DNA from: Candidatus Methanomethylophilaceae archaeon
Lineage (GTDB): Archaea; Thermoplasmatota; Thermoplasmata; Methanomassiliicoccales; Methanomethylophilaceae
Assembly: GCA_944322255.1 (NCBI GenBank)
Contig: CALUOK010000008.1
Coordinates: 1 to 64,000, forward strand
DNA length: 64,000 nt
Direction of reading: 5' to 3'
Shown here: positions 1-64,000 of the stretch, one piece after another
How positions within the stretch are numbered: the first letter of the stretch is position 1
How the letters are laid out: each line of letters opens with the position of its first letter
Program-made: the position numbers and the translations under genes
The notes under the pieces: model-generated
What the model was told of the DNA's origin: nothing
The model's database searches: none
The model's input: only the letters and a program-made list of their open reading frames with translations

Positions 1-7
1 TGTTCCT

Positions 8-3000
8 ATGAATGCGAATGTAACAAAAACGAACGGAGTGAAACTCCTCGCTGCCGTCATGGTCTTGGCCATGGTGTTCGCAGGTGTCGCCGTAGTCCTG
101 AGTGACTCTGAGGTAAACGCTGCCGACACTTCTGCAACGGTATCCTCTATGGAGGAACTTAAAGCGGTTTCGAGTGAGACAACCATCATCCTTGATGGAA
201 CATTCACAATTAACGAAACTACCGACCTTTCTGATAAGACTGTCATCATCCAGGGAAACATCACTGTGGATGGCAGTTCTGTCACACTTACAGTCGACCG
301 TCAGAAACTTTCCACTGATGGAGGTTCACTTACTGTCAAGAGCGGAGCTACAGTTATTTCTGACTTCGGAAATGCGGGAACTGACATAACAACACTTATC
401 GGAACCAGCAGTCCGGTTGTCAAGCTCGAATCTGGATCGATCACAGTTACCAACATTCCTGCGTACACATCGTCTCCCGGATTCAGCCTTGTTCTTAATG
501 GAACCGCATCTGTTGAGACTGCATACACAGTCTACCAGAACACAACCATTACCGTCAACTCTGGATCTGTCCTGACAATCAACCAGGCGATGACGAACAA
601 TGGAGAGATCCGCAACTACGGAACCATCAACGCTGTTGCAGCCATCAACAACACCAACGGAGAGATCTACGGACAGATTCTCGGTGGAGCCGACAAGGTC
701 ACCGGCAAACCCGTCCAGGACCTCGGCAGCCTCGGATTCACCGACACCGTGAACACCGACACTCCCGTCAGGGGAGATGCATTCCTCTCCGGAAACATCA
801 CCATCCCCGAGGGAATCACATTCACCATCACATCCAACTCCACTCTGGATCTGATGAACTACAACATCACTCTCTACGGAACTCTTGTCGTCGAGAGGAA
901 CGCCACCATCACCAGCACTGGATCCGCCGACAACTCCATCGCCATCATGAGCACCGGTTCCATCCAGAACTCCGGAATCATCGGTGACTCCAAGACCGTC
1001 AGGATCTCCAACGGAGCTGACGCCACCCAGTACGTCGACATGATGGGCGTCTCCGGCGTCAACTTCACAGTCGTGAAAGTCACAGGCGGCACCTACAACC
1101 TCAACGTCTCCGGAGACGTCTCCAGGATCAGCGGTGTGTATGTGCCCACCCTCGTCCTCAACAAGGTCTCCATCAACGCGGACACGACCATAGCCAACAG
1201 GGTCGCCTTCACCGCCACTGACGTCACCGTCGCCAGGAACGTCACCCTCACCGTGAACGGAACCGCCACCGTCGACATCGAGCTCGACAACGGAGCCGGT
1301 TTCGTCTCCGCCGGCGCCGTCACCGGTACCGTCGGTGCCAAATACGGAGTCGTCGGAACAGGAAACGTCATCGGCACCATCGGCAACACCGAGACTCCCG
1401 TCAATGATGTCAACGCGTATGTCACACTGGACGGAAACGCCCGCGGGCTGACTTTCTCCGTCTCCAGGGTCACGATTCCCGGAGAGACCACCTCCACCAT
1501 CGAGCAGAGGTTCTACGTCAACGGAACGGCAGCCCTCGTCGCGGGAACCACATCCAACCCCATCAAAGCCGCGAGCATCGGATTCACCGGAACGATCTTC
1601 GTCGAAGAGCTCCTCTTCGTTCCCGAGGAGATCTCCGTGACCGGAGCGTTCGACCTCTCCGCCGGCGGAACCATCCAGGCGGAGCAGAGGGAAACCGACC
1701 TCGCCATCACCTACACCGGTGCCAAGTACGTCCAGGAGACCACCGTCGAGTCCGTCAAGGTCGAGACCACATACTACACCAACTTCGCCAACGCCATGGC
1801 AGCCATCGGCACCGCCCAGAACGGAGAGATCTTCGTCTCCGGTACCTTCACCGTCAACGAGAACTACACCGTCGGAGCCGGACAGTACATCTCCCTCGAG
1901 GGTAGCGAATCCTACGTGATCACCGTCGGAGAGAACTCCACCATCACCGTGGAGGAGGACGGAACCATCGACAACAACGCCATCGCCAAGATCACCGGAC
2001 AGGTCATCGTCAACGACGGCGGAATGTACAGGCCCACCAACACCGCGACCCAGAGCATCTACGAGGTCAGGACCAACAACGAGGGGACCGGCGTCACCGT
2101 CTACTCCGGATTCAAGGTCGCCCTCGACAACGCAGGCGCTGGCGACGTCATCGAGGTCGTCAGCTCCACCGCCGAGTACAAGGGCAACATGACCATCATC
2201 TCCGGCGTCACCGTGAACCTCGCCGACGGATGCCAGCTCACCGTCACAGGGAACGTCACCGTCCAGAGCGAGGGTGCGCTCAACCTCGGAAGCGGTGCGG
2301 AACTCATTGTCGGAACCGCCGGCAAGACATCCACCGTCAACGTCGCCGGAACCATCGACGCGGAGGACGGAACCCTTTCCGCCACCGACACTGCCACCAT
2401 CAACCTGTACTCCACCGGATCCGTCATCACTTCCGCCGAGATCTCCGGAATCAAGGCCAACAGCGCCTACTACCAGGACGTCACCTACGTCTACACCTCT
2501 GCTGCCGCAGCTGCCGCCTACGCCGCCGAGAACGCCATCACCACCATCTACGCCACCGGAACCTTCTCCGAGGCCGGCGATGTGACCCTCGACGGAATCA
2601 CCCTGAGCATCAAGGGTACCACATCCGACGTCACACTCGGAAACGTCGCCATCAGCAACGGAGCCAAGATCTCCATCGACAGCAGCTCCACTGGTGCCAA
2701 GTACTCCGCGAACGTCTCCGGACTCTCCGGAGAGGGAGACGCCGCCGTCAACAGCACCGTCCAGGTCGTCGACACCGCGGCCGAGATTGCCAGCTCCTCC
2801 GTACTGGGTGCGTCCGGAGCTTACGACTACGCACTGACCATCAGCGCCATCGACGGAAACGTCACCGTCTCCGCCGGTACTGTCGAGCTCACTGCCGATG
2901 ATGAGATCACTGTGTCGATCACCAACGTCGACTCTCTCAGCATCTCCGCCGGAGCCATGCTCGTGATTGGATCCGAGACCGGAATCAGCCTCGGAACCAG

Positions 3001-3949
3001 CACTCCCAGCACGCTCACCAGCAACGACTACCTCGTCAACGATGGAACCATCGCCGTCGAGGCCCAGTTCGATGTTGACGGAACCATGACCATCCCCGGA
3101 ACCATCATCGTCCGCGACGGAGGTGCACTCAACGTCACCGCCGGAATCCTCACCGTCACCGGAGACGTCACCGTCTCCGCCGAGGAGGACCATGAGGGAA
3201 CCATGACTGTCACCGGCAACCTTTACATCGGTGCCGCCCCCGAGATGCTCGGAGACTCCGCTACCGGATCCATCACCGGAACCGTCACTCTCGTTAACAA
3301 CGCGTACGTCGCCGTCTTCAACGGAGCTTCCGTCGCCAACGCGACCATCACCAACGCCACCAACGCTGCTGTGAAGACCACTGCCTTCGTCATCAACGGA
3401 ATCGACTACGCCACGATGTACGCCACCGGCAATGCTGACTTCACAGCGATCAACACGCCTGTAAACACTCTGCAGAACCTCGATTCCGACGAGCGTGCCG
3501 CTCCCAAGTGGTACTCCGGAGAGACCGAGATCACCGGTGGAAACGTCGGAGACTACGCCGAACTCACTGCCGAGATCACCTATGCTGAGGTCGACTTCAA
3601 GATCTCCGCCGGACCCGGACTGACCATCTACATCGATGAGCTCAGGGCTGGAACCACTGGTAGCTTTACAATCGGTGAGCACACCATCACCGTCTACGTC
3701 AACGCCGGATACGAGGGTACCCCCACGATCACCATCAACGGCCAGGCCATCACCGGAGGAACCTTCACCGTCACCACTGATATGATTGATGGTGACAACG
3801 TCATCTACGCCACCGGAGCATCCCCTGCCACCGGAACCACCTCTGGCGGAGACGACGGAATGGGTCTCACCGAGATCCTGCTTATTATCCTCGTGATCCT
3901 GATCGTCGTCATGGCCATCATGGTCGCCCTCAGGCTGATGAGGAGCTGA
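8..3949 (+). CDS. Giant secreted, membrane-anchored repeat surface protein (1313 aa)
   Basis: Adhesin-like surface protein. Residues 1-40 form a signal peptide: basic start, hydrophobic core, then an ASADT-like AAD site near residue 39. The body is a long run of short Gly/Thr/Ser/Val-rich beta-strand units with many GT(I/L)xVxxG turns, as in beta-solenoid adhesins. The last 30 residues form one strongly hydrophobic helix (starting GMGLTEILL) ending in LRLMRS, so the protein is probably exported and anchored by its C-terminus. The start lies 7 nt into the window, but the bases just before ATG match those before the next gene, so it is probably complete. The first 600 nt are clearly more AT-rich than the rest. 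No enzymatic motif is visible. Confidence 0.85.
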   Translation: MNANVTKTNGVKLLAAVMVLAMVFAGVAVVLSDSEVNAADTSATVSSMEELKAVSSETTIILDGTFTINETTDLSDKTVIIQGNITVDGSSVTLTVDRQKLSTDGGSLTVKSGATVISDFGNAGTDITTLIGTSSPVVKLESGSITVTNIPAYTSSPGFSLVLNGTASVETAYTVYQNTTITVNSGSVLTINQAMTNNGEIRNYGTINAVAAINNTNGEIYGQILGGADKVTGKPVQDLGSLGFTDTVNTDTPVRGDAFLSGNITIPEGITFTITSNSTLDLMNYNITLYGTLVVERNATITSTGSADNSIAIMSTGSIQNSGIIGDSKTVRISNGADATQYVDMMGVSGVNFTVVKVTGGTYNLNVSGDVSRISGVYVPTLVLNKVSINADTTIANRVAFTATDVTVARNVTLTVNGTATVDIELDNGAGFVSAGAVTGTVGAKYGVVGTGNVIGTIGNTETPVNDVNAYVTLDGNARGLTFSVSRVTIPGETTSTIEQRFYVNGTAALVAGTTSNPIKAASIGFTGTIFVEELLFVPEEISVTGAFDLSAGGTIQAEQRETDLAITYTGAKYVQETTVESVKVETTYYTNFANAMAAIGTAQNGEIFVSGTFTVNENYTVGAGQYISLEGSESYVITVGENSTITVEEDGTIDNNAIAKITGQVIVNDGGMYRPTNTATQSIYEVRTNNEGTGVTVYSGFKVALDNAGAGDVIEVVSSTAEYKGNMTIISGVTVNLADGCQLTVTGNVTVQSEGALNLGSGAELIVGTAGKTSTVNVAGTIDAEDGTLSATDTATINLYSTGSVITSAEISGIKANSAYYQDVTYVYTSAAAAAAYAAENAITTIYATGTFSEAGDVTLDGITLSIKGTTSDVTLGNVAISNGAKISIDSSSTGAKYSANVSGLSGEGDAAVNSTVQVVDTAAEIASSSVLGASGAYDYALTISAIDGNVTVSAGTVELTADDEITVSITNVDSLSISAGAMLVIGSETGISLGTSTPSTLTSNDYLVNDGTIAVEAQFDVDGTMTIPGTIIVRDGGALNVTAGILTVTGDVTVSAEEDHEGTMTVTGNLYIGAAPEMLGDSATGSITGTVTLVNNAYVAVFNGASVANATITNATNAAVKTTAFVINGIDYATMYATGNADFTAINTPVNTLQNLDSDERAAPKWYSGETEITGGNVGDYAELTAEITYAEVDFKISAGPGLTIYIDELRAGTTGSFTIGEHTITVYVNAGYEGTPTITINGQAITGGTFTVTTDMIDGDNVIYATGASPATGTTSGGDDGMGLTEILLIILVILIVVMAIMVALRLMRS

Positions 3950-4292
3950 AGGCTCTAAAAACACAAACGGAACAAGGGTAAGAACGTCATACGAACGGGA
4001 ACATCTGCTCGCACGTGAGGGAACGTGAGACCCACAGGAACCTGAAGAGATAAACGACCTCCCCGGAGTTAAGGGGCCGGGGAGGCACCTTTCCAACTTC
4101 CTCAACAATCTCGATCATCAGGCTTGTTTTCAGTCCGAAATCCGCACTACAAAACATCCACCAGCCGTTCCAATGGACTGGAAACGGTCCATTTTTAAGC
4201 CGTCGATCATACTGTTTTAGCTCTGCTGGCACTGGTTCTCCTCGTTACACGTCCAGGTTCACGTCGTTTGGAAGGGCAGACGAAGTGTTCCT
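3950..4292. other. Intergenic region with terminator-like hairpin and leader of the next surface gene
   Basis: No gene seen. The first ~140 nt are a degenerate copy of the sequence that follows the second giant gene (9021-9165), ending in the same hairpin. The bases just before the next ATG (GTGTTCCT) match those before the first gene. The second half is moderately AT-rich and must hold the promoter of the next gene, but no clear TATA box could be chosen. Confidence 0.6.
4058..4085 (+). terminator. Hairpin after giant surface gene 1
   Basis: Perfect 9-bp inverted repeat CCTCCCCGG / CCGGGGAGG with a 10-nt loop. It is repeated exactly at 9135-9162 after the second giant gene. No T-run follows, so it may be an mRNA 3' end stabiliser or processing site rather than a classical terminator. 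Confidence 0.6.
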
Positions 4293-7200
4293 ATGAATAT
4301 GAACGTGAACAAAACGAACACAGGAAAACTCCTGGTCGCTGTGCTTGCTATGGCGATGGTCATTGCTTCCGCGGCGGTTATTGTTGGCGGAAGCAATGTT
4401 AGTGCCGACCCCATTGATGGTGATGCACTCATAGCCATGGCTGACGAAGACCAGGTAATCAACCTGAATGAGAACATCGTTCTCTCTGAAGCTGTCGTTC
4501 TCGATGGCTACACCATCAACTGCGGTAAATTCAACATTACCACCGCGTACGACATCAGTGGAGGAACCACAGGACTTACAATCAACTCCACCGGATCCTC
4601 CAACAACACAATCACGCTTTCGGGTAATGCCAACATCAGCAATGTGAAATTCAACCTCACCGAGGATGCTGACAACGCTGGAATGATGCCCTTCGCCATC
4701 AACACTTCCTCATTCACATCCACCATCACCAACTGCACATTCGCCTCCACGGGTGGAAATGCCATCTACGGAGCTGTCCACACCAACGGTACTGCCGGAG
4801 CGACCTGCGAGGTCACTCTGAACGACTGCCAGATGGACTCCCACGGAGTCGTTTACTACAAGGGTGCATCTCTCAAGATAACCAACGGCTCTGAAGTGAA
4901 CCTCAGTTTCGCACTGACGAACAAGACAGCACTCAGCGATGACAACCTCACAGTCTCCTCTGACAGCAATATCGGATGGACCATCTTCGGCTGGCCCTCC
5001 TCCACTACTGGCGGAACCGATATGGGCATCGCTACAGAGTACCAGATCAACAAGAATTCCAATCTGGGTGAGATCTCTGCTGGAGATGCCGTCGCCGATG
5101 GCGATAAAATCGAACTGAAGATCAACACCAACGTCACAGCTTACGGCGGAGAGGGAATCGACACTCTGACCGTCGCCGAGAAAAAGACCTTCACCGTCAA
5201 AGAGGGAGAGGCCTACAACGGCGGAACCATCACTGGAAAGGGAAACCTTGTCTCCAAGGGTGCGACCGTCAACTCCACGATCACCGTGACCGGAAACGTC
5301 ACTATGGATGGAATCGCCCTCGGTAACGACCTCATCGCCATCCAGGACACCGTCCTCCCGATCTCCGGTAACGCCTACCTCACCGAGGACCTCGTGATCC
5401 CCAGCGACAAGACCCTCAGGTTCGTCAGCGGATCCACCCTCGAGCTCAACGGACATCACATCACTGTCCAGGGAACCCTCGAGGTCGAGTACGGAGCGGT
5501 CATCAAATCCAACCAGAACGATGCGAACGAGTACATCGCCCTCGACAGGAACGGAGCCATCGCCAACGAGGGAACCATCGGATACGGCGCCAACGCCGTC
5601 ACCATCAAGGTCCTCAATGATGCCAACGCCAGCTACTCCGGCAAGGGATCTGTCGAGATGCAGAACGTTTCCGGAGTCGTGCTTTCCGTCGTCAACAGCG
5701 GCGAGTCCACTACCGGAACTCCTGCCAAGCCGATTTACATCCTCGCCGTCACCGGAAGCATCTACGCCGAGGACGACAGCCAGGCGACCCACAGCATCAC
5801 CGTCAAGGATGCCAGGATCATCAAGGACGTCGTCATCGGACAGGGAGTCTCCCTGATCACCAACAGTACCGAAAAGACCTACCTCTACAACGGCGCCAAC
5901 ATGACCGTCGATGGTAGCGTCAATGCATCCGGACTCGTCATGATGAACGGATCCACCATCAGCCTCAACGGTGCTGTTGTTGATAAGATCACCGCCCAGA
6001 CCGGGGACAACGCCATCAACGCCACCACCCCCGCTTACGTCGACACCACTGTAGACCTTGATCCCAACGATAACTATGTCCTCAACGGCCTGGTCCTCAC
6101 CGTCGGACAGGTCAACTACGTCGACGACAGCAAGACCCCTGCAGTCACCATGGTCTCCCAGAGGCTGTACCTTGACGGAACCGTCACTGCAGTCTATACG
6201 GGAACCGAAGCTCAGGGCACAGTTCCCCCACAGCTCGGAACAATCACCGTGAACAACCCGACCGGTGGAAAGTCCTACGTCGCCGCCGACTCCGTCCTCT
6301 CGCTCGGAGCCGGAATCAACATGGTCGGTAGTGGAACCGTCGTGCTCGGACAGCTCCAGTACGTCGACACCTCCCTCGTTGCTTCTGGATTCGTGGGAAC
6401 CCAGTACTCCGTCCAGTCCACCGGTGCCACCGGCGCGAAGACCACCACGTACTACATCACCACCTTCGAGAACGCCTACGGCGAGATCGCCAACGCGTAC
6501 CAGACCACCATCAACGTCTACGGAAACCTGGACATCGAGATCGACATCGACCTCCAGGCCAAGCAGAGGATCACCTTCAACGGAACCGCCGACATCGCCG
6601 AGGACAACACCGTCATCGTGAGGAGCCAGGCGGCCATCGGACAGATCAACGACGTCCAGGGAGTGCTCACCAAGTACAACGGAGCCTCCTGCAACGCCCC
6701 CAAGTCCTTCGTCGTCGAGAAGAAGACCACCGAGTACACCTCCTGGTCCGGACTCGGACCCGCCATCGCGGGCGCCCAGCCCGGAGACGTCATCGACGTC
6801 AAGAACAACGGCACCGTCAAGAACGACATGACCGTCCCCGCCGGTGTCACTCTCAACATCGACAACGGAGCCACCCTGAAGTTCGAGAAGGACCTCACCA
6901 TCGCCGAGACCGCCAAGCTCGTCAACAAGGGTGGAATCGACATGGCCGGAGACAAATCCAAGATCTCCGTCGCCGGAGAGCTCACATCCACCGAGGGAAC
7001 CATCGCGTTCTCCAAGGCCCCCGAGGCCAACAAGGCCGACACAAGGGCCATCAACGTGACCGGCACCGCCGTCATCGACACGAACAAGATCACTGTGGCT
7101 GGAGACAGCCTGGACTTCGCCGACGTCATCAACGGCGCCGTGTACCTCAACAACGACAACCAGACAGTCCTCACCACGGTCACCGCGGCCATCACCGGAG

Positions 7201-9020
7201 TCGAGGCCACCGACGCGATCCAGAAGACCGTCACCCTCTACGGAAACGTCAACGAGTCCGCCGACATCACCCTCGGATCCGCGACCACCCTCAAGCTCGA
7301 CGCCAGTGCCGAGGTCGTCCTCGGAACCGTCAACCTGACCGCCGCCGAGACCGGCAACGGTGCCAAGGTCGACGCCTCTGTCGGAAAGCTCACCGCCACC
7401 GTCGCAGGCGCCGTCGGTGCCGTCGACATCGACGCGACCACCAACGTCACCGTCCAGGTCACTTCCTACACATCTGCGGACAACGTGAAGTCCGACTACG
7501 TCATGCTGGGAGGAACCATCGACGGCTCCGTGACCGTCGCCTCCGGAAAGGTCAACGCCGCCGGACTCACAGTTGACGGAGACGAGAACCTGCTCACTGT
7601 GGCCTCCGGAGCCACACTGGCCGTCGAGAACGTCGCCGACACCGCACAGACTCTGACAGTCGGAGCCACCGGCAAGGACCTCAAGTCCCCCGCCCTCGTC
7701 GTCGACGGAACCCTCCTGTTCGATGGAGGAGAGCTCGAAGAGGCCAATGACAGGCAGATCATCCTCGTCAACGGAACCATGACCCTCGCCGACGAGGCGA
7801 ACGTCGATGTCGACGGAATCCTGAACGTCACCGGAACCCTCGACATCTCCACCACAGCCGACAAGGAGGCAGTCCTGAACGTGTACAGCCACATGACCGT
7901 CGGAACCGAGCCCACCACACTCGGTGTCGGCGGATCCGTCAACGGACAGGTCTCTCTGACAACCCCCGCCTTCATCATCGCCTACTCCGGTGCAGACGTC
8001 TCCGGAATGATCGTCAACCCCGATGCCAACGGAACCACGGCCGTCGACACAGAGTTCTTCGTCAACGACACCCTGTACATGACCGCCTACACCGCCAAGG
8101 CCATCAACGTTGAACTCAGCAAGGTCCTCGAGGTCCCCGAGTTCAAGATCTCCGGATTCGAGACCAAGGTTACCGGAACCGACGCCTACGCCCTGTCCGT
8201 CACCGGAACCGTCAACGTCTCCACCGTCGAGAACGACACCGGAGCCTTCGACGTCAAGGGAACCGGAGTCACCGTCGGAACCCCCGCCGAGTCCCTCGGA
8301 GTAGGGGGATCCGTCGTCGGACCCGTCACCATCGACGCCAACAACTACATCGTGGTCTTCGCTGGCGCCGACATGTCCGGGGCCCAGATCAACGAGGCCA
8401 ACGGGGAGTCCACCGCCGAGACCACCGAGTACTACATCAACGGCACCCTGTTCGCCACCGCGTACGCTCAGGGAACCGTCGCCATCGGAACCCCCGTCAC
8501 CGTCGCCATGGTGAAGGAGATCTCCGGAATCGACACCTCCAGCCTCACCACAATCGAATGGACCGATGCCGAGGGCAAGGACCTGACCGTCCCCAACGTC
8601 GGAGACATCGAGGCCGTCTACGTCAAGTTCGACCCCGCCAAGGCCTGGGTCCAGTACTCCGCAGGCAGCCAGATCTCCCTGTACGTCGATGGCGTCAGGG
8701 TCACCAGCGGTGACGAGGTCCAGCTCGCTGTCGGAACCCACACCGTCACAGCCACCGTCAACCCCGGCTACACCGGAGACGTCACCATCACCTTCAACGG
8801 CCAGGCCGTCACCGGTGAGTTCACAGTGACCTCCGACATGGTCGGAAACGCTCAGACCGACGCAGTGGTCCTGTCCGCCACCGGACAGATCTCCGTCGAC
8901 ACCGGATCCTCTGGATCCTCCTCCGACGGAATGGGCCTCACCGAGATCCTGCTGGTCATCCTGGTCATCCTGATCGTCGTCATGGCCATCATGGTCGCCC
9001 TCAGGCTGATGAGGAGCTGA
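4293..9020 (+). CDS. Giant secreted, membrane-anchored repeat surface protein (1575 aa)
   Basis: Paralogue of the preceding giant gene. It has an N-terminal signal peptide (MNMNVNKTNTGKLL, then a hydrophobic stretch to about residue 38), a very long Thr/Val/Gly-rich beta-strand repeat body and a C-terminal hydrophobic helix nearly identical to that of gene 1, ending LRLMRS. A domain before the anchor (about residues 1440-1530), with a GTHTVTATVNPGYTGD-type stretch, matches residues about 1190-1260 of gene 1. The two proteins share leader, C-terminus and 3' flank but diverge in the N-terminal third, so this is a tandem duplication with a diversified exposed part. Role in adhesion or host contact is inferred only. 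Confidence 0.85.
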   Translation: MNMNVNKTNTGKLLVAVLAMAMVIASAAVIVGGSNVSADPIDGDALIAMADEDQVINLNENIVLSEAVVLDGYTINCGKFNITTAYDISGGTTGLTINSTGSSNNTITLSGNANISNVKFNLTEDADNAGMMPFAINTSSFTSTITNCTFASTGGNAIYGAVHTNGTAGATCEVTLNDCQMDSHGVVYYKGASLKITNGSEVNLSFALTNKTALSDDNLTVSSDSNIGWTIFGWPSSTTGGTDMGIATEYQINKNSNLGEISAGDAVADGDKIELKINTNVTAYGGEGIDTLTVAEKKTFTVKEGEAYNGGTITGKGNLVSKGATVNSTITVTGNVTMDGIALGNDLIAIQDTVLPISGNAYLTEDLVIPSDKTLRFVSGSTLELNGHHITVQGTLEVEYGAVIKSNQNDANEYIALDRNGAIANEGTIGYGANAVTIKVLNDANASYSGKGSVEMQNVSGVVLSVVNSGESTTGTPAKPIYILAVTGSIYAEDDSQATHSITVKDARIIKDVVIGQGVSLITNSTEKTYLYNGANMTVDGSVNASGLVMMNGSTISLNGAVVDKITAQTGDNAINATTPAYVDTTVDLDPNDNYVLNGLVLTVGQVNYVDDSKTPAVTMVSQRLYLDGTVTAVYTGTEAQGTVPPQLGTITVNNPTGGKSYVAADSVLSLGAGINMVGSGTVVLGQLQYVDTSLVASGFVGTQYSVQSTGATGAKTTTYYITTFENAYGEIANAYQTTINVYGNLDIEIDIDLQAKQRITFNGTADIAEDNTVIVRSQAAIGQINDVQGVLTKYNGASCNAPKSFVVEKKTTEYTSWSGLGPAIAGAQPGDVIDVKNNGTVKNDMTVPAGVTLNIDNGATLKFEKDLTIAETAKLVNKGGIDMAGDKSKISVAGELTSTEGTIAFSKAPEANKADTRAINVTGTAVIDTNKITVAGDSLDFADVINGAVYLNNDNQTVLTTVTAAITGVEATDAIQKTVTLYGNVNESADITLGSATTLKLDASAEVVLGTVNLTAAETGNGAKVDASVGKLTATVAGAVGAVDIDATTNVTVQVTSYTSADNVKSDYVMLGGTIDGSVTVASGKVNAAGLTVDGDENLLTVASGATLAVENVADTAQTLTVGATGKDLKSPALVVDGTLLFDGGELEEANDRQIILVNGTMTLADEANVDVDGILNVTGTLDISTTADKEAVLNVYSHMTVGTEPTTLGVGGSVNGQVSLTTPAFIIAYSGADVSGMIVNPDANGTTAVDTEFFVNDTLYMTAYTAKAINVELSKVLEVPEFKISGFETKVTGTDAYALSVTGTVNVSTVENDTGAFDVKGTGVTVGTPAESLGVGGSVVGPVTIDANNYIVVFAGADMSGAQINEANGESTAETTEYYINGTLFATAYAQGTVAIGTPVTVAMVKEISGIDTSSLTTIEWTDAEGKDLTVPNVGDIEAVYVKFDPAKAWVQYSAGSQISLYVDGVRVTSGDEVQLAVGTHTVTATVNPGYTGDVTITFNGQAVTGEFTVTSDMVGNAQTDAVVLSATGQISVDTGSSGSSSDGMGLTEILLVILVILIVVMAIMVALRLMRS

Positions 9021-9134
9021 AAACACCGAGATCCGAAAGGAAGCAAGGGTTGAACGCAAACAGAACGCGAAAATGGGTACATCTGCTCCCGCGTCGAGAG
9101 AAGCGCAACTCACGGAAACCTGAAGAGCAAACGC

Positions 9135-9162
9135 CCTCCCCGGAGTTAAGGGGCCGGGGAGG
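9135..9162 (+). terminator. Hairpin after giant surface gene 2
   Basis: Second exact copy of the CCTCCCCGG / CCGGGGAGG hairpin with the same 10-nt loop as at 4058-4085. A short T-rich stretch follows. Confidence 0.6.
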
Positions 9163-9291
9163 CACATTCTTTAATCATTCTGTCGCGTTCGGACAGGTCG
9201 CTGTTGATGAAACGCGAACTATCGGACTTAGAGCACGAAGGTTAAAATCACATGGCGTCATTCCCACATTAATGTCTTAAAATGACATAGC

Positions 9292-9302
9292 GGGGGGGGG
9301 GG
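9292..9302 (+). repeat. Homopolymer G11 tract upstream of surface gene A
   Basis: Eleven consecutive Gs, 45 nt before the gene A start. A TATA-like box (CTTAAAAT) sits at 9276-9283, so the expected transcription start, about 25 nt downstream, falls at or just after the tract. A length change by slippage would alter promoter spacing or the leader, not the reading frame. In-frame TAG at 9288-9290 excludes translation through the tract in the gene A frame. Confidence 0.7.
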
Positions 9303-9329
9303 TCCGCCATTCTGGATGTTCCTCCCCGT

Positions 9330-9343
9330 CCTCCGCACGGAGG
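9330..9343 (+). promoter_or_regulatory. Hairpin covering the Shine-Dalgarno of gene A
   Basis: CCTCCGCACGGAGG can fold on itself, and its 3' arm is the GGAGG ribosome binding site 4 nt before the ATG at 9348. In RNA this would mask the SD, suggesting translational control. Confidence 0.5.
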
Positions 9344-9347
9344 AAAG

Positions 9348-11252
9348 ATGAACATCTCAAAAACACTCGTCGCGACGGCCCTGGTGGCGGTCATGATCGT
9401 GTCCATGGTCGCTGTGGCGGACGAGTCCGATGCGGTCGATGCGCCGGACAAACTGACTTTCATCGTCGACGGCCAGGGGTACGACTCCCTCGAGTCGGCG
9501 ATTGGAGCAATAGAATCCGAGGGAACGATAACGGTGGAGGTCTCCGAAACGGGGACCGGAACCCCTATCGCCTCTTCCATCACCATCCCTGCAGGCAAGG
9601 ACATCACCATTGACCTGAACGGATGTACGGTTCAGACTACCGAGAGGATATATGTGCTCGGTTCTCTGACGATCGAGGACAACTCTCTGCCAACCGGATA
9701 TGAGCCGCAGGTCAGCGACGATTACAAACAGGTGACATACGAGACGGGAGAACTCGCCAATGTGCACAGTGTCAGAGAAGATGAAGCGGTTACTGTCGTT
9801 GTCAAGGAAGGCGGAATGCTGACCCAGAACAGTGGCACTATCTCATCGTTGAAGAACTACACCGTCAGCATAAACGGGAACAGAACTCCGGGAAACAGCA
9901 GCCCGATAGCCTCTTCGATGGTCATGAACGGAGGATATCAGATCGGTGCCGAAGGCGGTCCGGGAATCTTCGGAAACGGCGCTCTCCTTGATGTCAACGG
10001 CGGGGTCATCTGCGGTACGGAGAACTCTCCTGTTGCAGGAAACGGTAGTGTCGATCCAACGACCGATAATGGGGGGACGGAGATCAACATCAACGGCGGC
10101 ACACTCATCGGACTGATGGGCGATGCCAACCGTCAGAGCGGATATGCCTCCAACGCGATATATCATCCGCATAGCGGTGTCCTCAACATCAACGGAGGGA
10201 CGATCGTCGCTGAAAGGGGTCCGGCAGTAGTCATGCGCGCCGGACAGCTCAACATCACCGGTGGAGACTTCATTTCTACTGGAGCCGGAACAGATGCATA
10301 CAGCGGATACGGAAAAGTTGGAGACAGTTCATTCATAGTGAAGCCATCGGCAATCATCTATGAACTCAAGTCCAACTACCCAGGTTTAGCCACCGATCCC
10401 AAAGGCATCGAGATAACAGGTGGTTCATTCTCGTCGGATATCGAAGACGTTGTGCTTCTTGTAGAAGGAGACACATCTGAGGTCAACATCGACGTCAGCA
10501 TTTCGGGAGGGACTTTCTCAGGCGATGTATCCGATTACGTGGCTAGTGGATGCCAGCAGGTCGGCAACATCGTCGGATCTGTCGATCAAAGTGCATCCAT
10601 CTCTGGCAACAATGCCAACGTGGAGTCCAGCTCTGAGACAGACACTGTGGTCATCCCTGTCGACGGAGAGGGTGCAGAAAACGCCACCGTCTCCGTGAGC
10701 GTCAACGCTTCCGGAAACATGCCGGAAGGCGAGGGGGCTGATTCCAAGGTGTCCATGGTCTTCCAGGGAGATATCGAAGGTAACGGCCTCGCAGTCTCTG
10801 CCAAGCAGGTAGCTTCCAGCGCACTTCCAGATTCTGTCAACAAGAACAACCTCCTGGCGACCTTCGATCTCTCCGTCCAGGGTGCCACTGCTGATAAGTT
10901 CAACCTGACCGTGACTGTCTCCATCCCGACACCTGTCGGAATGGTCCTGTCCAACGCCTGGGTCATCTACTATGAAGATGGTGTGGAAAAGGAAAAAATC
11001 GGTGCGACCGTCAACGGTTCCGAGATCACATTCAGCACCACCCACACTTCCGCATATTCCGTCTACGGTGAGTACGAGGAGGAGGGAAGCGGGTCTGGAA
11101 CCGGTTCCTGGGACGATGACGAGGACCTTCCCCCGTTCATCCCCACCCAGCCCGCCGAGGACGACAACACCGTGACCATCGTCGCCTGTGCCGCAGCCGC
11201 CGCTGTGGCAGCGATCATGGCGGTCTTCTTGATCATCGACAGGAAGGGATGA
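9348..11252 (+). CDS. Surface protein A, secreted, C-terminally anchored (634 aa)
   Basis: First of five related surface proteins. It has a signal peptide at residues 1-27 (hydrophobic core ending VADESDA), then a right-handed beta-helix-like body rich in INGGT(L/I) and ITGG turns (about 30-380), a more ordinary beta domain (about 430-570, with NLTVTVSIPTPVGM), an acidic linker and the family C-terminus LPPFIPTQ, a membrane helix VTIVACAAAAAVAAIMAVFLI and DRKG. ATG follows GGAGG by 4 nt. A winged-helix gene begins 3 nt after the stop. Unlike B, C and D its coding frame is intact; its G-tract lies in the promoter/leader. Confidence 0.85.
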   Translation: MNISKTLVATALVAVMIVSMVAVADESDAVDAPDKLTFIVDGQGYDSLESAIGAIESEGTITVEVSETGTGTPIASSITIPAGKDITIDLNGCTVQTTERIYVLGSLTIEDNSLPTGYEPQVSDDYKQVTYETGELANVHSVREDEAVTVVVKEGGMLTQNSGTISSLKNYTVSINGNRTPGNSSPIASSMVMNGGYQIGAEGGPGIFGNGALLDVNGGVICGTENSPVAGNGSVDPTTDNGGTEININGGTLIGLMGDANRQSGYASNAIYHPHSGVLNINGGTIVAERGPAVVMRAGQLNITGGDFISTGAGTDAYSGYGKVGDSSFIVKPSAIIYELKSNYPGLATDPKGIEITGGSFSSDIEDVVLLVEGDTSEVNIDVSISGGTFSGDVSDYVASGCQQVGNIVGSVDQSASISGNNANVESSSETDTVVIPVDGEGAENATVSVSVNASGNMPEGEGADSKVSMVFQGDIEGNGLAVSAKQVASSALPDSVNKNNLLATFDLSVQGATADKFNLTVTVSIPTPVGMVLSNAWVIYYEDGVEKEKIGATVNGSEITFSTTHTSAYSVYGEYEEEGSGSGTGSWDDDEDLPPFIPTQPAEDDNTVTIVACAAAAAVAAIMAVFLIIDRKG

Positions 11253-11255
11253 GCC

Positions 11256-11537
11256 ATGTCCGGGAAGGAGCATCCGATCAGCGTGCTGTGCGATGCGCAC
11301 ACCATCCCGATGCTGATGTTCCTGAGGGAGAACGGTCCCAGCTGCAAGACGGACATATACGCGTCCGTCGGACGCAGCGCCAACATGCCGCTGAAGATAG
11401 CCAGGCTGGAAGGCTCCGGACTGGTCCGCGTCGACGAGGTCGGCATCTCGGACGTGGTCGGGCTCACCGAGCTGGGCGAGTCCGTGGCGGCGAGGCTCGG
11501 CGAGATAGACTCGCTGATGCTGGAACAGAGACCTTGA
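11256..11537 (+). CDS. Small winged-helix DNA-binding protein, partner of surface protein A (93 aa)
   Basis: The protein is a compact winged helix of MarR/HxlR-like size. The HPISVLCDAHTIPMLMFLRENG segment would be helix 1; KTDIYASVGRS...MPLKIARLEGSGLV would be the helix-turn-helix; VVGLTELG the wing and last helix. It starts 3 nt after gene A's stop, so the two are almost certainly co-transcribed and translationally coupled. Near-identical proteins follow surface genes B, C and D. It probably regulates the surface genes, perhaps its own cassette; the target is unknown. Exact family assignment is uncertain. Confidence 0.85.
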   Translation: MSGKEHPISVLCDAHTIPMLMFLRENGPSCKTDIYASVGRSANMPLKIARLEGSGLVRVDEVGISDVVGLTELGESVAARLGEIDSLMLEQRP

Positions 11538-11544
11538 AAACAAA

Positions 11545-11579
11545 GGGCCGTCCGGGTTCGGGCGGTCCGATTCCTTTTT
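11545..11579 (+). terminator. Terminator of cassette A
   Basis: A 9-bp stem (with two G-U pairs) between GGGCCGTCC and GGGCGGTCC, followed by ATTCCTTTTT, lies 7 nt after the regulator stop. Confidence 0.75.
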
Positions 11580-11707
11580 CCCGTTGATCTGAAGCGCAGT
11601 CGACACTGTGTGTAGCTGTTCTCATTTCGTGAAATATCTTTCATGCTTTACGGTCATAGTTGCAAATACTATCTTAAGTCAGAAGCGCATTCCACCTTCA
11701 CGGGCCG

Positions 11708-11727
11708 GTGCCGCAACTGTGCGGCAC
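11708..11727 (+). promoter_or_regulatory. Perfect leader hairpin/palindrome of surface gene B
   Basis: GTGCCGCA, a 4-nt loop, then TGCGGCAC: a perfect 8-bp inverted repeat 20 nt before the gene B ATG and just upstream of its GGAAGGTG ribosome binding site. It could be an RNA hairpin in the leader or an operator for a dimeric winged-helix protein. Confidence 0.5.
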
Positions 11728-11747
11728 GGCATCGGAAGGTGAAACAG

Positions 11748-13515
11748 ATGCACAGGAAAACTACCATGGCGGTGCTCGCCGTCGCGGTGGCGCTTCTCGG
11801 AGTCGTAGCCATTGTGCAGACAGGGGGGGGGGGTCGACGAGGTCGACGCCACCGATGCTGGCACAGTGGAGGAACTCAAAGGGGCGTTCACCAATGGAGG
11901 GGACTATGCCCTTACTTCGGATATAACAATCTCCGAGGCCTTGACATTGGGTCAGGATGTCATCCTCGATCTCGATCTCAATGGGCATACAATCACAGCG
12001 AATGTGACAAGTGCTGATAACGGTATTATCTCTGTCAGTGGTGACCTGACGATAAGGGACAGCAGTCCCGAAGGAACTGGCAAGATTATCAGTAGCAAGA
12101 ATTTCAACATCATTCAGACCCAGTCTGGATCGAACCTCACCATCAAATCTGGAATTTTCGAACTCTCAAGCACCGATGGCGGAGACATAGTCCGTGTAAG
12201 CGGGAACGCTCTCATCGAGGGCGGGGAGTTCATCTACCACACCCAACCAGGCAAGAACGGATATCCGATCCGTGCCATTAACGGAGGAAACGTAACCATC
12301 AACGACATGCACATCGACTCCGACAACTACGGAATCCAGGTCAGGACAGACAAAGGTATGTCACCGACTTCCGTGGAGATCAACGGGGGGACCATAGAGG
12401 CCGCATTCTACGGTCTCGTGGTGTTGGGAAACGGTGAGACGCCCCTCGATAACAACAATGCCGTACTGACAGTCAACGATGTGACGGTCATAATGAACAA
12501 CACCACAAACCCCACTGATTCCGAATCTGTATGTATCGGAACCACAGCGAATAGCGGCAACTATGCCGGATTCACAATCACCGTGAACGGCGGAACCTTC
12601 CAGGGCAATTCCGGATGCTATTTCCCTGGTGAAGGGGACTACAATATCAACGGCGGACACTTCCTGACGACTCAGTACGGAATCAGAATCGCCGCGGGAG
12701 ATCTTACCATCGGTAAGGATGCCGTAATCGAGACAAATGTGAACTACGAATCCAAGCCTCTGGAGACTGCCACCAAACCGACGGGTACCATGGGCCCTCT
12801 GGTCATAGGTAAGGTTGGTGATGGATATACGGGCAATCTGAATGTCGTTCTCGACGGAGGAACGCTCAGGAACAATCTGGGAAATGCCGTTACGGCTTAC
12901 GACAAGTGCATGGGACTGGATGGTTTGAAGAGCTACTTCATTTCCTTTAACGCCAACAGCGGAAACATCATAGGAAATGTCGAATTCAATCACGATGAAT
13001 CAGATAGTAATTCATCCAAGCTCAGCTTCGAGCTCAACGGTGCCACAATCGAGGGAAAGCTCTCTGTCGATACCGCCATGGAGGGATTGAAGACATCATT
13101 CAATTCCGGAGTCATCACAGGTGGAACAGAAGGTGTCGACGCGCCTGCCACACATGTCGCGGATCTCGACTATCTCGGAACCACTCTGGAGTTCATAGGG
13201 GCCGGTTTCCAGCTTCCGAACGACCTGCCCCCATCCAGGGACAACTACACGTTCCTCGGTCTGAGTCTGAACTCCGGTTCGAGCAGTGCTCAGTACCAGC
13301 CTGGAGATTTCGTCAGTGCCAGCGGTGATGTGACCGTTTACGCTGTGTGGGAGAGCAACTCCATCAACATTCCTAGTGACGATGATGAACTCCCGCCGTT
13401 CATCCCCACCCAGACCTCCAATGACGACGACACCGTGACCATCGTGGCCTGCGCCGCAGCCGCCGCAGTGGCAGCGATCATGGCGGTCTTCCTGATCATC
13501 GACAGGAAGGGATGA
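11748..13515 (+). CDS. Surface protein B, phase-variable, currently out of frame
   Basis: ATG at 11748, preceded by GGAAGGTG, encodes a signal peptide (MHRKTTMAVLAVAVALLGVV...) that runs into an 11-G tract (11823-11833). In this sequence the frame after the tract leads to a stop near 12017. The long downstream frame (DEVDATDAGTVEELKGAF onward) is one base off; ten Gs would join them into a 588-aa protein. The body is a parallel beta-helix-like repeat protein with many INGG turns, then an InlB-like bacterial repeat-type segment (NYTFLGLSLNSGSSSAQYQPGD, about residues 480-550), LPPFIPTQ, membrane helix and DRKG. The only start inside the long frame, TTG at 11812, would lack the signal peptide. 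A regulator gene follows 3 nt after the stop. Confidence 0.8.
11823..11833 (+). repeat. Homopolymer G11 tract within gene B start region
   Basis: Eleven Gs directly after the signal-peptide codons. The count is 3n+2; 3n+1 (10 or 13) is needed to fuse the signal peptide to the body, so the tract acts as a frame switch if it slips. Confidence 0.85.
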
Positions 13516-13518
13516 CCC

Positions 13519-13803
13519 ATGCCGGCGAAGGAGCATCCGATCAGCGTGCTGTGCGATGCGCACACCATCCCGATGCTGATGTTCCTGAGGGAGAACGGCC
13601 CCAGCCGCAAGACCGACATCTACTCTGCCGTCGGCAGGAGTGCTAGCATGCCCCAGAAGATCGACAGGATGGTCTCCGCCGGACTGGCGGAGGTCAGTCC
13701 TGTGGGGATCTCCGAGGTGGTAGGGCTCACCGGCCTTGGAATGGCGGTTGCTGACAGGCTCGCCGACATCGACGGCCTGATGGCCGACGCTGGCTCACAG
13801 TGA
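13519..13803 (+). CDS. Small winged-helix DNA-binding protein, partner of surface protein B (94 aa)
   Basis: Close paralogue of the regulator after gene A; the first 35 residues are nearly the same (KEHPISVLCDAHTIPMLMFL). The helix-turn-helix spans about residues 30-60 (KTDIYSAVGRSASMPQKIDRM). Divergence is concentrated in the recognition helix/wing and C-terminal end (AGLAEVSPVGISEVVGLTGLG), which may give each copy its own target. ATG is 3 nt after the gene B stop. Because gene B is out of frame upstream, coupled translation of this regulator may change with tract length. Confidence 0.85.
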   Translation: MPAKEHPISVLCDAHTIPMLMFLRENGPSRKTDIYSAVGRSASMPQKIDRMVSAGLAEVSPVGISEVVGLTGLGMAVADRLADIDGLMADAGSQ

Positions 13804-13820
13804 CCTGTGGAAACACCTTA

Positions 13821-13842
13821 GGGGACCTTCGGGGTCCCGTCT
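13821..13842 (+). terminator. Terminator of cassette B
   Basis: Stem GGGGACC / GGGTCCC closing a TTCG tetraloop, followed by GTCTTAT, 17 nt after the regulator stop. Confidence 0.7.
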
Positions 13843-14041
13843 TATGTTCTTCATAATGGTCTGTAACAACAGATGTTGCAGCGATTGTGTTTCATTGAGG
13901 CGCAGTTGCATCATCTGTCTTCAGGATTCAAATGTCGGGCGTATCGACGTTGCTTTGTTCATACTCGATATACCATTATTCATGCATAGAGCAGAAATAT
14001 GTAGTCCAAAATATGTTCCACTACATATTCTCTATAGTGCT

Positions 14042-14058
14042 GGAGCTTTTGAAGCTCC
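14042..14058 (+). promoter_or_regulatory. Leader hairpin of surface gene C
   Basis: GGAGCTT, 3-nt loop, AAGCTCC: a perfect 7-bp inverted repeat 16 nt before the gene C ATG and just before GAGAGGATG. The left arm contains GGAG. It parallels the leader hairpins of A, B and D. Confidence 0.5.
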
Positions 14059-14074
14059 CTGAGAGGATGATATT

Positions 14075-15429
14075 ATGAACGGAAACAAATCGAAAAACGC
14101 GCTCGGGGGGGGGCCTTTGCCGTCACGCTTGCTGTCGTGGCGGTCATGCTCGCCTGTCCGTTCGCTGTTTCATCGGAATCTGCAGCAGATGCCGATTCCT
14201 ATGATTCAATAGATTTTGAGAACATGGACGTATTGCCGGACCTGTCGAATTTATCTACGTTCACCTTTACACAAGACTACAGGCCGACATCCGGAAACAC
14301 TTCCAACCGTACCATCAACGATTCTATAGAAATCGATGGAGCTGAAAAAACGCTCTATGGAGGATTCTCTTTCGACACCCAGGTGAATGATGGAGAGTCA
14401 GAAACATTCGACGTGGTAATCAAGAATCTCACGCTGGACGGTCATTTTCTGACAAACGGATATGGCATCAGCACCAGCAATGAGGACAACATGCCTGTTC
14501 GTGCAGTGAACCTGACACTTGAGAACTGCATCATAAAGAACTTCACCAGCAAGGGCCTCTACATGACCAGTTTCCAATCTCTCATCGTCAAGAACTGTAC
14601 GTTCGTAGACAATGCAACTGGGGATGACACAAACATCAAGGGTGACTATGCGTTCGATGTGAACCTCATAGGTGTCAAGAACGTCACCATCGAGATCACC
14701 GGCTGCACATTCTCTGGTGATTGCGGGGAGAAGTCCGCAGTCAAGATTACCCAGCGTGGAGTCAGCGGCAGTTCCGATGACAAGAATGATTTCACAATCA
14801 CGGAACCCGCTTGCATCGAGTATGTCAAGATGTCGGGCAACACCTTCTCAACTGCAGACAGGACCGATGCAGACATAACCCTCGGAAGCAGGATCGCTAA
14901 TAACACCACTGGGAACAAGTCCTACACCTCGGCATTCGATGTCAGCATCGTTGCGGATGGGACCACTCGTGTTACGAAGTCGTCTGCAGTAGGCGAGTAT
15001 ATGAACATCGTTCTGACCGACGGTTCCAACCTGACATCCACTTCCGAGATCGTCACAGGTATGGAGCAGACTGGAAAGAGTGCGTTCGTTCTTGAATCCG
15101 GTTCCGCCGTCATCAGCGGTTACATACCGTCCACCATCTCTCTGTCCATCGCCCAGGATGCGTCCGCATCTGTGGGTGCCGAGGGGCTGAAGAGCGACGG
15201 TATGATCTACACCGTCAACAACAACCTCTCCGGATCCGTCGAGGGCAACCAGGTCGTCAACACCGACATCTCGGTCAACCCCGGATACGACGATGACGAG
15301 GACCTCCCGCCGTACATCCCGAGCCAGTCCTCCAACGATGACGACACCGTCACCATCGTCGCCTGCGCCGCCGCAGCCGCGGTCGCCGCCATTCTCGCGG
15401 TGTTCCTGGTCATCGACAGGAAGGGATGA
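14075..15429 (+). CDS. Surface protein C, phase-variable, currently out of frame
   Basis: ATG at 14075 (after GAGAGGATGATATT) begins MNGNKSKNALGGG, running into a G9 tract at 14105-14113. In the present frame translation leaves the gene; with ten Gs it continues as AFAVTLAVVAVMLACPFAV, completing a signal peptide, and reads on to 15429 as a 451-aa protein. The body has beta-helix-like repeats (NLTLENCIIKNFTSKGLYMT type) like pectate-lyase-fold surface proteins. The C-terminus has LPPYIPSQ, a membrane helix and DRKG. Protein E (17352-18773) is a full-length paralogue. A GTG at 14137 would start only within the signal peptide. Confidence 0.8.
14105..14113 (+). repeat. Homopolymer G9 tract within the signal peptide of gene C
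   Basis: Nine Gs beginning at codon 11 of gene C. One more G (10) would place the hydrophobic core of the signal peptide and the whole body in frame, so the sequenced state is one base short. Confidence 0.85.
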
Positions 15430-15432
15430 GCC

Positions 15433-15711
15433 ATGTCCGACGGGGAGCATCCGATCGCCGTGCTGTGCGACACGCACGTCATACCGATCCTGATGTTCCT
15501 GGACGGGAGCGGCCCCAGCCGCAAGACCGACATCTACGCGGCGGTGGGGAGGAACTCCAACATGCCCCTGAAGCTGGAGAGGATGGCCGGGGCCGGACTC
15601 GTCGACATCAGCCCCATGGGGAACTCGGAGTTCGTCGGGCTGACCGCCATGGGCGAGTCCGTGGCCGGGAGGCTCCGGGAGATCGACGGGCTGATGGCCG
15701 GAGATCGCTGA
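15433..15711 (+). CDS. Small winged-helix DNA-binding protein, partner of surface protein C (92 aa)
   Basis: Third copy of the cassette regulator: EHPIAVLCDTHVIPILMFLDGSG, helix-turn-helix KTDIYAAVGRNSNMPLKLERM (about 30-52), wing NSEFVGLTAMG. It starts 3 nt after the gene C stop, so it is coupled to a gene that is at present out of frame. The conserved N-terminal half and variable recognition region repeat the pattern of the other copies. Confidence 0.85.
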   Translation: MSDGEHPIAVLCDTHVIPILMFLDGSGPSRKTDIYAAVGRNSNMPLKLERMAGAGLVDISPMGNSEFVGLTAMGESVAGRLREIDGLMAGDR

Positions 15712-15740
15712 CCGCTTCCGATACCCGTGTAAACTCCTTA

Positions 15741-15757
15741 GCGGCCTCCGGGCCGCT
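15741..15757 (+). terminator. Terminator of cassette C
   Basis: Perfect stem GCGGCC / GGCCGC around a TCCG tetraloop, 29 nt after the regulator stop. Confidence 0.65.
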
Positions 15758-15862
15758 CATCACATCATCTGTACATTATGCAGAGTGCATCATGTTCTGT
15801 ACATCGCGTTCAGAGATACTTAGATAACGAACATCAGCGTTCACCATCACCGAGTGAGGCTC

Positions 15863-15884
15863 CCGGACCTGGAACAATCCGGGC
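15863..15884 (+). promoter_or_regulatory. Leader hairpin of surface gene D
   Basis: CCCGGA, 10-nt loop, TCCGGG, 21 nt before the gene D ATG. It is followed by a G5 run and the GGAGG ribosome binding site at 15896-15900. Same position as the hairpins of A, B and C. Confidence 0.4.
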
Positions 15885-15905
15885 GGGGGCGCACGGAGGT
15901 ATAAC

Positions 15906-16868
15906 ATGGACAGAACAGTCACAGCCGTCCTCGTCGCCGCCATCATGGCGATGTCCTGCTGCGTCCTGCTGGTCTCCGACGAGGGGGATGCGGCGGAGAC
16001 GAAATAGGTCGGCACCTACCAGGATCTTCTGAGTGCCATACAAGATGCTATTGATGGAGATACGATTCAGCTCACTGCTGACATCAAAGTCGATGCGATG
16101 CTAAGCATCAATGAAAAGAAATCAGTTACTCTTGATCTGAACAACCATTCTATCACATCAAGTGCTGGTTTTACAGGTACAGATAATGAGAAGAATAACG
16201 ACAAGCATCTAATCAATGTCGATTCTTCTACAGTTACTATAACCAATGGTGTACTCAAAACCACAGGATTGAACAAGCACGTTCTCAATGTGTATGACAA
16301 CAGCGATGTTACCCTGTTCAATGTCACTCTGGATCATACGAATGCTATGGCCGGAGCACCTCTGGTCGTCAATGGAGCCAAAGTGACTCTTGAAGGCAAG
16401 AACACATTCATCACAGGAGACAAATCTTGGTATGCCATCAATGTGGACAGTGGTAGCAACTCAGGTCCCACGGCATCCCTGACTACGAACCCCTCCACTG
16501 AACTTGTTTTCAAGGGACTTAAAGAGGAAGCAATACACATCAGTGCTCCTAATGAAAATGGTGAGAAGTTCTCAGTTACTCTCGGTCAGGATACCGTAGT
16601 TCGTACCGACATCGAGAATTTCAAACTCGTTGTATCTGAGGGCGAGGAAGGCATCACGGTTGATGATTCCAACGTGGTGATTGTCCCCGAGACTGAGTCC
16701 ACTCCCGAACCAACCCCCACTCCGGGATATGACGATGAGGAGGATCTCCCTCCGTATATTCCGAGCCAGTCCTCCAATGATGATGACACCGTCACCATCG
16801 TCGCCTGCGCCGCAGCCGCAGCCGTCGCAGCCATCCTGGCCGTCTTCCTGGTCATCGACAGGAAGTGA
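15906..16868 (+). CDS. Surface protein D with in-frame TAG at codon 34 (320 residues if read through)
   Basis: ATG at 15906 follows GGAGGTATAAC. A signal peptide (MDRTVTAVLVAAIMAMSCCVLLVSDEGDA) leads to TAG at 16005-16007, and the same frame continues without break (VGTYQDLLSAIQDAIDGDTIQL) to the family C-terminus LPPYIPSQ, membrane helix and DRK. The body is shorter than in A-C (about 180 residues, with TVTITNGVLKTTG turns). Either TAG is decoded (pyrrolysine, if this is a pyrrolysine-using methanogen) or the gene is switched off by a nonsense mutation. The first usable start after TAG, ATG 16098, would give an unexported fragment. Confidence 0.75.
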
Positions 16869-16872
16869 TCCC

Positions 16873-17142
16873 GTGCACGGAGGGGAGCATCCGATCGGAG
16901 TGCTGTGCGGCACGCACGTCATCCAGATCCTGATGTTCCTGGACGGGAACGGGCCCAGCTGCAAGACGGAGATCTACTCCGCGGTCGGAAGGAGCGCCAC
17001 CATGCCCCAGAAGATCGCCTTCCTGGCGGAAGCCGGGCTGGTCATCCTGCGGCGGAAGGGGATCTCGGAGGTGGTGGAGCTCACAGAGCTGGGCTCCGCC
17101 GTCGCCGGGAAGCTCCGCGAGATCGACGCCATGATGGCCTGA
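16873..17142 (+). CDS. Small winged-helix DNA-binding protein, partner of surface protein D (89 aa)
   Basis: Fourth cassette regulator, with a GTG start 4 nt after the gene D stop; the other three use ATG. The fold is the same: EHPIGVLCGTHVIQILMFLDGNG, helix-turn-helix KTEIYSAVGRSATMPQKIAFL (about 30-52), then a shorter C-terminus. A conserved Cys (VLC) is present in all four copies, and three of the four copies, like this one, differ at the residue before KT(D/E)IY (Cys or Arg). Target unknown; an auto- or cross-regulatory role is inferred. Confidence 0.8.
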   Translation: MHGGEHPIGVLCGTHVIQILMFLDGNGPSCKTEIYSAVGRSATMPQKIAFLAEAGLVILRRKGISEVVELTELGSAVAGKLREIDAMMA

Positions 17143-17164
17143 TCCCGATCGGTCCAAACCTTTT

Positions 17165-17191
17165 CGCCCCGGTTCGCCGGGGCGGTCTTTT
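17165..17191 (+). terminator. Terminator of cassette D
   Basis: Perfect 8-bp stem CGCCCCGG / CCGGGGCG with TTCG tetraloop, then GTCTTTTC. Confidence 0.8.
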
Positions 17192-17295
17192 CATGCTCCC
17201 GGAGTCCTGTTTGGTTCTGTCTCATTGTGTGAAAAGCAGAGTCTGCGGTCGGCGCGGGTCCGTACCGAAGATGTCTCGGTTGTGAAGAAAGGTGC

Positions 17296-17336
17296 CCCAT
17301 CCCGTTAGGGATGGGTAAGGTGCGGGCGGAGCCCGC
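17296..17336 (-). terminator. Two hairpins downstream of surface gene E
   Basis: On the minus strand, after the stop of gene E, come GCGGGC / GCCCGC with a 3-nt loop (17322-17336), then CCCATCCC / GGGATGGG (17296-17315). They separate gene E from the convergent cassette D. Confidence 0.55.
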
Positions 17337-17351
17337 TTTCATTGAGGGTTA

Positions 17352-18773
17352 TCAGGGTTTCCTGTCGATGACCAGGAACACCGCGAGTATGGCGGCGACC
17401 GCGGCTGCGGCTGCACATGCAACGATGGTCACAGTGTTGTCATCATCGGCGGGCTGTGTTGGCACGAAGGGCGGAAGATCCTCGTCATCGTCGTATCCAG
17501 GCGTCTGAGTGGGCTCGACGTATACGTTGTCCCCGGCGTCTCCGGAGTAGTCGGCGCCGCTCTCGATGCGGATGGTGTTGCCTCCAGTGTTCTCGAAGTT
17601 GCTGAAGGCGATGCTGGTCCCGCTTCCGGCTGTGAGGGACATGTTGGTTCCCAGCTTTCCGGATGCGGTGGCAGATCCGCGCTCGAGGGTGATGCTGATG
17701 CTGCCTGTGCCGTCTTCGTTGGATTCCTTGTCGGACTGGCCTGTGACGCTGATGGAGGTTCCCTGGCTGAGATCCAGTTTGAGGTTGTCGGCTCCATGCT
17801 TGTCTCCGCCCCAGTATGCGATGCTGGTGGCGGTCTCGGTATCCAGGCTTACATGGAAGGCGGAGTTGTAGTCTCTGAGATATTGTGTATCTCCATCCAC
17901 CTGAGGCTCGCTTCCGATGATGATGTTCTGCGGGGATTCTGCTTTATCAACTCCATTGAAGTTGAGTCCGGACAGGCTGACGCCGTCGATACGTGCTTCT
18001 CCTTTGGATGATGCGTCACCTGCACCACCACGTTGGGCGATCTTCAGCGCTGCGAGGTCTCCGCAGTCTCCGATGAAGTCGACATTGCGGATGTCTATGG
18101 TTGTTCCGATGATTCCTGTGATGTCTATGTCGATGGCGTAGTCGCCACGGTCATAGTACTGGAAGTTGGGATCATCAGTGCTTTCAACATCTCCATTGAA
18201 GCCTGGTGTGGTGGCACAGTCCTCGATGGTGAGTCCGTCAATCAGAAGATTGGAGACGCTGGTAAGATAGATTCCTTTGGAAATGTAGTTCTTAATAGTA
18301 CAATTCTGGATGGTAAGATCGATGGGTGTGGGTTCATCACTGATTGGATTCTGATCCATGGACACAATTCCATATGGAATCTCCACACCGTCTCCAGGTT
18401 TTCCATTCAATGTGAGGTCCTTGATGATGACCTGATAATTGTCAGATGCTCCAGGAGGATTTGTATTGTGATTGTTAAACCAAATCTCTCCATAGAGTGT
18501 TTTGCCGTTCCCTTCAATGACCAGTTTGTCGAAAGATCCAGTGTACTCGTAGAGATTCAGATAGTGGTTATTGTCAGTGATATAGTAGTTCTCCTCAAGA
18601 GTCAACGTGGCGACCCCGTCACTTTCATTAAGGTTTATTTTATCCAACAGTGCATCGTTGGTGATGTTCTGAGCACCGTCGACCCCTTCGCTCTCAAGGG
18701 GCACCGTTGCCGAGAACACCACGGCGACCATCATGACCGCCAGGGCTAGTGCGACCGTTTTCCTGCTGTCCAT
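17352..18773 (-). CDS. Surface protein E, intact, inverted relative to A-D (473 aa)
   Basis: Signal peptide at residues 1-31 (MDSRKTVALALAVMMVAVVFSATVPLESEG). Beta-helix-like body with IKDLTLNG and LTIQNCTIKNYISKGIYLTS repeats, the latter almost aligning with protein C, so C and E are full-length paralogues. The C-terminus has DDDEDLPPFVPTQ, membrane helix and DRKP. GGAGGATGA precedes the ATG, with TATA-like CTTATAAC further upstream. Unlike A-D it has no poly-G run, no leader hairpin, no interrupted frame and no winged-helix partner gene. Exported and anchored, role unknown. Confidence 0.85.
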   Translation of the reverse strand: MDSRKTVALALAVMMVAVVFSATVPLESEGVDGAQNITNDALLDKINLNESDGVATLTLEENYYITDNNHYLNLYEYTGSFDKLVIEGNGKTLYGEIWFNNHNTNPPGASDNYQVIIKDLTLNGKPGDGVEIPYGIVSMDQNPISDEPTPIDLTIQNCTIKNYISKGIYLTSVSNLLIDGLTIEDCATTPGFNGDVESTDDPNFQYYDRGDYAIDIDITGIIGTTIDIRNVDFIGDCGDLAALKIAQRGGAGDASSKGEARIDGVSLSGLNFNGVDKAESPQNIIIGSEPQVDGDTQYLRDYNSAFHVSLDTETATSIAYWGGDKHGADNLKLDLSQGTSISVTGQSDKESNEDGTGSISITLERGSATASGKLGTNMSLTAGSGTSIAFSNFENTGGNTIRIESGADYSGDAGDNVYVEPTQTPGYDDDEDLPPFVPTQPADDDNTVTIVACAAAAAVAAILAVFLVIDRKP

Positions 18774-19063
18774 CGTTCATCCTCCTTCATATCAAGAAAG
18801 GGCTGTTATAAGCACATCCCCCTCCATTTGATGTTCTGTGTATGTGAATCTGATGAGCGATACATAAAATGTGACCTAAGCATGTTAGTTCGCGAGTAAT
18901 GAAACATCGAAGGAGAAAAAACTCCAGTCCAAACTACCATCCTCTACTCTCATGACACCGGCTGGTAGCCTCAGCTGCGGACCTCTGATATACCCGACAC
19001 CGGATACCCTCTCCGGGGATTCAAACGGACAGCAAGGCAGACGCCATAATCAGGTTCCAGCGT

Positions 19064-19528
19064 GTGATCGTACAGGAGATCCTGGGCCCGATTCCGGAGA
19101 CCGACATACAGCTCACGACCACAGACACATGCGACATGATCGCCGAGTGCGCCGGGAAGCTCACCGCCGCCGCATTCGACGCCGCCGGCGGCGAGGCCGA
19201 CAGGGACTTCGAGTCTATGGTCTGCGACGCCGTCGCCCTCTACTCCCTCTCCGTCTCGGCAGTGCGCTGGGACATATGCGACCTCGCCAGGGACGACCCC
19301 ATGTACAAGGGCCAGATACTCATGAGGATGATGTCCGAGACCTCCAGGGCGTCCTACCAGGTCAAGGCCCTCTCCGGCGAGTTCCGCCTCACGCCCTTCC
19401 GCGCCCCAGAGATAATCAACAGCCGCAGGCACACACATGGCGGGAAGGTGGACTTCGCCGAGTGGCTCGAGTCCACCGATGACAGGCAGTGGGTGGAGAA
19501 CCTCTGGGCAATCGTGGTCCATCCTTAA
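19064..19528 (+). CDS. Hypothetical protein (about 154 aa)
   Basis: Not recognised. Soluble and mostly helical, rich in Asp/Ala, with no signal peptide or membrane segment. Features visible are AVRWDICDLARDDPMYKGQILMRMM and a C-terminal DRQWVENLWAIVVHP. The GTG at 19064 is used as start, but the same frame stays open upstream to 18989 and the residues before it (DSKADAIIRFQR) look protein-like, so a non-ATG start such as ATT at 19019 is possible. It ends in TAA 64 nt before the next gene. Confidence 0.6.
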   Translation: MIVQEILGPIPETDIQLTTTDTCDMIAECAGKLTAAAFDAAGGEADRDFESMVCDAVALYSLSVSAVRWDICDLARDDPMYKGQILMRMMSETSRASYQVKALSGEFRLTPFRAPEIINSRRHTHGGKVDFAEWLESTDDRQWVENLWAIVVHP

Positions 19529-19559
19529 GTTGACTTAACAGCGTTACATCCGGTGCGCA

Positions 19560-19568
19560 TCCTTTATA
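19560..19568 (+). promoter_or_regulatory. TATA box of the flavodoxin-ferredoxin gene
   Basis: CTTTATAAC lies about 25-30 nt before the ATG at 19593, so transcription probably begins at or near the start codon (leaderless). Confidence 0.55.
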
Positions 19569-19592
19569 ACCCATGCCGTCGAAACGGGCGGC

Positions 19593-20369
19593 ATGATCTT
19601 CGTCTTCTCCGGAACAGGGAACTCGTACTCGGTAGCCCAGCGCATCTCCGCCGCCACCGGCGTGAAGATGGTCGACCTCGTCGCCGCCGTGAGGTACAAG
19701 CGCTACGGCTACGACGCCGCCGGCGAGGACATGGGCTTCGTCTTCCCCGTGTACTACTACGGATTGCCCCGCATGGTCGCCGAGCTGGCGGAGAACATCG
19801 TGGTCAGGAACCCCGGCAGGGTCTTCGCCGTGGCCACCTGCGGCGAGGAGTCCGGAGGGGCCTGCGAGATGCTGGCCGAGAAGCTCTCCGGAAGGCTCAA
19901 GCTGGACGCCTGCTACGACGTGGTGATGCCGGACAACTCCATATTCGCCTTCGAGCCCCCGACTCCGGAACAGGAGAGGGAGACCCTCGAGAAGGCGGAC
20001 GCCAGGGTGGAGGAGATCGTCGCATCCATAAGGGACGGTGAGTCCGGCGACTTCTGCCAGTACAAGGGCGAGAAGGACTGGCGCGAGATTTACCCCATGT
20101 ACGAGGAGCAGCGCGTCACCGAGCCCTTCAGGATCACCGACAAGTGCATCGAGTGCAGGCTGTGCGAGGAGATCTGCCCCGAGCAGGCCATCAAGGTCTA
20201 CCACAGGAAGCCGGTCTGGGACGAGGAGAGGTGCTCCCTGTGCATGGGATGCCTGGAGCTCTGCCCCAAGGACGCCATAGAGTACGGCGACGCCACTGTC
20301 GGTCGCCGCAGGTTCTTCAACAAGGTGTACTACGAGAGGAGCATCGGCATACCGCTGAAGTTCAACTGA
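19593..20369 (+). CDS. EFR1-type flavodoxin-ferredoxin protein (258 aa)
   Basis: Electron carrier with an N-terminal flavodoxin-like domain (FMN phosphate loop FSGTGNSYS at 5-13; PVYYYGLP at 52-59 as second FMN loop) and a C-terminal pair of 4Fe-4S clusters: Cys185/188/191/195 (CIECRLCEEICP) and Cys214/217/220/224 (CSLCMGCLELCP). This order is typical of EFR1 family ferrodoxins of anaerobes. Cytosolic. Redox partner is not evident from neighbours. Appears leaderless and monocistronic. Confidence 0.9.
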   Translation: MIFVFSGTGNSYSVAQRISAATGVKMVDLVAAVRYKRYGYDAAGEDMGFVFPVYYYGLPRMVAELAENIVVRNPGRVFAVATCGEESGGACEMLAEKLSGRLKLDACYDVVMPDNSIFAFEPPTPEQERETLEKADARVEEIVASIRDGESGDFCQYKGEKDWREIYPMYEEQRVTEPFRITDKCIECRLCEEICPEQAIKVYHRKPVWDEERCSLCMGCLELCPKDAIEYGDATVGRRRFFNKVYYERSIGIPLKFN

Positions 20370-20442
20370 TCGCCGTATGTGCCAGACTCCGGAAACACAA
20401 TGGTTATTAAGGTAGCGGAAGTTCTCCAAACGTCGTTGGCTC

Positions 20443-21420
20443 ATGAGTAATTGTATCGCCGGGGAAGGCAGTTTCTTGAAATTCGATGATTCGGACATCA
20501 ACGAGTTGACGGTCGTATCCGTTAGGATGGAGGTCAGGGAGCACATAGTGGGGATTGTCGAGCGTCACAACATCGATTACATCATCGGAATCCCTCGCAA
20601 AGGGTACTGGATCGTGGATGATGCCGTCAAGACCTACCTTAGAGGCTATGATGTCGAATGTGCCAGTTACGATTCTGATCGCTCGTATGATGTGACGGGG
20701 AAGAACGTATTGATTTTCGACGATACCATCAACACTGGCCAGCATGTCACTGAGGCGGTTCACAGGGTTCGTGAATCCAGGCCCGCATCGATCGTCGTGG
20801 GAACCCTTGCGATCATCGAACAAACTGCCAGAAAACTAGAGGTGGATCTGGCATCCGACATTCCCTTTCATGTGGAATCCATCAGGACGTTCGAGGTGTA
20901 CGATAGATACGAGAGCGGACGGGTTGTGCCTGGTTGTCTCTGCTACTACTATGCCTATGTGGTTAGACCGCTGATATACTCGCTTTGTCTGAACCCTGTG
21001 AACGACTACTGTAACTGGTTCTTCAGAACGGATGCTATATGCAGCCATGTCATATTGGACCGCATCAAGCAGACCCTGGGAATCACAGAACACAAGGTCG
21101 TCCTGGAGGAGGAGTTCAGGAGTCGGTACGTCCTCCCCATCCCCTGGGACATGGCCTATCCCGGATACAGGCCGGAATCCAGGAGCCTGTCCAAACTCCG
21201 CATCTCTACAGTGTCCCTCGATGACGAGGTCATGGTCATGGTCACCCCCGTCATGAATCCCATAGTGGACCACGACCAATCGAACGACGATGCCCAGTCG
21301 TTCTTCAACGACATCAGCAGGGCCTTCATTGAGTCCATAAAGGATAGAATCCTGGATGCGATGACCGACATCCATGCGAGACAGGTGGGTTCGCTGCTGA
21401 TATTCAACGAATGCAAGTGA
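20443..21420 (+). CDS. Phosphoribosyltransferase-domain protein (325 aa), first gene of a two-gene module
   Basis: Residues about 30-140 form a type I phosphoribosyltransferase core with GIPRKGYWIVDDA (residues 49-61) and the 13-residue PRPP-binding motif VLIFDDTINTGQH at 89-101, including the paired Asp and the T-x-x-T-G loop. Residues about 180-325 are a C-terminal region not recognised. It is not an evident salvage enzyme: length and tail do not fit Apt, PyrE or Hpt. The next gene, 9 nt later, encodes a cyclase-like protein. Candidate nucleotide-signalling or defence component; inference only. Confidence 0.75.
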   Translation: MSNCIAGEGSFLKFDDSDINELTVVSVRMEVREHIVGIVERHNIDYIIGIPRKGYWIVDDAVKTYLRGYDVECASYDSDRSYDVTGKNVLIFDDTINTGQHVTEAVHRVRESRPASIVVGTLAIIEQTARKLEVDLASDIPFHVESIRTFEVYDRYESGRVVPGCLCYYYAYVVRPLIYSLCLNPVNDYCNWFFRTDAICSHVILDRIKQTLGITEHKVVLEEEFRSRYVLPIPWDMAYPGYRPESRSLSKLRISTVSLDDEVMVMVTPVMNPIVDHDQSNDDAQSFFNDISRAFIESIKDRILDAMTDIHARQVGSLLIFNECK

Positions 21421-21429
21421 GGTCGTACG

Positions 21430-22200
21430 ATGGTCCAGGTGACAGATCATGGGGATAACGTGGTGGCGTTCACGGACATCGTCGGTTTCACAGACATCGC
21501 CGAAGACAAAAAGGACTACGGGGTTCTGGCAGAAGCGATAGAAGGCGTGTTCGATGAGCTGGAGGAGGAGACCCTTCTTTTCGACTCGGCGAAAGGTTCC
21601 AGAGGCGACATCCGGATCGCTCTGATCGGGGACGCGTTCCTCGTATGCATCCCCGCGGACAGCATGGATTCGACGATTCTGAGATGCATGGATGTGGCAT
21701 TCAGGATACAGAGGCTTCTGTTCCGCGAATACGGGTTGTTGACGAGCGGTGGCGTCGATTCCGGAAATGTGTTCACGGTCGGCCCCTTTCCATCAGGGAA
21801 CGGTATATCGAGAGCCCATGACAGGTCCAAGGAGGGTCGTACCCATCATCTTCCTTATGCGATAGTCGTTCCGAACGATCTGATGGACAGAGTCAGGACC
21901 GCCTACATCGAACAGAGCATCAACAGGAAGGAGGCCGAGAAGTCGTTCGATTCTAGATTCGGTTCGATACGGGTGAAAGATAACTGCTTCCGTCTTCCGT
22001 TCGGAACGGTTCCAGACGAGACCGATCGTAAGTCGCTCATCGAATCTGTCAACAAGTATCAGGAAACTGGAACATTCCGCAACGATCCTGCAAGATTCAT
22101 AGACGGATTGAAGGAGATGATCGATCAGTTCAATGCCGTGTACCCAGAGTATCCCATCAGATATGAGGTGGGCAAAAGCGGAATTCTCATCTCACAATGA
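21430..22200 (+). CDS. Stand-alone class III nucleotide cyclase-like protein (256 aa)
   Basis: Residues 12-70 match the class III adenylate/guanylate cyclase core: VAFTDIVGFTDIAE with the first metal-binding Asp at 16, and ALIGDAFLV with the second at Asp68. The residue normally specifying adenine (Lys, three before the G of GD) is Ala64, and the transition-state Asn/Arg pair appears replaced in GNGISRAHDRSKEG (123-136), so it is either a cyclase with other base specificity or a nucleotide sensor. No receptor or membrane domain. Coupled to the phosphoribosyltransferase gene; its end overlaps a convergent winged-helix gene by 9 nt. Confidence 0.7.
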   Translation: MVQVTDHGDNVVAFTDIVGFTDIAEDKKDYGVLAEAIEGVFDELEEETLLFDSAKGSRGDIRIALIGDAFLVCIPADSMDSTILRCMDVAFRIQRLLFREYGLLTSGGVDSGNVFTVGPFPSGNGISRAHDRSKEGRTHHLPYAIVVPNDLMDRVRTAYIEQSINRKEAEKSFDSRFGSIRVKDNCFRLPFGTVPDETDRKSLIESVNKYQETGTFRNDPARFIDGLKEMIDQFNAVYPEYPIRYEVGKSGILISQ

Positions 22201-22494
22201 GCCTTCTTCCATGCAGATGTTGTATGCGCTTCTGACATAGGCTGTGGCCTCGCCGGTGACCGAGAACGAACGCTCCCACTTGCCATCTATGTCTACCCAT
22301 CTTCCAGATATCATTCCGAGGTCGAACAGCCTGTCCAGATACAAGGACACGTCATCTTCAGACATCTCTTCTTTCAGTGATTCCACTAAATCATTATAAG
22401 TGACGGGAACGCTCCCATTGGACGGATCAGATAGTTTGAATATCTCCAAACAAACACGCATCTGATCAGACAGCTGCACGGACACGGTAATCAC
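22192..22494 (-). CDS. Small winged-helix-like protein (100 aa)
   Basis: GTG start at 22494. Residues about 8-70 resemble a winged helix-turn-helix: LSDQMRVCLEIFKL, VTYNDLVESLKEEMSEDDVSLYLDRLFDLGMI, then a wing GRWVDIDGKWERSFSVTG. Proteins of this kind in Methanomassiliicoccales-like genomes are often predicted transcription factors. It is convergent with and overlaps the cyclase-like gene. A role in controlling the module is possible but not shown. Confidence 0.65.
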   Translation of the reverse strand: MITVSVQLSDQMRVCLEIFKLSDPSNGSVPVTYNDLVESLKEEMSEDDVSLYLDRLFDLGMISGRWVDIDGKWERSFSVTGEATAYVRSAYNICMEEGSL

Positions 22495-22872
22495 TGAATG
22501 AGTATTGCAAAAAAGGACAATGCATTACTTGTAAATAAGAAGGTACGGAAAACTATTTAAAATATTAAACGTCGTTAAAATTGATTTTAACCTTATACCG
22601 TGTTAGAAGTCAACTACAAAGGAAATGATATTGGAAATCAATACATACGATACCTATCATTATACTTCCTACAGTCATACAATGCTTCAAACTATTTCTG
22701 AGATCAGGCGACATATGCTGACTAGATGGATTAAAATCGTCATTTTTGTCCATTAGGTTGCCATCAACAGGGGTCGTCCATTTATACGACATACTTTTCG
22801 GCGGTTGGACGCATAAACCAAGAGTTTATCACAACCTTCGCCATAGGGGGCGTCCGAAGGAGGAAGGCTGGT
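22495..22872. other. AT-rich intergenic region; leader of the tetrapyrrole operon
   Basis: No convincing gene. 22500-22750 is strongly AT-rich. Possible TATA boxes for the downstream operon are CATTTATACG near 22779 and AGTTTATCAC near 22822. AAGGAGGAAG at 22857-22866 is the ribosome binding site for the TTG start at 22873. Confidence 0.5.
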
Positions 22873-23505
22873 TTGGAGAAGGTTCTGATGTCGCCGATCC
22901 TGCTGTCGCCCGGGGACCGTCTGGTCACCGTGTTCGGCGGCGGGAAGGTGGCGCTGCGCAAGTGCAGGCACTTCGAGGGTTTCAGGATCAGGGTGGTCTC
23001 GCCCGAGGTCCTGCCGGAGCTGGAGGCCATCGCCCATGAGGTCATCCGCGAGGCCGTGGACCCCGAGACCGCCGGCGGTTACATGGATGGCTCCGACATC
23101 GTCGTCGCCGCCACCCACGACCACGCGCTGAACGACGCCATCCGCGATGTCTCCATGTCCAAGGGCATCATGACCAACTCCGCCCACGGCGGAGGGGACG
23201 TCCTGATACCATCCACCCTGCACCGCGACGGGTACACCGTGACGGTGTCCTCCGAGGGGCGCGTCCCGGCGTTCCCGCCGTACGTCATCGAGAGGATCGA
23301 CGAGTTCCTGGATCCGTCCTACGACGCCATGCTGGAGCTGCTGGTGGAGCTGAGGAAGGTGATCCGCGACAGGATTCCCACCCAGCCCGGCAGGGCGGAG
23401 TTCCTGGCGTCGGTCCTCGCCGATGAGACGATCTGGGGGATGCTCAGGGACGGCGACACCGAGGGCGCGTACCGCCGCGCCCTAGCAGAGGGCGGTCTGT
23501 CATGA
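22873..23505 (+). CDS. sirC: Precorrin-2 dehydrogenase / sirohydrochlorin-forming enzyme (210 aa)
   Basis: NAD-dependent oxidation of precorrin-2 to sirohydrochlorin, as in the N-terminal part of CysG, SirC and Met8p. A Rossmann loop VFGGGKVALRK lies near residues 20-30 after SPILLSPGDRL; NSAHGGGDVLIPSTLHRDGYTVTVSSEGRVPAFP is the typical family segment. TTG start, supported by GGAGG 9 nt upstream; ATG at 22888 (MSPILL) is the alternative. First gene of the operon to hemD; stop overlaps hemA by 4 nt. In a methanogen sirohydrochlorin feeds siroheme, cobalamin and F430. Confidence 0.88.
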   Translation: MEKVLMSPILLSPGDRLVTVFGGGKVALRKCRHFEGFRIRVVSPEVLPELEAIAHEVIREAVDPETAGGYMDGSDIVVAATHDHALNDAIRDVSMSKGIMTNSAHGGGDVLIPSTLHRDGYTVTVSSEGRVPAFPPYVIERIDEFLDPSYDAMLELLVELRKVIRDRIPTQPGRAEFLASVLADETIWGMLRDGDTEGAYRRALAEGGLS

Positions 23506-24743
23506 TCGTTAGCATGCATGTCACACACACCTCCGCCGGGGGCACGGAGGGTCTGAACAACGTGGTCCCCATCCTCGAGGAGGAGGTCGCCAAGAGGATC
23601 TCGGTCCTGGACTCGGTGAACGAGTACATCATAGTCAGGACCTGCAACCGCTTCGAGGTCTACACCGCCACCGCCGACAACAGGGAGGTGGCCGACTACC
23701 TGAACTTCATAATCAGGTCCATAGTCCCCTCGTCCAACATCGCCTACATCCTGGAGGACAAGGAGAGCATCAAGCACCTGTTCAGGGTGGTCTGTGGCCT
23801 GGACTCGCTGATCGTCGGCGAGGACCAGATCCAGCACCAGGTCAGGGAGTCCTACGCCAGGGCCAAGGAGGAGGGGCACGTGGGCCAGATGCTCACCCGC
23901 CTCTTCGACAACGCCATGATCGTCGGCAAGAGGGTCAGGTCGGAGACCGCGCTGAACAAGGGCGCGGTGTCCGTGGGGTCCGCCGCCGTGGAGCTGGCAG
24001 AGAGCAGGATCGGGGACCTGAGCGGGAAGGCGATCACCATCCTGGGCGCCGGGGACATAGCCTCGGTGATATCCAAGAACCTGATCGGCAAGAACGTGGG
24101 CACGGTCATCGTGTCCAACAGGACCTACAGCCGCGCCATAGAGCTGGCGGACGAGCTGGGCGGGAAGGCGGTCAGCATGGCCCGCCTCACCGAGGCCGTG
24201 GCCGACTCCGACCTGGTCCTGGTGGCCACTGGCGCTCCACACGCGGTGCTGCACTGGCACCATGTCGCGGATGCCATGAGGATGCGCCCGGACAGGAAGC
24301 TGCTGATCATCGACGTGTCCGTCCCCAGGAACACCGACGACGAGGTCGCGGAGATCCCCAACGTGGAGCTGGACAACATGGACGCGCTCCAGACCATCGC
24401 CATGCGCAACGTGGAGCGCAGGAGGAACGAGATCGTCTCCGCCGAGAGGATCATCGGCCAGGAGCTGGCCAGGCTGGACGCGGAGCAGAAGGAGCAGATG
24501 GCGAACGACGTGATCCGCAGGATCGGGATCAGGGTCGCCCAGATAAGGGAGCACGAGCTGGACACCGCGCTGTCCAGGGCGGGCTCCGCCGACGTACACG
24601 AGCTCCTGGACGACCTGTCCAGGGCTCTCGCAAACAAGTTCACGGCCGAACTCTACAAGAACCTGAGGGAGGCCTCGCGCGACGGGCGCGTCGACACGTG
24701 CAACGCGGCCGTCGACCTTTTCGGATTGAGGGATGTTCAATGA
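23502..24743 (+). CDS. hemA: Glutamyl-tRNA reductase (413 aa)
   Basis: Catalyses NADPH-dependent reduction of Glu-tRNA to glutamate-1-semialdehyde, first step of the C5 pathway. The catalytic Cys48 sits in VRTCNRFEVY. SLIVGEDQIQHQVRESYARA follows, and an NADPH Rossmann loop ILGAGDIASVISKNL occurs near residue 185. The C-terminal helical dimerisation domain ends near 413. Usual length. ATG overlaps the sirC stop (ATGA) and its own stop overlaps hemB. Confidence 0.96.
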   Translation: MIVSMHVTHTSAGGTEGLNNVVPILEEEVAKRISVLDSVNEYIIVRTCNRFEVYTATADNREVADYLNFIIRSIVPSSNIAYILEDKESIKHLFRVVCGLDSLIVGEDQIQHQVRESYARAKEEGHVGQMLTRLFDNAMIVGKRVRSETALNKGAVSVGSAAVELAESRIGDLSGKAITILGAGDIASVISKNLIGKNVGTVIVSNRTYSRAIELADELGGKAVSMARLTEAVADSDLVLVATGAPHAVLHWHHVADAMRMRPDRKLLIIDVSVPRNTDDEVAEIPNVELDNMDALQTIAMRNVERRRNEIVSAERIIGQELARLDAEQKEQMANDVIRRIGIRVAQIREHELDTALSRAGSADVHELLDDLSRALANKFTAELYKNLREASRDGRVDTCNAAVDLFGLRDVQ

Positions 24744-25711
24744 TGATGTACCCAGATGTGCGTCTGAGGAGACTCAGACAGAGCGACAGGATGAGGAACC
24801 TCGTGGCGGAGACCAGGCTGCACCCGGACGAGCTGGTGCTGCCCATCTTCTTCGACGCGAACATCGACAAGGTCAAGGTGACCGGCTCCATGCCCGGGGT
24901 GGAGACATACCCGCTCTCGGGTTACGAGGACATCGCCGGGGACATCCAGGGCAATGGGGTCAACTCCGTCCTGGTGTTCGGCGTGCCCAGCCACAAGGAC
25001 GCCTGCGGCACCGGCGCCTACGAGAAGGAGGGCGTGGTGCAGAAGGCCATCGCCGGCCTGAAGGAGAACTCCGACATGCTGGTCATCGCCGACCTGTGCC
25101 TGTGCGAGTACACCGACCACGGCCACTGCGGCGTCCTGGACAAGGATGGATACGTCATGAACGACGAGACCATCGAGCTGTACGGCAAGACGGCTGTGTC
25201 TCAGGCCGAGGCCGGTGCCGACATAATCGCCCCCAGCGGCATGATGGACGGCCAGATCGCCGCCATCAGGATGGCCCTGGACGACGCCGGGTTCAAGAAC
25301 GTCCCCATCATGGCGTACAGCGCCAAGTTCTACAGCGCGTACTACGGTCCATTCAGGGACGTGGCCAACTCCGCCCCCGGCAAGGGCAACCGCGCCGGGT
25401 ACCAGATGCCCTGCGGCAACAGGCTGGAGGCCATGAGGGAGATCGAGATGGACGTGGCCGAGGGAGCGGACATGATCATGGTCAAGCCCGCCGGCCCGTA
25501 CCTGGACATCATCCGCGACGCCAGGGACAGGTTCGACCTGCCGCTGGCCGCGTACCAGGTCTCCGGGGAGTACGCGATGATTAAAGCAGCAGCCGCCAAC
25601 GGATGGATCGACGAGGAGAGGATCATGATGGAGTCGCTCCTGGGGATCAAGAGGGCCGGCGCGGACATCCTGATAACATACTTCGCTAGAGAGGCGGCCA
25701 GGCTGATGTGA
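24740..25711 (+). CDS. hemB: Delta-aminolevulinate dehydratase, porphobilinogen synthase (323 aa)
   Basis: Condenses two 5-aminolevulinate molecules to porphobilinogen. Cysteines 120, 122 and 130 (LCLCEYTDHGHC) form a zinc-site signature; Schiff-base lysines are Lys196 (YSAKFYSAYYGPFRD) and Lys249 (MVKPAGPYLDII). The start is one of three consecutive ATGs from 24740, overlapping the hemA stop; the frame is open further upstream inside hemA but without homology. Confidence 0.96.
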   Translation: MMMYPDVRLRRLRQSDRMRNLVAETRLHPDELVLPIFFDANIDKVKVTGSMPGVETYPLSGYEDIAGDIQGNGVNSVLVFGVPSHKDACGTGAYEKEGVVQKAIAGLKENSDMLVIADLCLCEYTDHGHCGVLDKDGYVMNDETIELYGKTAVSQAEAGADIIAPSGMMDGQIAAIRMALDDAGFKNVPIMAYSAKFYSAYYGPFRDVANSAPGKGNRAGYQMPCGNRLEAMREIEMDVAEGADMIMVKPAGPYLDIIRDARDRFDLPLAAYQVSGEYAMIKAAAANGWIDEERIMMESLLGIKRAGADILITYFAREAARLM

Positions 25712-25715
25712 TACC

Positions 25716-26984
25716 ATGAGCAGGTCAGCAGAACTCTACGCAAGGTCCTCCGCGGTCACACCCGGGGGAGTGTCCAGCCCCGTCAGGAGGTACGAGCCCA
25801 ACCCGGTGTTCATCGAGTCCGGCTCCGGATGCAGGATGACAGACGCCGACGGGAGGGAGTACATCGACCTCTGCATGGCCTACGGCCCCCTGGTCACCGG
25901 CCACGCCCACCCGAAGGTCATGGACGCCGTCCGGGAGCAGCTCTCGAAGGGAACCGTCTACGGGGCCCCCTCCGAGACAGAGCTGAAGCTCATCGAGAGG
26001 ATATCCAAAGAAGTGCCCTGCGCAGACATGGTCAGGCTGTCCAACTCCGGGACCGAGGCCACCATGCACGCCATCAGGGTCGCACGCGGCTTCACCGGCA
26101 GGGACAACATCGTGAAGATGAACGGCGGGTTCCACGGGGCCCACGACGCCGCACTGGTGCAGGCGGGCAGCGGGTCCAACGCCGGTGTGCCCTCGTCAAA
26201 GGGGGTCCTCGCCGACACCGCCAAGCACACCCACACAGTGGAGTACAACGACGCCCAGGCGCTGTCCGACCTCCTGGAAAAGGATGATGACATCGCCTGC
26301 GTCATCATGGAGCCGGTCCTGGGCAACGTGGGGGTCGTCCCCCCGAAGGACGGCTACCTCTGGGATGTCAGGAGGATCACGAAGGAGCACGACGTGGTCC
26401 TGATCTTCGACGAGGTCATCACCGGCTTCAGGGTCTCCTCGGGAGGAGCGCAGAAGAAGTACGGCGTGACCCCGGACATGACCACCATGGCCAAGATCAT
26501 CGGCGGAGGTTTCCCCGCCGGGGCGTTCATGGGCAGGAGGGACATCATGGAGAACGTGGCCCCCCAGGGCCCGGTCTACGTGGCCGGCACCTTCGCCGGC
26601 AACCCGGTCTCCGCCGCCGCGGGGCTGGCGCAGATCGACGTGATGTGCTCCGACGGCAACTACGCCACCCTGGACAGGAGGTCCGACAGGCTGGTCCGCT
26701 CCATAAGGGACACCATGGCCGACGCCGGCGTGAGGGGATGCGTCAACTCCGTCGGGTCCATGTTCTGCATATTCTACGGCATCGACGAGGTCACCAACGC
26801 CACTCAGGCCACACAGACCGACCGCGCCATGGGCGACAGGCTGTTCAGGTACATGCTGGAGCACGGCGTCTACGTCCCGCCGTCCGCCCTGGAGGATGAC
26901 TTCCTCTCCATAGCCCACACCGACGAGGACGTGGCGCAGCTGGAGGAGGCCTTCAAGGGATTCTTCTCGGAGGTCAAGGAATGA
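25716..26984 (+). CDS. hemL: Glutamate-1-semialdehyde 2,1-aminomutase (422 aa)
   Basis: PLP-dependent conversion of glutamate-1-semialdehyde to 5-aminolevulinate. Class III aminotransferase landmarks: SNSGTEATMHAIRVAR (109-124), VVLIFDEVITGFR (227-239) and the PLP lysine Lys260 in TTMAKIIGGGFPAGAFMGR. Full family length. Starts 4 nt after hemB and overlaps hemC by 4 nt. Confidence 0.96.
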   Translation: MSRSAELYARSSAVTPGGVSSPVRRYEPNPVFIESGSGCRMTDADGREYIDLCMAYGPLVTGHAHPKVMDAVREQLSKGTVYGAPSETELKLIERISKEVPCADMVRLSNSGTEATMHAIRVARGFTGRDNIVKMNGGFHGAHDAALVQAGSGSNAGVPSSKGVLADTAKHTHTVEYNDAQALSDLLEKDDDIACVIMEPVLGNVGVVPPKDGYLWDVRRITKEHDVVLIFDEVITGFRVSSGGAQKKYGVTPDMTTMAKIIGGGFPAGAFMGRRDIMENVAPQGPVYVAGTFAGNPVSAAAGLAQIDVMCSDGNYATLDRRSDRLVRSIRDTMADAGVRGCVNSVGSMFCIFYGIDEVTNATQATQTDRAMGDRLFRYMLEHGVYVPPSALEDDFLSIAHTDEDVAQLEEAFKGFFSEVKE

Positions 26985-27856
26985 AGGTGGGGACCCGCGA
27001 GAGCAAGCTCGCCATGAGGCAGACCGAGATCTTCTGCGAGCGCATGGCCGAGGCCAATCCGGACATCGACTGCGAGGTCATAGGCCTGAAGTCCCTGGGG
27101 GACATAGACCTGACATCACCGCTCAACCAGATGGCGGCCACCGGCGCCTTCGTCCGCGAGCTGGACGAGGCCATGAAGCAGGGCGCCATCGACTGCTCCG
27201 TCAACTCGTTGAAGGACATCCCCATCGATGTCGACCCGGAGCTGATGGTCGTGGCCGTCTTTCCCCGCGACGCGGACGAGGACGTCATCCTCCCCTGCCC
27301 GCTGGAGGAGCTCCCCCAGGGTGCCAAGGTCGGCACGGCATCCGTCAGGAGGCAGAGCATGCTCCACGAGGTCCGCCCGGACCTCAGGGTCGAGGTGCTC
27401 AGGGGCAACATCCACACCCGTCTGCAGAGACTGGACGACGGGGACTTCGACGCCATCATCCTGGCCAAGGCCGGTCTGGACCGCATGGGTATCGAGCGTC
27501 CCATGCACGTGCTGGACAAGGAGGTCTTCGTGCCCGCTCCCGCCCAGGGCGCCATCGCAGTCGAGTGCAGGAAGGACGACGACGAGACCCGCAGGGCGCT
27601 GCAGAAACTGGACCACATGCCCACCAGGATCGCCACCGGCGTGGAGAGGGGCATAATGAAGCTCATGGGGGCGGGATGCTCCTCCCCCGTCGGCATCAAC
27701 GCCGTCGTGGATGGGGACAGCGTCCACGTCAGGGCGGTGTCATACGGGTATACCGACGAGCCCAGGAGGGTCGAGACCGACCTTCCATGCGACTACGTGA
27801 TGGACGAGCTGCTCGACATCGCCGAGTATCTAACAGGAAAGAGGGACCACATATGA
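26981..27856 (+). CDS. hemC: Porphobilinogen deaminase, hydroxymethylbilane synthase (291 aa)
   Basis: Polymerises four porphobilinogens into hydroxymethylbilane. N-terminal VGTRESKLAMRQTE, substrate-binding SLKDIPID (77-84), TASVRRQS and RGNIHTRL arginine motifs, and Cys233 in GAGCSSPVG carrying the dipyrromethane cofactor. A little shorter than bacterial enzymes, as in archaea. Overlaps hemL and cobA by 4 nt each. Confidence 0.96.
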   Translation: MKVGTRESKLAMRQTEIFCERMAEANPDIDCEVIGLKSLGDIDLTSPLNQMAATGAFVRELDEAMKQGAIDCSVNSLKDIPIDVDPELMVVAVFPRDADEDVILPCPLEELPQGAKVGTASVRRQSMLHEVRPDLRVEVLRGNIHTRLQRLDDGDFDAIILAKAGLDRMGIERPMHVLDKEVFVPAPAQGAIAVECRKDDDETRRALQKLDHMPTRIATGVERGIMKLMGAGCSSPVGINAVVDGDSVHVRAVSYGYTDEPRRVETDLPCDYVMDELLDIAEYLTGKRDHI

Positions 27857-28596
27857 CCGGGAAAGTCTACCTAGTCGGCGCGGGGCCTGGAGACCCCGGC
27901 CTTTTCACGATCAAGGGAATGGAGCTGCTCAGGAGCGCCGACGTCGTCATGTACGACGCCCTGGCCAACCCCGAGCTGCTGAAGGAGTGCAGGGAGGGCG
28001 CCGAGCTCATCGACGCCGGGAAGAGGGCCAGGGACCACCACCTGAGCCAGTGGCAGACCAACGAGCTCCTGGTGAAGTACGCCAAGGAGGGCAAGACCGT
28101 GGTCCGCCTCAAGGGCGGCGACCCGTTCCTCTTCGGTCGCGGGGCCGAGGAGGCGGAGGAGCTGAGGAAGGCCGGGGCAGAGGTGCACGTTGTGCCCGGG
28201 GTGTCCTCGTCCATATCGGTTCCCGAGCTGGCCGGCATCCCCGTGACCCACAGGGACCACACCTCGCTGGTCACCTTCATCACCGGCCACGAGAAGGCCG
28301 ACCGCACCGAGGACAGGATCGACTGGAAGGCCCTGGTCGGAGGCCACGGGACGCTGGTGATCCTGATGGGACTGGGCAACGCCGGGTTCATCTCCAAGCA
28401 GCTCATCGAGGGCGGTATGTCCCCGGACACGCCCGCCGCGATCATATCCAAGGGTTCCACGCCTGACCAGAAGGTGGCGGTCACGACGGTGTCCGGACTG
28501 GAGTCCGCAATCAAGGACAACGGACTGGAGCCCCCGGGCATCATGGTCATCGGGTCGGTGGCCAAGGTGCGCGACATCCTGGGGGACCTGGCATGA
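27853..28596 (+). CDS. cobA: Uroporphyrinogen-III C-methyltransferase (247 aa)
   Basis: SAM-dependent methylation of uroporphyrinogen III at C2 and C7 to precorrin-2. Signature motifs are VYLVGAGPGDPGLFTIKG (5-22), the KGGDPFLFGRG SAM site (about 88-98) and a VPGVSS loop (about 114-119). Single-domain type, not fused to hemD or cysG. ATG at 27853 overlaps the hemC stop; the frame extends upstream only as a shadow. Confidence 0.95.
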   Translation: MTGKVYLVGAGPGDPGLFTIKGMELLRSADVVMYDALANPELLKECREGAELIDAGKRARDHHLSQWQTNELLVKYAKEGKTVVRLKGGDPFLFGRGAEEAEELRKAGAEVHVVPGVSSSISVPELAGIPVTHRDHTSLVTFITGHEKADRTEDRIDWKALVGGHGTLVILMGLGNAGFISKQLIEGGMSPDTPAAIISKGSTPDQKVAVTTVSGLESAIKDNGLEPPGIMVIGSVAKVRDILGDLA

Positions 28597-29366
28597 CCAC
28601 GGTCGGCTTCACCCGCCCCACCCAGAGGATCAAGGACTCCATCGACGAGGCCCGCGCCATGGGCCTGGACGTCATGGCCGCCCCGTCCCTGGAGATCATC
28701 CCCGGGGACGAGGAGGAGTTCAAGAAGCTGGAGGATTCCGTCACCGACGGCTGCACCGTGGTGTTCGGGTCTTCCACCGCGGTGGAGCAGTGCCAGAAGT
28801 TCTACGGAGACAGGATAAGGCAGGTGTTCGAGGGGGCGAGGATCGTCTCCATCGGCCCCGCCACCACGAAGAGGCTGGAGTCCGCCGGGTTCACGGTGGA
28901 CGCCGTGCCGGAGGACTACTCGTCCTACGGGCTGGTCGACCTCCTCAAGGACGAGGCCAGAGGCAGGAGGATCGTCATCGTCCGCTCCGACAGCGGCTCC
29001 GACGTCCTGTCCGACGGCCTCAGGGAGGCCGGTGCGGACCTCGTCTGCATAGCGTCCTACAAGCTGAAGGAGGTCGGGATGTGTCCCGCGCTCCTGCACC
29101 TGCTGATTGCGGTGAAGAGGGGCCAGCTGGACTGCATGGCCTTCACCTCGCCCATGTCCGCGTCGTCGTTCATCCGCCACCTGGAGGAGCGCTTCGGCAA
29201 GGAGAAGGGCGACGAGTACCTCCGCGGCATAAGGATCGCCGCCATCGGCAGGCCCACGTCCGAGAGGCTGGAGAGCCTCGGGTTCAAGCCCGACATCGTG
29301 CCCGAGAAGACGACGTTCCACGACATGCTCCAGGCCGTCAAGGACGCGTTCCCCGAGACCGAGTGA
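28593..29366 (+). CDS. hemD: Uroporphyrinogen-III synthase (257 aa)
   Basis: Cyclises hydroxymethylbilane with ring D inversion. Weakly conserved two-lobed family; seen here are an N-terminal TRPTQRIKDSIDEARAMG segment, a middle FGSSTAVEQ and TKRLESAGF, and a C-terminal AFTSPMSASSFIRHL and AIGRPTSERLESLGFKPDIVPEKTTFHDM typical of HemD. Last gene of the operon, overlapping cobA by 4 nt, followed by a hairpin terminator. Confidence 0.92.
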   Translation: MTTVGFTRPTQRIKDSIDEARAMGLDVMAAPSLEIIPGDEEEFKKLEDSVTDGCTVVFGSSTAVEQCQKFYGDRIRQVFEGARIVSIGPATTKRLESAGFTVDAVPEDYSSYGLVDLLKDEARGRRIVIVRSDSGSDVLSDGLREAGADLVCIASYKLKEVGMCPALLHLLIAVKRGQLDCMAFTSPMSASSFIRHLEERFGKEKGDEYLRGIRIAAIGRPTSERLESLGFKPDIVPEKTTFHDMLQAVKDAFPETE

Positions 29367-29371
29367 AAACC

Positions 29372-29398
29372 AGGGCCTTCGGGCCCTTGATTATATTA
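29372..29398 (+). terminator. Terminator of the tetrapyrrole operon
   Basis: AGGGCC / GGCCCT stem with TTCG tetraloop, followed by a T/A-rich tail. Confidence 0.75.
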
Positions 29399-29423
29399 TA
29401 ATTCATACTAGAATTCATTATTC

Positions 29424-29507
29424 TCGATTAGAAAGTATCATTGAAGATTTTAATTTGATTTTAATCGATTAGAATTCGATTTTAATCGATTAGAAACTCG
29501 ATTTTAA
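29424..29507. repeat. Operator-like repeat array before the AlbA_2 regulator
   Basis: Two exact 18-nt direct repeats GATTTTAATCGATTAGAA at 29457-29474 and 29478-29495 (period 21 nt, two helical turns), with partial copies TCGATTAGAA at 29424-29433 and GATTTTAA at 29500-29507. Each contains the palindrome AATCGATT. It ends just before a TATA-like TTTAAATAAA (29511-29520). Confidence 0.65.
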
Positions 29508-29540
29508 AAATTTAAATAAATTAAAACCAATCTCCTGTTC

Positions 29541-30959
29541 ATGGTAGAGCTCATCTTCCGCGACGATGTGTGCCTCAATCAGGAGGACGAGAACTTCGAG
29601 GCGAAGTCATTCTCCAGAGGGATTCCGGAGTCCCTGTGGGAATCGTACTCCGCATTCGCCAACACATCCGGGGGAACGATCGTCCTCGGACTGGACGAGA
29701 CCGACCGCGGACTCGTGGTCGGCGGTGTCAGCAATGCATACGGCATCAGGGACGATCTGTGGAGCACTCTGAACAACCCGCAGAAGGTGAGCGTAAACGT
29801 CCTTGTTGGCAACGATCTCAGGGTGGTGGAGCACGGAGGCAAGGAGCTCATAGTCATGGACGTCTGTGCAGCGGACCGCACGCTCCGTCCAGTCTACATC
29901 AGGAACGTCAACAGCGGCACCTACAAGCGCAACGGCACGGGGGACTACCACTGCAACGCCGCCGAGATTGCCTCCATGTACCGCGACGCCTCCCCGGACT
30001 CGCACGACGTCCTGACATCGAGGCTGGCCGGGATGGACGACCTCAATCCGGACTCCATCGAGGCCTACAGGAACATGATGTCCTCGGTCTCCCCCACGAG
30101 CGAATGGCTCACGCAGTCCAAGGACGAGTTCCTGAGGCTGATAGGTGCCGCCAGGACGGAGGACGGGGTTCTGAAGCCGACCCTGGCAGGGCTCATGATG
30201 TTCGGGGAGGACTATGCAATATCAGCGGAGATACCCGGTTTCTCCCTGGACTACAGGGAGTACGAGGACGGAGGCGACGAGTGGACCCTGAGACGTCTCA
30301 GCGGCACCCCTAACTGGTCCGGGAACCTGTTCGACTTCTACATCTTCGTCACCAACAGGATCCAGCTCCAGGTTGGCACGGGTTTCAAGGTGCCTGACGG
30401 GATGAACCGCGTCGACGACACGACTCTGGTGAGGGCCCTCAGGGAGATAGTGTCCAACGCCGTCCTGCATGCGGACTACTGGGGGAGGGGCGGGATCGTA
30501 ATAGAGGTCCGTCCCGACAGGTTCACGGCGAGGAACCCTGGCACGTTCCGCATCCCTATAGACGAGGCCGAATCCGGAGGCCTCAGCGATCCCAGGAACA
30601 GGGCCCTGTTCAAGATGCTGGGTCTCATAGGCAGGGCGGAGAGGGCCGGGAGCGGGGTCCGCAGCGTGATGCTGTCATGCGAGGCGCTGGGCCTCGGCCG
30701 TCCCGACATCAGGGAGTCGCAGCGCCCCGACACCGTGACCGTGACGGTCAACCTGAAGGCGACCGAGGAGAGCGGCATGGAGGGAAGGGTCCTGAGGATC
30801 ATCGGCGATGACCCGAAGACGACGATGGAGGAGATGTCCGAGGCGCTGGGCATATCCAGAAGCGCCGTCGTGTCGCTGCTCGGAAAACTGCGCGACGATG
30901 GCAGGGTCAGGAGGGTCGGCGGACCCAGGGGCCGCTGGGAAGTGGTTAAGGGTGTTTGA
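29541..30959 (+). CDS. AlbA_2 / ATPase-domain transcriptional regulator (472 aa)
   Basis: Probable DNA-binding regulator. An N-terminal AlbA_2 (Schlafen-type) domain spans about 10-120 (ESLWESYSAFANTSGGTIVLGLDE). The middle to C-terminal GHKL-type ATPase region spans about 290-400, with LREIVSNAVLHADYWGRGGIVIE as the N-box-like part and GSGVRSV as a G-box-like part. A C-terminal winged helix (about 420-470) contains MEEMSEALGISRSAVVSLLGKLRDDGRV. The ATG lies about 20 nt after a TATA-like TTTAAATAAA, so it may be leaderless. The repeat array upstream suggests autoregulation. Confidence 0.82.
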   Translation: MVELIFRDDVCLNQEDENFEAKSFSRGIPESLWESYSAFANTSGGTIVLGLDETDRGLVVGGVSNAYGIRDDLWSTLNNPQKVSVNVLVGNDLRVVEHGGKELIVMDVCAADRTLRPVYIRNVNSGTYKRNGTGDYHCNAAEIASMYRDASPDSHDVLTSRLAGMDDLNPDSIEAYRNMMSSVSPTSEWLTQSKDEFLRLIGAARTEDGVLKPTLAGLMMFGEDYAISAEIPGFSLDYREYEDGGDEWTLRRLSGTPNWSGNLFDFYIFVTNRIQLQVGTGFKVPDGMNRVDDTTLVRALREIVSNAVLHADYWGRGGIVIEVRPDRFTARNPGTFRIPIDEAESGGLSDPRNRALFKMLGLIGRAERAGSGVRSVMLSCEALGLGRPDIRESQRPDTVTVTVNLKATEESGMEGRVLRIIGDDPKTTMEEMSEALGISRSAVVSLLGKLRDDGRVRRVGGPRGRWEVVKGV

Positions 30960-30973
30960 GCGCTCCGAGCGGA

Positions 30974-31372
30974 TCAGAGCATCTTGGCGCAGGACGGGAT
31001 CTGCCTGCAGGCCACGGAGAAGCAGTAGACCTGCACGTCCTTGCCCTGCATCCCCTGCAGCGCCGACTGCCAGTTGATGACGGGCAGGTCGTCGCACATC
31101 AGGAAGTTGCATCTCCTCCCGGAGGCCATCTCCTCGTCCATGTACCTCCTCAGGTCCTTGGGGAAGTCGATGCCGTTGTCGCTCAGGACCTCCCTGTCGA
31201 TGAAGATCGTCTTGGAGTCGGGCTCCTGCCTCTTGATCTCGGCGGTGACCAGGTCGATGAGGCCCTGCAGCCCCTCGGTCCTGAGGCCGGCGATGGTCTT
31301 GTATTCGGGATCCTTGACGTAGTCCTCCAGCTTGTCCCTGGGGTCGCTCTCTGCCGGGCACGCGTATACCAT
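30974..31372 (-). CDS. Hypothetical protein (132 aa)
   Basis: Not recognised. Soluble, no signal peptide. Segments seen are DPRDKLEDYVKDPEYKTIAGLRTEGLQGLIDLVTAEI and a C-terminal VQVYCFSVACRQIPSCAKML with three cysteines. Convergent with the AlbA_2 regulator (14 nt gap). On the minus strand a TATA-like sequence lies near 31395-31405. Codon use resembles its neighbours. Confidence 0.65.
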   Translation of the reverse strand: MVYACPAESDPRDKLEDYVKDPEYKTIAGLRTEGLQGLIDLVTAEIKRQEPDSKTIFIDREVLSDNGIDFPKDLRRYMDEEMASGRRCNFLMCDDLPVINWQSALQGMQGKDVQVYCFSVACRQIPSCAKML

Positions 31373-31499
31373 GAGTGGGAGAATCGCGTCCCACCATATT
31401 TATTGGTGGCACCTTAGGCGTTGGATGATACCATGCCTTTCTGACGATTCTATTTAATTATTCCTAAACAGCCAGACCGTTTCGTTGTAGTGCGGTCAC

Positions 31500-31507
31500 G
31501 CTTAAAT
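31500..31507 (+). promoter_or_regulatory. TATA box of the four-helix membrane protein gene
   Basis: CTTAAATA lies 26-33 nt before the ATG at 31533, favouring that start (leaderless) over the in-frame ATG at 31515. Confidence 0.5.
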
Positions 31508-31532
31508 ACGCTCGATGTCGATTCTAAGAATC

Positions 31533-32114
31533 ATGTCATTCTTCGACAACACTAAAATCGCCGGGTGGGGCCTGTTCTTCATCGGAATCCTGATGATCAT
31601 CTCGGCCATCATCTCCATCTGGCAGGGTGCCACCAAGGAGGGGGACGACAGGCTCGCCCTCGTCGTGGTCGGCATCGGAGCGCTTCTCGCGGCGTTCGTC
31701 TACTTCGGATTCGGAAACAAGGTGCGCAAGGGAGAGATCACCGCCAAGATCGACGTCCTGGCCCAGTTCGTCAAGACCGTCGGAATCGCCACCATCGTCG
31801 CCGCCTTCTTCGCGGCCATCGCCGGTATCTGGGGTGTCAGCGTGTCCACCTGGACCAACGTCATCATCCTGATCATCGGTATCATCATCGTCTGGATCGG
31901 CGGCAAGATCGACGACGGAAAGGCCACCAACTTCGACAAGATCCTCTGGATCCTGCTGGTCGTCATCTTCCTCATCGAGTTCATCCTGAACCTGGCCGGT
32001 GCCTTCGGCGGTGAGTGGTACAGCATCCTCACCTGCATCCTCATGGCCATCGTCTACCTGTACATGCTCGCCTTCATGTTCGACGGCGACGTCAGGAAGA
32101 AGATGGGAATGTAA
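31533..32114 (+). CDS. Integral membrane protein, unknown function (193 aa)
   Basis: Six hydrophobic segments: WGLFFIGILMIISAIISIW, ALVVVGIGALLAAFVYFGF, VGIATIVAAFFAAIAGIW, VIILIIGIIIVWIGG, ILWILLVVIFLIEFILNLAG and ILTCILMAIVYLYMLAF. No charged motif suggesting transport substrate. The architecture resembles small DUF308-like or HdeD-like membrane proteins, of which two clearer examples lie downstream. ATG 31533 chosen from TATA spacing; ATG 31515 adds six residues. Confidence 0.75.
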   Translation: MSFFDNTKIAGWGLFFIGILMIISAIISIWQGATKEGDDRLALVVVGIGALLAAFVYFGFGNKVRKGEITAKIDVLAQFVKTVGIATIVAAFFAAIAGIWGVSVSTWTNVIILIIGIIIVWIGGKIDDGKATNFDKILWILLVVIFLIEFILNLAGAFGGEWYSILTCILMAIVYLYMLAFMFDGDVRKKMGM

Positions 32115-32241
32115 GGTCCCGGAACACGATCCACAAACCTCTTACCTAAACCTCTTAACTTTCTTTTGAGTCCGTTCAAAACCGACGGTTTCCCAGCAAA
32201 CCCTTATCTCCGCGCTCCCGGATACTCGGTGCGGTGCTACA

Positions 32242-32772
32242 ATGGAAGTAACCATAGAGAAGTTCAACCCGTGGAAGGACTCCCTCATATCCGGCATCTT
32301 CCTGCTGATCATCGGGATCATCATGGTCGCCCTCCAGGGCGAGTCCCTGAGCATCATCCTGATCATCGCGGGTATCCTGTGCGTGGTTATGGGAGCGTTC
32401 ACGCTCTACGGAGGTCTCAAGTCCAAGTTCACCCCGACGCTCGTGATGGGCGCCATCGTCCTGGTCATCGGACTGGCCCTGCTGCTGGTCACCGGCCTGG
32501 TCGAGGACTTCATGATGGCCATGCTCTGCATCGCGGTCATACTGATCGGACTGGTCACCCTGCTGGGCATGGGCGGCGGATTCGCCGTCGCCAAGGGCAG
32601 CAGGATCATCACCGTGATCATCGGGATCCTGATGGTCGTGGTCGGTATCTACGGCCTCCTCAACCTGGACGGCGCCGCCGACCTGGTGATGACCGTCATC
32701 GGAATCATCCTGATCATCGCGGGAGTGCTCCAGCTGGTCGAGTTCTACCAGCTGAAGAAGATCTCCTCGTGA
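32242..32772 (+). CDS. DUF308 (HdeD-like) membrane protein (176 aa)
   Basis: Six short membrane helices arranged as three similar hairpins (LISGIFLLIIGIIMVAL, IILIIAGILCVVMGAF, LVMGAIVLVIGLALLLV and so on), the internal-repeat pattern of the DUF308/HdeD family. Cytosolic tail ends QLKKISS. Function unknown; in enterobacteria HdeD is linked to acid stress. A second member lies at 33170-33673 with a parvulin gene between them. Confidence 0.8.
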   Translation: MEVTIEKFNPWKDSLISGIFLLIIGIIMVALQGESLSIILIIAGILCVVMGAFTLYGGLKSKFTPTLVMGAIVLVIGLALLLVTGLVEDFMMAMLCIAVILIGLVTLLGMGGGFAVAKGSRIITVIIGILMVVVGIYGLLNLDGAADLVMTVIGIILIIAGVLQLVEFYQLKKISS

Positions 32773-32793
32773 GATAAACCGTAAATGGGTTCC

Positions 32794-32815
32794 GGCCCCG
32801 GCGATGCCGGGGTCC
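32794..32815. terminator. Bidirectional hairpin between convergent genes
   Basis: CCCCGGC / GCCGGGG with a 3-nt loop, centred between the DUF308 gene and the convergent parvulin gene. Confidence 0.6.
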
Positions 32816-32836
32816 GGTTCCCGGAAAACATCCGGC

Positions 32837-33118
32837 TCACTTCTGGCCGGTGATCTTTATGATGTGGTACCCGAACTCGGTCTTCACCGGTCCGACCACG
32901 TCGCCGGTCTTGCCGCTGAAGCAGGCCTGTTCGAACTCGGGGACCATCTGGCCCTTGCCGAACCACCCCAGGTTCCCGCCCTTGGACTTGGAGGGGCACT
33001 TGGAGAACCTCTTGGCCAGCTCGGCGAAGTCCTCGCCCTTGGCGATGCGGTCCATGATCTTCTGTGCGTCCTTCTCGCTTCCCACGAGGATGTGCGATGC
33101 GCTGACTGATTTGACCAT
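32837..33118 (-). CDS. Parvulin-type peptidyl-prolyl isomerase (93 aa)
   Basis: A single PpiC/parvulin domain with nothing else: SASHILVGSEKDAQKIMDRIAKGEDFAELAKRFS, then KSKGGNLGWFGKGQMVPEFEQACFSG and GPVKTEFGYHIIKITG. The two conserved His (in ASHIL and GYHII) are present. No signal peptide, so cytosolic folding catalyst. Divergent from the next DUF308 gene, sharing a 50-nt promoter region. Confidence 0.95.
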   Translation of the reverse strand: MVKSVSASHILVGSEKDAQKIMDRIAKGEDFAELAKRFSKCPSKSKGGNLGWFGKGQMVPEFEQACFSGKTGDVVGPVKTEFGYHIIKITGQK

Positions 33119-33140
33119 GCATGTCGCATCGCGCTCTGGT

Positions 33141-33148
33141 TTATAAGG
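33141..33148 (+). promoter_or_regulatory. TATA box of the second DUF308 gene
   Basis: TTTATAAG ends 21 nt before the ATG at 33170, consistent with a leaderless transcript. Confidence 0.5.
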
Positions 33149-33169
33149 GTTAGAACCCTTCCGTCAACC

Positions 33170-33673
33170 ATGGGAAGGGAAGTGGACAGGGTCTCGCCGA
33201 CGAGGGATCCGCTCGCCACCGCTGTGCTCATGCTCTTCGTCGGACTGATAATGGTTGTCCTGGGCGCCGGGGCCATCCAGATTGTGGTGGTCTTCGCCGG
33301 TGTGATGATGATCGTCTACGGATCGTCGCACATCAGCCGCGGCATCCGCGGGAACGCGTCCACGGACCTGGTAATAGGGATACTCCTGGCAATCGTGGGT
33401 CTGCTCCTGGTGGTGGCCACCGGCTCCATGACCCAGATCCTCATAATCGTGGTGGGCCTGTTCCTGATGGTCCTGGGCATCCTTGCCATAGTCGGCAACC
33501 TGGACTCTGGCGGCCGCAGGCGCACCGTGGCCCTGGTCGTCGGCATAGTGATGATCGTCCTGGGCGTCCTGCTGGTGGCGTACCCCGGCGGGACGACGGA
33601 CACGTTCATCAGGATCCTGGGCGTGGTGATGGTTGTCGCCGCGTCCCTCAGCGTGTACACGTACGCGCGTTGA
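33170..33673 (+). CDS. DUF308 (HdeD-like) membrane protein (167 aa)
   Basis: Paralogue in architecture of the protein at 32242: three hairpins of hydrophobic helices (ATAVLMLFVGLIMVVLGAGAI, VVVFAGVMMIVYG, LVIGILLAIVGLLLVVA, ILIIVVGLFLMVLGILAIVG, ALVVGIVMIVLGVLLVAYPGG, ILGVVMVVAASLSVY). N-terminal 17 residues are polar. Function unknown. Separated from the following gene by only 37 nt but with its own TATA-like sequence there. Confidence 0.8.
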   Translation: MGREVDRVSPTRDPLATAVLMLFVGLIMVVLGAGAIQIVVVFAGVMMIVYGSSHISRGIRGNASTDLVIGILLAIVGLLLVVATGSMTQILIIVVGLFLMVLGILAIVGNLDSGGRRRTVALVVGIVMIVLGVLLVAYPGGTTDTFIRILGVVMVVAASLSVYTYAR

Positions 33674-33710
33674 GGATACCTAAATAAAATCTTCCGCCAT
33701 ACACCCAGTG

Positions 33711-35234
33711 ATGAAAGGGATGAACAAGGCGATCGTGGGGATCGTCTTCGGTATTGCACTCATATACGCGGCGCTGTCGCTGATGCTGACGGTGCTAAAC
33801 CTCATGGACACGGGCACGGTGTCCATGTTCCTGTTCCTGCCCCACGGAGGGGAGCTGGGAGTGGACCTGGGGGACTACCTCGGGTTCCTCGTCGAGCCGT
33901 ACGACTCGTTCCTCTCCCTGGTGGGCGTCACGGTCACCGGCGACGCCGGGACCCTGAAGATCATAGAGCTAGTCCTCGTGGTGGCCGGGTTCGCACTGGC
34001 CGCGGCCGGGATGGTCACCAGGCCGTCCCTGGACTGCACAGGGACCAACAACCCCGCCCAGTACCTCTGGACCCACAGGCCCGGAGCGGCCGCGAGGTGC
34101 CTGACCGCCCCCTGGGGACTCCTGACCGCATGCTGGCGCAGGTCGAAGCCGCTGGTCATCGTACCGATAGTACTGCTCCCGTTCTACGCCTCCTGGGCCC
34201 TGATGATGACCGTGTTCCTCATCATCCCGTTCGCGGTCATGCGCGCGGTCATCGGTGCCAGGATCAGGTCGGCCGCCAAGCGCGAGGGGAGGGAGTACGA
34301 GAAGTCCACCCAGTACGCCGTCTGCCCCAAGTGCAAGAGGAACTTCGTCAGGCCCAAGGTCAAGTGCAAGTGCGGCCTGGACCTGGACTACCCCGTTCCC
34401 AACGCCTACGGCTACAAGTACCACGTGTGCAACAACGGCCACGAGATCCCCTGCACCTCCGGAAAGAGGTCCAATCTCAGGACCATCTGCCCCTACTGCG
34501 GCGCGGACATCGAGACCAGGGAGGCCATGCCCGTGTCCGTGGCCATGGTAGGAGCCGTGGGGTCCGGCAAGACCACCATGATGCTGGCCGCCGTGGACAC
34601 CATAACCAAGATGGCCAGGACCAGGGACGTGTCCGTGGAGGCGGTCACCCCCGGAGTGTCCAAGCAGGCCGTCATGGCCAAGGACGTGGCCCCGAAGACA
34701 GCCCCCGGGGAGCTGGACACCGAGTGCCTGTTCCTCAGGTCCAGGACCATGCAGGACAAGGAGCTGATGATAAACGACATCTCCGGCCAGGAGTTCGAGC
34801 CCAGGGAGGGGAAGGCGCTGTTCGAGGAGTACTACACCTACACCGACGGGATAGTGTTCGCCTTCGACCCCATGTCGCTGACCAGGCAGAGGAGGGGGGC
34901 TATGCCAATGGACGTCTTCGAGTCGTTCCACTTCATGTACTCCCAGATCACCGGGACCAGCCCCAACAAGGTCTCCGACGTGCCCATGGCAGTCGTGGCC
35001 ACGAAGAACGACATCGTCAGCCCCCGTCTGGCGGACAAGGACGTCAGGAGGTTCCTCATCGAGAACGGCCAGGACGGGTTCGTCAGGGTTCTGGAGTCTC
35101 TGTTCTCGGATGTGAGGTACTTCGCGGTGTCGTCATACGGCGACGACTGCATGTCCGCTGCGAAACCGTTCTGGTGGATCGTCTCCAAGACGGACCAGGA
35201 GCTGGCCGGCGCCGTGCCCATCGAGATGGACTGA
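33711..35234 (+). CDS. Membrane-anchored zinc-ribbon GTPase-like protein (507 aa)
   Basis: N-terminal membrane helices (about 5-27, 85-105, 145-180), then a double zinc ribbon (about 200-270: CPKCKRNF, KCKCG, CNNGH, CPYCGADI) and a C-terminal P-loop domain with VGAVGSGKTTMM (about 280-291), DISGQEFE as a Walker B/G3-like motif and VATKNDIVS as the base-recognition motif. This fits a TRAFAC-type GTPase of the double-GTPase-2 kind found in prokaryotic signalling or conflict systems. ATG 33711 preferred over GTG 33708 or ATG 33720. Partner unknown. Confidence 0.72.
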   Translation: MKGMNKAIVGIVFGIALIYAALSLMLTVLNLMDTGTVSMFLFLPHGGELGVDLGDYLGFLVEPYDSFLSLVGVTVTGDAGTLKIIELVLVVAGFALAAAGMVTRPSLDCTGTNNPAQYLWTHRPGAAARCLTAPWGLLTACWRRSKPLVIVPIVLLPFYASWALMMTVFLIIPFAVMRAVIGARIRSAAKREGREYEKSTQYAVCPKCKRNFVRPKVKCKCGLDLDYPVPNAYGYKYHVCNNGHEIPCTSGKRSNLRTICPYCGADIETREAMPVSVAMVGAVGSGKTTMMLAAVDTITKMARTRDVSVEAVTPGVSKQAVMAKDVAPKTAPGELDTECLFLRSRTMQDKELMINDISGQEFEPREGKALFEEYYTYTDGIVFAFDPMSLTRQRRGAMPMDVFESFHFMYSQITGTSPNKVSDVPMAVVATKNDIVSPRLADKDVRRFLIENGQDGFVRVLESLFSDVRYFAVSSYGDDCMSAAKPFWWIVSKTDQELAGAVPIEMD

Positions 35235-35241
35235 AACCACT

Positions 35242-35272
35242 GCCCGCCTCCGGGCGGGCGCAGATCTCTTTC
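35242..35272 (+). terminator. Terminator of the GTPase-like gene
   Basis: Perfect 7-bp stem GCCCGCC / GGCGGGC with TCCG tetraloop, then a T-rich stretch TCTCTTTCTTT. Confidence 0.8.
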
Positions 35273-35378
35273 TTTGCTGGCCATGTCGCCGGTGATCAGA
35301 ATTCTGATCCGCCGACGATCTTCATGTTTGGACCCCCGTCCAAGGGGATTTCTATCCGGGGTTAGACGACCATCGGAA

Positions 35379-35540
35379 TCAGTCGTAGCGGCGGTAGGGG
35401 TTCATGGTGATCCAGTTCCAGAACCTCTGCAATCTGGTCCTCTTCACACCCTCTCTCCGTTCCCTCTCTTCCAGGGCCTCTTTGGCATGTTCAGCCAGTT
35501 CCTTCTTCGTGTACAGACGTACGCCATTGATTTCGATCAT
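35379..35540 (-). CDS. Small basic protein, 53-aa family, copy 1
   Basis: MIEINGVRLYTKKELAEHA, a charged helix, then KRTRLQRFWNWI and the end PYRRYD. Unknown function. It is one of three 53-aa paralogues in the window (also 39701-39862 and 39935-40096), and conservation of the basic/aromatic end argues it is a real protein. Its ATG overlaps the stop of the membrane protein gene (ATGA), so the two form an operon. High Arg/Lys content suggests nucleic acid or membrane-surface binding; inference. Confidence 0.75.
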   Translation of the reverse strand: MIEINGVRLYTKKELAEHAKEALEERERREGVKRTRLQRFWNWITMNPYRRYD

Positions 35541-36022
35541 TGAATAACCCCCAGTGTGAACAGGGACATGCCTAAGCCGAACAGGATTATCTCAACATTC
35601 CATAGTTTGTTCATCCGACTGTGTTTCATGATGTTGTATTCGAGAGAACCGAGTCTGCTCTCGATAACGATATCGATAGCTGACTGTAGATTATTAAACC
35701 TTACCTTATGATTTATAAATGAGATTCCAAGGAGGGTTTTGCCACTCTGGTTTATGATTATGATGCAAAGCGATATGGACATCAGCATCAGGACTATGAC
35801 CAGTTGATGAATGTAGCTGTCAAAGCCCATGCATGCGACGATGATCGCACATGCTAGGGAAGCCACGATGGACGAGCCTGTACGATACCCTTCGATCTCA
35901 CTCAATACAGTGTCGTTCTGGTATCCGACCTCGTATAAGATGAACCAGGCTGTTCTCTCGCGCACCATATCTGCGATTTCTCGTCTAAGTGATTTAAACC
36001 AGTATGCGTGCAGGCACGTCAC
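35537..36022 (-). CDS. Small membrane protein, operon partner of the 53-aa protein (161 aa)
   Basis: Not recognised. The N-terminal ~50 residues are amphipathic and charged (SLRREIADMVRERTAWFILYEV), followed by two adjacent membrane helices (SSIVASLACAIIVACMGF, QLVIVLMLMSISLCIIII), a polar segment with VRFNNLQSAIDIVIESRLGSLEYNIMKHSRM and a last membrane helix (VEIILFGLGMSLFTLGVI). AT-richer than its neighbours. A decayed remnant of its 3' end lies before the second 53-aa gene at 39859, so the pair was duplicated. Confidence 0.7.
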   Translation of the reverse strand: MTCLHAYWFKSLRREIADMVRERTAWFILYEVGYQNDTVLSEIEGYRTGSSIVASLACAIIVACMGFDSYIHQLVIVLMLMSISLCIIIINQSGKTLLGISFINHKVRFNNLQSAIDIVIESRLGSLEYNIMKHSRMNKLWNVEIILFGLGMSLFTLGVIQ

Positions 36023-36204
36023 AAAGTCTGTTTCACTGATGTTAGGGATTATAGGGTGTTATGGAATCGACAACTCGAAACTCATAATGATGATGGATAG
36101 AATTTACAGGTTATAGCATTGAAGAATCAGATCACAACATCATTTCATGCCTAAAAATCTTCATATTTTTCATAAAATTCGATTGATTATACCCATACCC
36201 CCTA

Positions 36205-36221
36205 TTGGATTATACATCCAA
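36205..36221. promoter_or_regulatory. Operator TTGGAT-N5-ATCCAA, site 1 before the dockerin-SBP gene
   Basis: Perfect 17-bp palindrome TTGGAT TATAC ATCCAA. Together with the site at 36253 it brackets a TATA-like CTAAATAC (about 36226). The same palindrome occurs before cbiM and before the second binding-protein gene. Confidence 0.7.
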
Positions 36222-36252
36222 ATCACTAAATACCCATTTCAGTCATGCCTAA

Positions 36253-36269
36253 TTGGATATAGCATCCAA
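36253..36269. promoter_or_regulatory. Operator TTGGAT-N5-ATCCAA, site 2 before the dockerin-SBP gene
   Basis: Second perfect copy (TTGGAT ATAGC ATCCAA), 48 nt centre to centre from site 1 and ending 8 nt before the ATG at 36278, where it would block transcription start or elongation when bound. Confidence 0.7.
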
Positions 36270-36277
36270 GTGATTGA

Positions 36278-37693
36278 ATGAACAAGAAGTTTGTTGCATT
36301 GGTGGTAGTCGCCATCGTCCTGGTCGCGGCGGTGGTCGCCGTCGCAGCCAATACCAAATCCGGAAGCGGCGGGTCGGACGAAATCGATCTCGTTTCTAGC
36401 GGAAACTACCTGAAGATCTTCGGGAACGCGAACGGGGACCATCTGATCGATGAGACCGACGTGAACATTATCCAAGATTACATCAATGGAGACGTCAAGG
36501 ATTCAGATCTGATCAGAGTCACTGAAGAGGATAACGGAAACGTGTATTATCTGGCGGATGCGAATCTCGATGGCACCGTTGATGAGAAGGACATCAGTTA
36601 TCTCAGGGGGATCATCGACAGAACCGGGGAGGAGATGAGTCTGATCGATACATTCGGCCATCTTGTCACGGTTCCCATGACTAGCAACCGCATCATTTGC
36701 GATTATTTCGCCACTGCGGAACTGCTGATGCTGGTTGGTGTCCAGGACAAAATCGTCGGAGCCAGCAATGCGCTCATGGTCCTCTCTGACTATTACCTGC
36801 AGGGAGCTGATTTGGACAACGTGGTGAATTTCTACAGCAGGACCGCACCCGACTACGAGGCTGTGGCCGAGGCGAATCCTGACATCTGGGTCGTATCGGA
36901 AGATTATGCGCCGACATACGGCAACAATGTCAACTGCCCAGTTGTCGGGCTGGACAGCCTTGTGTTCGATTTCGAGGATATCTATTCCAGCAGTCCGATC
37001 ATGTCTGCTCTTCTCGCAGGGTATATTTTCAACAATGTGGACAAGGCAATAGAGTATGTCAACTGGTATCTGGAGAAGTGGGATATGCTCTACTCGGTGA
37101 CCTCACAGCTCTCCGATGATGAGAAGCCCACCGTCTTCTGCACAGGGTATGACAACCATGTAGTGGATCAGAGTGTGAACCAGTGTCGTGTCTTCCTCAG
37201 CAATACCGTGCCGTACAAGGCTGTGGAGCTCGCCGGTGGGAAGAACATCATAGATGATTGCTCATCACTGCCAGATCCCAAGCCCAGGCCCACTTCCAAT
37301 GTCAATATGGAGTTGGAATGGATATCGGAGCAGAAGTACGATTACATGTTCGTCCACTGCACCAAGTACACCGGTTCCGGGGGAATATCCTCGACCGTTC
37401 CAGACCACGGCTATACCTGCCATGATCCTTCCGAATACAGGGCAGCACAGGATGGGCTGGGAGATATCGTGCCATTCTCGAACAGCTGCGATCCCGACAA
37501 CATGTATCTGATGCCGGGCGACTACATGAACGGGGCATCTGGAGGCATACTGTCTGCAATCGAAATCGCCAGTGTCATCCATCCCGAACTGTTCCCGGAT
37601 CTGGATGTTCTGGAGGAACAGCAGGAGTACATCGATCTGATGGGATTCGACTACGACGTTCATCAGGGCGTGTTCTTCCTGGAGAATGCTTAA
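36278..37693 (+). CDS. Dockerin-fused ABC transporter substrate-binding protein (471 aa)
   Basis: Signal peptide/anchor at residues 1-24. Two dockerin type I-like calcium loops follow: NANGDHLIDETDVNIIQDYI (50-69) and DANLDGTVDEKDISYLRGII (94-113). The rest is a BtuF/FepB-like binding protein starting with a TFGHLVTVPMTSNRIIC segment (about 125-140), with long-helix linker and C-terminal lobes. It lies upstream of a FecCD permease and ATPase and carries two metal-regulon-like operators. Substrate is probably corrinoid, heme-like or siderophore-bound metal; not decided by sequence. A hairpin (37696-37709) separates it from the permease. Confidence 0.85.
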   Translation: MNKKFVALVVVAIVLVAAVVAVAANTKSGSGGSDEIDLVSSGNYLKIFGNANGDHLIDETDVNIIQDYINGDVKDSDLIRVTEEDNGNVYYLADANLDGTVDEKDISYLRGIIDRTGEEMSLIDTFGHLVTVPMTSNRIICDYFATAELLMLVGVQDKIVGASNALMVLSDYYLQGADLDNVVNFYSRTAPDYEAVAEANPDIWVVSEDYAPTYGNNVNCPVVGLDSLVFDFEDIYSSSPIMSALLAGYIFNNVDKAIEYVNWYLEKWDMLYSVTSQLSDDEKPTVFCTGYDNHVVDQSVNQCRVFLSNTVPYKAVELAGGKNIIDDCSSLPDPKPRPTSNVNMELEWISEQKYDYMFVHCTKYTGSGGISSTVPDHGYTCHDPSEYRAAQDGLGDIVPFSNSCDPDNMYLMPGDYMNGASGGILSAIEIASVIHPELFPDLDVLEEQQEYIDLMGFDYDVHQGVFFLENA

Positions 37694-37695
37694 AC

Positions 37696-37709
37696 GGGGA
37701 TTCGTCCCC
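37696..37709 (+). terminator. Intercistronic hairpin after the dockerin-SBP gene
   Basis: GGGGA / TCCCC stem with TTCG tetraloop, then CCTTTATC. It probably attenuates readthrough into the permease, giving more binding protein than permease. Confidence 0.55.
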
Positions 37710-37723
37710 CCTTTATCATTTCC

Positions 37724-38818
37724 ATGACCGAGGAATGCAGAGCTGGTCTGATTGAGGAGGAGCAACGCAAGATCCTGCTCATCAGGTCCCGCCGCGTGAT
37801 TTATCTGTCGATTCTGGTCGCGTCCATATTCGCCATAATGGGATACTCGTTCACAGTTGGGTCCTCATCCCTCACAGCCTTGGATGCGTACAAGATTCTT
37901 ATCGATCAGATATTCCCGGGGACGTTCGTTTCAGATTTCCCAGAATCGACATACGCCAACTACGTGTTCATAGTGACAGAGTTAAGGGCACCACGTGTCC
38001 TGGTTGCCGCACTGGTCGGTGCGATTTTCGCCATAGGTGGGTGTATTACTCAATCCATCCTCAAGAATCCCCTAGCTACGCCGTACACGCTCGGTGTGTC
38101 ATCGGGTGCATGCGTCGGTGCATCCCTATACTACATCTTCGGGATATCGCTTGTCGGAGGGACAATAGGGCTGATGGGTAACGCGTTCTTATTCGCTCTG
38201 CTGCCGGTGGCTGTCATGATGATCGCCATCACCAGGAGGACGGTCACTCCGATGATCCTTGTACTCAGCGGTGTCGCGTTCTCATACATCTTCAGTTCCA
38301 TGAACTCCATCATGCAGTACTTTGGTGACGACAGCGCCATCGCCAACGTTGTATTCTGGACCATAGGAGATCTCACGATGACTGACATGTGGATGGTTCC
38401 GATGCTGGTCGTCGCGTTGGCCCTCTATCTGGTGTATGTGATCTATTTCGGCAAGGATATGGACATAATGCGCATGGGCGATGACACTGCATCGTCACTG
38501 GGAGTGAACGTCACCTTCGTCAGAGCATCGGCGATGGTTGTAGCATGTTTGATGACTGCCGTCTCGGTCTCATGTACCGGTCCCATCGGATTCATATGCC
38601 TTCTTGCACCCCACATCTGCAGGAGATTGGTGGGATCCGACATGCGTTGGCTGGCCCCCACGTCCGCCTGTGTTGGGGCGATACTAATGCTCGTAGCCGA
38701 TATGATTTCCAAGGCTCTGTTCGCTCCGGTGATGCTGCCTGTCGGTGCTGTGACGGCCATACTTGGAGCGCCAGTCATGGTGTATATGCTCTACTCAAAA
38801 AGGGGGCTGAAAGCATGA
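37724..38818 (+). CDS. FecCD/BtuC-type ABC transporter permease (364 aa)
   Basis: About nine to ten membrane helices in the FecCD pattern. Family landmarks: ELRAPRVLVAALVGAIFAIGGCITQSILKNPLATPYTLGVSSGA (around 88-130), where the NPLA(T/S)P-(x)-LG-(x)-SSGA motif is characteristic, and TGPIGFICLLAPHICRRLVG near the C-terminus, which contacts the ATPase. Works with the adjacent SBP and ATPase to import corrinoid or chelated metal. Stop overlaps the ATPase start. Confidence 0.93.
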   Translation: MTEECRAGLIEEEQRKILLIRSRRVIYLSILVASIFAIMGYSFTVGSSSLTALDAYKILIDQIFPGTFVSDFPESTYANYVFIVTELRAPRVLVAALVGAIFAIGGCITQSILKNPLATPYTLGVSSGACVGASLYYIFGISLVGGTIGLMGNAFLFALLPVAVMMIAITRRTVTPMILVLSGVAFSYIFSSMNSIMQYFGDDSAIANVVFWTIGDLTMTDMWMVPMLVVALALYLVYVIYFGKDMDIMRMGDDTASSLGVNVTFVRASAMVVACLMTAVSVSCTGPIGFICLLAPHICRRLVGSDMRWLAPTSACVGAILMLVADMISKALFAPVMLPVGAVTAILGAPVMVYMLYSKRGLKA

Positions 38819-39588
38819 CAGACATGATGGTCTCCGCGGAAGGTGTTGAATTCTCATATGACCGCAAGGAACGGATTCTGAAAGGTGTGGGATTGGAACT
38901 TGGTCGCGGGGAGATCCTGGGCATCCTGGGTCCCAACGGATCTGGGAAGACGACGTTCCTGAAATGCATCAATAGGATTTTGGAGCCCTGTCAGGGAAAG
39001 GTATTGCTGATGGGTGATGACGTTGCAGGGATGAGAAAACGTGACATAGCCCGTAAAGTGGGTCTGGTCCCGCAGTCTTCAACCAATGATACATCATCAC
39101 CGATGGTCTATGATGTTGTCATGATGGGTCGTCGTCCTCATATGACATGGCAGTTCACTGATGAGGATGACCGCATCGTATGGGATATCATGAGGAGGCT
39201 GGATGTAGCGCACCTCGCATCCCATCACTTTAACGAACTCAGCAGTGGGCAGAGTCAGAGAGTGCTCATAGCACGTGCCATTGCTCAGAACGCGGAGGTT
39301 CTTCTTCTGGACGAGCCGACTTCGAATCTGGATGTCAGATATCAGATGGATGTGATGGACCTCATCCGTGGTATCGTGAAGGAGAACGATGTGTGTGCGT
39401 GTGCGATAATCCATGATCTGGATCTAGCGATGAAGTACTGTGACAAAGTGGTTCTAATCAGGGATGGAAGGGTGATGTCCTCGGGATCGGTTGACGAAGT
39501 GATGACGCCTGAGAACATTCATGATACATACGGAATTGAGGTCATCGTTGAGAAGATATACGGGCGTAACAGGGTGATGGTCGTTTGA
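38815..39588 (+). CDS. FecE/BtuD-type ABC transporter ATPase (257 aa)
   Basis: Walker A LGPNGSGKTT (38-47), signature LSSGQSQRVLIARA (about 140-153), Walker B LLLDEPTSNLD and the switch His in IIHDLDLA. SBP-permease-ATPase order is that of siderophore/cobalamin importers. ATG at 38815 overlaps the permease stop by 4 nt; the reading frame extends upstream only within the permease. Confidence 0.94.
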   Translation: MTDMMVSAEGVEFSYDRKERILKGVGLELGRGEILGILGPNGSGKTTFLKCINRILEPCQGKVLLMGDDVAGMRKRDIARKVGLVPQSSTNDTSSPMVYDVVMMGRRPHMTWQFTDEDDRIVWDIMRRLDVAHLASHHFNELSSGQSQRVLIARAIAQNAEVLLLDEPTSNLDVRYQMDVMDLIRGIVKENDVCACAIIHDLDLAMKYCDKVVLIRDGRVMSSGSVDEVMTPENIHDTYGIEVIVEKIYGRNRVMVV

Positions 39589-39700
39589 TTCCAAAGGAAA
39601 ACGGAGAGTCATATGACTCCCAGCTACTGAGATGGATTCAATCTGCAGAGGATTACATTTGTTTGTGAGAAGCTGTCGTCCGGATTTGGTGTTACGGAAG

Positions 39701-39862
39701 TCAGTCGTAGCGACGGTAGGGGTTCATGGTGATCCAGTTCCAGAATCTCTGCAACCTGGTCCTCTTCACGCCCTCCCTTCTTTCTCTCTGTTTCCTGGCC
39801 TCTCTGGCCTGTTTTGCCAGTTCCTTCTTGGTATACAGACGTACTCCATTGATCTCAATCAT
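39701..39862 (-). CDS. Small basic protein, 53-aa family, copy 2
   Basis: Same length and nearly the same sequence as copy 1: MIEINGVRLYTKKELAKQA, a charged middle (REARKQRERREG), then KRTRLQRFWNWI and PYRRYD. Differences are concentrated in the middle helix, with many synonymous changes elsewhere, so the protein is under selection. Its ATG overlaps the stop of a decayed membrane-gene remnant, mirroring the ATGA overlap of copy 1. Function unknown. Confidence 0.75.
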   Translation of the reverse strand: MIEINGVRLYTKKELAKQAREARKQRERREGVKRTRLQRFWNWITMNPYRRYD

Positions 39863-39905
39863 CGAACCATCCCCAATGTGAACAGGACATGTCTGAGCCG
39901 AACCG
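39859..39905 (-). pseudogene. Remnant of the 3' end of the small membrane protein gene
   Basis: The minus strand aligns with the last ~15 codons of the gene at 35537 (LFTLG plus a final M/V-(V/I) and TGA overlapping the next ATG) but with one base missing between the MS and LFTLG codons. No longer frame is open upstream. This marks a partial copy of the two-gene operon. Confidence 0.55.
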
Positions 39906-39934
39906 AATCATCCGAATGCAACGGTGAGGCGGTT

Positions 39935-40096
39935 TCAGTCGAACCGACGGTATGGCGTCCCGTCGATCCAGTTCCTGAACCTCTGCCATCTGGTCCTTTT
40001 CTCGCCATCCCTGGCATCCCTCGCATCCATGGACTCTTTCACTTTGCGCACCATCTCGCGTCTGGTCAGTATCTCGACTCTGCCTCCGCAGTTCAT
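39935..40096 (-). CDS. Small basic protein, 53-aa family, copy 3 (divergent)
   Basis: MNCGGRVEILTRREMVRKV, charged helix, then KRTRWQRFRNWI and PYRRFD. It aligns end to end with copies 1 and 2 if the start is the ATG at 40096, giving exactly 53 residues; an in-frame ATG at 40126 would add ten residues with no counterpart. RBS-like GGGGCAA lies just upstream of 40096. AT-rich promoter at 40130-40165. Unknown function. Confidence 0.72.
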   Translation of the reverse strand: MNCGGRVEILTRREMVRKVKESMDARDARDGEKRTRWQRFRNWIDGTPYRRFD

Positions 40097-40236
40097 GTCA
40101 TTGCCCCTGTCACGAACGAATCGCATCCGCTTTCGATAACATATAGTAAATTAATAAACTTAATTCCTGACCAGACGGACGATAACGAACAATTCCGAAC
40201 CGGCACTTCCAGTTCAGGAGGTCGAGCCGGTGCACC

Positions 40237-41586
40237 TCACTCGTTCCTGTACTCCAGGCACCTCTCCAGGAACCTGGTGGCGAACTCCGGGTTGGAGTAG
40301 TAGTACAGATGGGGGTATCCGGCGAGCATCCTGCCGGTGTCGTGCATGCAGTCGTACTCCCTGCCGTTGGCCTTCACCGCCCTCCAGTCGGAGCCGCAGT
40401 TGTCGCTGTCCCAGTAGTGGAACTCGTGGCCCTTGACGGAGATCTCCCCGCGGGTAACGCCGTTCTCCTTCAGGGGCGAGAACTCTGCGTAACCGAACCT
40501 GGTCAGCTTCCCGGTGTTCCTGACCTCTCCGGGTATCACGCCGCACATGGCGTGCATCTCCCCGTCGGAACCCTCCATCCTGTCGTGGAGGTACATGAAC
40601 CCGCCGCACTCGGCGATGCAGGGCATGCCGTCGGCGATCTTCTCCCTGATGTCCCTGAGCATGGAGGTGTTGGACTCCAGTTCGGCGGAGTGCAGCTCCG
40701 GGTAACCGCCGGACAGCACGATGCCGTCCACGTCCGGGAGCTCTGGGTCGGCCATGGGCGAGAACCTGACGATCTCCGCCCCGCACCTCTCCAGCAGCTC
40801 CACGTTGTCCTCGTATGTGAAGCAGAACGTCTCGTCCGCCGCAAGGCCTATCCTGACCCTGCCGTCGATGTGTCTGACCTCAGGCGCGGAGTACTCCAGG
40901 TCGGGGGCGGAGCCCGCCATCTTTATAAGAAGGTCTATGTCCAGGGTGCCCTCCAGCACCTCGGCCAGCCTGTTGAGCTTGTCCTTCAGCTCGTCGATCT
41001 CCGACGGGAGCACCAGACCCAGGTGCCTGCTCTCCAGGACCAGGTCGCTGACCTTGGGGACGTAGCCGATGGGCTCCACGCCCATCTCCCTGGCCGCGGG
41101 GGCGATGGTCTCGTAGACCCTCTGGGACATGTTGTTGAATATCACGCCCCTGATGTTGTTCTCCCTGAACTCCAGGAAGCCCTTCAGCATCGGCAGCACC
41201 GACATGCTGGCGCCGCGGCAGTTCAGCAGAAGGATGACGGGGATGTCCAGCCTCTGGGACACGTCGTAGGAGCTTGCCTCCGAGCTCAGGATGCCGATTC
41301 CGTCGTAGAATCCCATGACACCCTCCACCACGGAGATGTCGCAGGTCTCGGCAGTCCTTCCGAAGAGGTACCTCAGGGTGTCGTCGCCCACGAAGTAGGC
41401 GTCCAGGTTCTTCGACCTGGCGCCGATCACCCTGGAGTGGAACATTGGGTCGATGTAGTCAGGGCCGCACTTGAACGAGGCCACCTTCAGCCCCCTGTTC
41501 ACCAGCGCCTGCAGTATCCCGCAGGTGACCAGCGTCTTCCCGGACCCGCTGGCGGGCGCGGCTATCATGAACCTGGGCAGGCTCAT
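40237..41586 (-). CDS. cbiA: Cobyrinate a,c-diamide synthase (449 aa)
   Basis: ATP- and glutamine-dependent amidation of the a and c acetate side chains. Residues 8-20 hold the P-loop AAPASGSGKTLVT; the C-terminal class I glutamine amidotransferase domain has nucleophile Cys327 in AECGGFMYLH and a C-terminal HEFHYW. Genes cbiD, cbiG and cbiJET lie upstream on the same strand, overlapping here by 4 nt, so cobalamin rather than F430 synthesis (CfbB) is favoured, though methanogen enzymes of this family may serve both. Confidence 0.93.
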   Translation of the reverse strand: MSLPRFMIAAPASGSGKTLVTCGILQALVNRGLKVASFKCGPDYIDPMFHSRVIGARSKNLDAYFVGDDTLRYLFGRTAETCDISVVEGVMGFYDGIGILSSEASSYDVSQRLDIPVILLLNCRGASMSVLPMLKGFLEFRENNIRGVIFNNMSQRVYETIAPAAREMGVEPIGYVPKVSDLVLESRHLGLVLPSEIDELKDKLNRLAEVLEGTLDIDLLIKMAGSAPDLEYSAPEVRHIDGRVRIGLAADETFCFTYEDNVELLERCGAEIVRFSPMADPELPDVDGIVLSGGYPELHSAELESNTSMLRDIREKIADGMPCIAECGGFMYLHDRMEGSDGEMHAMCGVIPGEVRNTGKLTRFGYAEFSPLKENGVTRGEISVKGHEFHYWDSDNCGSDWRAVKANGREYDCMHDTGRMLAGYPHLYYYSNPEFATRFLERCLEYRNE

Positions 41587-43583
41587 CTGCCCCTCACCAC
41601 CGCGATGTACACGGGGTTCTGGCCGGTCATCAGGTGGTACCTCCCCAGGCGCCTGGACTTGGCGATGGTGACGTTCACGAACTCCTCCTCAACCAGGTTC
41701 AGCTCCTTGACGACCTGCATGGTCTCGGCCATGGTCTCCATGGTCACGGAGTTGATGACGATCCTCACGTCGGGGTTCTTGTCCAGCAGGCACTGGACGA
41801 TGGACTTCAGGTTGCCGGCCGAGCCGCCGATGAAGGCGTGGGTCGGGGCCGGCAGGTCCCTCATGGCCTCCGGCGCCAGACCCCTCACGACCTCCAGGTT
41901 CGCCGCCTGGAACTTGCGCTTGTTGATCTCGATCAGGTCGGCGGCGATGTCCTCCCTCTCGATGGCGTACACCTTCCCCAGGTAGGCGGTGAGGGCCATC
42001 TCTATGGACACCGAACCGGTGCCGGCGCCGATGTCGTACACGACGGAGTCCCTGCACAGCTTCAGCTTGGCAACGGACAGGGTCCTGACCTCGCTCTTGG
42101 TCATGGGTGCGTCCCCGCGGGTGAAGACCTCGTCGGGGATGGATATGGAGTTCCTGGTGTCCGGGGTGGGGTTCTCGATGAGCGCCACGCACAGGTCCCC
42201 GAAGCTCTCGTCCAGGCACTGGGACGGCGTCCCTGTGAAGATCCTCTCAGTCGGATAGCCGAAGTCCTGCCCCACAGTGACGGACACGCTGTTCAGGTTG
42301 TACTCGAACAGCTGCCTGCACATCTCGTGGACGGTGTCCTGGCCGGACAGCAGGGTGAATACCTTGGCGCGGGTGCCCACAAGGTTGACTATGTTGGACT
42401 CGCGGCCGTGGCAGCTGGTGAGGTAGGCGTCCTGCCAGGTGGTGCCCAGCTTGGCGCACAGGTACACTAAGGACGAGATCCCGGGCTCCACGTTCACGTC
42501 GTACACGTTGCGGTCCAGCTTCCCCAGCAGACCGGTGGCCCCGCTGTAGAACCCAACGTCCCCGGAGAGGAGGACGGCCACGTTCCTGTAGCGGGGGTTC
42601 TCGTCGAGGTACCTGGCGATGACGTCGGATCTGTACTCTGTCAGGACGTCCTTGCCGGTGGAATCGACAGCTTCGAGCATCCTCTTCGCGCCCACTAGCA
42701 GGTCGGCGCCTATGACGATGGAGGCGGACCTCTCTGTGAGGTCTCCGGGACCCATGCCGATGCCAATCAGCGACACCCTCCTCCTCCCGAGCTTAGGCGC
42801 CTGAGGTTCAATGCCCGAAAACGGGAACTCCAGCTCCTCGGCCAGGCGCACCTGCACCTGGCGGAAGTCCAGTCCGGCGTCCTCCGGCCTGTTGATGACG
42901 ACCAGCGTCGCCCCGGCCTTCCTGGCCGCGCGGACCTTCTCGCTGAACCCCCCGGCGTCGCCGGAGTCCTTGGTGACCATGAACGAGGCGCCGACCTGCC
43001 TGAGCATGGCGGTGTTCATCTCCTCGGAGAACGGCCCCTGGGCGCAGATCAGGTTCCTGCCCTCGAACCCCAGGGCGGCGCACTTCTGCACCGATTCCGC
43101 GGTGGACAGCACCCTGGCGACCACCCTCTCGGTGTAGTCCGGTATCCTGGTGTACAGGGCGAGCTCGTTGGAGCCGGTGGAGGCGAGGATCCTACCCTCG
43201 GTGCCCTTCAGGTACTCCACGGCCTCCTCCAGGCTGTCGAAGCGGACCACACCCTCGGTGTCCTCCTCGGAGTCCGGCCTCTTGAGTCTGATGTACTCCG
43301 CGCCGGTCCTCCCGCAGGCCTCCACTATGTGCTTCGTGATGTTCAGGGCGTAGGGGTGGGTGGCGTCCACCACGATGGAGATGTCCAGGTCGCGGATGAC
43401 GTCGGCGATGCCGTCGGCCCCGCCGCAGCTGCCGACGCGGACGTCGATGTTGGCGCTGGGCTCCATAACCACCGCGCCGTACTCCGTGGCCACCCTGACG
43501 TGCACCATGATCCCCTCGGAGCCCAGCCACTCGGCCAGCTCCCTTCCCTCTGTGGTCCCTGAGAAAATAAGAATGCGCTTCAT
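41583..43583 (-). CDS. Trifunctional CbiJ-CbiE-CbiT fusion (666 aa)
   Basis: Three cobalamin enzymes in one chain. Residues 1-255 are CbiJ/CobK-type precorrin-6A reductase (ILIFSGTTEGRELAEWL; DATHPYALNITKHI; VTKDSGDAGGFSEKV). Residues about 263-487 are CbiE, a tetrapyrrole methylase (VSLIGIGMGPGDLT; LLSGDVGFYSG; VEPGISS). Residues about 488-666 are CbiT, C15 methyltransferase/decarboxylase (DIGAGTGSVSIEMA SAM loop; FIGGSAGNL). CbiE-CbiT fusion (CobL) is common; adding CbiJ at the front is unusual. Lies between cbiG and cbiA. Confidence 0.93.
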   Translation of the reverse strand: MKRILIFSGTTEGRELAEWLGSEGIMVHVRVATEYGAVVMEPSANIDVRVGSCGGADGIADVIRDLDISIVVDATHPYALNITKHIVEACGRTGAEYIRLKRPDSEEDTEGVVRFDSLEEAVEYLKGTEGRILASTGSNELALYTRIPDYTERVVARVLSTAESVQKCAALGFEGRNLICAQGPFSEEMNTAMLRQVGASFMVTKDSGDAGGFSEKVRAARKAGATLVVINRPEDAGLDFRQVQVRLAEELEFPFSGIEPQAPKLGRRRVSLIGIGMGPGDLTERSASIVIGADLLVGAKRMLEAVDSTGKDVLTEYRSDVIARYLDENPRYRNVAVLLSGDVGFYSGATGLLGKLDRNVYDVNVEPGISSLVYLCAKLGTTWQDAYLTSCHGRESNIVNLVGTRAKVFTLLSGQDTVHEMCRQLFEYNLNSVSVTVGQDFGYPTERIFTGTPSQCLDESFGDLCVALIENPTPDTRNSISIPDEVFTRGDAPMTKSEVRTLSVAKLKLCRDSVVYDIGAGTGSVSIEMALTAYLGKVYAIEREDIAADLIEINKRKFQAANLEVVRGLAPEAMRDLPAPTHAFIGGSAGNLKSIVQCLLDKNPDVRIVINSVTMETMAETMQVVKELNLVEEEFVNVTIAKSRRLGRYHLMTGQNPVYIAVVRGR

Positions 43584-43584
43584 G

Positions 43585-44616
43585 TCAAACGAACCTCGGT
43601 TCTATCCTGCGGCGGCAGACCGCGACGGTCATCCCGTCCCTCGCCGTCTTCCTCAATATGAAATCGTTTCCGCCCGACGCCATGGCGGCCGAGCGCTCGC
43701 AGACGCAGTCCACCTCTGTGACGCTCTGCACGAACTGTGACCTGGAGTAATCGCCTTCCAGGGAGTTCAGCTCCCCGGAGGTGTAGAACCTCGCCGGAGC
43801 CTTCAGGTTCCTGGCAAGTTCGAGGATGGCCTCCTCGTCCCTCTTGATGTCTATGCTGGCCACGGCCGCGACCCTCTCGGGTGCGATGCCCAGGGACTCC
43901 AGCGTCTCGGACACGAAACCATGCAGTTTCGATGGGTCCGTGCCCCTCTTGCAGCCCACACCCAGGACGACGTCCATGGGGACAAGGTTCAGTGTGACCC
44001 CGAACGGTGCCTTCTCGGGATCGGCGGAGACGCAGACCCCAAACTCGCCGGAGTCGGCGACGGTGATCCCGTCGGGGAGGTCCCCTGTTATTTCTATATC
44101 GGAGCAGAATCCGACGAACCTGCCGTCTAGGACCCTCGCGGAGACGTCCTTGGCGATCTTGAGCGAGGAGATCCTCATGCCGTTCCTGGTGGCGAATGTG
44201 TCCACCGAGAACTTCCCGTTGAGGTCGGTGGCCGTTGTGATGATCGCCTCGGCGCCTATGCCGTCGGCGATCCTCTCGGTGAGTTGGTTGCAACCGCCTA
44301 TGTGTCCGGACAGCAGGGCTATGGCCCATCTGCCGTGCTCGTCGATGCATACGACCGCGGGATCGGTGTCCTTGCTCCTCACGTACGGTGTGATGTACCT
44401 CACGGCTATTCCCGTGGCCCCGACGAAGACGATGGCGTCGCATTCGGAGAACGATGTCCCGACCCACTCGCGGACCGGGCCCTGTACCGGTTCGAGACCG
44501 AGGCTGTCAGATGACGTCTTGGAGAAGAGGCGGACGTCCTCGTCCGCCAGCGCCTCCCCGACCCTCTTGGCGGTGGCGCATCCGTTGGTGGAGAACGCCA
44601 CGACGTCGATTCTCAT
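43585..44616 (-). CDS. cbiG: Cobalt-precorrin-5A hydrolase (343 aa)
   Basis: Opens the ring-A lactone and releases acetaldehyde in the anaerobic pathway. N-terminal CbiG domain with VFVGATGIAVRYITPYVRSKDTDP (about 60-85) and VVCIDEHGRWAIALLSGHIGGCN; C-terminal CobE/GbiG domain starts at VLGVGCKRGTD and holds STGELN-like FYTSGELN. ATG at 44616 overlaps the cbiD stop; stop lies 1 nt before the cbiJET start. Confidence 0.93.
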   Translation of the reverse strand: MRIDVVAFSTNGCATAKRVGEALADEDVRLFSKTSSDSLGLEPVQGPVREWVGTSFSECDAIVFVGATGIAVRYITPYVRSKDTDPAVVCIDEHGRWAIALLSGHIGGCNQLTERIADGIGAEAIITTATDLNGKFSVDTFATRNGMRISSLKIAKDVSARVLDGRFVGFCSDIEITGDLPDGITVADSGEFGVCVSADPEKAPFGVTLNLVPMDVVLGVGCKRGTDPSKLHGFVSETLESLGIAPERVAAVASIDIKRDEEAILELARNLKAPARFYTSGELNSLEGDYSRSQFVQSVTEVDCVCERSAAMASGGNDFILRKTARDGMTVAVCRRRIEPRFV

Positions 44617-45767
44617 ATCCCGTTCCTCCGGATCTCCTCGCGGACCTCGTCCAGCATACCGTCCGCCAGGGACGTCTTGCCGAGGAGGCCGTACACGGAG
44701 GAGAACATGACCGCGGACGTCCTGATCGCTCCGCCGGTGCGGTGGTTCATGTGGTACTCTATCTTGGGCATCATGACCTCGCAGACCTTGGGGATCAGCC
44801 CTTCGGCGTCTAGGACCTCCAGCGCGTCGTCGGTGGAGATGCACTCCATTATCCTCAGCACGGTCTCCATGGAGGCGCCGGCAACCGCCGCGTTGGCCGC
44901 CAGGACCTCCATCCTGGCGTCGGCGTTGCGGGAGTGGGTGTTCATGATCCCTGCGGCAAGCTTGACCATCTTGCCCAGGTTGGACACCAGGACGACGTCC
45001 ACGCCCAGCTCGCAGGCGTGGTCCAGCATCTCCCCCACGAAGTTGCTGCACTTGACCGCGAAGTCCGCGTCGATCCCGGGGATGTTGTCGCTGAAGTCCT
45101 TCCCGTAGTTGCCGGGGACCACCAGCAGCACCCTGTTCCCCTCGGCGGCGCGGAGGTTCATCTCGGTCTTCACGGTGTCGATGAGGGCGGTCTCGCTCAT
45201 GGGCTCCACTATGCCGCTGGTGCCCAGGATGGAGATCCCGCCCACGATGCCAAGGCGGGGGTTGAACGTCTTCCCGGCGATCTCCTCCCCCTCGGGGACG
45301 GATATTATAGCGGAGAACCCCCCACCGTACGAGAACGACGAGGCCACGTCCTCCAGCGCCTCCCTTATCATGGCTCTGGGGACCCTGTTGATCGCCGCGT
45401 TGCCGGGCGGCTGGTCCAGGCCCCTACGGGTGACCCTGCCCACACCCTTTCCGCCGTCGATGTCGATCCCCGACTCGGTTAGGGTGACGTCGGAGTAGAC
45501 CAGGGTTCCGTGGGTGGCGTCGATGTCGTCGCCCCCGTCCTTCCTGACCGCGCACCTGGCGTGGTTCGAGTCGAAGGAGAGGTCCTCCACGGGCAGCTCC
45601 AGGGTTATCCCCTTGGGGGTGGCTATGGTGACCCTGTCCACAGGCCTGCCGGAGAGCACGGCCTCAGCCGCAGCCTTGGATGCCGCGGCGGCGCACGTCC
45701 CGGTGGTGTGGCCCCGTCTCAGTCTCTTGTTGTTGACATAGGTGTAGAGCTCGGGATTACCTGTCAT
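44613..45767 (-). CDS. cbiD: Cobalt-precorrin-5B C1-methyltransferase (384 aa)
   Basis: Hallmark of the anaerobic, early-cobalt pathway. N-terminal RRGHTTGTCAAAASKAA, then KGVGRVTRRGLDQPPGNAAINRVPR, a GGISILGTSGIVEPMSE block and NLGKMVKLAAGIMNTHSRNADARME near the C-terminus. The ATG at 45767 (MTGNPELYTYVNNKRLRRG) gives the family start; the open frame continues 69 nt upstream into the promoter. First gene of the minus-strand cobalamin operon. Confidence 0.94.
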   Translation of the reverse strand: MTGNPELYTYVNNKRLRRGHTTGTCAAAASKAAAEAVLSGRPVDRVTIATPKGITLELPVEDLSFDSNHARCAVRKDGGDDIDATHGTLVYSDVTLTESGIDIDGGKGVGRVTRRGLDQPPGNAAINRVPRAMIREALEDVASSFSYGGGFSAIISVPEGEEIAGKTFNPRLGIVGGISILGTSGIVEPMSETALIDTVKTEMNLRAAEGNRVLLVVPGNYGKDFSDNIPGIDADFAVKCSNFVGEMLDHACELGVDVVLVSNLGKMVKLAAGIMNTHSRNADARMEVLAANAAVAGASMETVLRIMECISTDDALEVLDAEGLIPKVCEVMMPKIEYHMNHRTGGAIRTSAVMFSSVYGLLGKTSLADGMLDEVREEIRRNGI

Positions 45768-45819
45768 TTTTGTCCACCAGTCCGTACCAGCGTGCCATAC
45801 TGTATACTGATAATGCGAA

Positions 45820-45836
45820 TTGGATACATCCGCCAA
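45820..45836. promoter_or_regulatory. Weak operator-like palindrome between cbiD and cbiL
   Basis: TTGGAT ACATC CGCCAA keeps the left half-site and four of six bases of the right half of the TTGGAT-N5-ATCCAA operator. It sits next to a TATA-like CTTATAATAC (about 45837) in the divergent promoter region. Confidence 0.4.
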
Positions 45837-45891
45837 CTTATAATACTTGGGTCACGATGAGACCTCCGACCCAAAAAGGAGTGAAACAACG

Positions 45892-46593
45892 ATGGCAGGC
45901 AAGCTGTACGGCATCGGCGTCGGCCCCGGTGACACCGGGCTCATGACGCTCAGGGCCAAGGAGGTCCTGGAGGGCTGCGGCGTCATCGCCTATCCCGTGA
46001 AGAGGATCGGCGAGGGCAGCGTCGCGCTCGAGATCATAAAACCCGTGGTCGACATCTCCGAGAAGAGCATCGAGGAGTTCCTCTTCAGCATGGACCCCGA
46101 CGACAGCGTCAGGGAGAAGTGCCGCGAGGACAACCTGAACAAGATGTGCAGGCTCCTCGACAACGGAGAGGACATCGCCATGGTGACCCTCGGCGACGTG
46201 GGTGTGTACAGCACCTACATGTACATCGACGCGGAGATCAAGGCCAGGGGGTACGAGACCGAGGTGGTCCCGGGCATCCCCAGCTTCTGCCACGGCGCGG
46301 CCGTGGCCGGCATCCCGCTGATGATCGGCAACGAGGGCCTGGCCGTCGTGCCGGTCGCCAAGGAGAACTCCAGGCTCCTCGAGAACGCCATGGACAATTT
46401 CGACAACATCGTGGTCATGAAGGCGTTCAAGGCCATCGGCATGATCTGCGACATGATGAGGGAGAGGGACATACCCCTGGACAGGGCCACCGTCGTCTGC
46501 AACGTGGGCCTGGAGGACGAGTACGTCGGACCCATCGTGCGCGACAGGGAATACGGGTACTTCACCACGGTGATTATCAAGAAGAAGGGGTGA
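45892..46593 (+). CDS. cbiL: Precorrin-2 / cobalt-factor II C20-methyltransferase (233 aa)
   Basis: SAM-dependent tetrapyrrole methylase: LYGIGVGPGDTGLMTLRAKEVLEGC at the start, VTLGDVGVYSTYMYI (about 99-113) and VPGIPSFCHGAA. The pattern fits CbiL/CobI. ATG 45892 has AAAAGGAGTGA 8-18 nt upstream; the frame is open further upstream without homology. First gene of the plus-strand cobalamin operon, divergent from cbiD. Confidence 0.93.
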   Translation: MAGKLYGIGVGPGDTGLMTLRAKEVLEGCGVIAYPVKRIGEGSVALEIIKPVVDISEKSIEEFLFSMDPDDSVREKCREDNLNKMCRLLDNGEDIAMVTLGDVGVYSTYMYIDAEIKARGYETEVVPGIPSFCHGAAVAGIPLMIGNEGLAVVPVAKENSRLLENAMDNFDNIVVMKAFKAIGMICDMMRERDIPLDRATVVCNVGLEDEYVGPIVRDREYGYFTTVIIKKKG

Positions 46594-46599
46594 CCAAGG

Positions 46600-47355
46600 A
46601 TGATTTCTTTCATAGGTGCGGGTCCCGGCGACCCCGAGCTGCTCACACTCAAGGGCAAGAGGCTGATCGACGAGGCGGACGTGATCATCTACGCCGGCTC
46701 CCTGGTCAACCCGGATGTCCTCTCCGGAAAGAAGGAGGGCGCCAAGGTCTACAACAGCGCCCTGATGGACCTGGACGAGGTCATCGAGGTCATGGAGAAG
46801 GCCGAGAAAGAGGGCAAGAAGTGCGTCCGCGTGCACACCGGCGACCCGGCCATCTACGGCGCCCACAGGGAGCAGATGGACAGGCTGGACAAGCTCGGCA
46901 TCACGTACGAGGTCATCCCCGGGGTCTCCTCGTTCCTGGGCACCGCGGCGGTGCTCAACAGAGAGTACACCATGCCCGGCAAGAGCCAGACCGTCATACT
47001 CACCAGGATGGAGGGCAGGACGCCCATGCCCCCGGGGGAGAAGCTCCCGGACCTGGCCAGGCACCACGCCTCCATGGTCATATTCCTCTCAATAGGCTTC
47101 ATGGACGAGATGGTGAGGCAGCTGGAGGAGGGAGGCTACGAGCCCACCACCCCCGTGGCTGTCGTGTACAAGGCTACATGGCCCGACCAGAAGATCGTCA
47201 CCGGAATCCTGCAGGACATCGCCCAGAAGGTGAAGGACGCCGGCATCAAGAAGACCGCCCTCACCGTCGTCGGGGACTTCCTCGGGGACGAGTACGAGCT
47301 GTCCAAGCTCTACGACAAGCACTTCACCACCGAGTTCCGCAAGGGGGTGGAGTGA
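46600..47355 (+). CDS. cbiF: Cobalt-precorrin-4 / precorrin-4 C11-methyltransferase (251 aa)
   Basis: Tetrapyrrole methylase with ISFIGAGPGDPELLTLKGKRLIDEADVIIYAGSLV, VRVHTGDPAIYGAHREQMDRL and VIPGVSSFLGTAA, the CbiF/CobM signature set (HTGDP rather than LGDP). 6 nt after cbiL; overlaps cbiH by 1 nt. Confidence 0.95.
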   Translation: MISFIGAGPGDPELLTLKGKRLIDEADVIIYAGSLVNPDVLSGKKEGAKVYNSALMDLDEVIEVMEKAEKEGKKCVRVHTGDPAIYGAHREQMDRLDKLGITYEVIPGVSSFLGTAAVLNREYTMPGKSQTVILTRMEGRTPMPPGEKLPDLARHHASMVIFLSIGFMDEMVRQLEEGGYEPTTPVAVVYKATWPDQKIVTGILQDIAQKVKDAGIKKTALTVVGDFLGDEYELSKLYDKHFTTEFRKGVE

Positions 47356-48101
47356 TGGCCAGGGGCAAGCTCCACGTCGTCGGCTTCGGGCCCGGCGGCC
47401 ACGAGCACATGACCTTCAAGGCCGCCCAGGTGATCCAGGACGCCGACGTCGTCACCGGCTACACCACCTACATCAAGATGCTCCAGCCGATCTTCCCGGA
47501 CAAGGAGTACAAGGCCACCGGGATGATGAAGGAGGTCGAGAGGTGCAGGATGGCCATCGAGGACGCCATGTCCGGCAAGGACGTGGCCATCGTCTCCTCG
47601 GGGGACTCCGGCATCTACGGCATGGCGGGCATCGTCTACCAGCTGGCGGACGAGATGAAGGCCGACATAGACATAGACACCGTCCCCGGAATGACCGCCG
47701 CCTCCACAGCGGCGTCGGTGCTGGGGGCACCGCTGATGCACGACATCGCCATCATCAGCCTCTCCGACCTGATGACGCCCATCGACCTCATCATGAGGAG
47801 GGTCGAGTGCGCCGGGGAGGGGGACTTCGTCGTGTGTCTCTACAACCCCAAGAGCAAGACGAGGACCGAGTACCTCAACGACGCTCGTGAAATCCTTTTG
47901 AAGCACCGCTCCCCGGAGACCCCGGTCGGAATCGTCAGGAACGCCGGCAGGGACGACGAGAGCAAGCAGGTAACCACATTAGGGGACCTGGACAAGGCGG
48001 ATGTGGACATGTTCTCGATCGTAATCATCGGGAACTCCCAGACGTACGTGTCGAACGGCAGGATGATCACACCCAGAGGATACAGAATCGGAAGTGATTG
48101 A
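47355..48101 (+). CDS. cbiH: Precorrin-3B / cobalt-factor III C17-methyltransferase (248 aa)
   Basis: Tetrapyrrole methylase with LHVVGFGPGGHEHMTFKAAQVI, GYTTYIKML, VSSGDSGIYGMAGIVY and VPGMTAASTAASVLGAPLMHD, all typical of CbiH/CobJ; it carries out ring contraction. ATG at 47355 shares its A with the cbiF stop. Not fused to CbiG, which is separate on the other strand. Confidence 0.95.
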   Translation: MARGKLHVVGFGPGGHEHMTFKAAQVIQDADVVTGYTTYIKMLQPIFPDKEYKATGMMKEVERCRMAIEDAMSGKDVAIVSSGDSGIYGMAGIVYQLADEMKADIDIDTVPGMTAASTAASVLGAPLMHDIAIISLSDLMTPIDLIMRRVECAGEGDFVVCLYNPKSKTRTEYLNDAREILLKHRSPETPVGIVRNAGRDDESKQVTTLGDLDKADVDMFSIVIIGNSQTYVSNGRMITPRGYRIGSD

Positions 48102-48731
48102 TTGACATTGGAATTCGTGAAACCCGAGGACATAGAGAAACGCAGCATGCAGATCATCACGTCGGAGCTGAACGGCAGGACATGGCCCGAGCCCCAGTTC
48201 TCCATCGTGAAGAGGTGCATCCACACGTCGGCTGACTTCGACTACGCCGACAACCTGGCATTCTCGGAGGACGCCGCGGAGATCGGCGTGCAGGCCATCA
48301 GGGACGGGGCGGACATCGTCACCGACACCAAGATGGCCGCGGCGGGCATCAACAAGAAGAAGCTCGGCGCCTACGGCGGCAAGGTCCACTGCTTCATCAG
48401 CGACGACGACGTGGTCGCCGAGGCGAAGGAGCGCGGATGCACCCGCGCCACCGTCTGCATGGAGCGCGGAGCGGAGATCGCCAGGGAGAAACCCGTGATC
48501 TTCGCCATAGGCAACGCCCCCACCGCCCTGGTGAGGCTGTGCGAGCTCATCGACGCCGGCGAGGTCAAGCCGGCACTGGTCATCGGAGCCCCCGTGGGGT
48601 TCGTGAACGTCGTCGAATCAAAGGAGATGCTCATGGAGCGCGACGTCCCGTTCATCGTCCCCAGGGGTAGGAAGGGCGGCTCCAACATCGCCGCCACCAT
48701 CTGCAACTCGATGATCTACTTCAAGGGTTGA
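48102..48731 (+). CDS. cbiC: Precorrin-8X / cobalt-precorrin-8 methylmutase (209 aa)
   Basis: Moves the C11 methyl group to C12 to give (hydrogeno)cobyrinate. Catalytic His41 in CIHTSADFDYAD; DTKMAAAGINKKKL and GAPVGFVNVVESKE are family segments. TTG start directly after the cbiH stop (TGA TTG), with a second TTG two codons later. Last gene of the operon. Confidence 0.94.
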   Translation: MTLEFVKPEDIEKRSMQIITSELNGRTWPEPQFSIVKRCIHTSADFDYADNLAFSEDAAEIGVQAIRDGADIVTDTKMAAAGINKKKLGAYGGKVHCFISDDDVVAEAKERGCTRATVCMERGAEIAREKPVIFAIGNAPTALVRLCELIDAGEVKPALVIGAPVGFVNVVESKEMLMERDVPFIVPRGRKGGSNIAATICNSMIYFKG

Positions 48732-48740
48732 ACCAATTTA

Positions 48741-48756
48741 CCCGCCGGAAGGCGGG
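48741..48756 (+). terminator. Hairpin after cbiC
   Basis: Perfect 6-bp stem CCCGCC / GGCGGG with a GNRA-type GGAA loop, 9 nt after the stop. Confidence 0.6.
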
Positions 48757-49059
48757 GTCCACCACATCTCTTCTATTATTCGACGATTCCCGGAATCCGT
48801 CGCATGTGTGATGTCGGACATGCAGTCGGGATTGTTGCATAATTTTGGAATTTCTATCCACCAATATTTCAATGTTTGTGTCCTGATGGCAATCTTTGTC
48901 CATCAAGCTATACCGGGGTAAGGTACTTTAAAAATCGAATTTCGAAGAAAAACGAAGATTACAGAACGTCCGCTGGCGGATACAGGTGGGAGAAATCTTC
49001 AGAAATCATGGCAAACGGTGGCAATCTTCTATTTTCTGACATAATTTAACGGCTTTGAG

Positions 49060-49076
49060 TTGGATGAATCATCCTA
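49060..49076. promoter_or_regulatory. Operator-like palindrome, site 1 before cbiM
   Basis: TTGGAT GAATC ATCCTA, one mismatch from the 17-bp operator, 6 nt upstream of the TATA-like TTTATACAT. Confidence 0.6.
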
Positions 49077-49094
49077 ACAGATTTATACATAAGA

Positions 49095-49111
49095 TTGGAT
49101 TCAACATCCAA
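49095..49111. promoter_or_regulatory. Operator TTGGAT-N5-ATCCAA, site 2 before cbiM
   Basis: Perfect copy TTGGAT TCAAC ATCCAA, 35 nt centre to centre from site 1. It overlaps the transcription start expected about 25 nt after the TATA box at 49082-49090. Confidence 0.7.
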
Positions 49112-49181
49112 TTCCTATCGGTAGCGGAAACGACCGCGGTAAAACCCGGGACATGTCCCGGATAATCAAGGTGAATTCAAA

Positions 49182-50237
49182 ATGCACATAATGGAAGGAT
49201 ATCTAGACCCCATCTGGTGTGCCGTGTGGTTCATCCTCGCTATCCCCTTCATCGTGTTCGGTGCAAGGGCGATCGTGAAGCTGATGCGCGAGCACCCGGA
49301 GCAGAAGATGACTGTAGCCCTCTCCGGAGCCTTCATCTTCCTTCTCTCATCCATGAAACTGCCCTCTGTGACGGGTTCGAGTTCTCACCCCACCGGTACG
49401 GGCCTGTCCGCCGTCCTGTACGGTGTCAGCGCCACCTCTTTCCTCGCCCTGATCGTCCTGATCTTCCAGGCGATCCTTCTGGCTCACGGCGGAATAACCA
49501 CGCTCGGAGCCAACGTCTTCTCCATGGGTATCTTCGGACCCCTCTGCGGAGTCCTCATCTGGAACCTTATGAGGAAGGCCGGAGCGAGCATCCCGGTGAG
49601 CATGCTGGGTGCGGCCATCGTCGCCGACCTGCTCACATACGTCTGCACCTCCGTCCAGATGGGACTCAACTGGGGAGGATACGCCGAGTTCCTCACAACC
49701 TTCGCCGTCACGCAGATCCCGCTGGCCATCGTAGAGGGAATCCTCTTCTACATGTTCGCCCAGTACCTGCTCAACAACAAGCCCGAGGTCTTCGAGACCG
49801 CCGGCGGAATCATCATGCCCAGGAAGGAGGCCGTCCCGGTCACCGAGACCGGCAGCAAGAAGTCCAGGAACATCTACATCGCCGGATTCGCTGTGATCGC
49901 TGTCGTGGTCATCGCCATCCTCGCCTACGGAGCCTCCGTGGGATTCGAGTTCGGCGGAGCCGACGACGCGGCCGGAAGCCTCGTCGACGGAGAGCCCTGG
50001 TGGACTGGAATATGGGGAGACTACGAGCTGCCCGGAGAGACCGAGAGCATGCTCTTCGCCCTGCAGGCCGCCATCGGTGCGATCATCATCGGGTTCGTCA
50101 TCGGAAGGTTCACCAGGACCAAGGCCGAGAAGGAGATGCTCAAGGGCAACGAGGGCAACGGAGGATCCCAGAACAGGGTCCAGGGTGCCGAGCCCGTCTC
50201 CGAGGCCCCCGCAGGCGAGAAGTACTACTACAAGTGA
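49182..50237 (+). CDS. cbiM: Cobalt ECF transporter CbiM-CbiN fusion (351 aa)
   Basis: Substrate-binding membrane component for cobalt. N-terminal MHIMEGYL carries the conserved Met-His start that coordinates Co2+; the CbiM core of about seven helices runs to residue ~205, with SSSHPTGTGLSAVLYGVS and LLAHGGITTLGANVFSMGIFGP. Residues about 228-320 are a CbiN-like part with a helix, an extracytoplasmic EFGGADDAAGSL segment and a second helix. A tail of about 40 residues is polar. First gene of cbiMN-Q-O-O, below two operators. Confidence 0.93.
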   Translation: MHIMEGYLDPIWCAVWFILAIPFIVFGARAIVKLMREHPEQKMTVALSGAFIFLLSSMKLPSVTGSSSHPTGTGLSAVLYGVSATSFLALIVLIFQAILLAHGGITTLGANVFSMGIFGPLCGVLIWNLMRKAGASIPVSMLGAAIVADLLTYVCTSVQMGLNWGGYAEFLTTFAVTQIPLAIVEGILFYMFAQYLLNNKPEVFETAGGIIMPRKEAVPVTETGSKKSRNIYIAGFAVIAVVVIAILAYGASVGFEFGGADDAAGSLVDGEPWWTGIWGDYELPGETESMLFALQAAIGAIIIGFVIGRFTRTKAEKEMLKGNEGNGGSQNRVQGAEPVSEAPAGEKYYYK

Positions 50238-50243
50238 TAGAAG

Positions 50244-51101
50244 ATGACAGGGAAAGGCGCTAAACCCAGGGAGAAGGCCTCCGGGACATCAGAACACATA
50301 CAGATGGACGCTCTGGCGTACAGTTCGAGGATGCTCCACTGGCCCCCGTTGGGCAAGCTGCTCCTTGTCATCTCGGTTCTCGTCGTAAACATAATGACCG
50401 ATTCGGTCATCACGGCATTCGCTGTGATGGCCCTCGGTCTGATCCTCATGGCGTACTCCACGAACATGAGGATCCCCTTCATCCTCGGCGTGTTCATCGC
50501 CGAGGCTATACTCATTCTGATAATAGCATGCGGAATAATATCCATCAACGGGGACACGTCGCAGCCCTGCATATGGAGCGCGGACTTCCTGTGGATGGAC
50601 TTCTACATGACCTCCGACAGTTTCAACGAGGCCTGGCTGGTGATGATCAGGGCGATTGCGGGAATCACAATGATGATGGCCTTCGCCACATCCACGCCCA
50701 TTCCCCATTTGGCGCAGGCGCTCAGGCAGATCAGGATCCCCGACGAGATATGCGAGATCGTCGTCCTCATCTACCGCTACGCGTTCCTGCTCTTGGAGAG
50801 GCTGGACACCATGTGGAGCGCCGCCAGCAGCAGGCTCGGGTTCTCCGGTTTCAGACGCACGATGAGGACCACGGCCTCCATAGCCGTGGGGATATTCACC
50901 TCGTCGATGAACCTGGCCGACAAGGCCCAGGTCTCCCTGGAGTGCAGGGGCTACCGCGGGTACTTCCCCATATGGAACCGTCCCAAGAAGGCCGGGGTCG
51001 GCTGGGTGGCCATCGCCGTCGTCACGTTCGTCCTGTTGTACATCCTCGGGACGCACACCGAGGGCGTCATCGATTTCGCCGGTATCGTATTCGGGGTGTG
51101 A
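50244..51101 (+). CDS. cbiQ: Cobalt ECF transporter T component CbiQ (285 aa)
   Basis: Coupling membrane protein. Several N-terminal helices (LLLVISVLVVNIMTDSVITAFAVMALG and so on), the cytoplasmic coupling region with VLIYRYAFLLLERLDTMWSAASSRLG, and C-terminal SLECRGYRGYFP, which corresponds to the CbiQ ATPase-contact Ala/Arg-Gly motif. 6 nt after cbiM, 2 nt before cbiO1. Confidence 0.92.
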   Translation: MTGKGAKPREKASGTSEHIQMDALAYSSRMLHWPPLGKLLLVISVLVVNIMTDSVITAFAVMALGLILMAYSTNMRIPFILGVFIAEAILILIIACGIISINGDTSQPCIWSADFLWMDFYMTSDSFNEAWLVMIRAIAGITMMMAFATSTPIPHLAQALRQIRIPDEICEIVVLIYRYAFLLLERLDTMWSAASSRLGFSGFRRTMRTTASIAVGIFTSSMNLADKAQVSLECRGYRGYFPIWNRPKKAGVGWVAIAVVTFVLLYILGTHTEGVIDFAGIVFGV

Positions 51102-51103
51102 GC

Positions 51104-52225
51104 ATGGATTTCGAGTACATCATCGAGGCAAGGGATCTGACATACAGCTACGAGAAGAAGGACGGCGCCCCCATGTCTCTGAAGGGCGTTTCCCTCGGAA
51201 TCAAACCCGGCATCCGCACCGTCATACTCGGGGCGAACGGTGCGGGGAAGTCCACTCTGTTCTATCATTTCAACGGCGTGTTCAAGCCGAAGTCGGGGGA
51301 GGTCCTGTACAGGGGCATCCCCCTGTGCTACGACAAGGAGATTCTCTACCAGCTGAGGGAGGACATCGCGGTCGTGGTGCAGAACCCGGACGAGCAGATA
51401 TTCTCGTCCACGGTGGAGGAGGACGTGGCTTTCGGGCCGATGAACAGGAACCTTCCCCCGGATGTCGTGGAGAGCAGGATCAGGGACAGTCTGTTCAAGG
51501 TGGGCATGGAGGAGTTCAGGAACCGTCCAACCACCCAGCTGTCCTACGGGCAGAAGAAGAGGGTGGCCATCGCCGGCGCCCTGGCCATGGAACCCAAGGT
51601 GCTGATCCTGGACGAGCCCACCGCCGGTCTGGACCCGCAGATGTCCCAGGAGGTCATGGAGCTGGTCGACCAGATGTGCATGACGGGGACGACGGTGATC
51701 ATATCGACCCACGATGTGGATCTGGCCTATGCCTGGGCTGATGAGATCCATGTCCTCAGGCTGGGACACCTGGTCTACTCGGGCAAACCAGAGGAGTTCT
51801 TCGAGGACAGGGACTCCGTCGCCCTGTCCGGTCTGTCCCTTCCGCACACGTTCTCCATCAACCACTCGCTGGAGGCGATCAGGGGGCTTCCGGATGCACC
51901 ATATCCCCGGACCAACAGCCAGCTGCTCGCCAAGCTCGCCCCGTCGGACTCGGACTTCGGGCGGATAAGGATCGTCCCCGTCTCCCAGGACAGCCAGATA
52001 GACACAGACGGGGACGTGGTGGGCGTGTACGGCTTCGAGGCGAAGAAGCTGTTCCGCGACCGCGGCATATCCGCCGACATCAACTTCAACGCCATAGAGG
52101 GCTGCTGTCTCAGCGCCATGCAAGGTCACGACACGACCATCTACTGCGACCAGGAACTCGCGGCCACGATCAGGTACAGGATAGGCATACTGACGATGTT
52201 CGGGCATGTCCCGGAGGTGGTGTGA
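51104..52225 (+). CDS. cbiO: Cobalt ECF transporter ATPase CbiO, copy 1 (373 aa)
   Basis: Walker A LGANGAGKST (42-51), Q-loop VVVQNPDEQIFSSTVEEDVAFGP, signature LSYGQKKRVAIAGAL, Walker B VLILDEPTAGLDP, switch STHDVD. Residues about 255-373 are an extra domain beyond the ATPase core. Stretches are identical at DNA level to cbiO2 (about 34 nt near 51257 and 52370), showing tandem duplication. Confidence 0.93.
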   Translation: MDFEYIIEARDLTYSYEKKDGAPMSLKGVSLGIKPGIRTVILGANGAGKSTLFYHFNGVFKPKSGEVLYRGIPLCYDKEILYQLREDIAVVVQNPDEQIFSSTVEEDVAFGPMNRNLPPDVVESRIRDSLFKVGMEEFRNRPTTQLSYGQKKRVAIAGALAMEPKVLILDEPTAGLDPQMSQEVMELVDQMCMTGTTVIISTHDVDLAYAWADEIHVLRLGHLVYSGKPEEFFEDRDSVALSGLSLPHTFSINHSLEAIRGLPDAPYPRTNSQLLAKLAPSDSDFGRIRIVPVSQDSQIDTDGDVVGVYGFEAKKLFRDRGISADINFNAIEGCCLSAMQGHDTTIYCDQELAATIRYRIGILTMFGHVPEVV

Positions 52226-53388
52226 TGTCCGACGGGACGATCGAGACTGTCGACCTCACGTATTGGTACTCCGGCAACGACTGGGCGTCCCTCGACGACG
52301 TGAGCATCAAGATAAGGAAAGGTGTCAAGACCGTCATCCTGGGAGCCAACGGGGCGGGGAAGTCCACCCTGTTCTATCATTTCAACGGCGTGTTCAAGCC
52401 GAGTGCCGGTTCGGTGTCCTTCAACGGGGAGGTCATAAGCTACAGGCGGAAGGCCCTGAGGGCCCTGAGGTCCAAGGTGTCCGTCGTCCTCCAGAACCCG
52501 GACGACCAGATATTCGGTCAGACCGTCGAGGAGGATGTGGCATACGGCCCCACGAACCTCGGTCTGGATGACGATGAGATCGAAAGCAGGGTTTCCAGAG
52601 CTCTCCGTCTAGTCGGTCTGGACGACCTCAGGGACAGGAACACGCTGAAGCTTTCCTACGGCCAGAGGAAGAGGCTTGCCCTCGCTGGCGCTCTGGCCAT
52701 GGAGCCCGAGGTCCTGATCATGGACGAGCCCACGGCGGGTCTCGACCCCCAGATGGCACTCGAGCTGATGGAGCTGGCCGAACAGCTCCACCATTCAGGG
52801 ACAACGGTGGTGATATCCACCCACGACGTGGATCTGGCCTATGCATGGGCAGACGAGATCCACGTGCTCAGGAGAGGGGAGCTCATATACTCCGGTCGCT
52901 CGGAGGAGTTCTACTCCGACCCCATCAGGGTCTACACCACCGGCGTGATGCAGCCGTCCATGTTCCTCATCAACAAGAGCCTCTGCGACATGCGCGGTCA
53001 ACCGGAGGCCCCGTATCCCAGGACGGAGACGCAGCTGATCTCCAAGATGGCATCCGGCCCCAAGGGGAGGTTCCTCATCATGCCGGTCAGCGACAGGCTG
53101 GACAAGTACATGGTAGATGCGGCCGTGGACGAGGTCGGGGGCGACCTGGCCATAGGGCTCTACGGCGCCGTCACACGCAGCATGCTCTTCGACAGCATGC
53201 TGCCTGTGAACTACGTCTTCGACGGGTTCGAATCCTGCATGTCGGAGTGTCTGATGGGCAGGGACTCCCTGCTGCTGTGCGACGCGGACTGCGTGGACCT
53301 GATCCTGGCGAAGATGGAGAGGCTGAAGGACTTCGGCACCGTTGTGGAGTTCAAGGTCCTCGACGACCCCCACTCCGGAAGCGCCTGA
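52225..53388 (+). CDS. cbiO: Cobalt ECF transporter ATPase CbiO, copy 2 (387 aa)
   Basis: Second ATPase of the ECF module: Walker A LGANGAGKST, Q-loop VVLQNPDDQIFGQTVEEDVAYGP, signature LSYGQRKRLALAGAL, Walker B VLIMDEPTAGLDP, STHDVD. Extended C-terminal domain (about 265-387) like copy 1. ATG 52225 preferred (GGAGG 7 nt before); GTG 52222 also possible. ECF modules usually need an ATPase dimer, so the two copies may form a heterodimer. Confidence 0.93.
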   Translation: MSDGTIETVDLTYWYSGNDWASLDDVSIKIRKGVKTVILGANGAGKSTLFYHFNGVFKPSAGSVSFNGEVISYRRKALRALRSKVSVVLQNPDDQIFGQTVEEDVAYGPTNLGLDDDEIESRVSRALRLVGLDDLRDRNTLKLSYGQRKRLALAGALAMEPEVLIMDEPTAGLDPQMALELMELAEQLHHSGTTVVISTHDVDLAYAWADEIHVLRRGELIYSGRSEEFYSDPIRVYTTGVMQPSMFLINKSLCDMRGQPEAPYPRTETQLISKMASGPKGRFLIMPVSDRLDKYMVDAAVDEVGGDLAIGLYGAVTRSMLFDSMLPVNYVFDGFESCMSECLMGRDSLLLCDADCVDLILAKMERLKDFGTVVEFKVLDDPHSGSA

Positions 53389-53400
53389 GCCCGTCAGCGC

Positions 53401-54147
53401 TCATCTTCTGCTTCTCGTCAGGAGATGCACCGAGAGCGAGTAGAACGCAGCCATGTAGATCAGCATGGCCGCCAGGGAGACCCATGGGACCCCTGTTCCA
53501 AGCATCGCCGATCTGAGGCATTCCGTGCTGTGCGTCAGGGGCAGGATGAGGATCGCATCCTGGATCGCACCCGGCAGGGAGTCCAGGGAGAACACGGTCC
53601 CGCAGAGGAACGTCATCGGGAGGACGACCAGGCTGTTGAACAGGTTGAGCGTCAGATGCGAGTTCGCCAGAAGTCCAGATGCGACCCCGAGGAGGCCGTA
53701 GGTGAGGCACGAGGCCACGATCAGCACCACGGCCGACGGTGTCAGATGCAGGTCCGGGGTGAGCAGGAGCCCCATGGCGTAGAGCAGGGCGCAGCTGATG
53801 AGCCCCCGTGCCATCCCCGCATACGCCTTCCCGAGCACTATCGCGGACGGAGACATGGAGCACAGGAAGAGCTCGTCGAAGCTCTGGTAGTAGGTGCGCT
53901 GCAACATGACCTTGGTGGCCACGGAGCTCACGCAGGCGGTCAGGGTGGTCAGGGCCACCACGCCAGGGATCATGAACGAGATGTAGTCGTACCCGTCCAT
54001 GGTGATCCCGTCGCCTAGTCCGTATCCGAACGCCGCCAGGTACAGCAGAGGCGTGACGAGGCACGTGATCAGGACTGTGGCGATGTTCCGCCTGATGAAG
54101 CACATGTCTATCCATGCGATCCTGAAAGAGTCCGTCAGGGCGCTCAT
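53401..54147 (-). CDS. ABC-2 type transporter permease (248 aa)
   Basis: Six membrane helices in the ABC-2/DrrB pattern, starting FRIAWIDMCFIRRNIATVLITCLVTPLLYLAAFGYGLG, then FMIPGVVALTTLTACVSS and LPMTFLCGTVFSLDSLPGAIQ, LTHSTECLRSAMLG typical of the family. Ends in basic LLTRSRR. Start at 54147 overlaps the ATPase stop. With the ATPase it makes an exporter co-transcribed with cobN; the substrate is unknown. Confidence 0.88.
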   Translation of the reverse strand: MSALTDSFRIAWIDMCFIRRNIATVLITCLVTPLLYLAAFGYGLGDGITMDGYDYISFMIPGVVALTTLTACVSSVATKVMLQRTYYQSFDELFLCSMSPSAIVLGKAYAGMARGLISCALLYAMGLLLTPDLHLTPSAVVLIVASCLTYGLLGVASGLLANSHLTLNLFNSLVVLPMTFLCGTVFSLDSLPGAIQDAILILPLTHSTECLRSAMLGTGVPWVSLAAMLIYMAAFYSLSVHLLTRSRR

Positions 54148-55028
54148 ATCCTGAACCTCACCTCCTCCGTGGCCTGCACGTCCCGCCCGGTCATCTCGAG
54201 GAACACGTCCTCCAGGCTGGTGGCGCGGATGGCGACCCCCGGCCCCGCAGGCAGGGAGTCCCTGAACCTTATGGCCCCGTCCCAGTCGGGGAAGTATCTG
54301 CAGACCTTCGTCCCGGAGTCGCGGTACTCGACCGTCCATCTTCCGACGGAGTCCATGAGTTCGGCTGGTGTTCCGATGCAGACTGTCCTCCCGTGGTCGA
54401 TGATGGCCGTCCTGTCGCAGAGCTCCTCCGCCTCGTCCATGTAATGGGTGGTGATGAAGATCGTCCTGCCGTCCGAGTTCAGGCGGCAGATCAGGTCCCA
54501 CAGCATGTGCCTGGACTGGGTGTCCAGTCCGGCCGTGGGTTCGTCCAGGAACAGGATCGAAGGGTCATGGACCAGGGCGCACACGATGGCCACCCTGCGC
54601 TTCCAGCCGCCTGAGAGGTTGACCACGAGCCTGTCGAGGTAGGGCTCCAGCCCCATCATGCCCACCAGCTCCTCCATGCGGCGGCCGGCCTCCTTGGCAG
54701 GTATCCTGTGGAGTATGGCATGGTATCTGATGTTCTCCCGTACGGTCACGTCTCTGTCCAGGGCGATGTGCTGTTGGACGATGCCTATCCTCTCCTTCAC
54801 GGGGTCGGACAGTCCGGAGACCGTCCTGCCCTGGATCTCTACGGTTCCGGAGGTCGCCGGAGCCATCATGGTCAGCATGCGTATGGTGGTCGTCTTCCCG
54901 GCGCCGTTTGGTCCCAGGAAGCCGAATATCTCCCCTTCCCGTATGTCCAGGTCTATGCCGTCCACCGCGGTGACGTCCCCGAACCTCTTGACGAGTCCCT
55001 TTGCGGAGACCACTGTGTCCCCCTTCAC
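54144..55028 (-). CDS. ABC-2 type transporter ATPase (294 aa)
   Basis: DrrA/CcmA-like ATPase: Walker A LGPNGAGKTTTIRML (about 39-53), Q-loop IGIVQQHIALDRDVTVRENI, signature NLSGGWKRRVAIVCALVHDP, Walker B ILFLDEPTAGLD, switch THYMDEAEEL. C-terminal ~80 residues follow the DrrA pattern (SLEDVFLEMTG). GTG start at 55028 overlaps the cobN stop (GTGA), so it is translationally coupled to the chelatase. Confidence 0.9.
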   Translation of the reverse strand: MKGDTVVSAKGLVKRFGDVTAVDGIDLDIREGEIFGFLGPNGAGKTTTIRMLTMMAPATSGTVEIQGRTVSGLSDPVKERIGIVQQHIALDRDVTVRENIRYHAILHRIPAKEAGRRMEELVGMMGLEPYLDRLVVNLSGGWKRRVAIVCALVHDPSILFLDEPTAGLDTQSRHMLWDLICRLNSDGRTIFITTHYMDEAEELCDRTAIIDHGRTVCIGTPAELMDSVGRWTVEYRDSGTKVCRYFPDWDGAIRFRDSLPAGPGVAIRATSLEDVFLEMTGRDVQATEEVRFRI

Positions 55029-58000
55029 TGCATCCCCTCGAACCCTTCCTCCAGTTCCATGAACAGCTCCTCGAGCTGGGCACGGGTATCCGCGTCGGGC
55101 GACCACATGCCCCTGCCCACAGCCTCCAGGAGCCTGGAGGCCGTCTCGTACATCGCGTACGGATTGGCCTCCCTGAACCACTCCGCCGTCTCCTCGTCGA
55201 ACAGGAACCTGTCCGCGATCGACTGGTACATCCACGGGTCGACGATGTCGGACGTGGCATCCCAACCGAAGACGTACTCGGTCATGTTGGATATCTCCTC
55301 GGCACCCTTGAATCCGTGGCGTTTCAGGCCCTCCAGCCATCTGGGGTTGTTTATCTTGCTCCTGAAGATGAAGCGCCCCTCCTCGTCCACGGTGCGGGTC
55401 CTGACCCTGGAGGGGTCGGCGGAGGAACCGATCACAGACATGGGCATGCACCCCCTCACCGATCTCACGGCGGCGTTGAGTCCGCCGAGGTCGTTGTACA
55501 CATCGTCGTTGTCGAACATGTCGTATTCGCGGCTGGTGCTGTTCTTCACAGTCACATCCATCTGTTCCAGCCTCCTGCGGAACATCTCGGGCATGGCCTC
55601 GCCCTTGCGGCCGATGCCGTACGCGTACTGGCCGTAGCTTCTGAATATCGACCCTATGTCGGACACGTCCTTCCAGTCCGACGTGCGTACCAGGATGTTG
55701 GTCCCGGACCCGTAGGTCCCCGGGGCGTCCCCGAATATGCGGACCGCCGCCTCCTCGCGGGCCCTGTCCTCGGGTATGCCCTCGGCGATGGCCCTGGATA
55801 CATCCTCGCGGACGTTGGCCAGAAGGTGGTTCTCCTCGTCGCTCTCGTCGAGTGCGGCTATCATCCGGACGCCCTCGTCGATGAGGTTCACCAGGTAGGG
55901 GAACGTGTCCCTGAACAGGCCGCTGATCCTCAGCGTGACGTCGATGCGGGGGCGTCCGAGCTCGGACAGAGGGATGACCTCCAGGCCGGTCACCCTGCCG
56001 GCGTATCCCGTCCACACCGGGCGCAGTCCCAGGAGCCACAAGACGTAGGCGACGTCGTCCCCACCGGTCTTCATGGTGTCCGTGGCCCAGATGACCATTC
56101 CCACGGTGCGCGGATACGCCCCGTGGTCCGACACATAGAGCTCCAGCATCTGGTCGGCCATCTTGCGGCCTATGTCCCAGCTGCTGTGCCATGGCACGGC
56201 CTCCGGGTCGATCGAGTAGAAGTTCCTGCCGGTGGGCAGGATCTGGGCCCTGCCGCGTGTAACGCATCCAGCGGGGCCCGGCTCGATGAACCTCCCCTCC
56301 AGTGCGCGGAGCGTGTTCCTGATCTCGTCTGAGGTCTTCAGGAGGTTCGGGTGGAGGTCGTCGCAGATGAACCTCACGGTCGCCTCCGCGTCACGGTTCC
56401 CTCCGAGCCTGTCGCGCACCATAGACACGGACGCCTCCGGGTCGAACCCGAGGTCCATGATCCCGCCGATCAGGTCGAAGGTAAGGTCGTCGACATAGTC
56501 CAGGACCTCGCCGTTGATTCTCCCGGAGGATGTGCGTCCCGACGGGTCGTCGATCAACGCGTCGAGGTCGTATCCGAGGCCGCTTGCGACCGAACGTCTG
56601 AGCGACGGGACCTCGCCGTTGTCAAGACGGGTGAGCGAGTACAGGGCCTCAAGCATGAGCCGCCCTTCCGGCGGTCTTCCCAGTATGTGCAGGCCGTCCT
56701 TGATCAGGGAGTCCTTGACCTCGGTGATGTAGTCGTAGATGTCGTCGACGCGTTCGGCCAGCTCCGCATCGTTGCAGTCCGGGGACAGCTTGAGGTCGTT
56801 GTGCAGCTCCATCGACACCATCTGGTCGCGTATCTCGGACAGTATCATCGGAAGGGAGCCGTCGTTATGCTTGGAACAGGCGTCCATGTACATCTGGACG
56901 GCGGTCTCCAGCCGTTCGATCTCATCGTATCCCCCGGCGCGGGTCATTATTGGGATCATGTGGTCGATGATGACGGCTGAAGCCCGTCTTTTGGCCTGGA
57001 TCCCCTCCCCCGGGTTGCCGATGATGTAGGGGTAGACGTCGGGCAGGGAATCCATCACGTAGTCGGGGCAGCAGTCGCCGGAGAGGGCCACGGATTTCCC
57101 GGGGAGCCACTCCAGTGTGCCGTGGGTCCCGACATGGACGACGGCATCGGCGCCGAAGACGTTCCTGAGCCATCTGTAGAACGCCAGGTACTGGTGTGGC
57201 ATCACCGTGTCCGGGTCGTGGTAGCTCTTCTGGATGTCCCTTCCCCTGTCGGGTTGGAACCCTACGAAGACGTTCCCGAACATCCTGCCCGGTATCGTGA
57301 ATCCGCCGTCCACCGTGTAGAACTCCCCGGGGGGTTCTCCCCAGCCATCCTCGATGCGTCCCATCGCGTCGTCCGAAAGGGCCGAGTACCATCTCCGGTA
57401 GGCATCCATGGGGACCACGTCCGCCGCCCTCCTGCGGACCTCCTCGTCCGACAGCCACTCGGTGTCGTTCGTCAGTCCCGACATGAGCATGTCCGTGAGG
57501 TCCTTCGCCGTCTCCGGAACGGCTCCGCCGACGTCGTACCCCTCCTCAGCCATCCTGTGAAGCAGGTCGACGACGCTGGCGAACGTGTCCAGTCCGGAGG
57601 CGCCGCCGGCGTTCGAGTTCTTGGGCGGGTACATGTAGAGTAGGACGGCCACCCTCCTGTCCCGGTTGGGTGTGCGGCGAAACCTGGCCCACATGACGGC
57701 CATGTCGGCCAGGCGATCGGCCCGTTCGGCGATGGATACGTAGCGCCTGGTGTCGTCGGTGCGCTCCGTACAGGCCGAGGGGACACCGATGATCTGACCG
57801 TCGAACTCCGGATGGGCCACGTCGTAGGCTATCTCGGGAGGTGTGAGTCCGAACACGTTGTCCCTCCATGTTTCGAAGTTGGAGGCCACGGTCATCGCCT
57901 GGATGACGGGGACACCGTAGGACAGCATGAAGTTGTCATCGCACACCTGCTCCCCGCACCCGGGGCTGGCTATCAGCGTCTGGGAGAAGCTCATCGTCTC

Positions 58001-58747
58001 GATGATGGCATCGAGCACCGGCTCCCCGTCACGGGACAGCTTCTCGGAAAGTATGCGTTTCACCCCCATGGACCCGGAGGCGGCGTCCTCGTACGTCCTC
58101 AGGAAGACCGGAACCGGTACGCCCCCGTGCCTTTCCACAGCACTGATCAGCCCGTCCACATTGTCCAGGTTCCCGGTCAGCCATTGCTTCTGGTAGAAGA
58201 AGATCCCGATGACTGGTTTACCCTCGTCGATGCCGTCGATGTAGTCCTCGAACCCTATGCTTTCCCTGCCCGGGTAGTACAGGCCCTGGGCCGGAGGGAC
58301 CTCAGGAAGCGGCACATCGACGTCCTCGCCGTCGAACCTGCGGATGCCCCACAGGATGAGGTTCCTGTAGTTCTCGTCACCACCAAGCGAGAAGTACGTC
58401 AGTGCCAGCACATATTCCTCGTCCGTACCGTCGAACATCCAACGGAACTCCGATGTGACCTCGTCATCCGAGCACAGCAGCAGTCCGCTGGCCTTCCCGG
58501 ACTCGATCGCATCCCTGAGGCGCTGGAACCTTCTCATGAGCGTCGGGTCCCCATGGACCTTTATTGTCACCAGATCGGCGTCTCCGATGATCCCGAGCGC
58601 TTCGTGAAGCAGTGCAGGGTCGGAGTCGAGGTCGGTGGCGTCGAAGTTGACGTAATCAAGGACGGGATGCTCCCGGGCCACCTCCGAGGCCGCGGCGTTG
58701 AGTAGGAAACTATCCATGGTTCCGATGGAGATGTTGACCAAGCGCAT
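55025..58747 (-). CDS. cobN: CobN/BchH-type cobaltochelatase large subunit (1240 aa)
   Basis: Porphyrin/corrin-binding subunit of class I (ATP-dependent) chelatases. Landmarks: IGIFFYQKQWLTGNLDNVDGLISAVERHGG (about 180-210), VVHVGTHGTLEWLPGK (about 536-551), YPYIIGNPGEGIQAKRRASAVIIDHM, and C-terminal TEYVFGWDATSDIVDPWMYQ. Usual length for CobN. Partners ChlI (partial) and ChlID lie 3.3 kb away on the same strand. It heads an operon with an ABC exporter. Cobalt is the likely metal given the cbi genes; nickel cannot be excluded by sequence. Confidence 0.93.
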   Translation of the reverse strand: MRLVNISIGTMDSFLLNAAASEVAREHPVLDYVNFDATDLDSDPALLHEALGIIGDADLVTIKVHGDPTLMRRFQRLRDAIESGKASGLLLCSDDEVTSEFRWMFDGTDEEYVLALTYFSLGGDENYRNLILWGIRRFDGEDVDVPLPEVPPAQGLYYPGRESIGFEDYIDGIDEGKPVIGIFFYQKQWLTGNLDNVDGLISAVERHGGVPVPVFLRTYEDAASGSMGVKRILSEKLSRDGEPVLDAIIETMSFSQTLIASPGCGEQVCDDNFMLSYGVPVIQAMTVASNFETWRDNVFGLTPPEIAYDVAHPEFDGQIIGVPSACTERTDDTRRYVSIAERADRLADMAVMWARFRRTPNRDRRVAVLLYMYPPKNSNAGGASGLDTFASVVDLLHRMAEEGYDVGGAVPETAKDLTDMLMSGLTNDTEWLSDEEVRRRAADVVPMDAYRRWYSALSDDAMGRIEDGWGEPPGEFYTVDGGFTIPGRMFGNVFVGFQPDRGRDIQKSYHDPDTVMPHQYLAFYRWLRNVFGADAVVHVGTHGTLEWLPGKSVALSGDCCPDYVMDSLPDVYPYIIGNPGEGIQAKRRASAVIIDHMIPIMTRAGGYDEIERLETAVQMYMDACSKHNDGSLPMILSEIRDQMVSMELHNDLKLSPDCNDAELAERVDDIYDYITEVKDSLIKDGLHILGRPPEGRLMLEALYSLTRLDNGEVPSLRRSVASGLGYDLDALIDDPSGRTSSGRINGEVLDYVDDLTFDLIGGIMDLGFDPEASVSMVRDRLGGNRDAEATVRFICDDLHPNLLKTSDEIRNTLRALEGRFIEPGPAGCVTRGRAQILPTGRNFYSIDPEAVPWHSSWDIGRKMADQMLELYVSDHGAYPRTVGMVIWATDTMKTGGDDVAYVLWLLGLRPVWTGYAGRVTGLEVIPLSELGRPRIDVTLRISGLFRDTFPYLVNLIDEGVRMIAALDESDEENHLLANVREDVSRAIAEGIPEDRAREEAAVRIFGDAPGTYGSGTNILVRTSDWKDVSDIGSIFRSYGQYAYGIGRKGEAMPEMFRRRLEQMDVTVKNSTSREYDMFDNDDVYNDLGGLNAAVRSVRGCMPMSVIGSSADPSRVRTRTVDEEGRFIFRSKINNPRWLEGLKRHGFKGAEEISNMTEYVFGWDATSDIVDPWMYQSIADRFLFDEETAEWFREANPYAMYETASRLLEAVGRGMWSPDADTRAQLEELFMELEEGFEGMQ

Positions 58748-58803
58748 ATGCTTACCTGGATGTATATTCCATTATCAAGTATAATATGAGCAGTGACGAC
58801 TCA

Positions 58804-58823
58804 TACCATATCTGGGTATGGTA
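58804..58823. promoter_or_regulatory. Palindrome in the cobN / binding-protein divergent region
   Basis: TACCATA, 6-nt spacer, TATGGTA: perfect 7-bp arms, 57 nt upstream of the cobN start and 108 nt upstream of the divergent gene. Possible operator for a second regulator. Confidence 0.4.
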
Positions 58824-58902
58824 GAAACCGACAATTTATAGAAACATATAGTTGTAAAAAATATCCACAAATCTGGGTTAATCGTAAATACCGAAATTAT
58901 GA

Positions 58903-58919
58903 TTGGATATTACATCCAA
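58903..58919. promoter_or_regulatory. Operator TTGGAT-N5-ATCCAA before the second binding-protein gene
   Basis: Perfect copy TTGGAT ATTAC ATCCAA ending 11 nt before the ATG at 58931, below a TATA-like CGTAAATAC (about 58884-58892). A degenerate copy (CTGGAT GTATA TTCCAT) sits at 58756-58772 before cobN. Confidence 0.7.
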
Positions 58920-58930
58920 CGGTGTTACGC

Positions 58931-60070
58931 ATGGATAGAACTAAGACTATTTCGATCGCGGTCGTCGCGGTCATCGTGGTGGTCGCCGCCGCAGCGGCGG
59001 TCGTCTACACGAACAGCGACGACGGCTACAAGTACGATACCAGCAAAGGCTGGTACTCATGGGATCCCATCGCGATGGAGACCAAGACGGCATACTTCAG
59101 TATCACACCTCTTCTGATCACCGCCGCCGAGGGCATGTACGAGGAGATCTACGACGACACCATAGACTACAGCGAATACACCCTGTCCGACGTCCCCGAG
59201 GATTTCCTCAGTTACGACAGCCTCGTTGTGACTTCCGACCAGGATACCGTCACGATCAAGAGCACCATAAGGGAGAGCACGGACGCCAACGGCAGCAAGG
59301 TCATCGAGACCGTCGTAGCGAAGAACCCTGACAACCTGCTGACCACTTCTGGATACTCCGCGGTTCTCCATGCCCTTCTGGAGATGAGGTACGGTTCGGA
59401 CGAGGCGGACTCCATGCTGTGGGACTACGTCTACGCCCTCGACAAGAGCTCCTGGACGACAGCAAGCATGTCCGACCTTTACGGGCTGACCATCCCCGGC
59501 GACGTCATCAGCGTGGCATCCACATACGACCTCATCGGCAACCTCGAGAGCTACGTGGACTACGTGTCCGATGCCACCAGCAACGGTGAGACCTTCCTGA
59601 TGCTGGCATCCGGATCGCTCAAGAGCAACGCATCGGAGCTCGGTCCGTTCTTCGACGTCCTCGATTCCGCCGACAGCCAGGCCAGCGCGGTGTTCTTCTT
59701 CTCCAACGACCTGTCCGACGTCCTCGCCGCCTTCGAGGTGGTGGGCGCGATCTACGGTCTCGAGGACGAGGCACAGGATTACATCGACAACTTCCGTCTC
59801 CACATGTACGCCATCAACCAGGAGTCGAAAGCCCAGGACAGGGGATACAAGGTGTATCTGGAGTCCAACAGCGGAACCGCCGCCGGCAACGGCACGATCA
59901 CATCGGACGTCTTTGAGATGCTCTGTCTCGAGAACATAAACAAGACAGACCAGTGGCAGACCGTCTCTGAGGAGGTCGTCATCGACGAGCAGCCGGAGGT
60001 CATCATCTTCTACGACACCAACACCAAGAGCTGGGACGAGAGGATGAGGGTGGGCGTAACCCTGACCTGA
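58931..60070 (+). CDS. Predicted ABC transporter substrate-binding protein, divergent (379 aa)
   Basis: N-terminal signal/anchor at residues 1-26 (MDRTKTISIAVVAVIVVVAAAAAVVY). The body keeps parts of the periplasmic-binding fold: PNLL/TTSGYSAVL region, SVASTYDLIGNL, a long helix QDYIDNFRLHMYAINQ (linker helix), GYKVYLESNSGTAAGNGTI and a final QPEVIIFYDTNTKSW. Weaker than the 36278 protein and without dockerin repeats, but it precedes a FecCD permease and ATPase. ATG 58931 chosen over an upstream frame extension because of the operator and signal peptide. Confidence 0.75.
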   Translation: MDRTKTISIAVVAVIVVVAAAAAVVYTNSDDGYKYDTSKGWYSWDPIAMETKTAYFSITPLLITAAEGMYEEIYDDTIDYSEYTLSDVPEDFLSYDSLVVTSDQDTVTIKSTIRESTDANGSKVIETVVAKNPDNLLTTSGYSAVLHALLEMRYGSDEADSMLWDYVYALDKSSWTTASMSDLYGLTIPGDVISVASTYDLIGNLESYVDYVSDATSNGETFLMLASGSLKSNASELGPFFDVLDSADSQASAVFFFSNDLSDVLAAFEVVGAIYGLEDEAQDYIDNFRLHMYAINQESKAQDRGYKVYLESNSGTAAGNGTITSDVFEMLCLENINKTDQWQTVSEEVVIDEQPEVIIFYDTNTKSWDERMRVGVTLT

Positions 60071-60074
60071 AACC

Positions 60075-60093
60075 GAGGGGGTGACACCCCCTC
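60075..60093 (+). terminator. Intercistronic hairpin before the second FecCD permease
   Basis: GAGGGGGT / ACCCCCTC, 8-bp perfect stem with 3-nt loop, 4 nt after the binding-protein stop and 20 nt before the permease ATG. As in the first importer, a hairpin separates binding protein from permease. Confidence 0.55.
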
Positions 60094-60112
60094 ATCAACA
60101 GGCGGCGACTAA

Positions 60113-61174
60113 ATGTCCGAAGCTCAACCGTACGAATCCTCCGAGGAACTGGAGAGGGACATCTCGAAGATGGAGAGCCGCGCGTTCTGGGCGATCCTGA
60201 TCCTGGTGTTCGCGGTCATGGCCACGTATTTCTGCTGTCTTTTCATCGGGCAGTCGTCCATGACGTACAGGGACGTCATAGAGACCCTCCTCGGTGGCGG
60301 GACCTGGGGGAACCACTACAACGTGTTCACCCTCCGCATGCCGAGGATCGCCTGCGCCGCCATAGTGGGTGCAGGGCTTGCTGTGGCGGGCATGGCCATG
60401 CAGGCCATGTTCAAGAACCCGATGGCGTCCCCGTCGATCCTCGGTCTGTCCTCAGGGGCCTCGTTCGGAGCCAGTCTGGCGATAGCGTTCGGATTCGGGG
60501 CGTTCGCCGGCTCCTTCTCGATCCCAGTCATGGCATTCGTGTTCTGCTTCCTGACGCTGATACTGGTGTACGGGCTGGCGGTCACTCGTTACGGGACGCC
60601 GGTCACGCTGCTGCTCCTTTCCGGAGTGGCGGTCGGCGCCTTCTTCAGCGGGATGACGTCGTTCATCCAGTATATCGTGGAACCGGACATCTTGCAGGGT
60701 GTGGTCTACTGGACCATGGGGAGCTTCAACCGTTGCCACTGGGATTCCTTCTGGATAGCCCTGGTGGTCGTAGGAGCCGGTATCGCCCTGATATGCCTAT
60801 GCGTCCGCGAGCTCAACCTGATGTCGCTGGGGGAGGAGCAGGCGAAGGCGCTGGGCGTCAACATAAGGCGCACCCGCCTGATGCTTCTGCTCGGAACATC
60901 CCTGGCCGTGGGCGGCTCGGTCGCCGTTTCCGGGACGATAGGGTTCGTGGGTCTGATAATCCCGCACGTCTGCCGCGCCATCGGCGGGCCGAACCACAAG
61001 TTCATGGCCCCCATGTGCATACTCGGCGGAGCCGTGTTCATGATGGTCATGGACGCCATCTCGAACAGTATCAGCTTCACGGGCGTTCTGCCGGTGGGCA
61101 TCCTCACATCGATGCTCGGTGCCCCCTTCTTCATCTACATCATGAGGAAGAGGAAGAACGAGATCTGGGGGTGA
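60113..61174 (+). CDS. FecCD/BtuC-type ABC transporter permease (353 aa)
   Basis: Pattern of about nine helices, with LRMPRIACAAIVGAGLAVAGMAMQAMFKNPMASPSILGLSSGASFGASL (about 78-126) and TIGFVGLIIPHVCRAIGGPNHK near the C-terminus. N-terminal ~25 residues are cytoplasmic and acidic. Imports chelated metal or corrinoid with neighbours. 5 nt before the ATPase. Confidence 0.93.
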   Translation: MSEAQPYESSEELERDISKMESRAFWAILILVFAVMATYFCCLFIGQSSMTYRDVIETLLGGGTWGNHYNVFTLRMPRIACAAIVGAGLAVAGMAMQAMFKNPMASPSILGLSSGASFGASLAIAFGFGAFAGSFSIPVMAFVFCFLTLILVYGLAVTRYGTPVTLLLLSGVAVGAFFSGMTSFIQYIVEPDILQGVVYWTMGSFNRCHWDSFWIALVVVGAGIALICLCVRELNLMSLGEEQAKALGVNIRRTRLMLLLGTSLAVGGSVAVSGTIGFVGLIIPHVCRAIGGPNHKFMAPMCILGGAVFMMVMDAISNSISFTGVLPVGILTSMLGAPFFIYIMRKRKNEIWG

Positions 61175-61178
61175 GTAG

Positions 61179-61991
61179 ATGAGATTGAATGTCAACGGAG
61201 TCACCTTCGGGTACGATTCTACAAGGATCCTAGACGATATCGAGTTCGAGGCTCGCCAGGGGAGCATCCTGGGCATCATCGGGCAGAACGGATGCGGCAA
61301 GACCACCCTGCTGAAATGCATAAACAACATGCTCAAACCCCTGGGCGGGAGCATCCTCGTGGAGGACATGCCCGCCGGTGTCCTGGACCCGGACAAGGAG
61401 GGCCGCGATTCGGTGGAGGTCTCCGAGATGAACCGCAAGGAGCTGGCGAGGTGCATGAGCGTGGTCTCCCAGAGCGCGTACATCTCCTTCCCGTTCAACG
61501 GGTTCGACGCCGTCATGATGGGCAGGTACGCCCGTCCGGGGAAGACCCGCAGGGAGGACATCGATGCGGTCTACAGGGCCATGAGGTCGGCCGGCGCGCT
61601 GGAGTTCGCCAAGAGGCCGGTGAACGAGCTGAGCGGAGGGGAGCTGAGAAGGGTCATGATCGCCAGGGCCCTGGCCCAGGAGCCGGAGATACTGCTGCTG
61701 GACGAGCCGACGCTGCATCTGGACGTGAACCACCAGTTCGACCTGATGGACCTCATAACCGGCCTAAAGCGCGATATGGACATGATCGTGATCATGGTGA
61801 CACACGACATGACGTTCGCGGCCAGGTACTGCGACCAGGTGATACTCATGGAGGATGGCCACATAGTCGCCGCGGGCGACACCAGGGATGTGTTGACCGC
61901 GGAGATGATCAAGGAGGTCTTCGACATACGTGCAGTGGTCGAGTACGACGAGCGTGTCGGAGGACTCAATGTCGTGATGATAGGCAGATAA
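61179..61991 (+). CDS. FecE/BtuD-type ABC transporter ATPase (270 aa)
   Basis: Walker A GQNGCGKTT (35-43), signature LSGGELRRVMIARALAQ, Walker B ILLLDEPTLHLDV, switch THDMTFA. Insert of about 15 residues after the Walker A region (DMPAGVLDPDKEGRDSVEV) compared with the copy at 38815. Last gene of the second importer, followed by a strong hairpin and T-run. Confidence 0.94.
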   Translation: MRLNVNGVTFGYDSTRILDDIEFEARQGSILGIIGQNGCGKTTLLKCINNMLKPLGGSILVEDMPAGVLDPDKEGRDSVEVSEMNRKELARCMSVVSQSAYISFPFNGFDAVMMGRYARPGKTRREDIDAVYRAMRSAGALEFAKRPVNELSGGELRRVMIARALAQEPEILLLDEPTLHLDVNHQFDLMDLITGLKRDMDMIVIMVTHDMTFAARYCDQVILMEDGHIVAAGDTRDVLTAEMIKEVFDIRAVVEYDERVGGLNVVMIGR

Positions 61992-62002
61992 ACGGTTTCG
62001 GA

Positions 62003-62025
62003 GGGGGTCATCCCCCATTTTATTT
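62003..62025 (+). terminator. Terminator of the second importer operon
   Basis: GGGGG / CCCCC stem with a TCAT loop followed by ATTTTATTTTA, between convergent operons. Confidence 0.75.
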
Positions 62026-63920
62026 TATTGGATCGCGGACCGGACGGTTTCCGCCAGCCTGTCCGCATCGAGGTCCTCGAGCCTGAAGTACGTCCCGCAG
62101 AGCTCCTCCGCCAGGCGGCGGGCGTTGTCGAACCTTATGTATCCGGTGCTGGCGTCCACCACTATCCACCTTACCTGCGGGATGGCCATTTCCGAGGCCA
62201 GCTTCAGGACCTCCTCGTTGGCGTCCGCACCCTCTCTCAGGGGTACGTTGGCTCTGCCGTCCGTTATCAGGACTATGTAGCAGGACTCGCCCGGATGGGA
62301 CCTGGAGTAGGAGGTCATGAAGTCGCCGACGGTGACCAGGGCCTCCCCGAGAGGCGTCTTCCCGCCGGTGGGCAGTTCCTCCAGCTTGCGGTAGCTGTAC
62401 TCGACAGATTTGGTGGGCGGCAGTATCAGCTCCGCCGTGTCCCTGCGGAACGCCATCATTCCGATGCGGTCCCTCTTGACGTAGCTGTCCCTGAGCATGG
62501 ACAGCACCGCGCCCTTCACGGCGGCCATCCTGCGGCGGACCCCGAGAGAGCCGCTGGCGTCGACGAGGAACAGTATGGTGCATCCGGACCTGCGCTCGCG
62601 AACCTTCCTGCGTATGTCCTGCCTCTCGATGCGGATCGCCAGGTCGCCCCTGTCCCTGGAGACCTGGTACGGGGCGGCGGCCCTCACGGTGGCGTCGAAG
62701 GCCATGTCGGTGCACTTCCCATCGGGGATACGGGACCGGGCGTAGCGTCCGGAGGCGTCGTTGCTCTCGGCCATCGCCCTGCGTCCCTTGTGGCTGGATG
62801 TGCTCCTGACGACCCTGCCGTCATCATCAAGATAGTCTATGACCCTGAACTGCTCCCCTATCTCGAAGAGCATCTCCTCCAGCATCTGCTGGAGGTCCTC
62901 TTCCGGAGGCGTATCCGGATGGTCGCGGGGAGTGTCGGGGGTGTCGCCACCGCCGTCCCAGTCGTCAGGGGGTTCCCTGTCGGGTCCTCCGTCATCGCTT
63001 TCGTCCCTCTGCTCGTCCTGTTCGCGGTCATCCTGGGGCTCCTCCGGCGGCTCGGGCGGTGGCGGCGAGTAGTTCCTGCGGTGGGCGAGGCAGATCATCG
63101 CCGCATCCTCCAGGTCCTTCCTCATCACCTCGTCCCTGTCGTTGAGGGCCGCCATCGCGCAGGCGGCGTTCACCAGCGCCAGGTCGCCGCGGAAACCGTC
63201 GGCCCCGACCTTCGAAGTCAGGTCCACCGCGACACCAAGCAGGTCGTCCGAGATTGACACCAAGGGGAGAATCCGGGCGGCCCTCCGCATCCTCGACCTG
63301 ACGGCCTCCTCCTCGTTGCCGTACATCATCACGAACCCCTCGGGGTCGTCCCAGAACGCCTTGTTGCGTCTGAGCACCTCCGCCCTGGCCTCCGCATCAT
63401 CATCTGGGAAGTCCGAGTATGCGCAGAGGTCGAAGCGGTCCAGGAGGTGGGACGAGATGTCCGAGTCCGCGGGGTTCATCGTGGCTATCATGACGGTATC
63501 GCACCCGTACTCTCCGGAAACCCCCTCGCGCTCGAGGATCACGCGACCGGACTCCACGCAGTCAAGAACGGATGACAGGACCCGCTGGTCCATGAGGTTG
63601 ACGTCATCCACATAGAGGACGGCGCCGTCCGCTCTCGAGAGGATCCCGGGATCCATCACCGGGCGGCCGGAGCGGACGGTGGCCTCGACGTCCATCCCCC
63701 CGAAGATCTGCTCCTCGGTGGCGTTCAGTGGCAGGTTGACCACCTTCCTGCCGGTCAGGGATCCGACGGACCTCGCGAGGGCCGTCTTCGCAGACCCGGC
63801 CCCGCCGCGTATCAGCACCGTGCGGAGCCGGGGATTGACGCAGACGCACATGATGGCGTTCTTCGCATCCTCCATGCCGTACACGGCGGAGAAGGGGAAG
63901 CTCAGATCGACCTGAGGCAT
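62025..63920 (-). CDS. ChlI/ChlD-type chelatase subunit: AAA+ ATPase plus VWA domain (631 aa)
   Basis: Energy-supplying partner of CobN. Residues 1-290 are a MoxR/ChlI-like AAA+ domain with Walker A GGAGSAKTAL (39-48), Walker B AVLYVDDVNLMD (about 95-106) and arginine finger region DRFDLCAYSDFP. A very acidic proline-rich linker (about 290-340, runs of D/E/P) follows. The C-terminal VWA domain has the MIDAS motif DASGS (Asp454). This is the BchD/ChlD architecture. Overlaps the next upstream gene on this strand. Confidence 0.92.
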   Translation of the reverse strand: MPQVDLSFPFSAVYGMEDAKNAIMCVCVNPRLRTVLIRGGAGSAKTALARSVGSLTGRKVVNLPLNATEEQIFGGMDVEATVRSGRPVMDPGILSRADGAVLYVDDVNLMDQRVLSSVLDCVESGRVILEREGVSGEYGCDTVMIATMNPADSDISSHLLDRFDLCAYSDFPDDDAEARAEVLRRNKAFWDDPEGFVMMYGNEEEAVRSRMRRAARILPLVSISDDLLGVAVDLTSKVGADGFRGDLALVNAACAMAALNDRDEVMRKDLEDAAMICLAHRRNYSPPPPEPPEEPQDDREQDEQRDESDDGGPDREPPDDWDGGGDTPDTPRDHPDTPPEEDLQQMLEEMLFEIGEQFRVIDYLDDDGRVVRSTSSHKGRRAMAESNDASGRYARSRIPDGKCTDMAFDATVRAAAPYQVSRDRGDLAIRIERQDIRRKVRERRSGCTILFLVDASGSLGVRRRMAAVKGAVLSMLRDSYVKRDRIGMMAFRRDTAELILPPTKSVEYSYRKLEELPTGGKTPLGEALVTVGDFMTSYSRSHPGESCYIVLITDGRANVPLREGADANEEVLKLASEMAIPQVRWIVVDASTGYIRFDNARRLAEELCGTYFRLEDLDADRLAETVRSAIQ

Positions 63921-64000
63921 TCTTCCAGCTCCCCGGTGTCGAACGCGGACTCCTCGAACGGGCGGCGCCTCATGCGGTGGGACAGGACCAGGGCGGCCAC
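63902..64000 (-). CDS. ChlI/BchI-type chelatase ATPase, C-terminal fragment at window edge
   Basis: Only the last 32 codons are inside the window (AALVLSHRMRRRPFEES then an acidic end ELEECLRSI). The basic SHRMRRRPFEE stretch fits the C-terminal helix of ChlI/BchI AAA+ subunits, and the stop overlaps the ChlID start. Identification rests on context and this short tail. Confidence 0.55.
   Translation of the reverse strand: MAALVLSHRMRRRPFEESAFDTGELEECLRSI

Follow-up and report, generated by a model that had tools for sequence, protein, structure and literature searches.

Results

Surface genes and G tracts in the window

The window (i.e., the whole 64,000-nt stretch of DNA analyzed here) belongs to a genome that encodes methyl-coenzyme M reductase (mcrA), and its host is therefore a methanogenic archaeon, probably of the Methanomethylophilaceae or a closely related group. 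Three genes for surface proteins, referred to here as genes A, B, and C, follow one another on the plus strand (Table 1). The sequence-only reading had counted three runs of at least nine Gs in the window, all at the 5' ends of these surface genes, which implied one mechanism for all three. There are exactly three such runs (9292 to 9302, 11823 to 11833, and 14105 to 14113), and their placement stands, but the first is not a frame switch: it sits 46 to 56 nt 5' of the gene A start codon, in the leader, and the gene A frame is intact. The proposition that all three window tracts are frame switches was ruled out for this reason.

Table 1. Features of the gene A, B, and C region, in window positions
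Feature	Positions	Strand	Basis
Gene A leader G11 tract; leader class, not a frame switch	9292..9302	+	
Gene A leader, two CU-rich copies and Shine-Dalgarno GGAGG (9339-9343); helices predicted to compete with the G tract	9319..9343	+	
Gene A, 634-aa surface protein, frame intact	9348..11252	+	
Small winged-helix-like regulator after gene A	11256..11537	+	BLASTP 3e-12 to L067 regulator (other species)
Strong hairpin in gene B leader, taking in the Shine-Dalgarno (GGAAGGTG)	11693..11742	+	Predicted energy
Gene B start codon and signal-peptide segment, 25 codons	11748..11822	+	Translation MHRKTTMAVLAVAVALLGVVAIVQT; hydropathy
Gene B G11 putative contingency tract; as assembled OFF, ON = 7, 10, 13	11823..11833	+	
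Gene B body, in another frame than the signal peptide at G11; beta-rich in the model, likely adhesin-like	11834..13515	+	
Predicted C-terminal membrane anchor, common to genes A, B, and C (gene B coordinates)	13423..13515	+	
Small regulator downstream of gene B, of the same kind as after gene A	13519..13803	+	Sequence reading
Gene C start codon and first ten codons	14075..14104	+	Translation
Gene C G9 putative contingency tract; as assembled OFF, ON = 7, 10, 13	14105..14113	+	Translation
Gene C body, surface protein; 451 aa in total in the ON state	14114..15429	+	

The 25 codons from the gene B start finish at position 11822, so that the G11 tract opens on a codon boundary. They encode an N-terminus with a basic start followed by a hydrophobic core (hydropathy peak, 3.19 over a 15-residue span). 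Past the tract, the gene B frame reads VDEVDATDAG... and remains open for 559 codons, with DDDTVTIVACAAAAAVAAIMAVFLIIDRKG as its final residues. We take this body frame to be real because of the 559 open codons and because its C-terminus is shared with the neighbors (78 to 85% identity to the C-termini of genes A and C). Translation with different tract lengths yielded products of 587, 588, and 589 aa at 7, 10, and 13 Gs, respectively, and of 88, 58, 89, 59, and 90 aa at 8, 9, 11, 12, and 14 Gs, respectively. A unit change in the tract thus alters the expression frame, the two parts being joined only at 7, 10, and 13 Gs. Since G11 joins no frame, gene B is OFF in the assembled genome, a state read from a single assembly. 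The earlier description of the locus is borne out by these translations: the G11 tract has exactly the coordinates given, it separates the signal peptide from a secreted body in a different frame, 10 or 13 Gs would join them (as would 7), and the sequenced state, with its 89-aa product, is OFF. The hairpin in the gene B leader has a predicted folding energy of -35.1 kcal/mol, computed for positions 11691 to 11760.

Gene C starts 560 nt past the end of gene B and consists of a start codon at 14075, ten codons, the G9 tract, and a signal-peptide core; at the assembled G9, its product is 45 aa. A Pfam scan of the small regulator between genes B and C gave no match, nor did an Rfam search of window positions 9000 to 16000. 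Elsewhere in the window (8 to 3949 and 4293 to 9020), very large plus-strand open reading frames of 1313 and 1575 aa oppose minus-strand open reading frames of nearly equal length (1260 and 1485 aa, respectively).

Predicted gene B protein

In the ON state, the gene B product is predicted to be exported and to carry a C-terminal transmembrane anchor. As a secreted anchored protein, it falls within the gene classes typical of contingency loci (i.e., surface structures and DNA modification). A single-sequence structural model of the body (the 11812 open reading frame) consisted mostly of beta strands at residues 14 to 308, with block pLDDT values of ~50 to 93, the remainder being unreliable. The best matches among solved structures were the binding regions of Lactobacillus reuteri SRRP adhesins, at a weak E value of 0.08. 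On the basis of this model and these matches, gene B is likely adhesin-like.

A protein search for gene B orthologues returned one distant C-terminal match among the genome contigs and none among the viral contigs. Within the genus, matches were limited to the C-terminal anchor, short repeats, and weak N-terminal stretches, with no full-length orthologue. The genome, viral, and genus collections searched yielded no ON allele of gene B, and an exact DNA search of the viral contigs with the left flank of the gene B tract gave no match.

Run-length distributions

G/C runs of 3, 4, 5, 6, 7, and 8 nt occurred 1308, 368, 105, 10, 0, and 0 times in the window, respectively, followed by single runs of 9, 11, and 11 nt. 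Dinucleotide shuffles of the window led to an expectation of 1.86 G9 matches versus 7 observed, and 4 of 100 shuffles reached at least 7. The mere presence of a long G run is therefore weak evidence, and we rejected the idea that G runs are rare by composition alone.

The two-peaked length distribution, by contrast with mere presence, is strong evidence beyond chance and has the same shape in the window, the genome, and the genus. The genome (1.885 Mb; 31 contigs) contains 18 G runs that are 9 to 13 nt long, and length 8 is not represented. Summed over 31 species of the genus, the counts were 254 for length 7, 34 for length 8, and 211 for lengths of at least 9, the last figure comparing with ~5 predicted by extrapolating the fall from 7 to 8. 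The tracts fetched from the genus peaked at 11 Gs (9 Gs, 15 tracts; 10, 29; 11, 41; 12, 16; 13, 5). At all three scales, long pure repeats thus exceed the genome's own background, which indicates that some process creates or maintains runs of ~9 to 13 Gs. Other lineages also have long G runs according to a class-wide survey. One genome of a different genus in the same family (G142) has 97 runs of at least 9 Gs in 1.7 Mb, far above the other family genomes sampled.

Genes associated with the tracts

Gene classes were assigned by reading the flanks of all 18 runs in the genome. Surface genes account for twelve tracts, all at the 5' end, and DNA methyltransferase genes for three, and one tract is at the TATA box of an ABC-transporter gene; of the other two, one adjoins a group II intron and one lies near a gene resembling TnpB (a candidate, by reading). 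The surface tracts comprise eight in the 5' leaders of secreted-protein genes, the two putative coding switches of genes B and C, a C13 tract 16 nt 5' of the start codon of another secreted protein, and a G10 tract (L040 5126-5135, minus strand; G000:C24:10625) at the center of a palindrome (TTGATACAAAATGA ... TTCATTGTATCAA) that lies 5' of the gene for a very large secreted protein. The tract beside the intron (G12, L037 4953-4964; G000:C4:123952, where it is C12 on the opposite strand) touches the 3' end of the intron.

In each of the three methyltransferase genes, the repeat lies inside the gene and changes its frame, as in phasevarions. The N6/N4 enzyme at C1:156708 (Pfam, 1e-13; L034 [G000:C1:151500-161500] 5209-5220, minus strand) is OFF at its G12 and would be ON at G11; the C5 enzyme at C2:84602 (Pfam, 1e-49) is ON at G11; and the N6/N4 enzyme at C2:87592 (Pfam, 7e-24) is OFF at G10. 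A methyltransferase gene on the viral contig IMGVR_UViG_3300013382_000003 specifies a product with 43% identity to the C2:87592 enzyme and has a G9 tract (L189 3031-3039) at the homologous codon, likewise out of frame. The C2:84602 and C2:87592 genes (L036, G000:C2:80000-93000, 4603-4613 and 7593-7602) are separated by 3 kb and follow a serine resolvase gene; they possibly belong to a mobile element that carries its own phase-variable methylation.

The transporter tract, a C11 run, immediately adjoins the TATA box, and tracts of 11, 10, and 12 nt lie beside the same gene in three further species. These C10 to C12 tracts are directly upstream of TATA, where the TFB recognition element would be (L039 955-965, L052 3044-3054, L065 2977-2986, and L104 near 2564). 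In other species, tracts also occur in LRR surface proteins and in small regulators. The regulators in question are winged-helix-like, from the family represented next to the surface genes (L067, L068/L073, L070/L079, L076, and L118), with some tracts N-terminal and one near the C-terminus. Long tracts are found in closed one-contig genomes too.

Leader tracts

The gene A tract represents a layout in which an AT-rich promoter region is followed by the G tract, ~20 nt of spacer, two CU-rich copies, a Shine-Dalgarno sequence (e.g., GGAGG), and the start codon. At least 20 surface genes in five species have it, the start codon mostly lying 41 to 49 nt past the tract. Among the matches listed for CCTCCG..GAGGA..ATG hairpins at surface-gene starts in this genome, 8 of 8 had a tract. 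Viral contigs that matched the leader pattern were dismissed as apparent chance matches. The AT-rich region is 35 to 60 nt 5' of the leader tracts, a position that suggests that the tract is transcribed.

Because MAFFT aligned the two leader helices poorly, pairing was judged by folding and shuffling. We folded 19 leaders with the tract length set by hand; these leaders are mutually related and do not amount to independent tests. Mean Shine-Dalgarno accessibility was 0.05, 0.07, 0.38, 0.54, and 0.60 at 9, 11, 13, 14, and 15 Gs, respectively. The gain from 11 to 14 Gs was 0.475, compared with 0.065 ± 0.044 when the spacer was shuffled (40 sets; maximum, 0.173), and the stems to the Shine-Dalgarno were longer than those in shuffled sequences.

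For gene A and its relatives (not gene B), the tract could therefore be a length-tuned RNA switch, which we regard as a serious possibility falling somewhat short of an even chance. In the models, a tract of up to ~11 Gs would pair with the first CU-rich copy, leaving the second to sequester the Shine-Dalgarno, and a tract of 13 to 14 Gs would pair through both copies and release it. The architecture kept in five species, the modeled step from 11 to 14 Gs well above shuffled spacers, and the lengthened stems argue for such a switch. Against it, the support consists of computed energies for related leaders with unmapped transcription starts, and a transcriptional effect or an antisense RNA would be an alternative.

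Tract lengths in close relatives

Homologous tracts were compared between two closely related congeners (G005 and G006; one assembly per species). At the first locus (6.0 kb; 22 substitutions), the sole indel was two Gs in the tract (9 versus 11). The sole indel was also at the tract in the second (6.0 kb; 105 substitutions; 20 versus 11, the longer one adjoining Ns) and in the third (3.2 kb; 83 substitutions; 12 versus 6 Gs). Pooled, ~15 kb with 210 substitutions had indels confined to the tract, which indicates that the tracts are fast-changing positions. A fourth pair differed by 13 versus 11 Gs and contained other indels as well. The G20 of L066 was rejected as an exact length since it adjoins Ns. 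Not all G9 sites are switches: two sites (the TauE-type gene L077 and the site L078) lacked pure runs in the sister genome, where the G9 run is interrupted, and were rejected. The length variation between the two congeners was thus seen at loci other than gene B, whose tract has no orthologue.

Mismatch repair

MutS (PF00488) and NucS/EndoMS (PF01939) were absent from 31 of 31 genomes of the genus, with control genomes positive in both searches. The genus therefore seems to be without both known mismatch-repair routes, and its runs of 9 to 13 Gs for that reason probably slip frequently. In vitro, slippage by archaeal replicative polymerases is seen on a template that contains a hairpin and short direct repeats (PMC4134008).

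Discussion

A probable slipped-strand switch in gene B and its alternatives

We consider it very probable that the gene B G11 tract is phase variable by slipped-strand mispairing and switches a surface adhesin-like gene that is OFF in the assembly. Replication slippage would add or remove Gs and thereby place the gene B body in or out of the signal-peptide frame, with 7, 10, and 13 Gs giving ON and 8, 9, 11, and 12 giving OFF; in the ON state, the protein would be exported and held by its C-terminal transmembrane segment. The proposal that tract slippage acts as a frame switch, already made from the window, gains support from what the sequences contain: the tract and the exact split of the frames around it, the intact body, the many tracts distributed over the genome and genus, the length differences between close congeners, and the missing repair genes. 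Gene C, as a second coding switch of the same design, and the viral methyltransferase tract at a homologous codon point in the same direction. Against these stand the single assembly, in which a homopolymer error is possible, a composition that makes long G runs only mildly unexpected, the G9 sites elsewhere that are not switches, and the collections searched, which held no ON allele or full-length orthologue of gene B. We infer reversible switching within the species, a phenotype associated with it, and the adhesin role of gene B.

An assembly or sequencing error, the true tract being G10 and gene B simply intact, is very unlikely in our view. Errors of this kind arise most often in homopolymers, the assembly is a draft of 31 contigs, and one congener tract (L066) adjoins Ns. 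However, an error at one site leaves unexplained the 18 tracts at contingency-type genes and the peak at 9 to 12 across 31 species; tracts are present in closed one-contig genomes as well, and the gene B tract would be real even if its length were off by one.

We give slightly less credence to slippage of RNA polymerase or the ribosome, which would yield some full-length protein from OFF DNA of unchanged length. Long G runs do slip in RNA too, and a shift of one base would suffice, but homologous tracts differ in DNA length between close relatives, at frame-changing and at leader positions, and frame slippage would be of no use to leader tracts. That gene B is a decaying pseudogene, disrupted when a frameshift became fixed in a slippery tract, is the least probable reading, since, for all that the assembled frame is broken and no orthologue shows selection for an intact form, the 559 codons past the tract have no stop or second frameshift, the signal peptide is intact, genes B and C share a design, and many genes of the genus carry tracts in the same length range.

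With slipped-strand switching as the preferred reading for gene B, the location of ~16 of the 18 tracts at surface genes, DNA methyltransferases, or a transporter promoter suggests that the genome would carry a set of independent stochastic switches.

Significance and comparison with known systems

Bacteria are well known for poly-G frame switching by slipped strands. In 99 prokaryotic genomes surveyed (18 archaeal), poly-A and poly-T tracts, but not poly-C or poly-G, were found near gene 5' ends (PMC2831843), and a 2025 review of phase variation mentions archaea solely as a future field (PMC11868660). Our search of the open-access literature, which leaves out most subscription papers, turned up no description of an archaeal genome with poly-G phase variation; within that scope, the view of the sequence-only reading that such switching, familiar in bacteria, is hardly described in archaea is consistent with our results. 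The mechanism is already known, and a genus-wide switch set in methanogens is undescribed as far as the open-access literature shows. We put forward the broader picture tentatively, as a possibility somewhat short of an even chance: in a methanogen genus without known mismatch repair, poly-G tracts would control the surface proteins, the DNA methyltransferases, and some of the regulators (the first genome-wide archaeal set described), and the genus would add a new cis leader switch, with the Shine-Dalgarno sequestered at 11 Gs and freed at 13 to 14. If this is true, phase variation by repeat slippage, studied almost solely in bacteria, exists in archaea too and offers populations a simple way to become heterogeneous in attachment and virus resistance. 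Genes annotated in these genomes as pseudogenes may in some cases be switchable. Switching can be tested directly with existing metagenome reads.

In the halovirus phiCh1, phase variation is a recombinase-driven inversion in a virus; unlike it, homopolymer slippage is proposed here, in a cellular genome. That system shows phase variation in the archaeal world (cited in PMC8371274).

The nearest known parallel to the leader class is the Helicobacter pylori tlpB leader, on which the small RNA RepG acts as a repressor at 7 to 12 Gs and as an activator from 14 Gs upward (PMC8295292). The leader class resembles it in having a 5'-leader G run and a length threshold close to the computed one (11 versus 13 to 14 Gs), and differs in that no small RNA is known, the CU-rich partner is in cis in the same leader, and the leader recurs at many genes.

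As in phasevarions, DNA methyltransferases carry tracts, with three in this genome (two OFF and one ON) plus a viral relative. Unlike the classic Type III mod genes, these candidates include orphan-like N6/N4 and C5 enzymes.

A close likeness is to the poly-G and poly-C loci of Campylobacter, Helicobacter, and Neisseria. The present system differs from these in its archaeal methanogen host, in its many tracts in 5' leaders with a paired Shine-Dalgarno, and in that switching is deduced from genome data. As here, those loci have ~9 to 13 Gs near the starts of surface-protein and DNA-methyltransferase genes, and gaining or losing a single base shifts the frame. In Campylobacter and Helicobacter, mismatch repair is missing or weak, as it appears to be in this genus.
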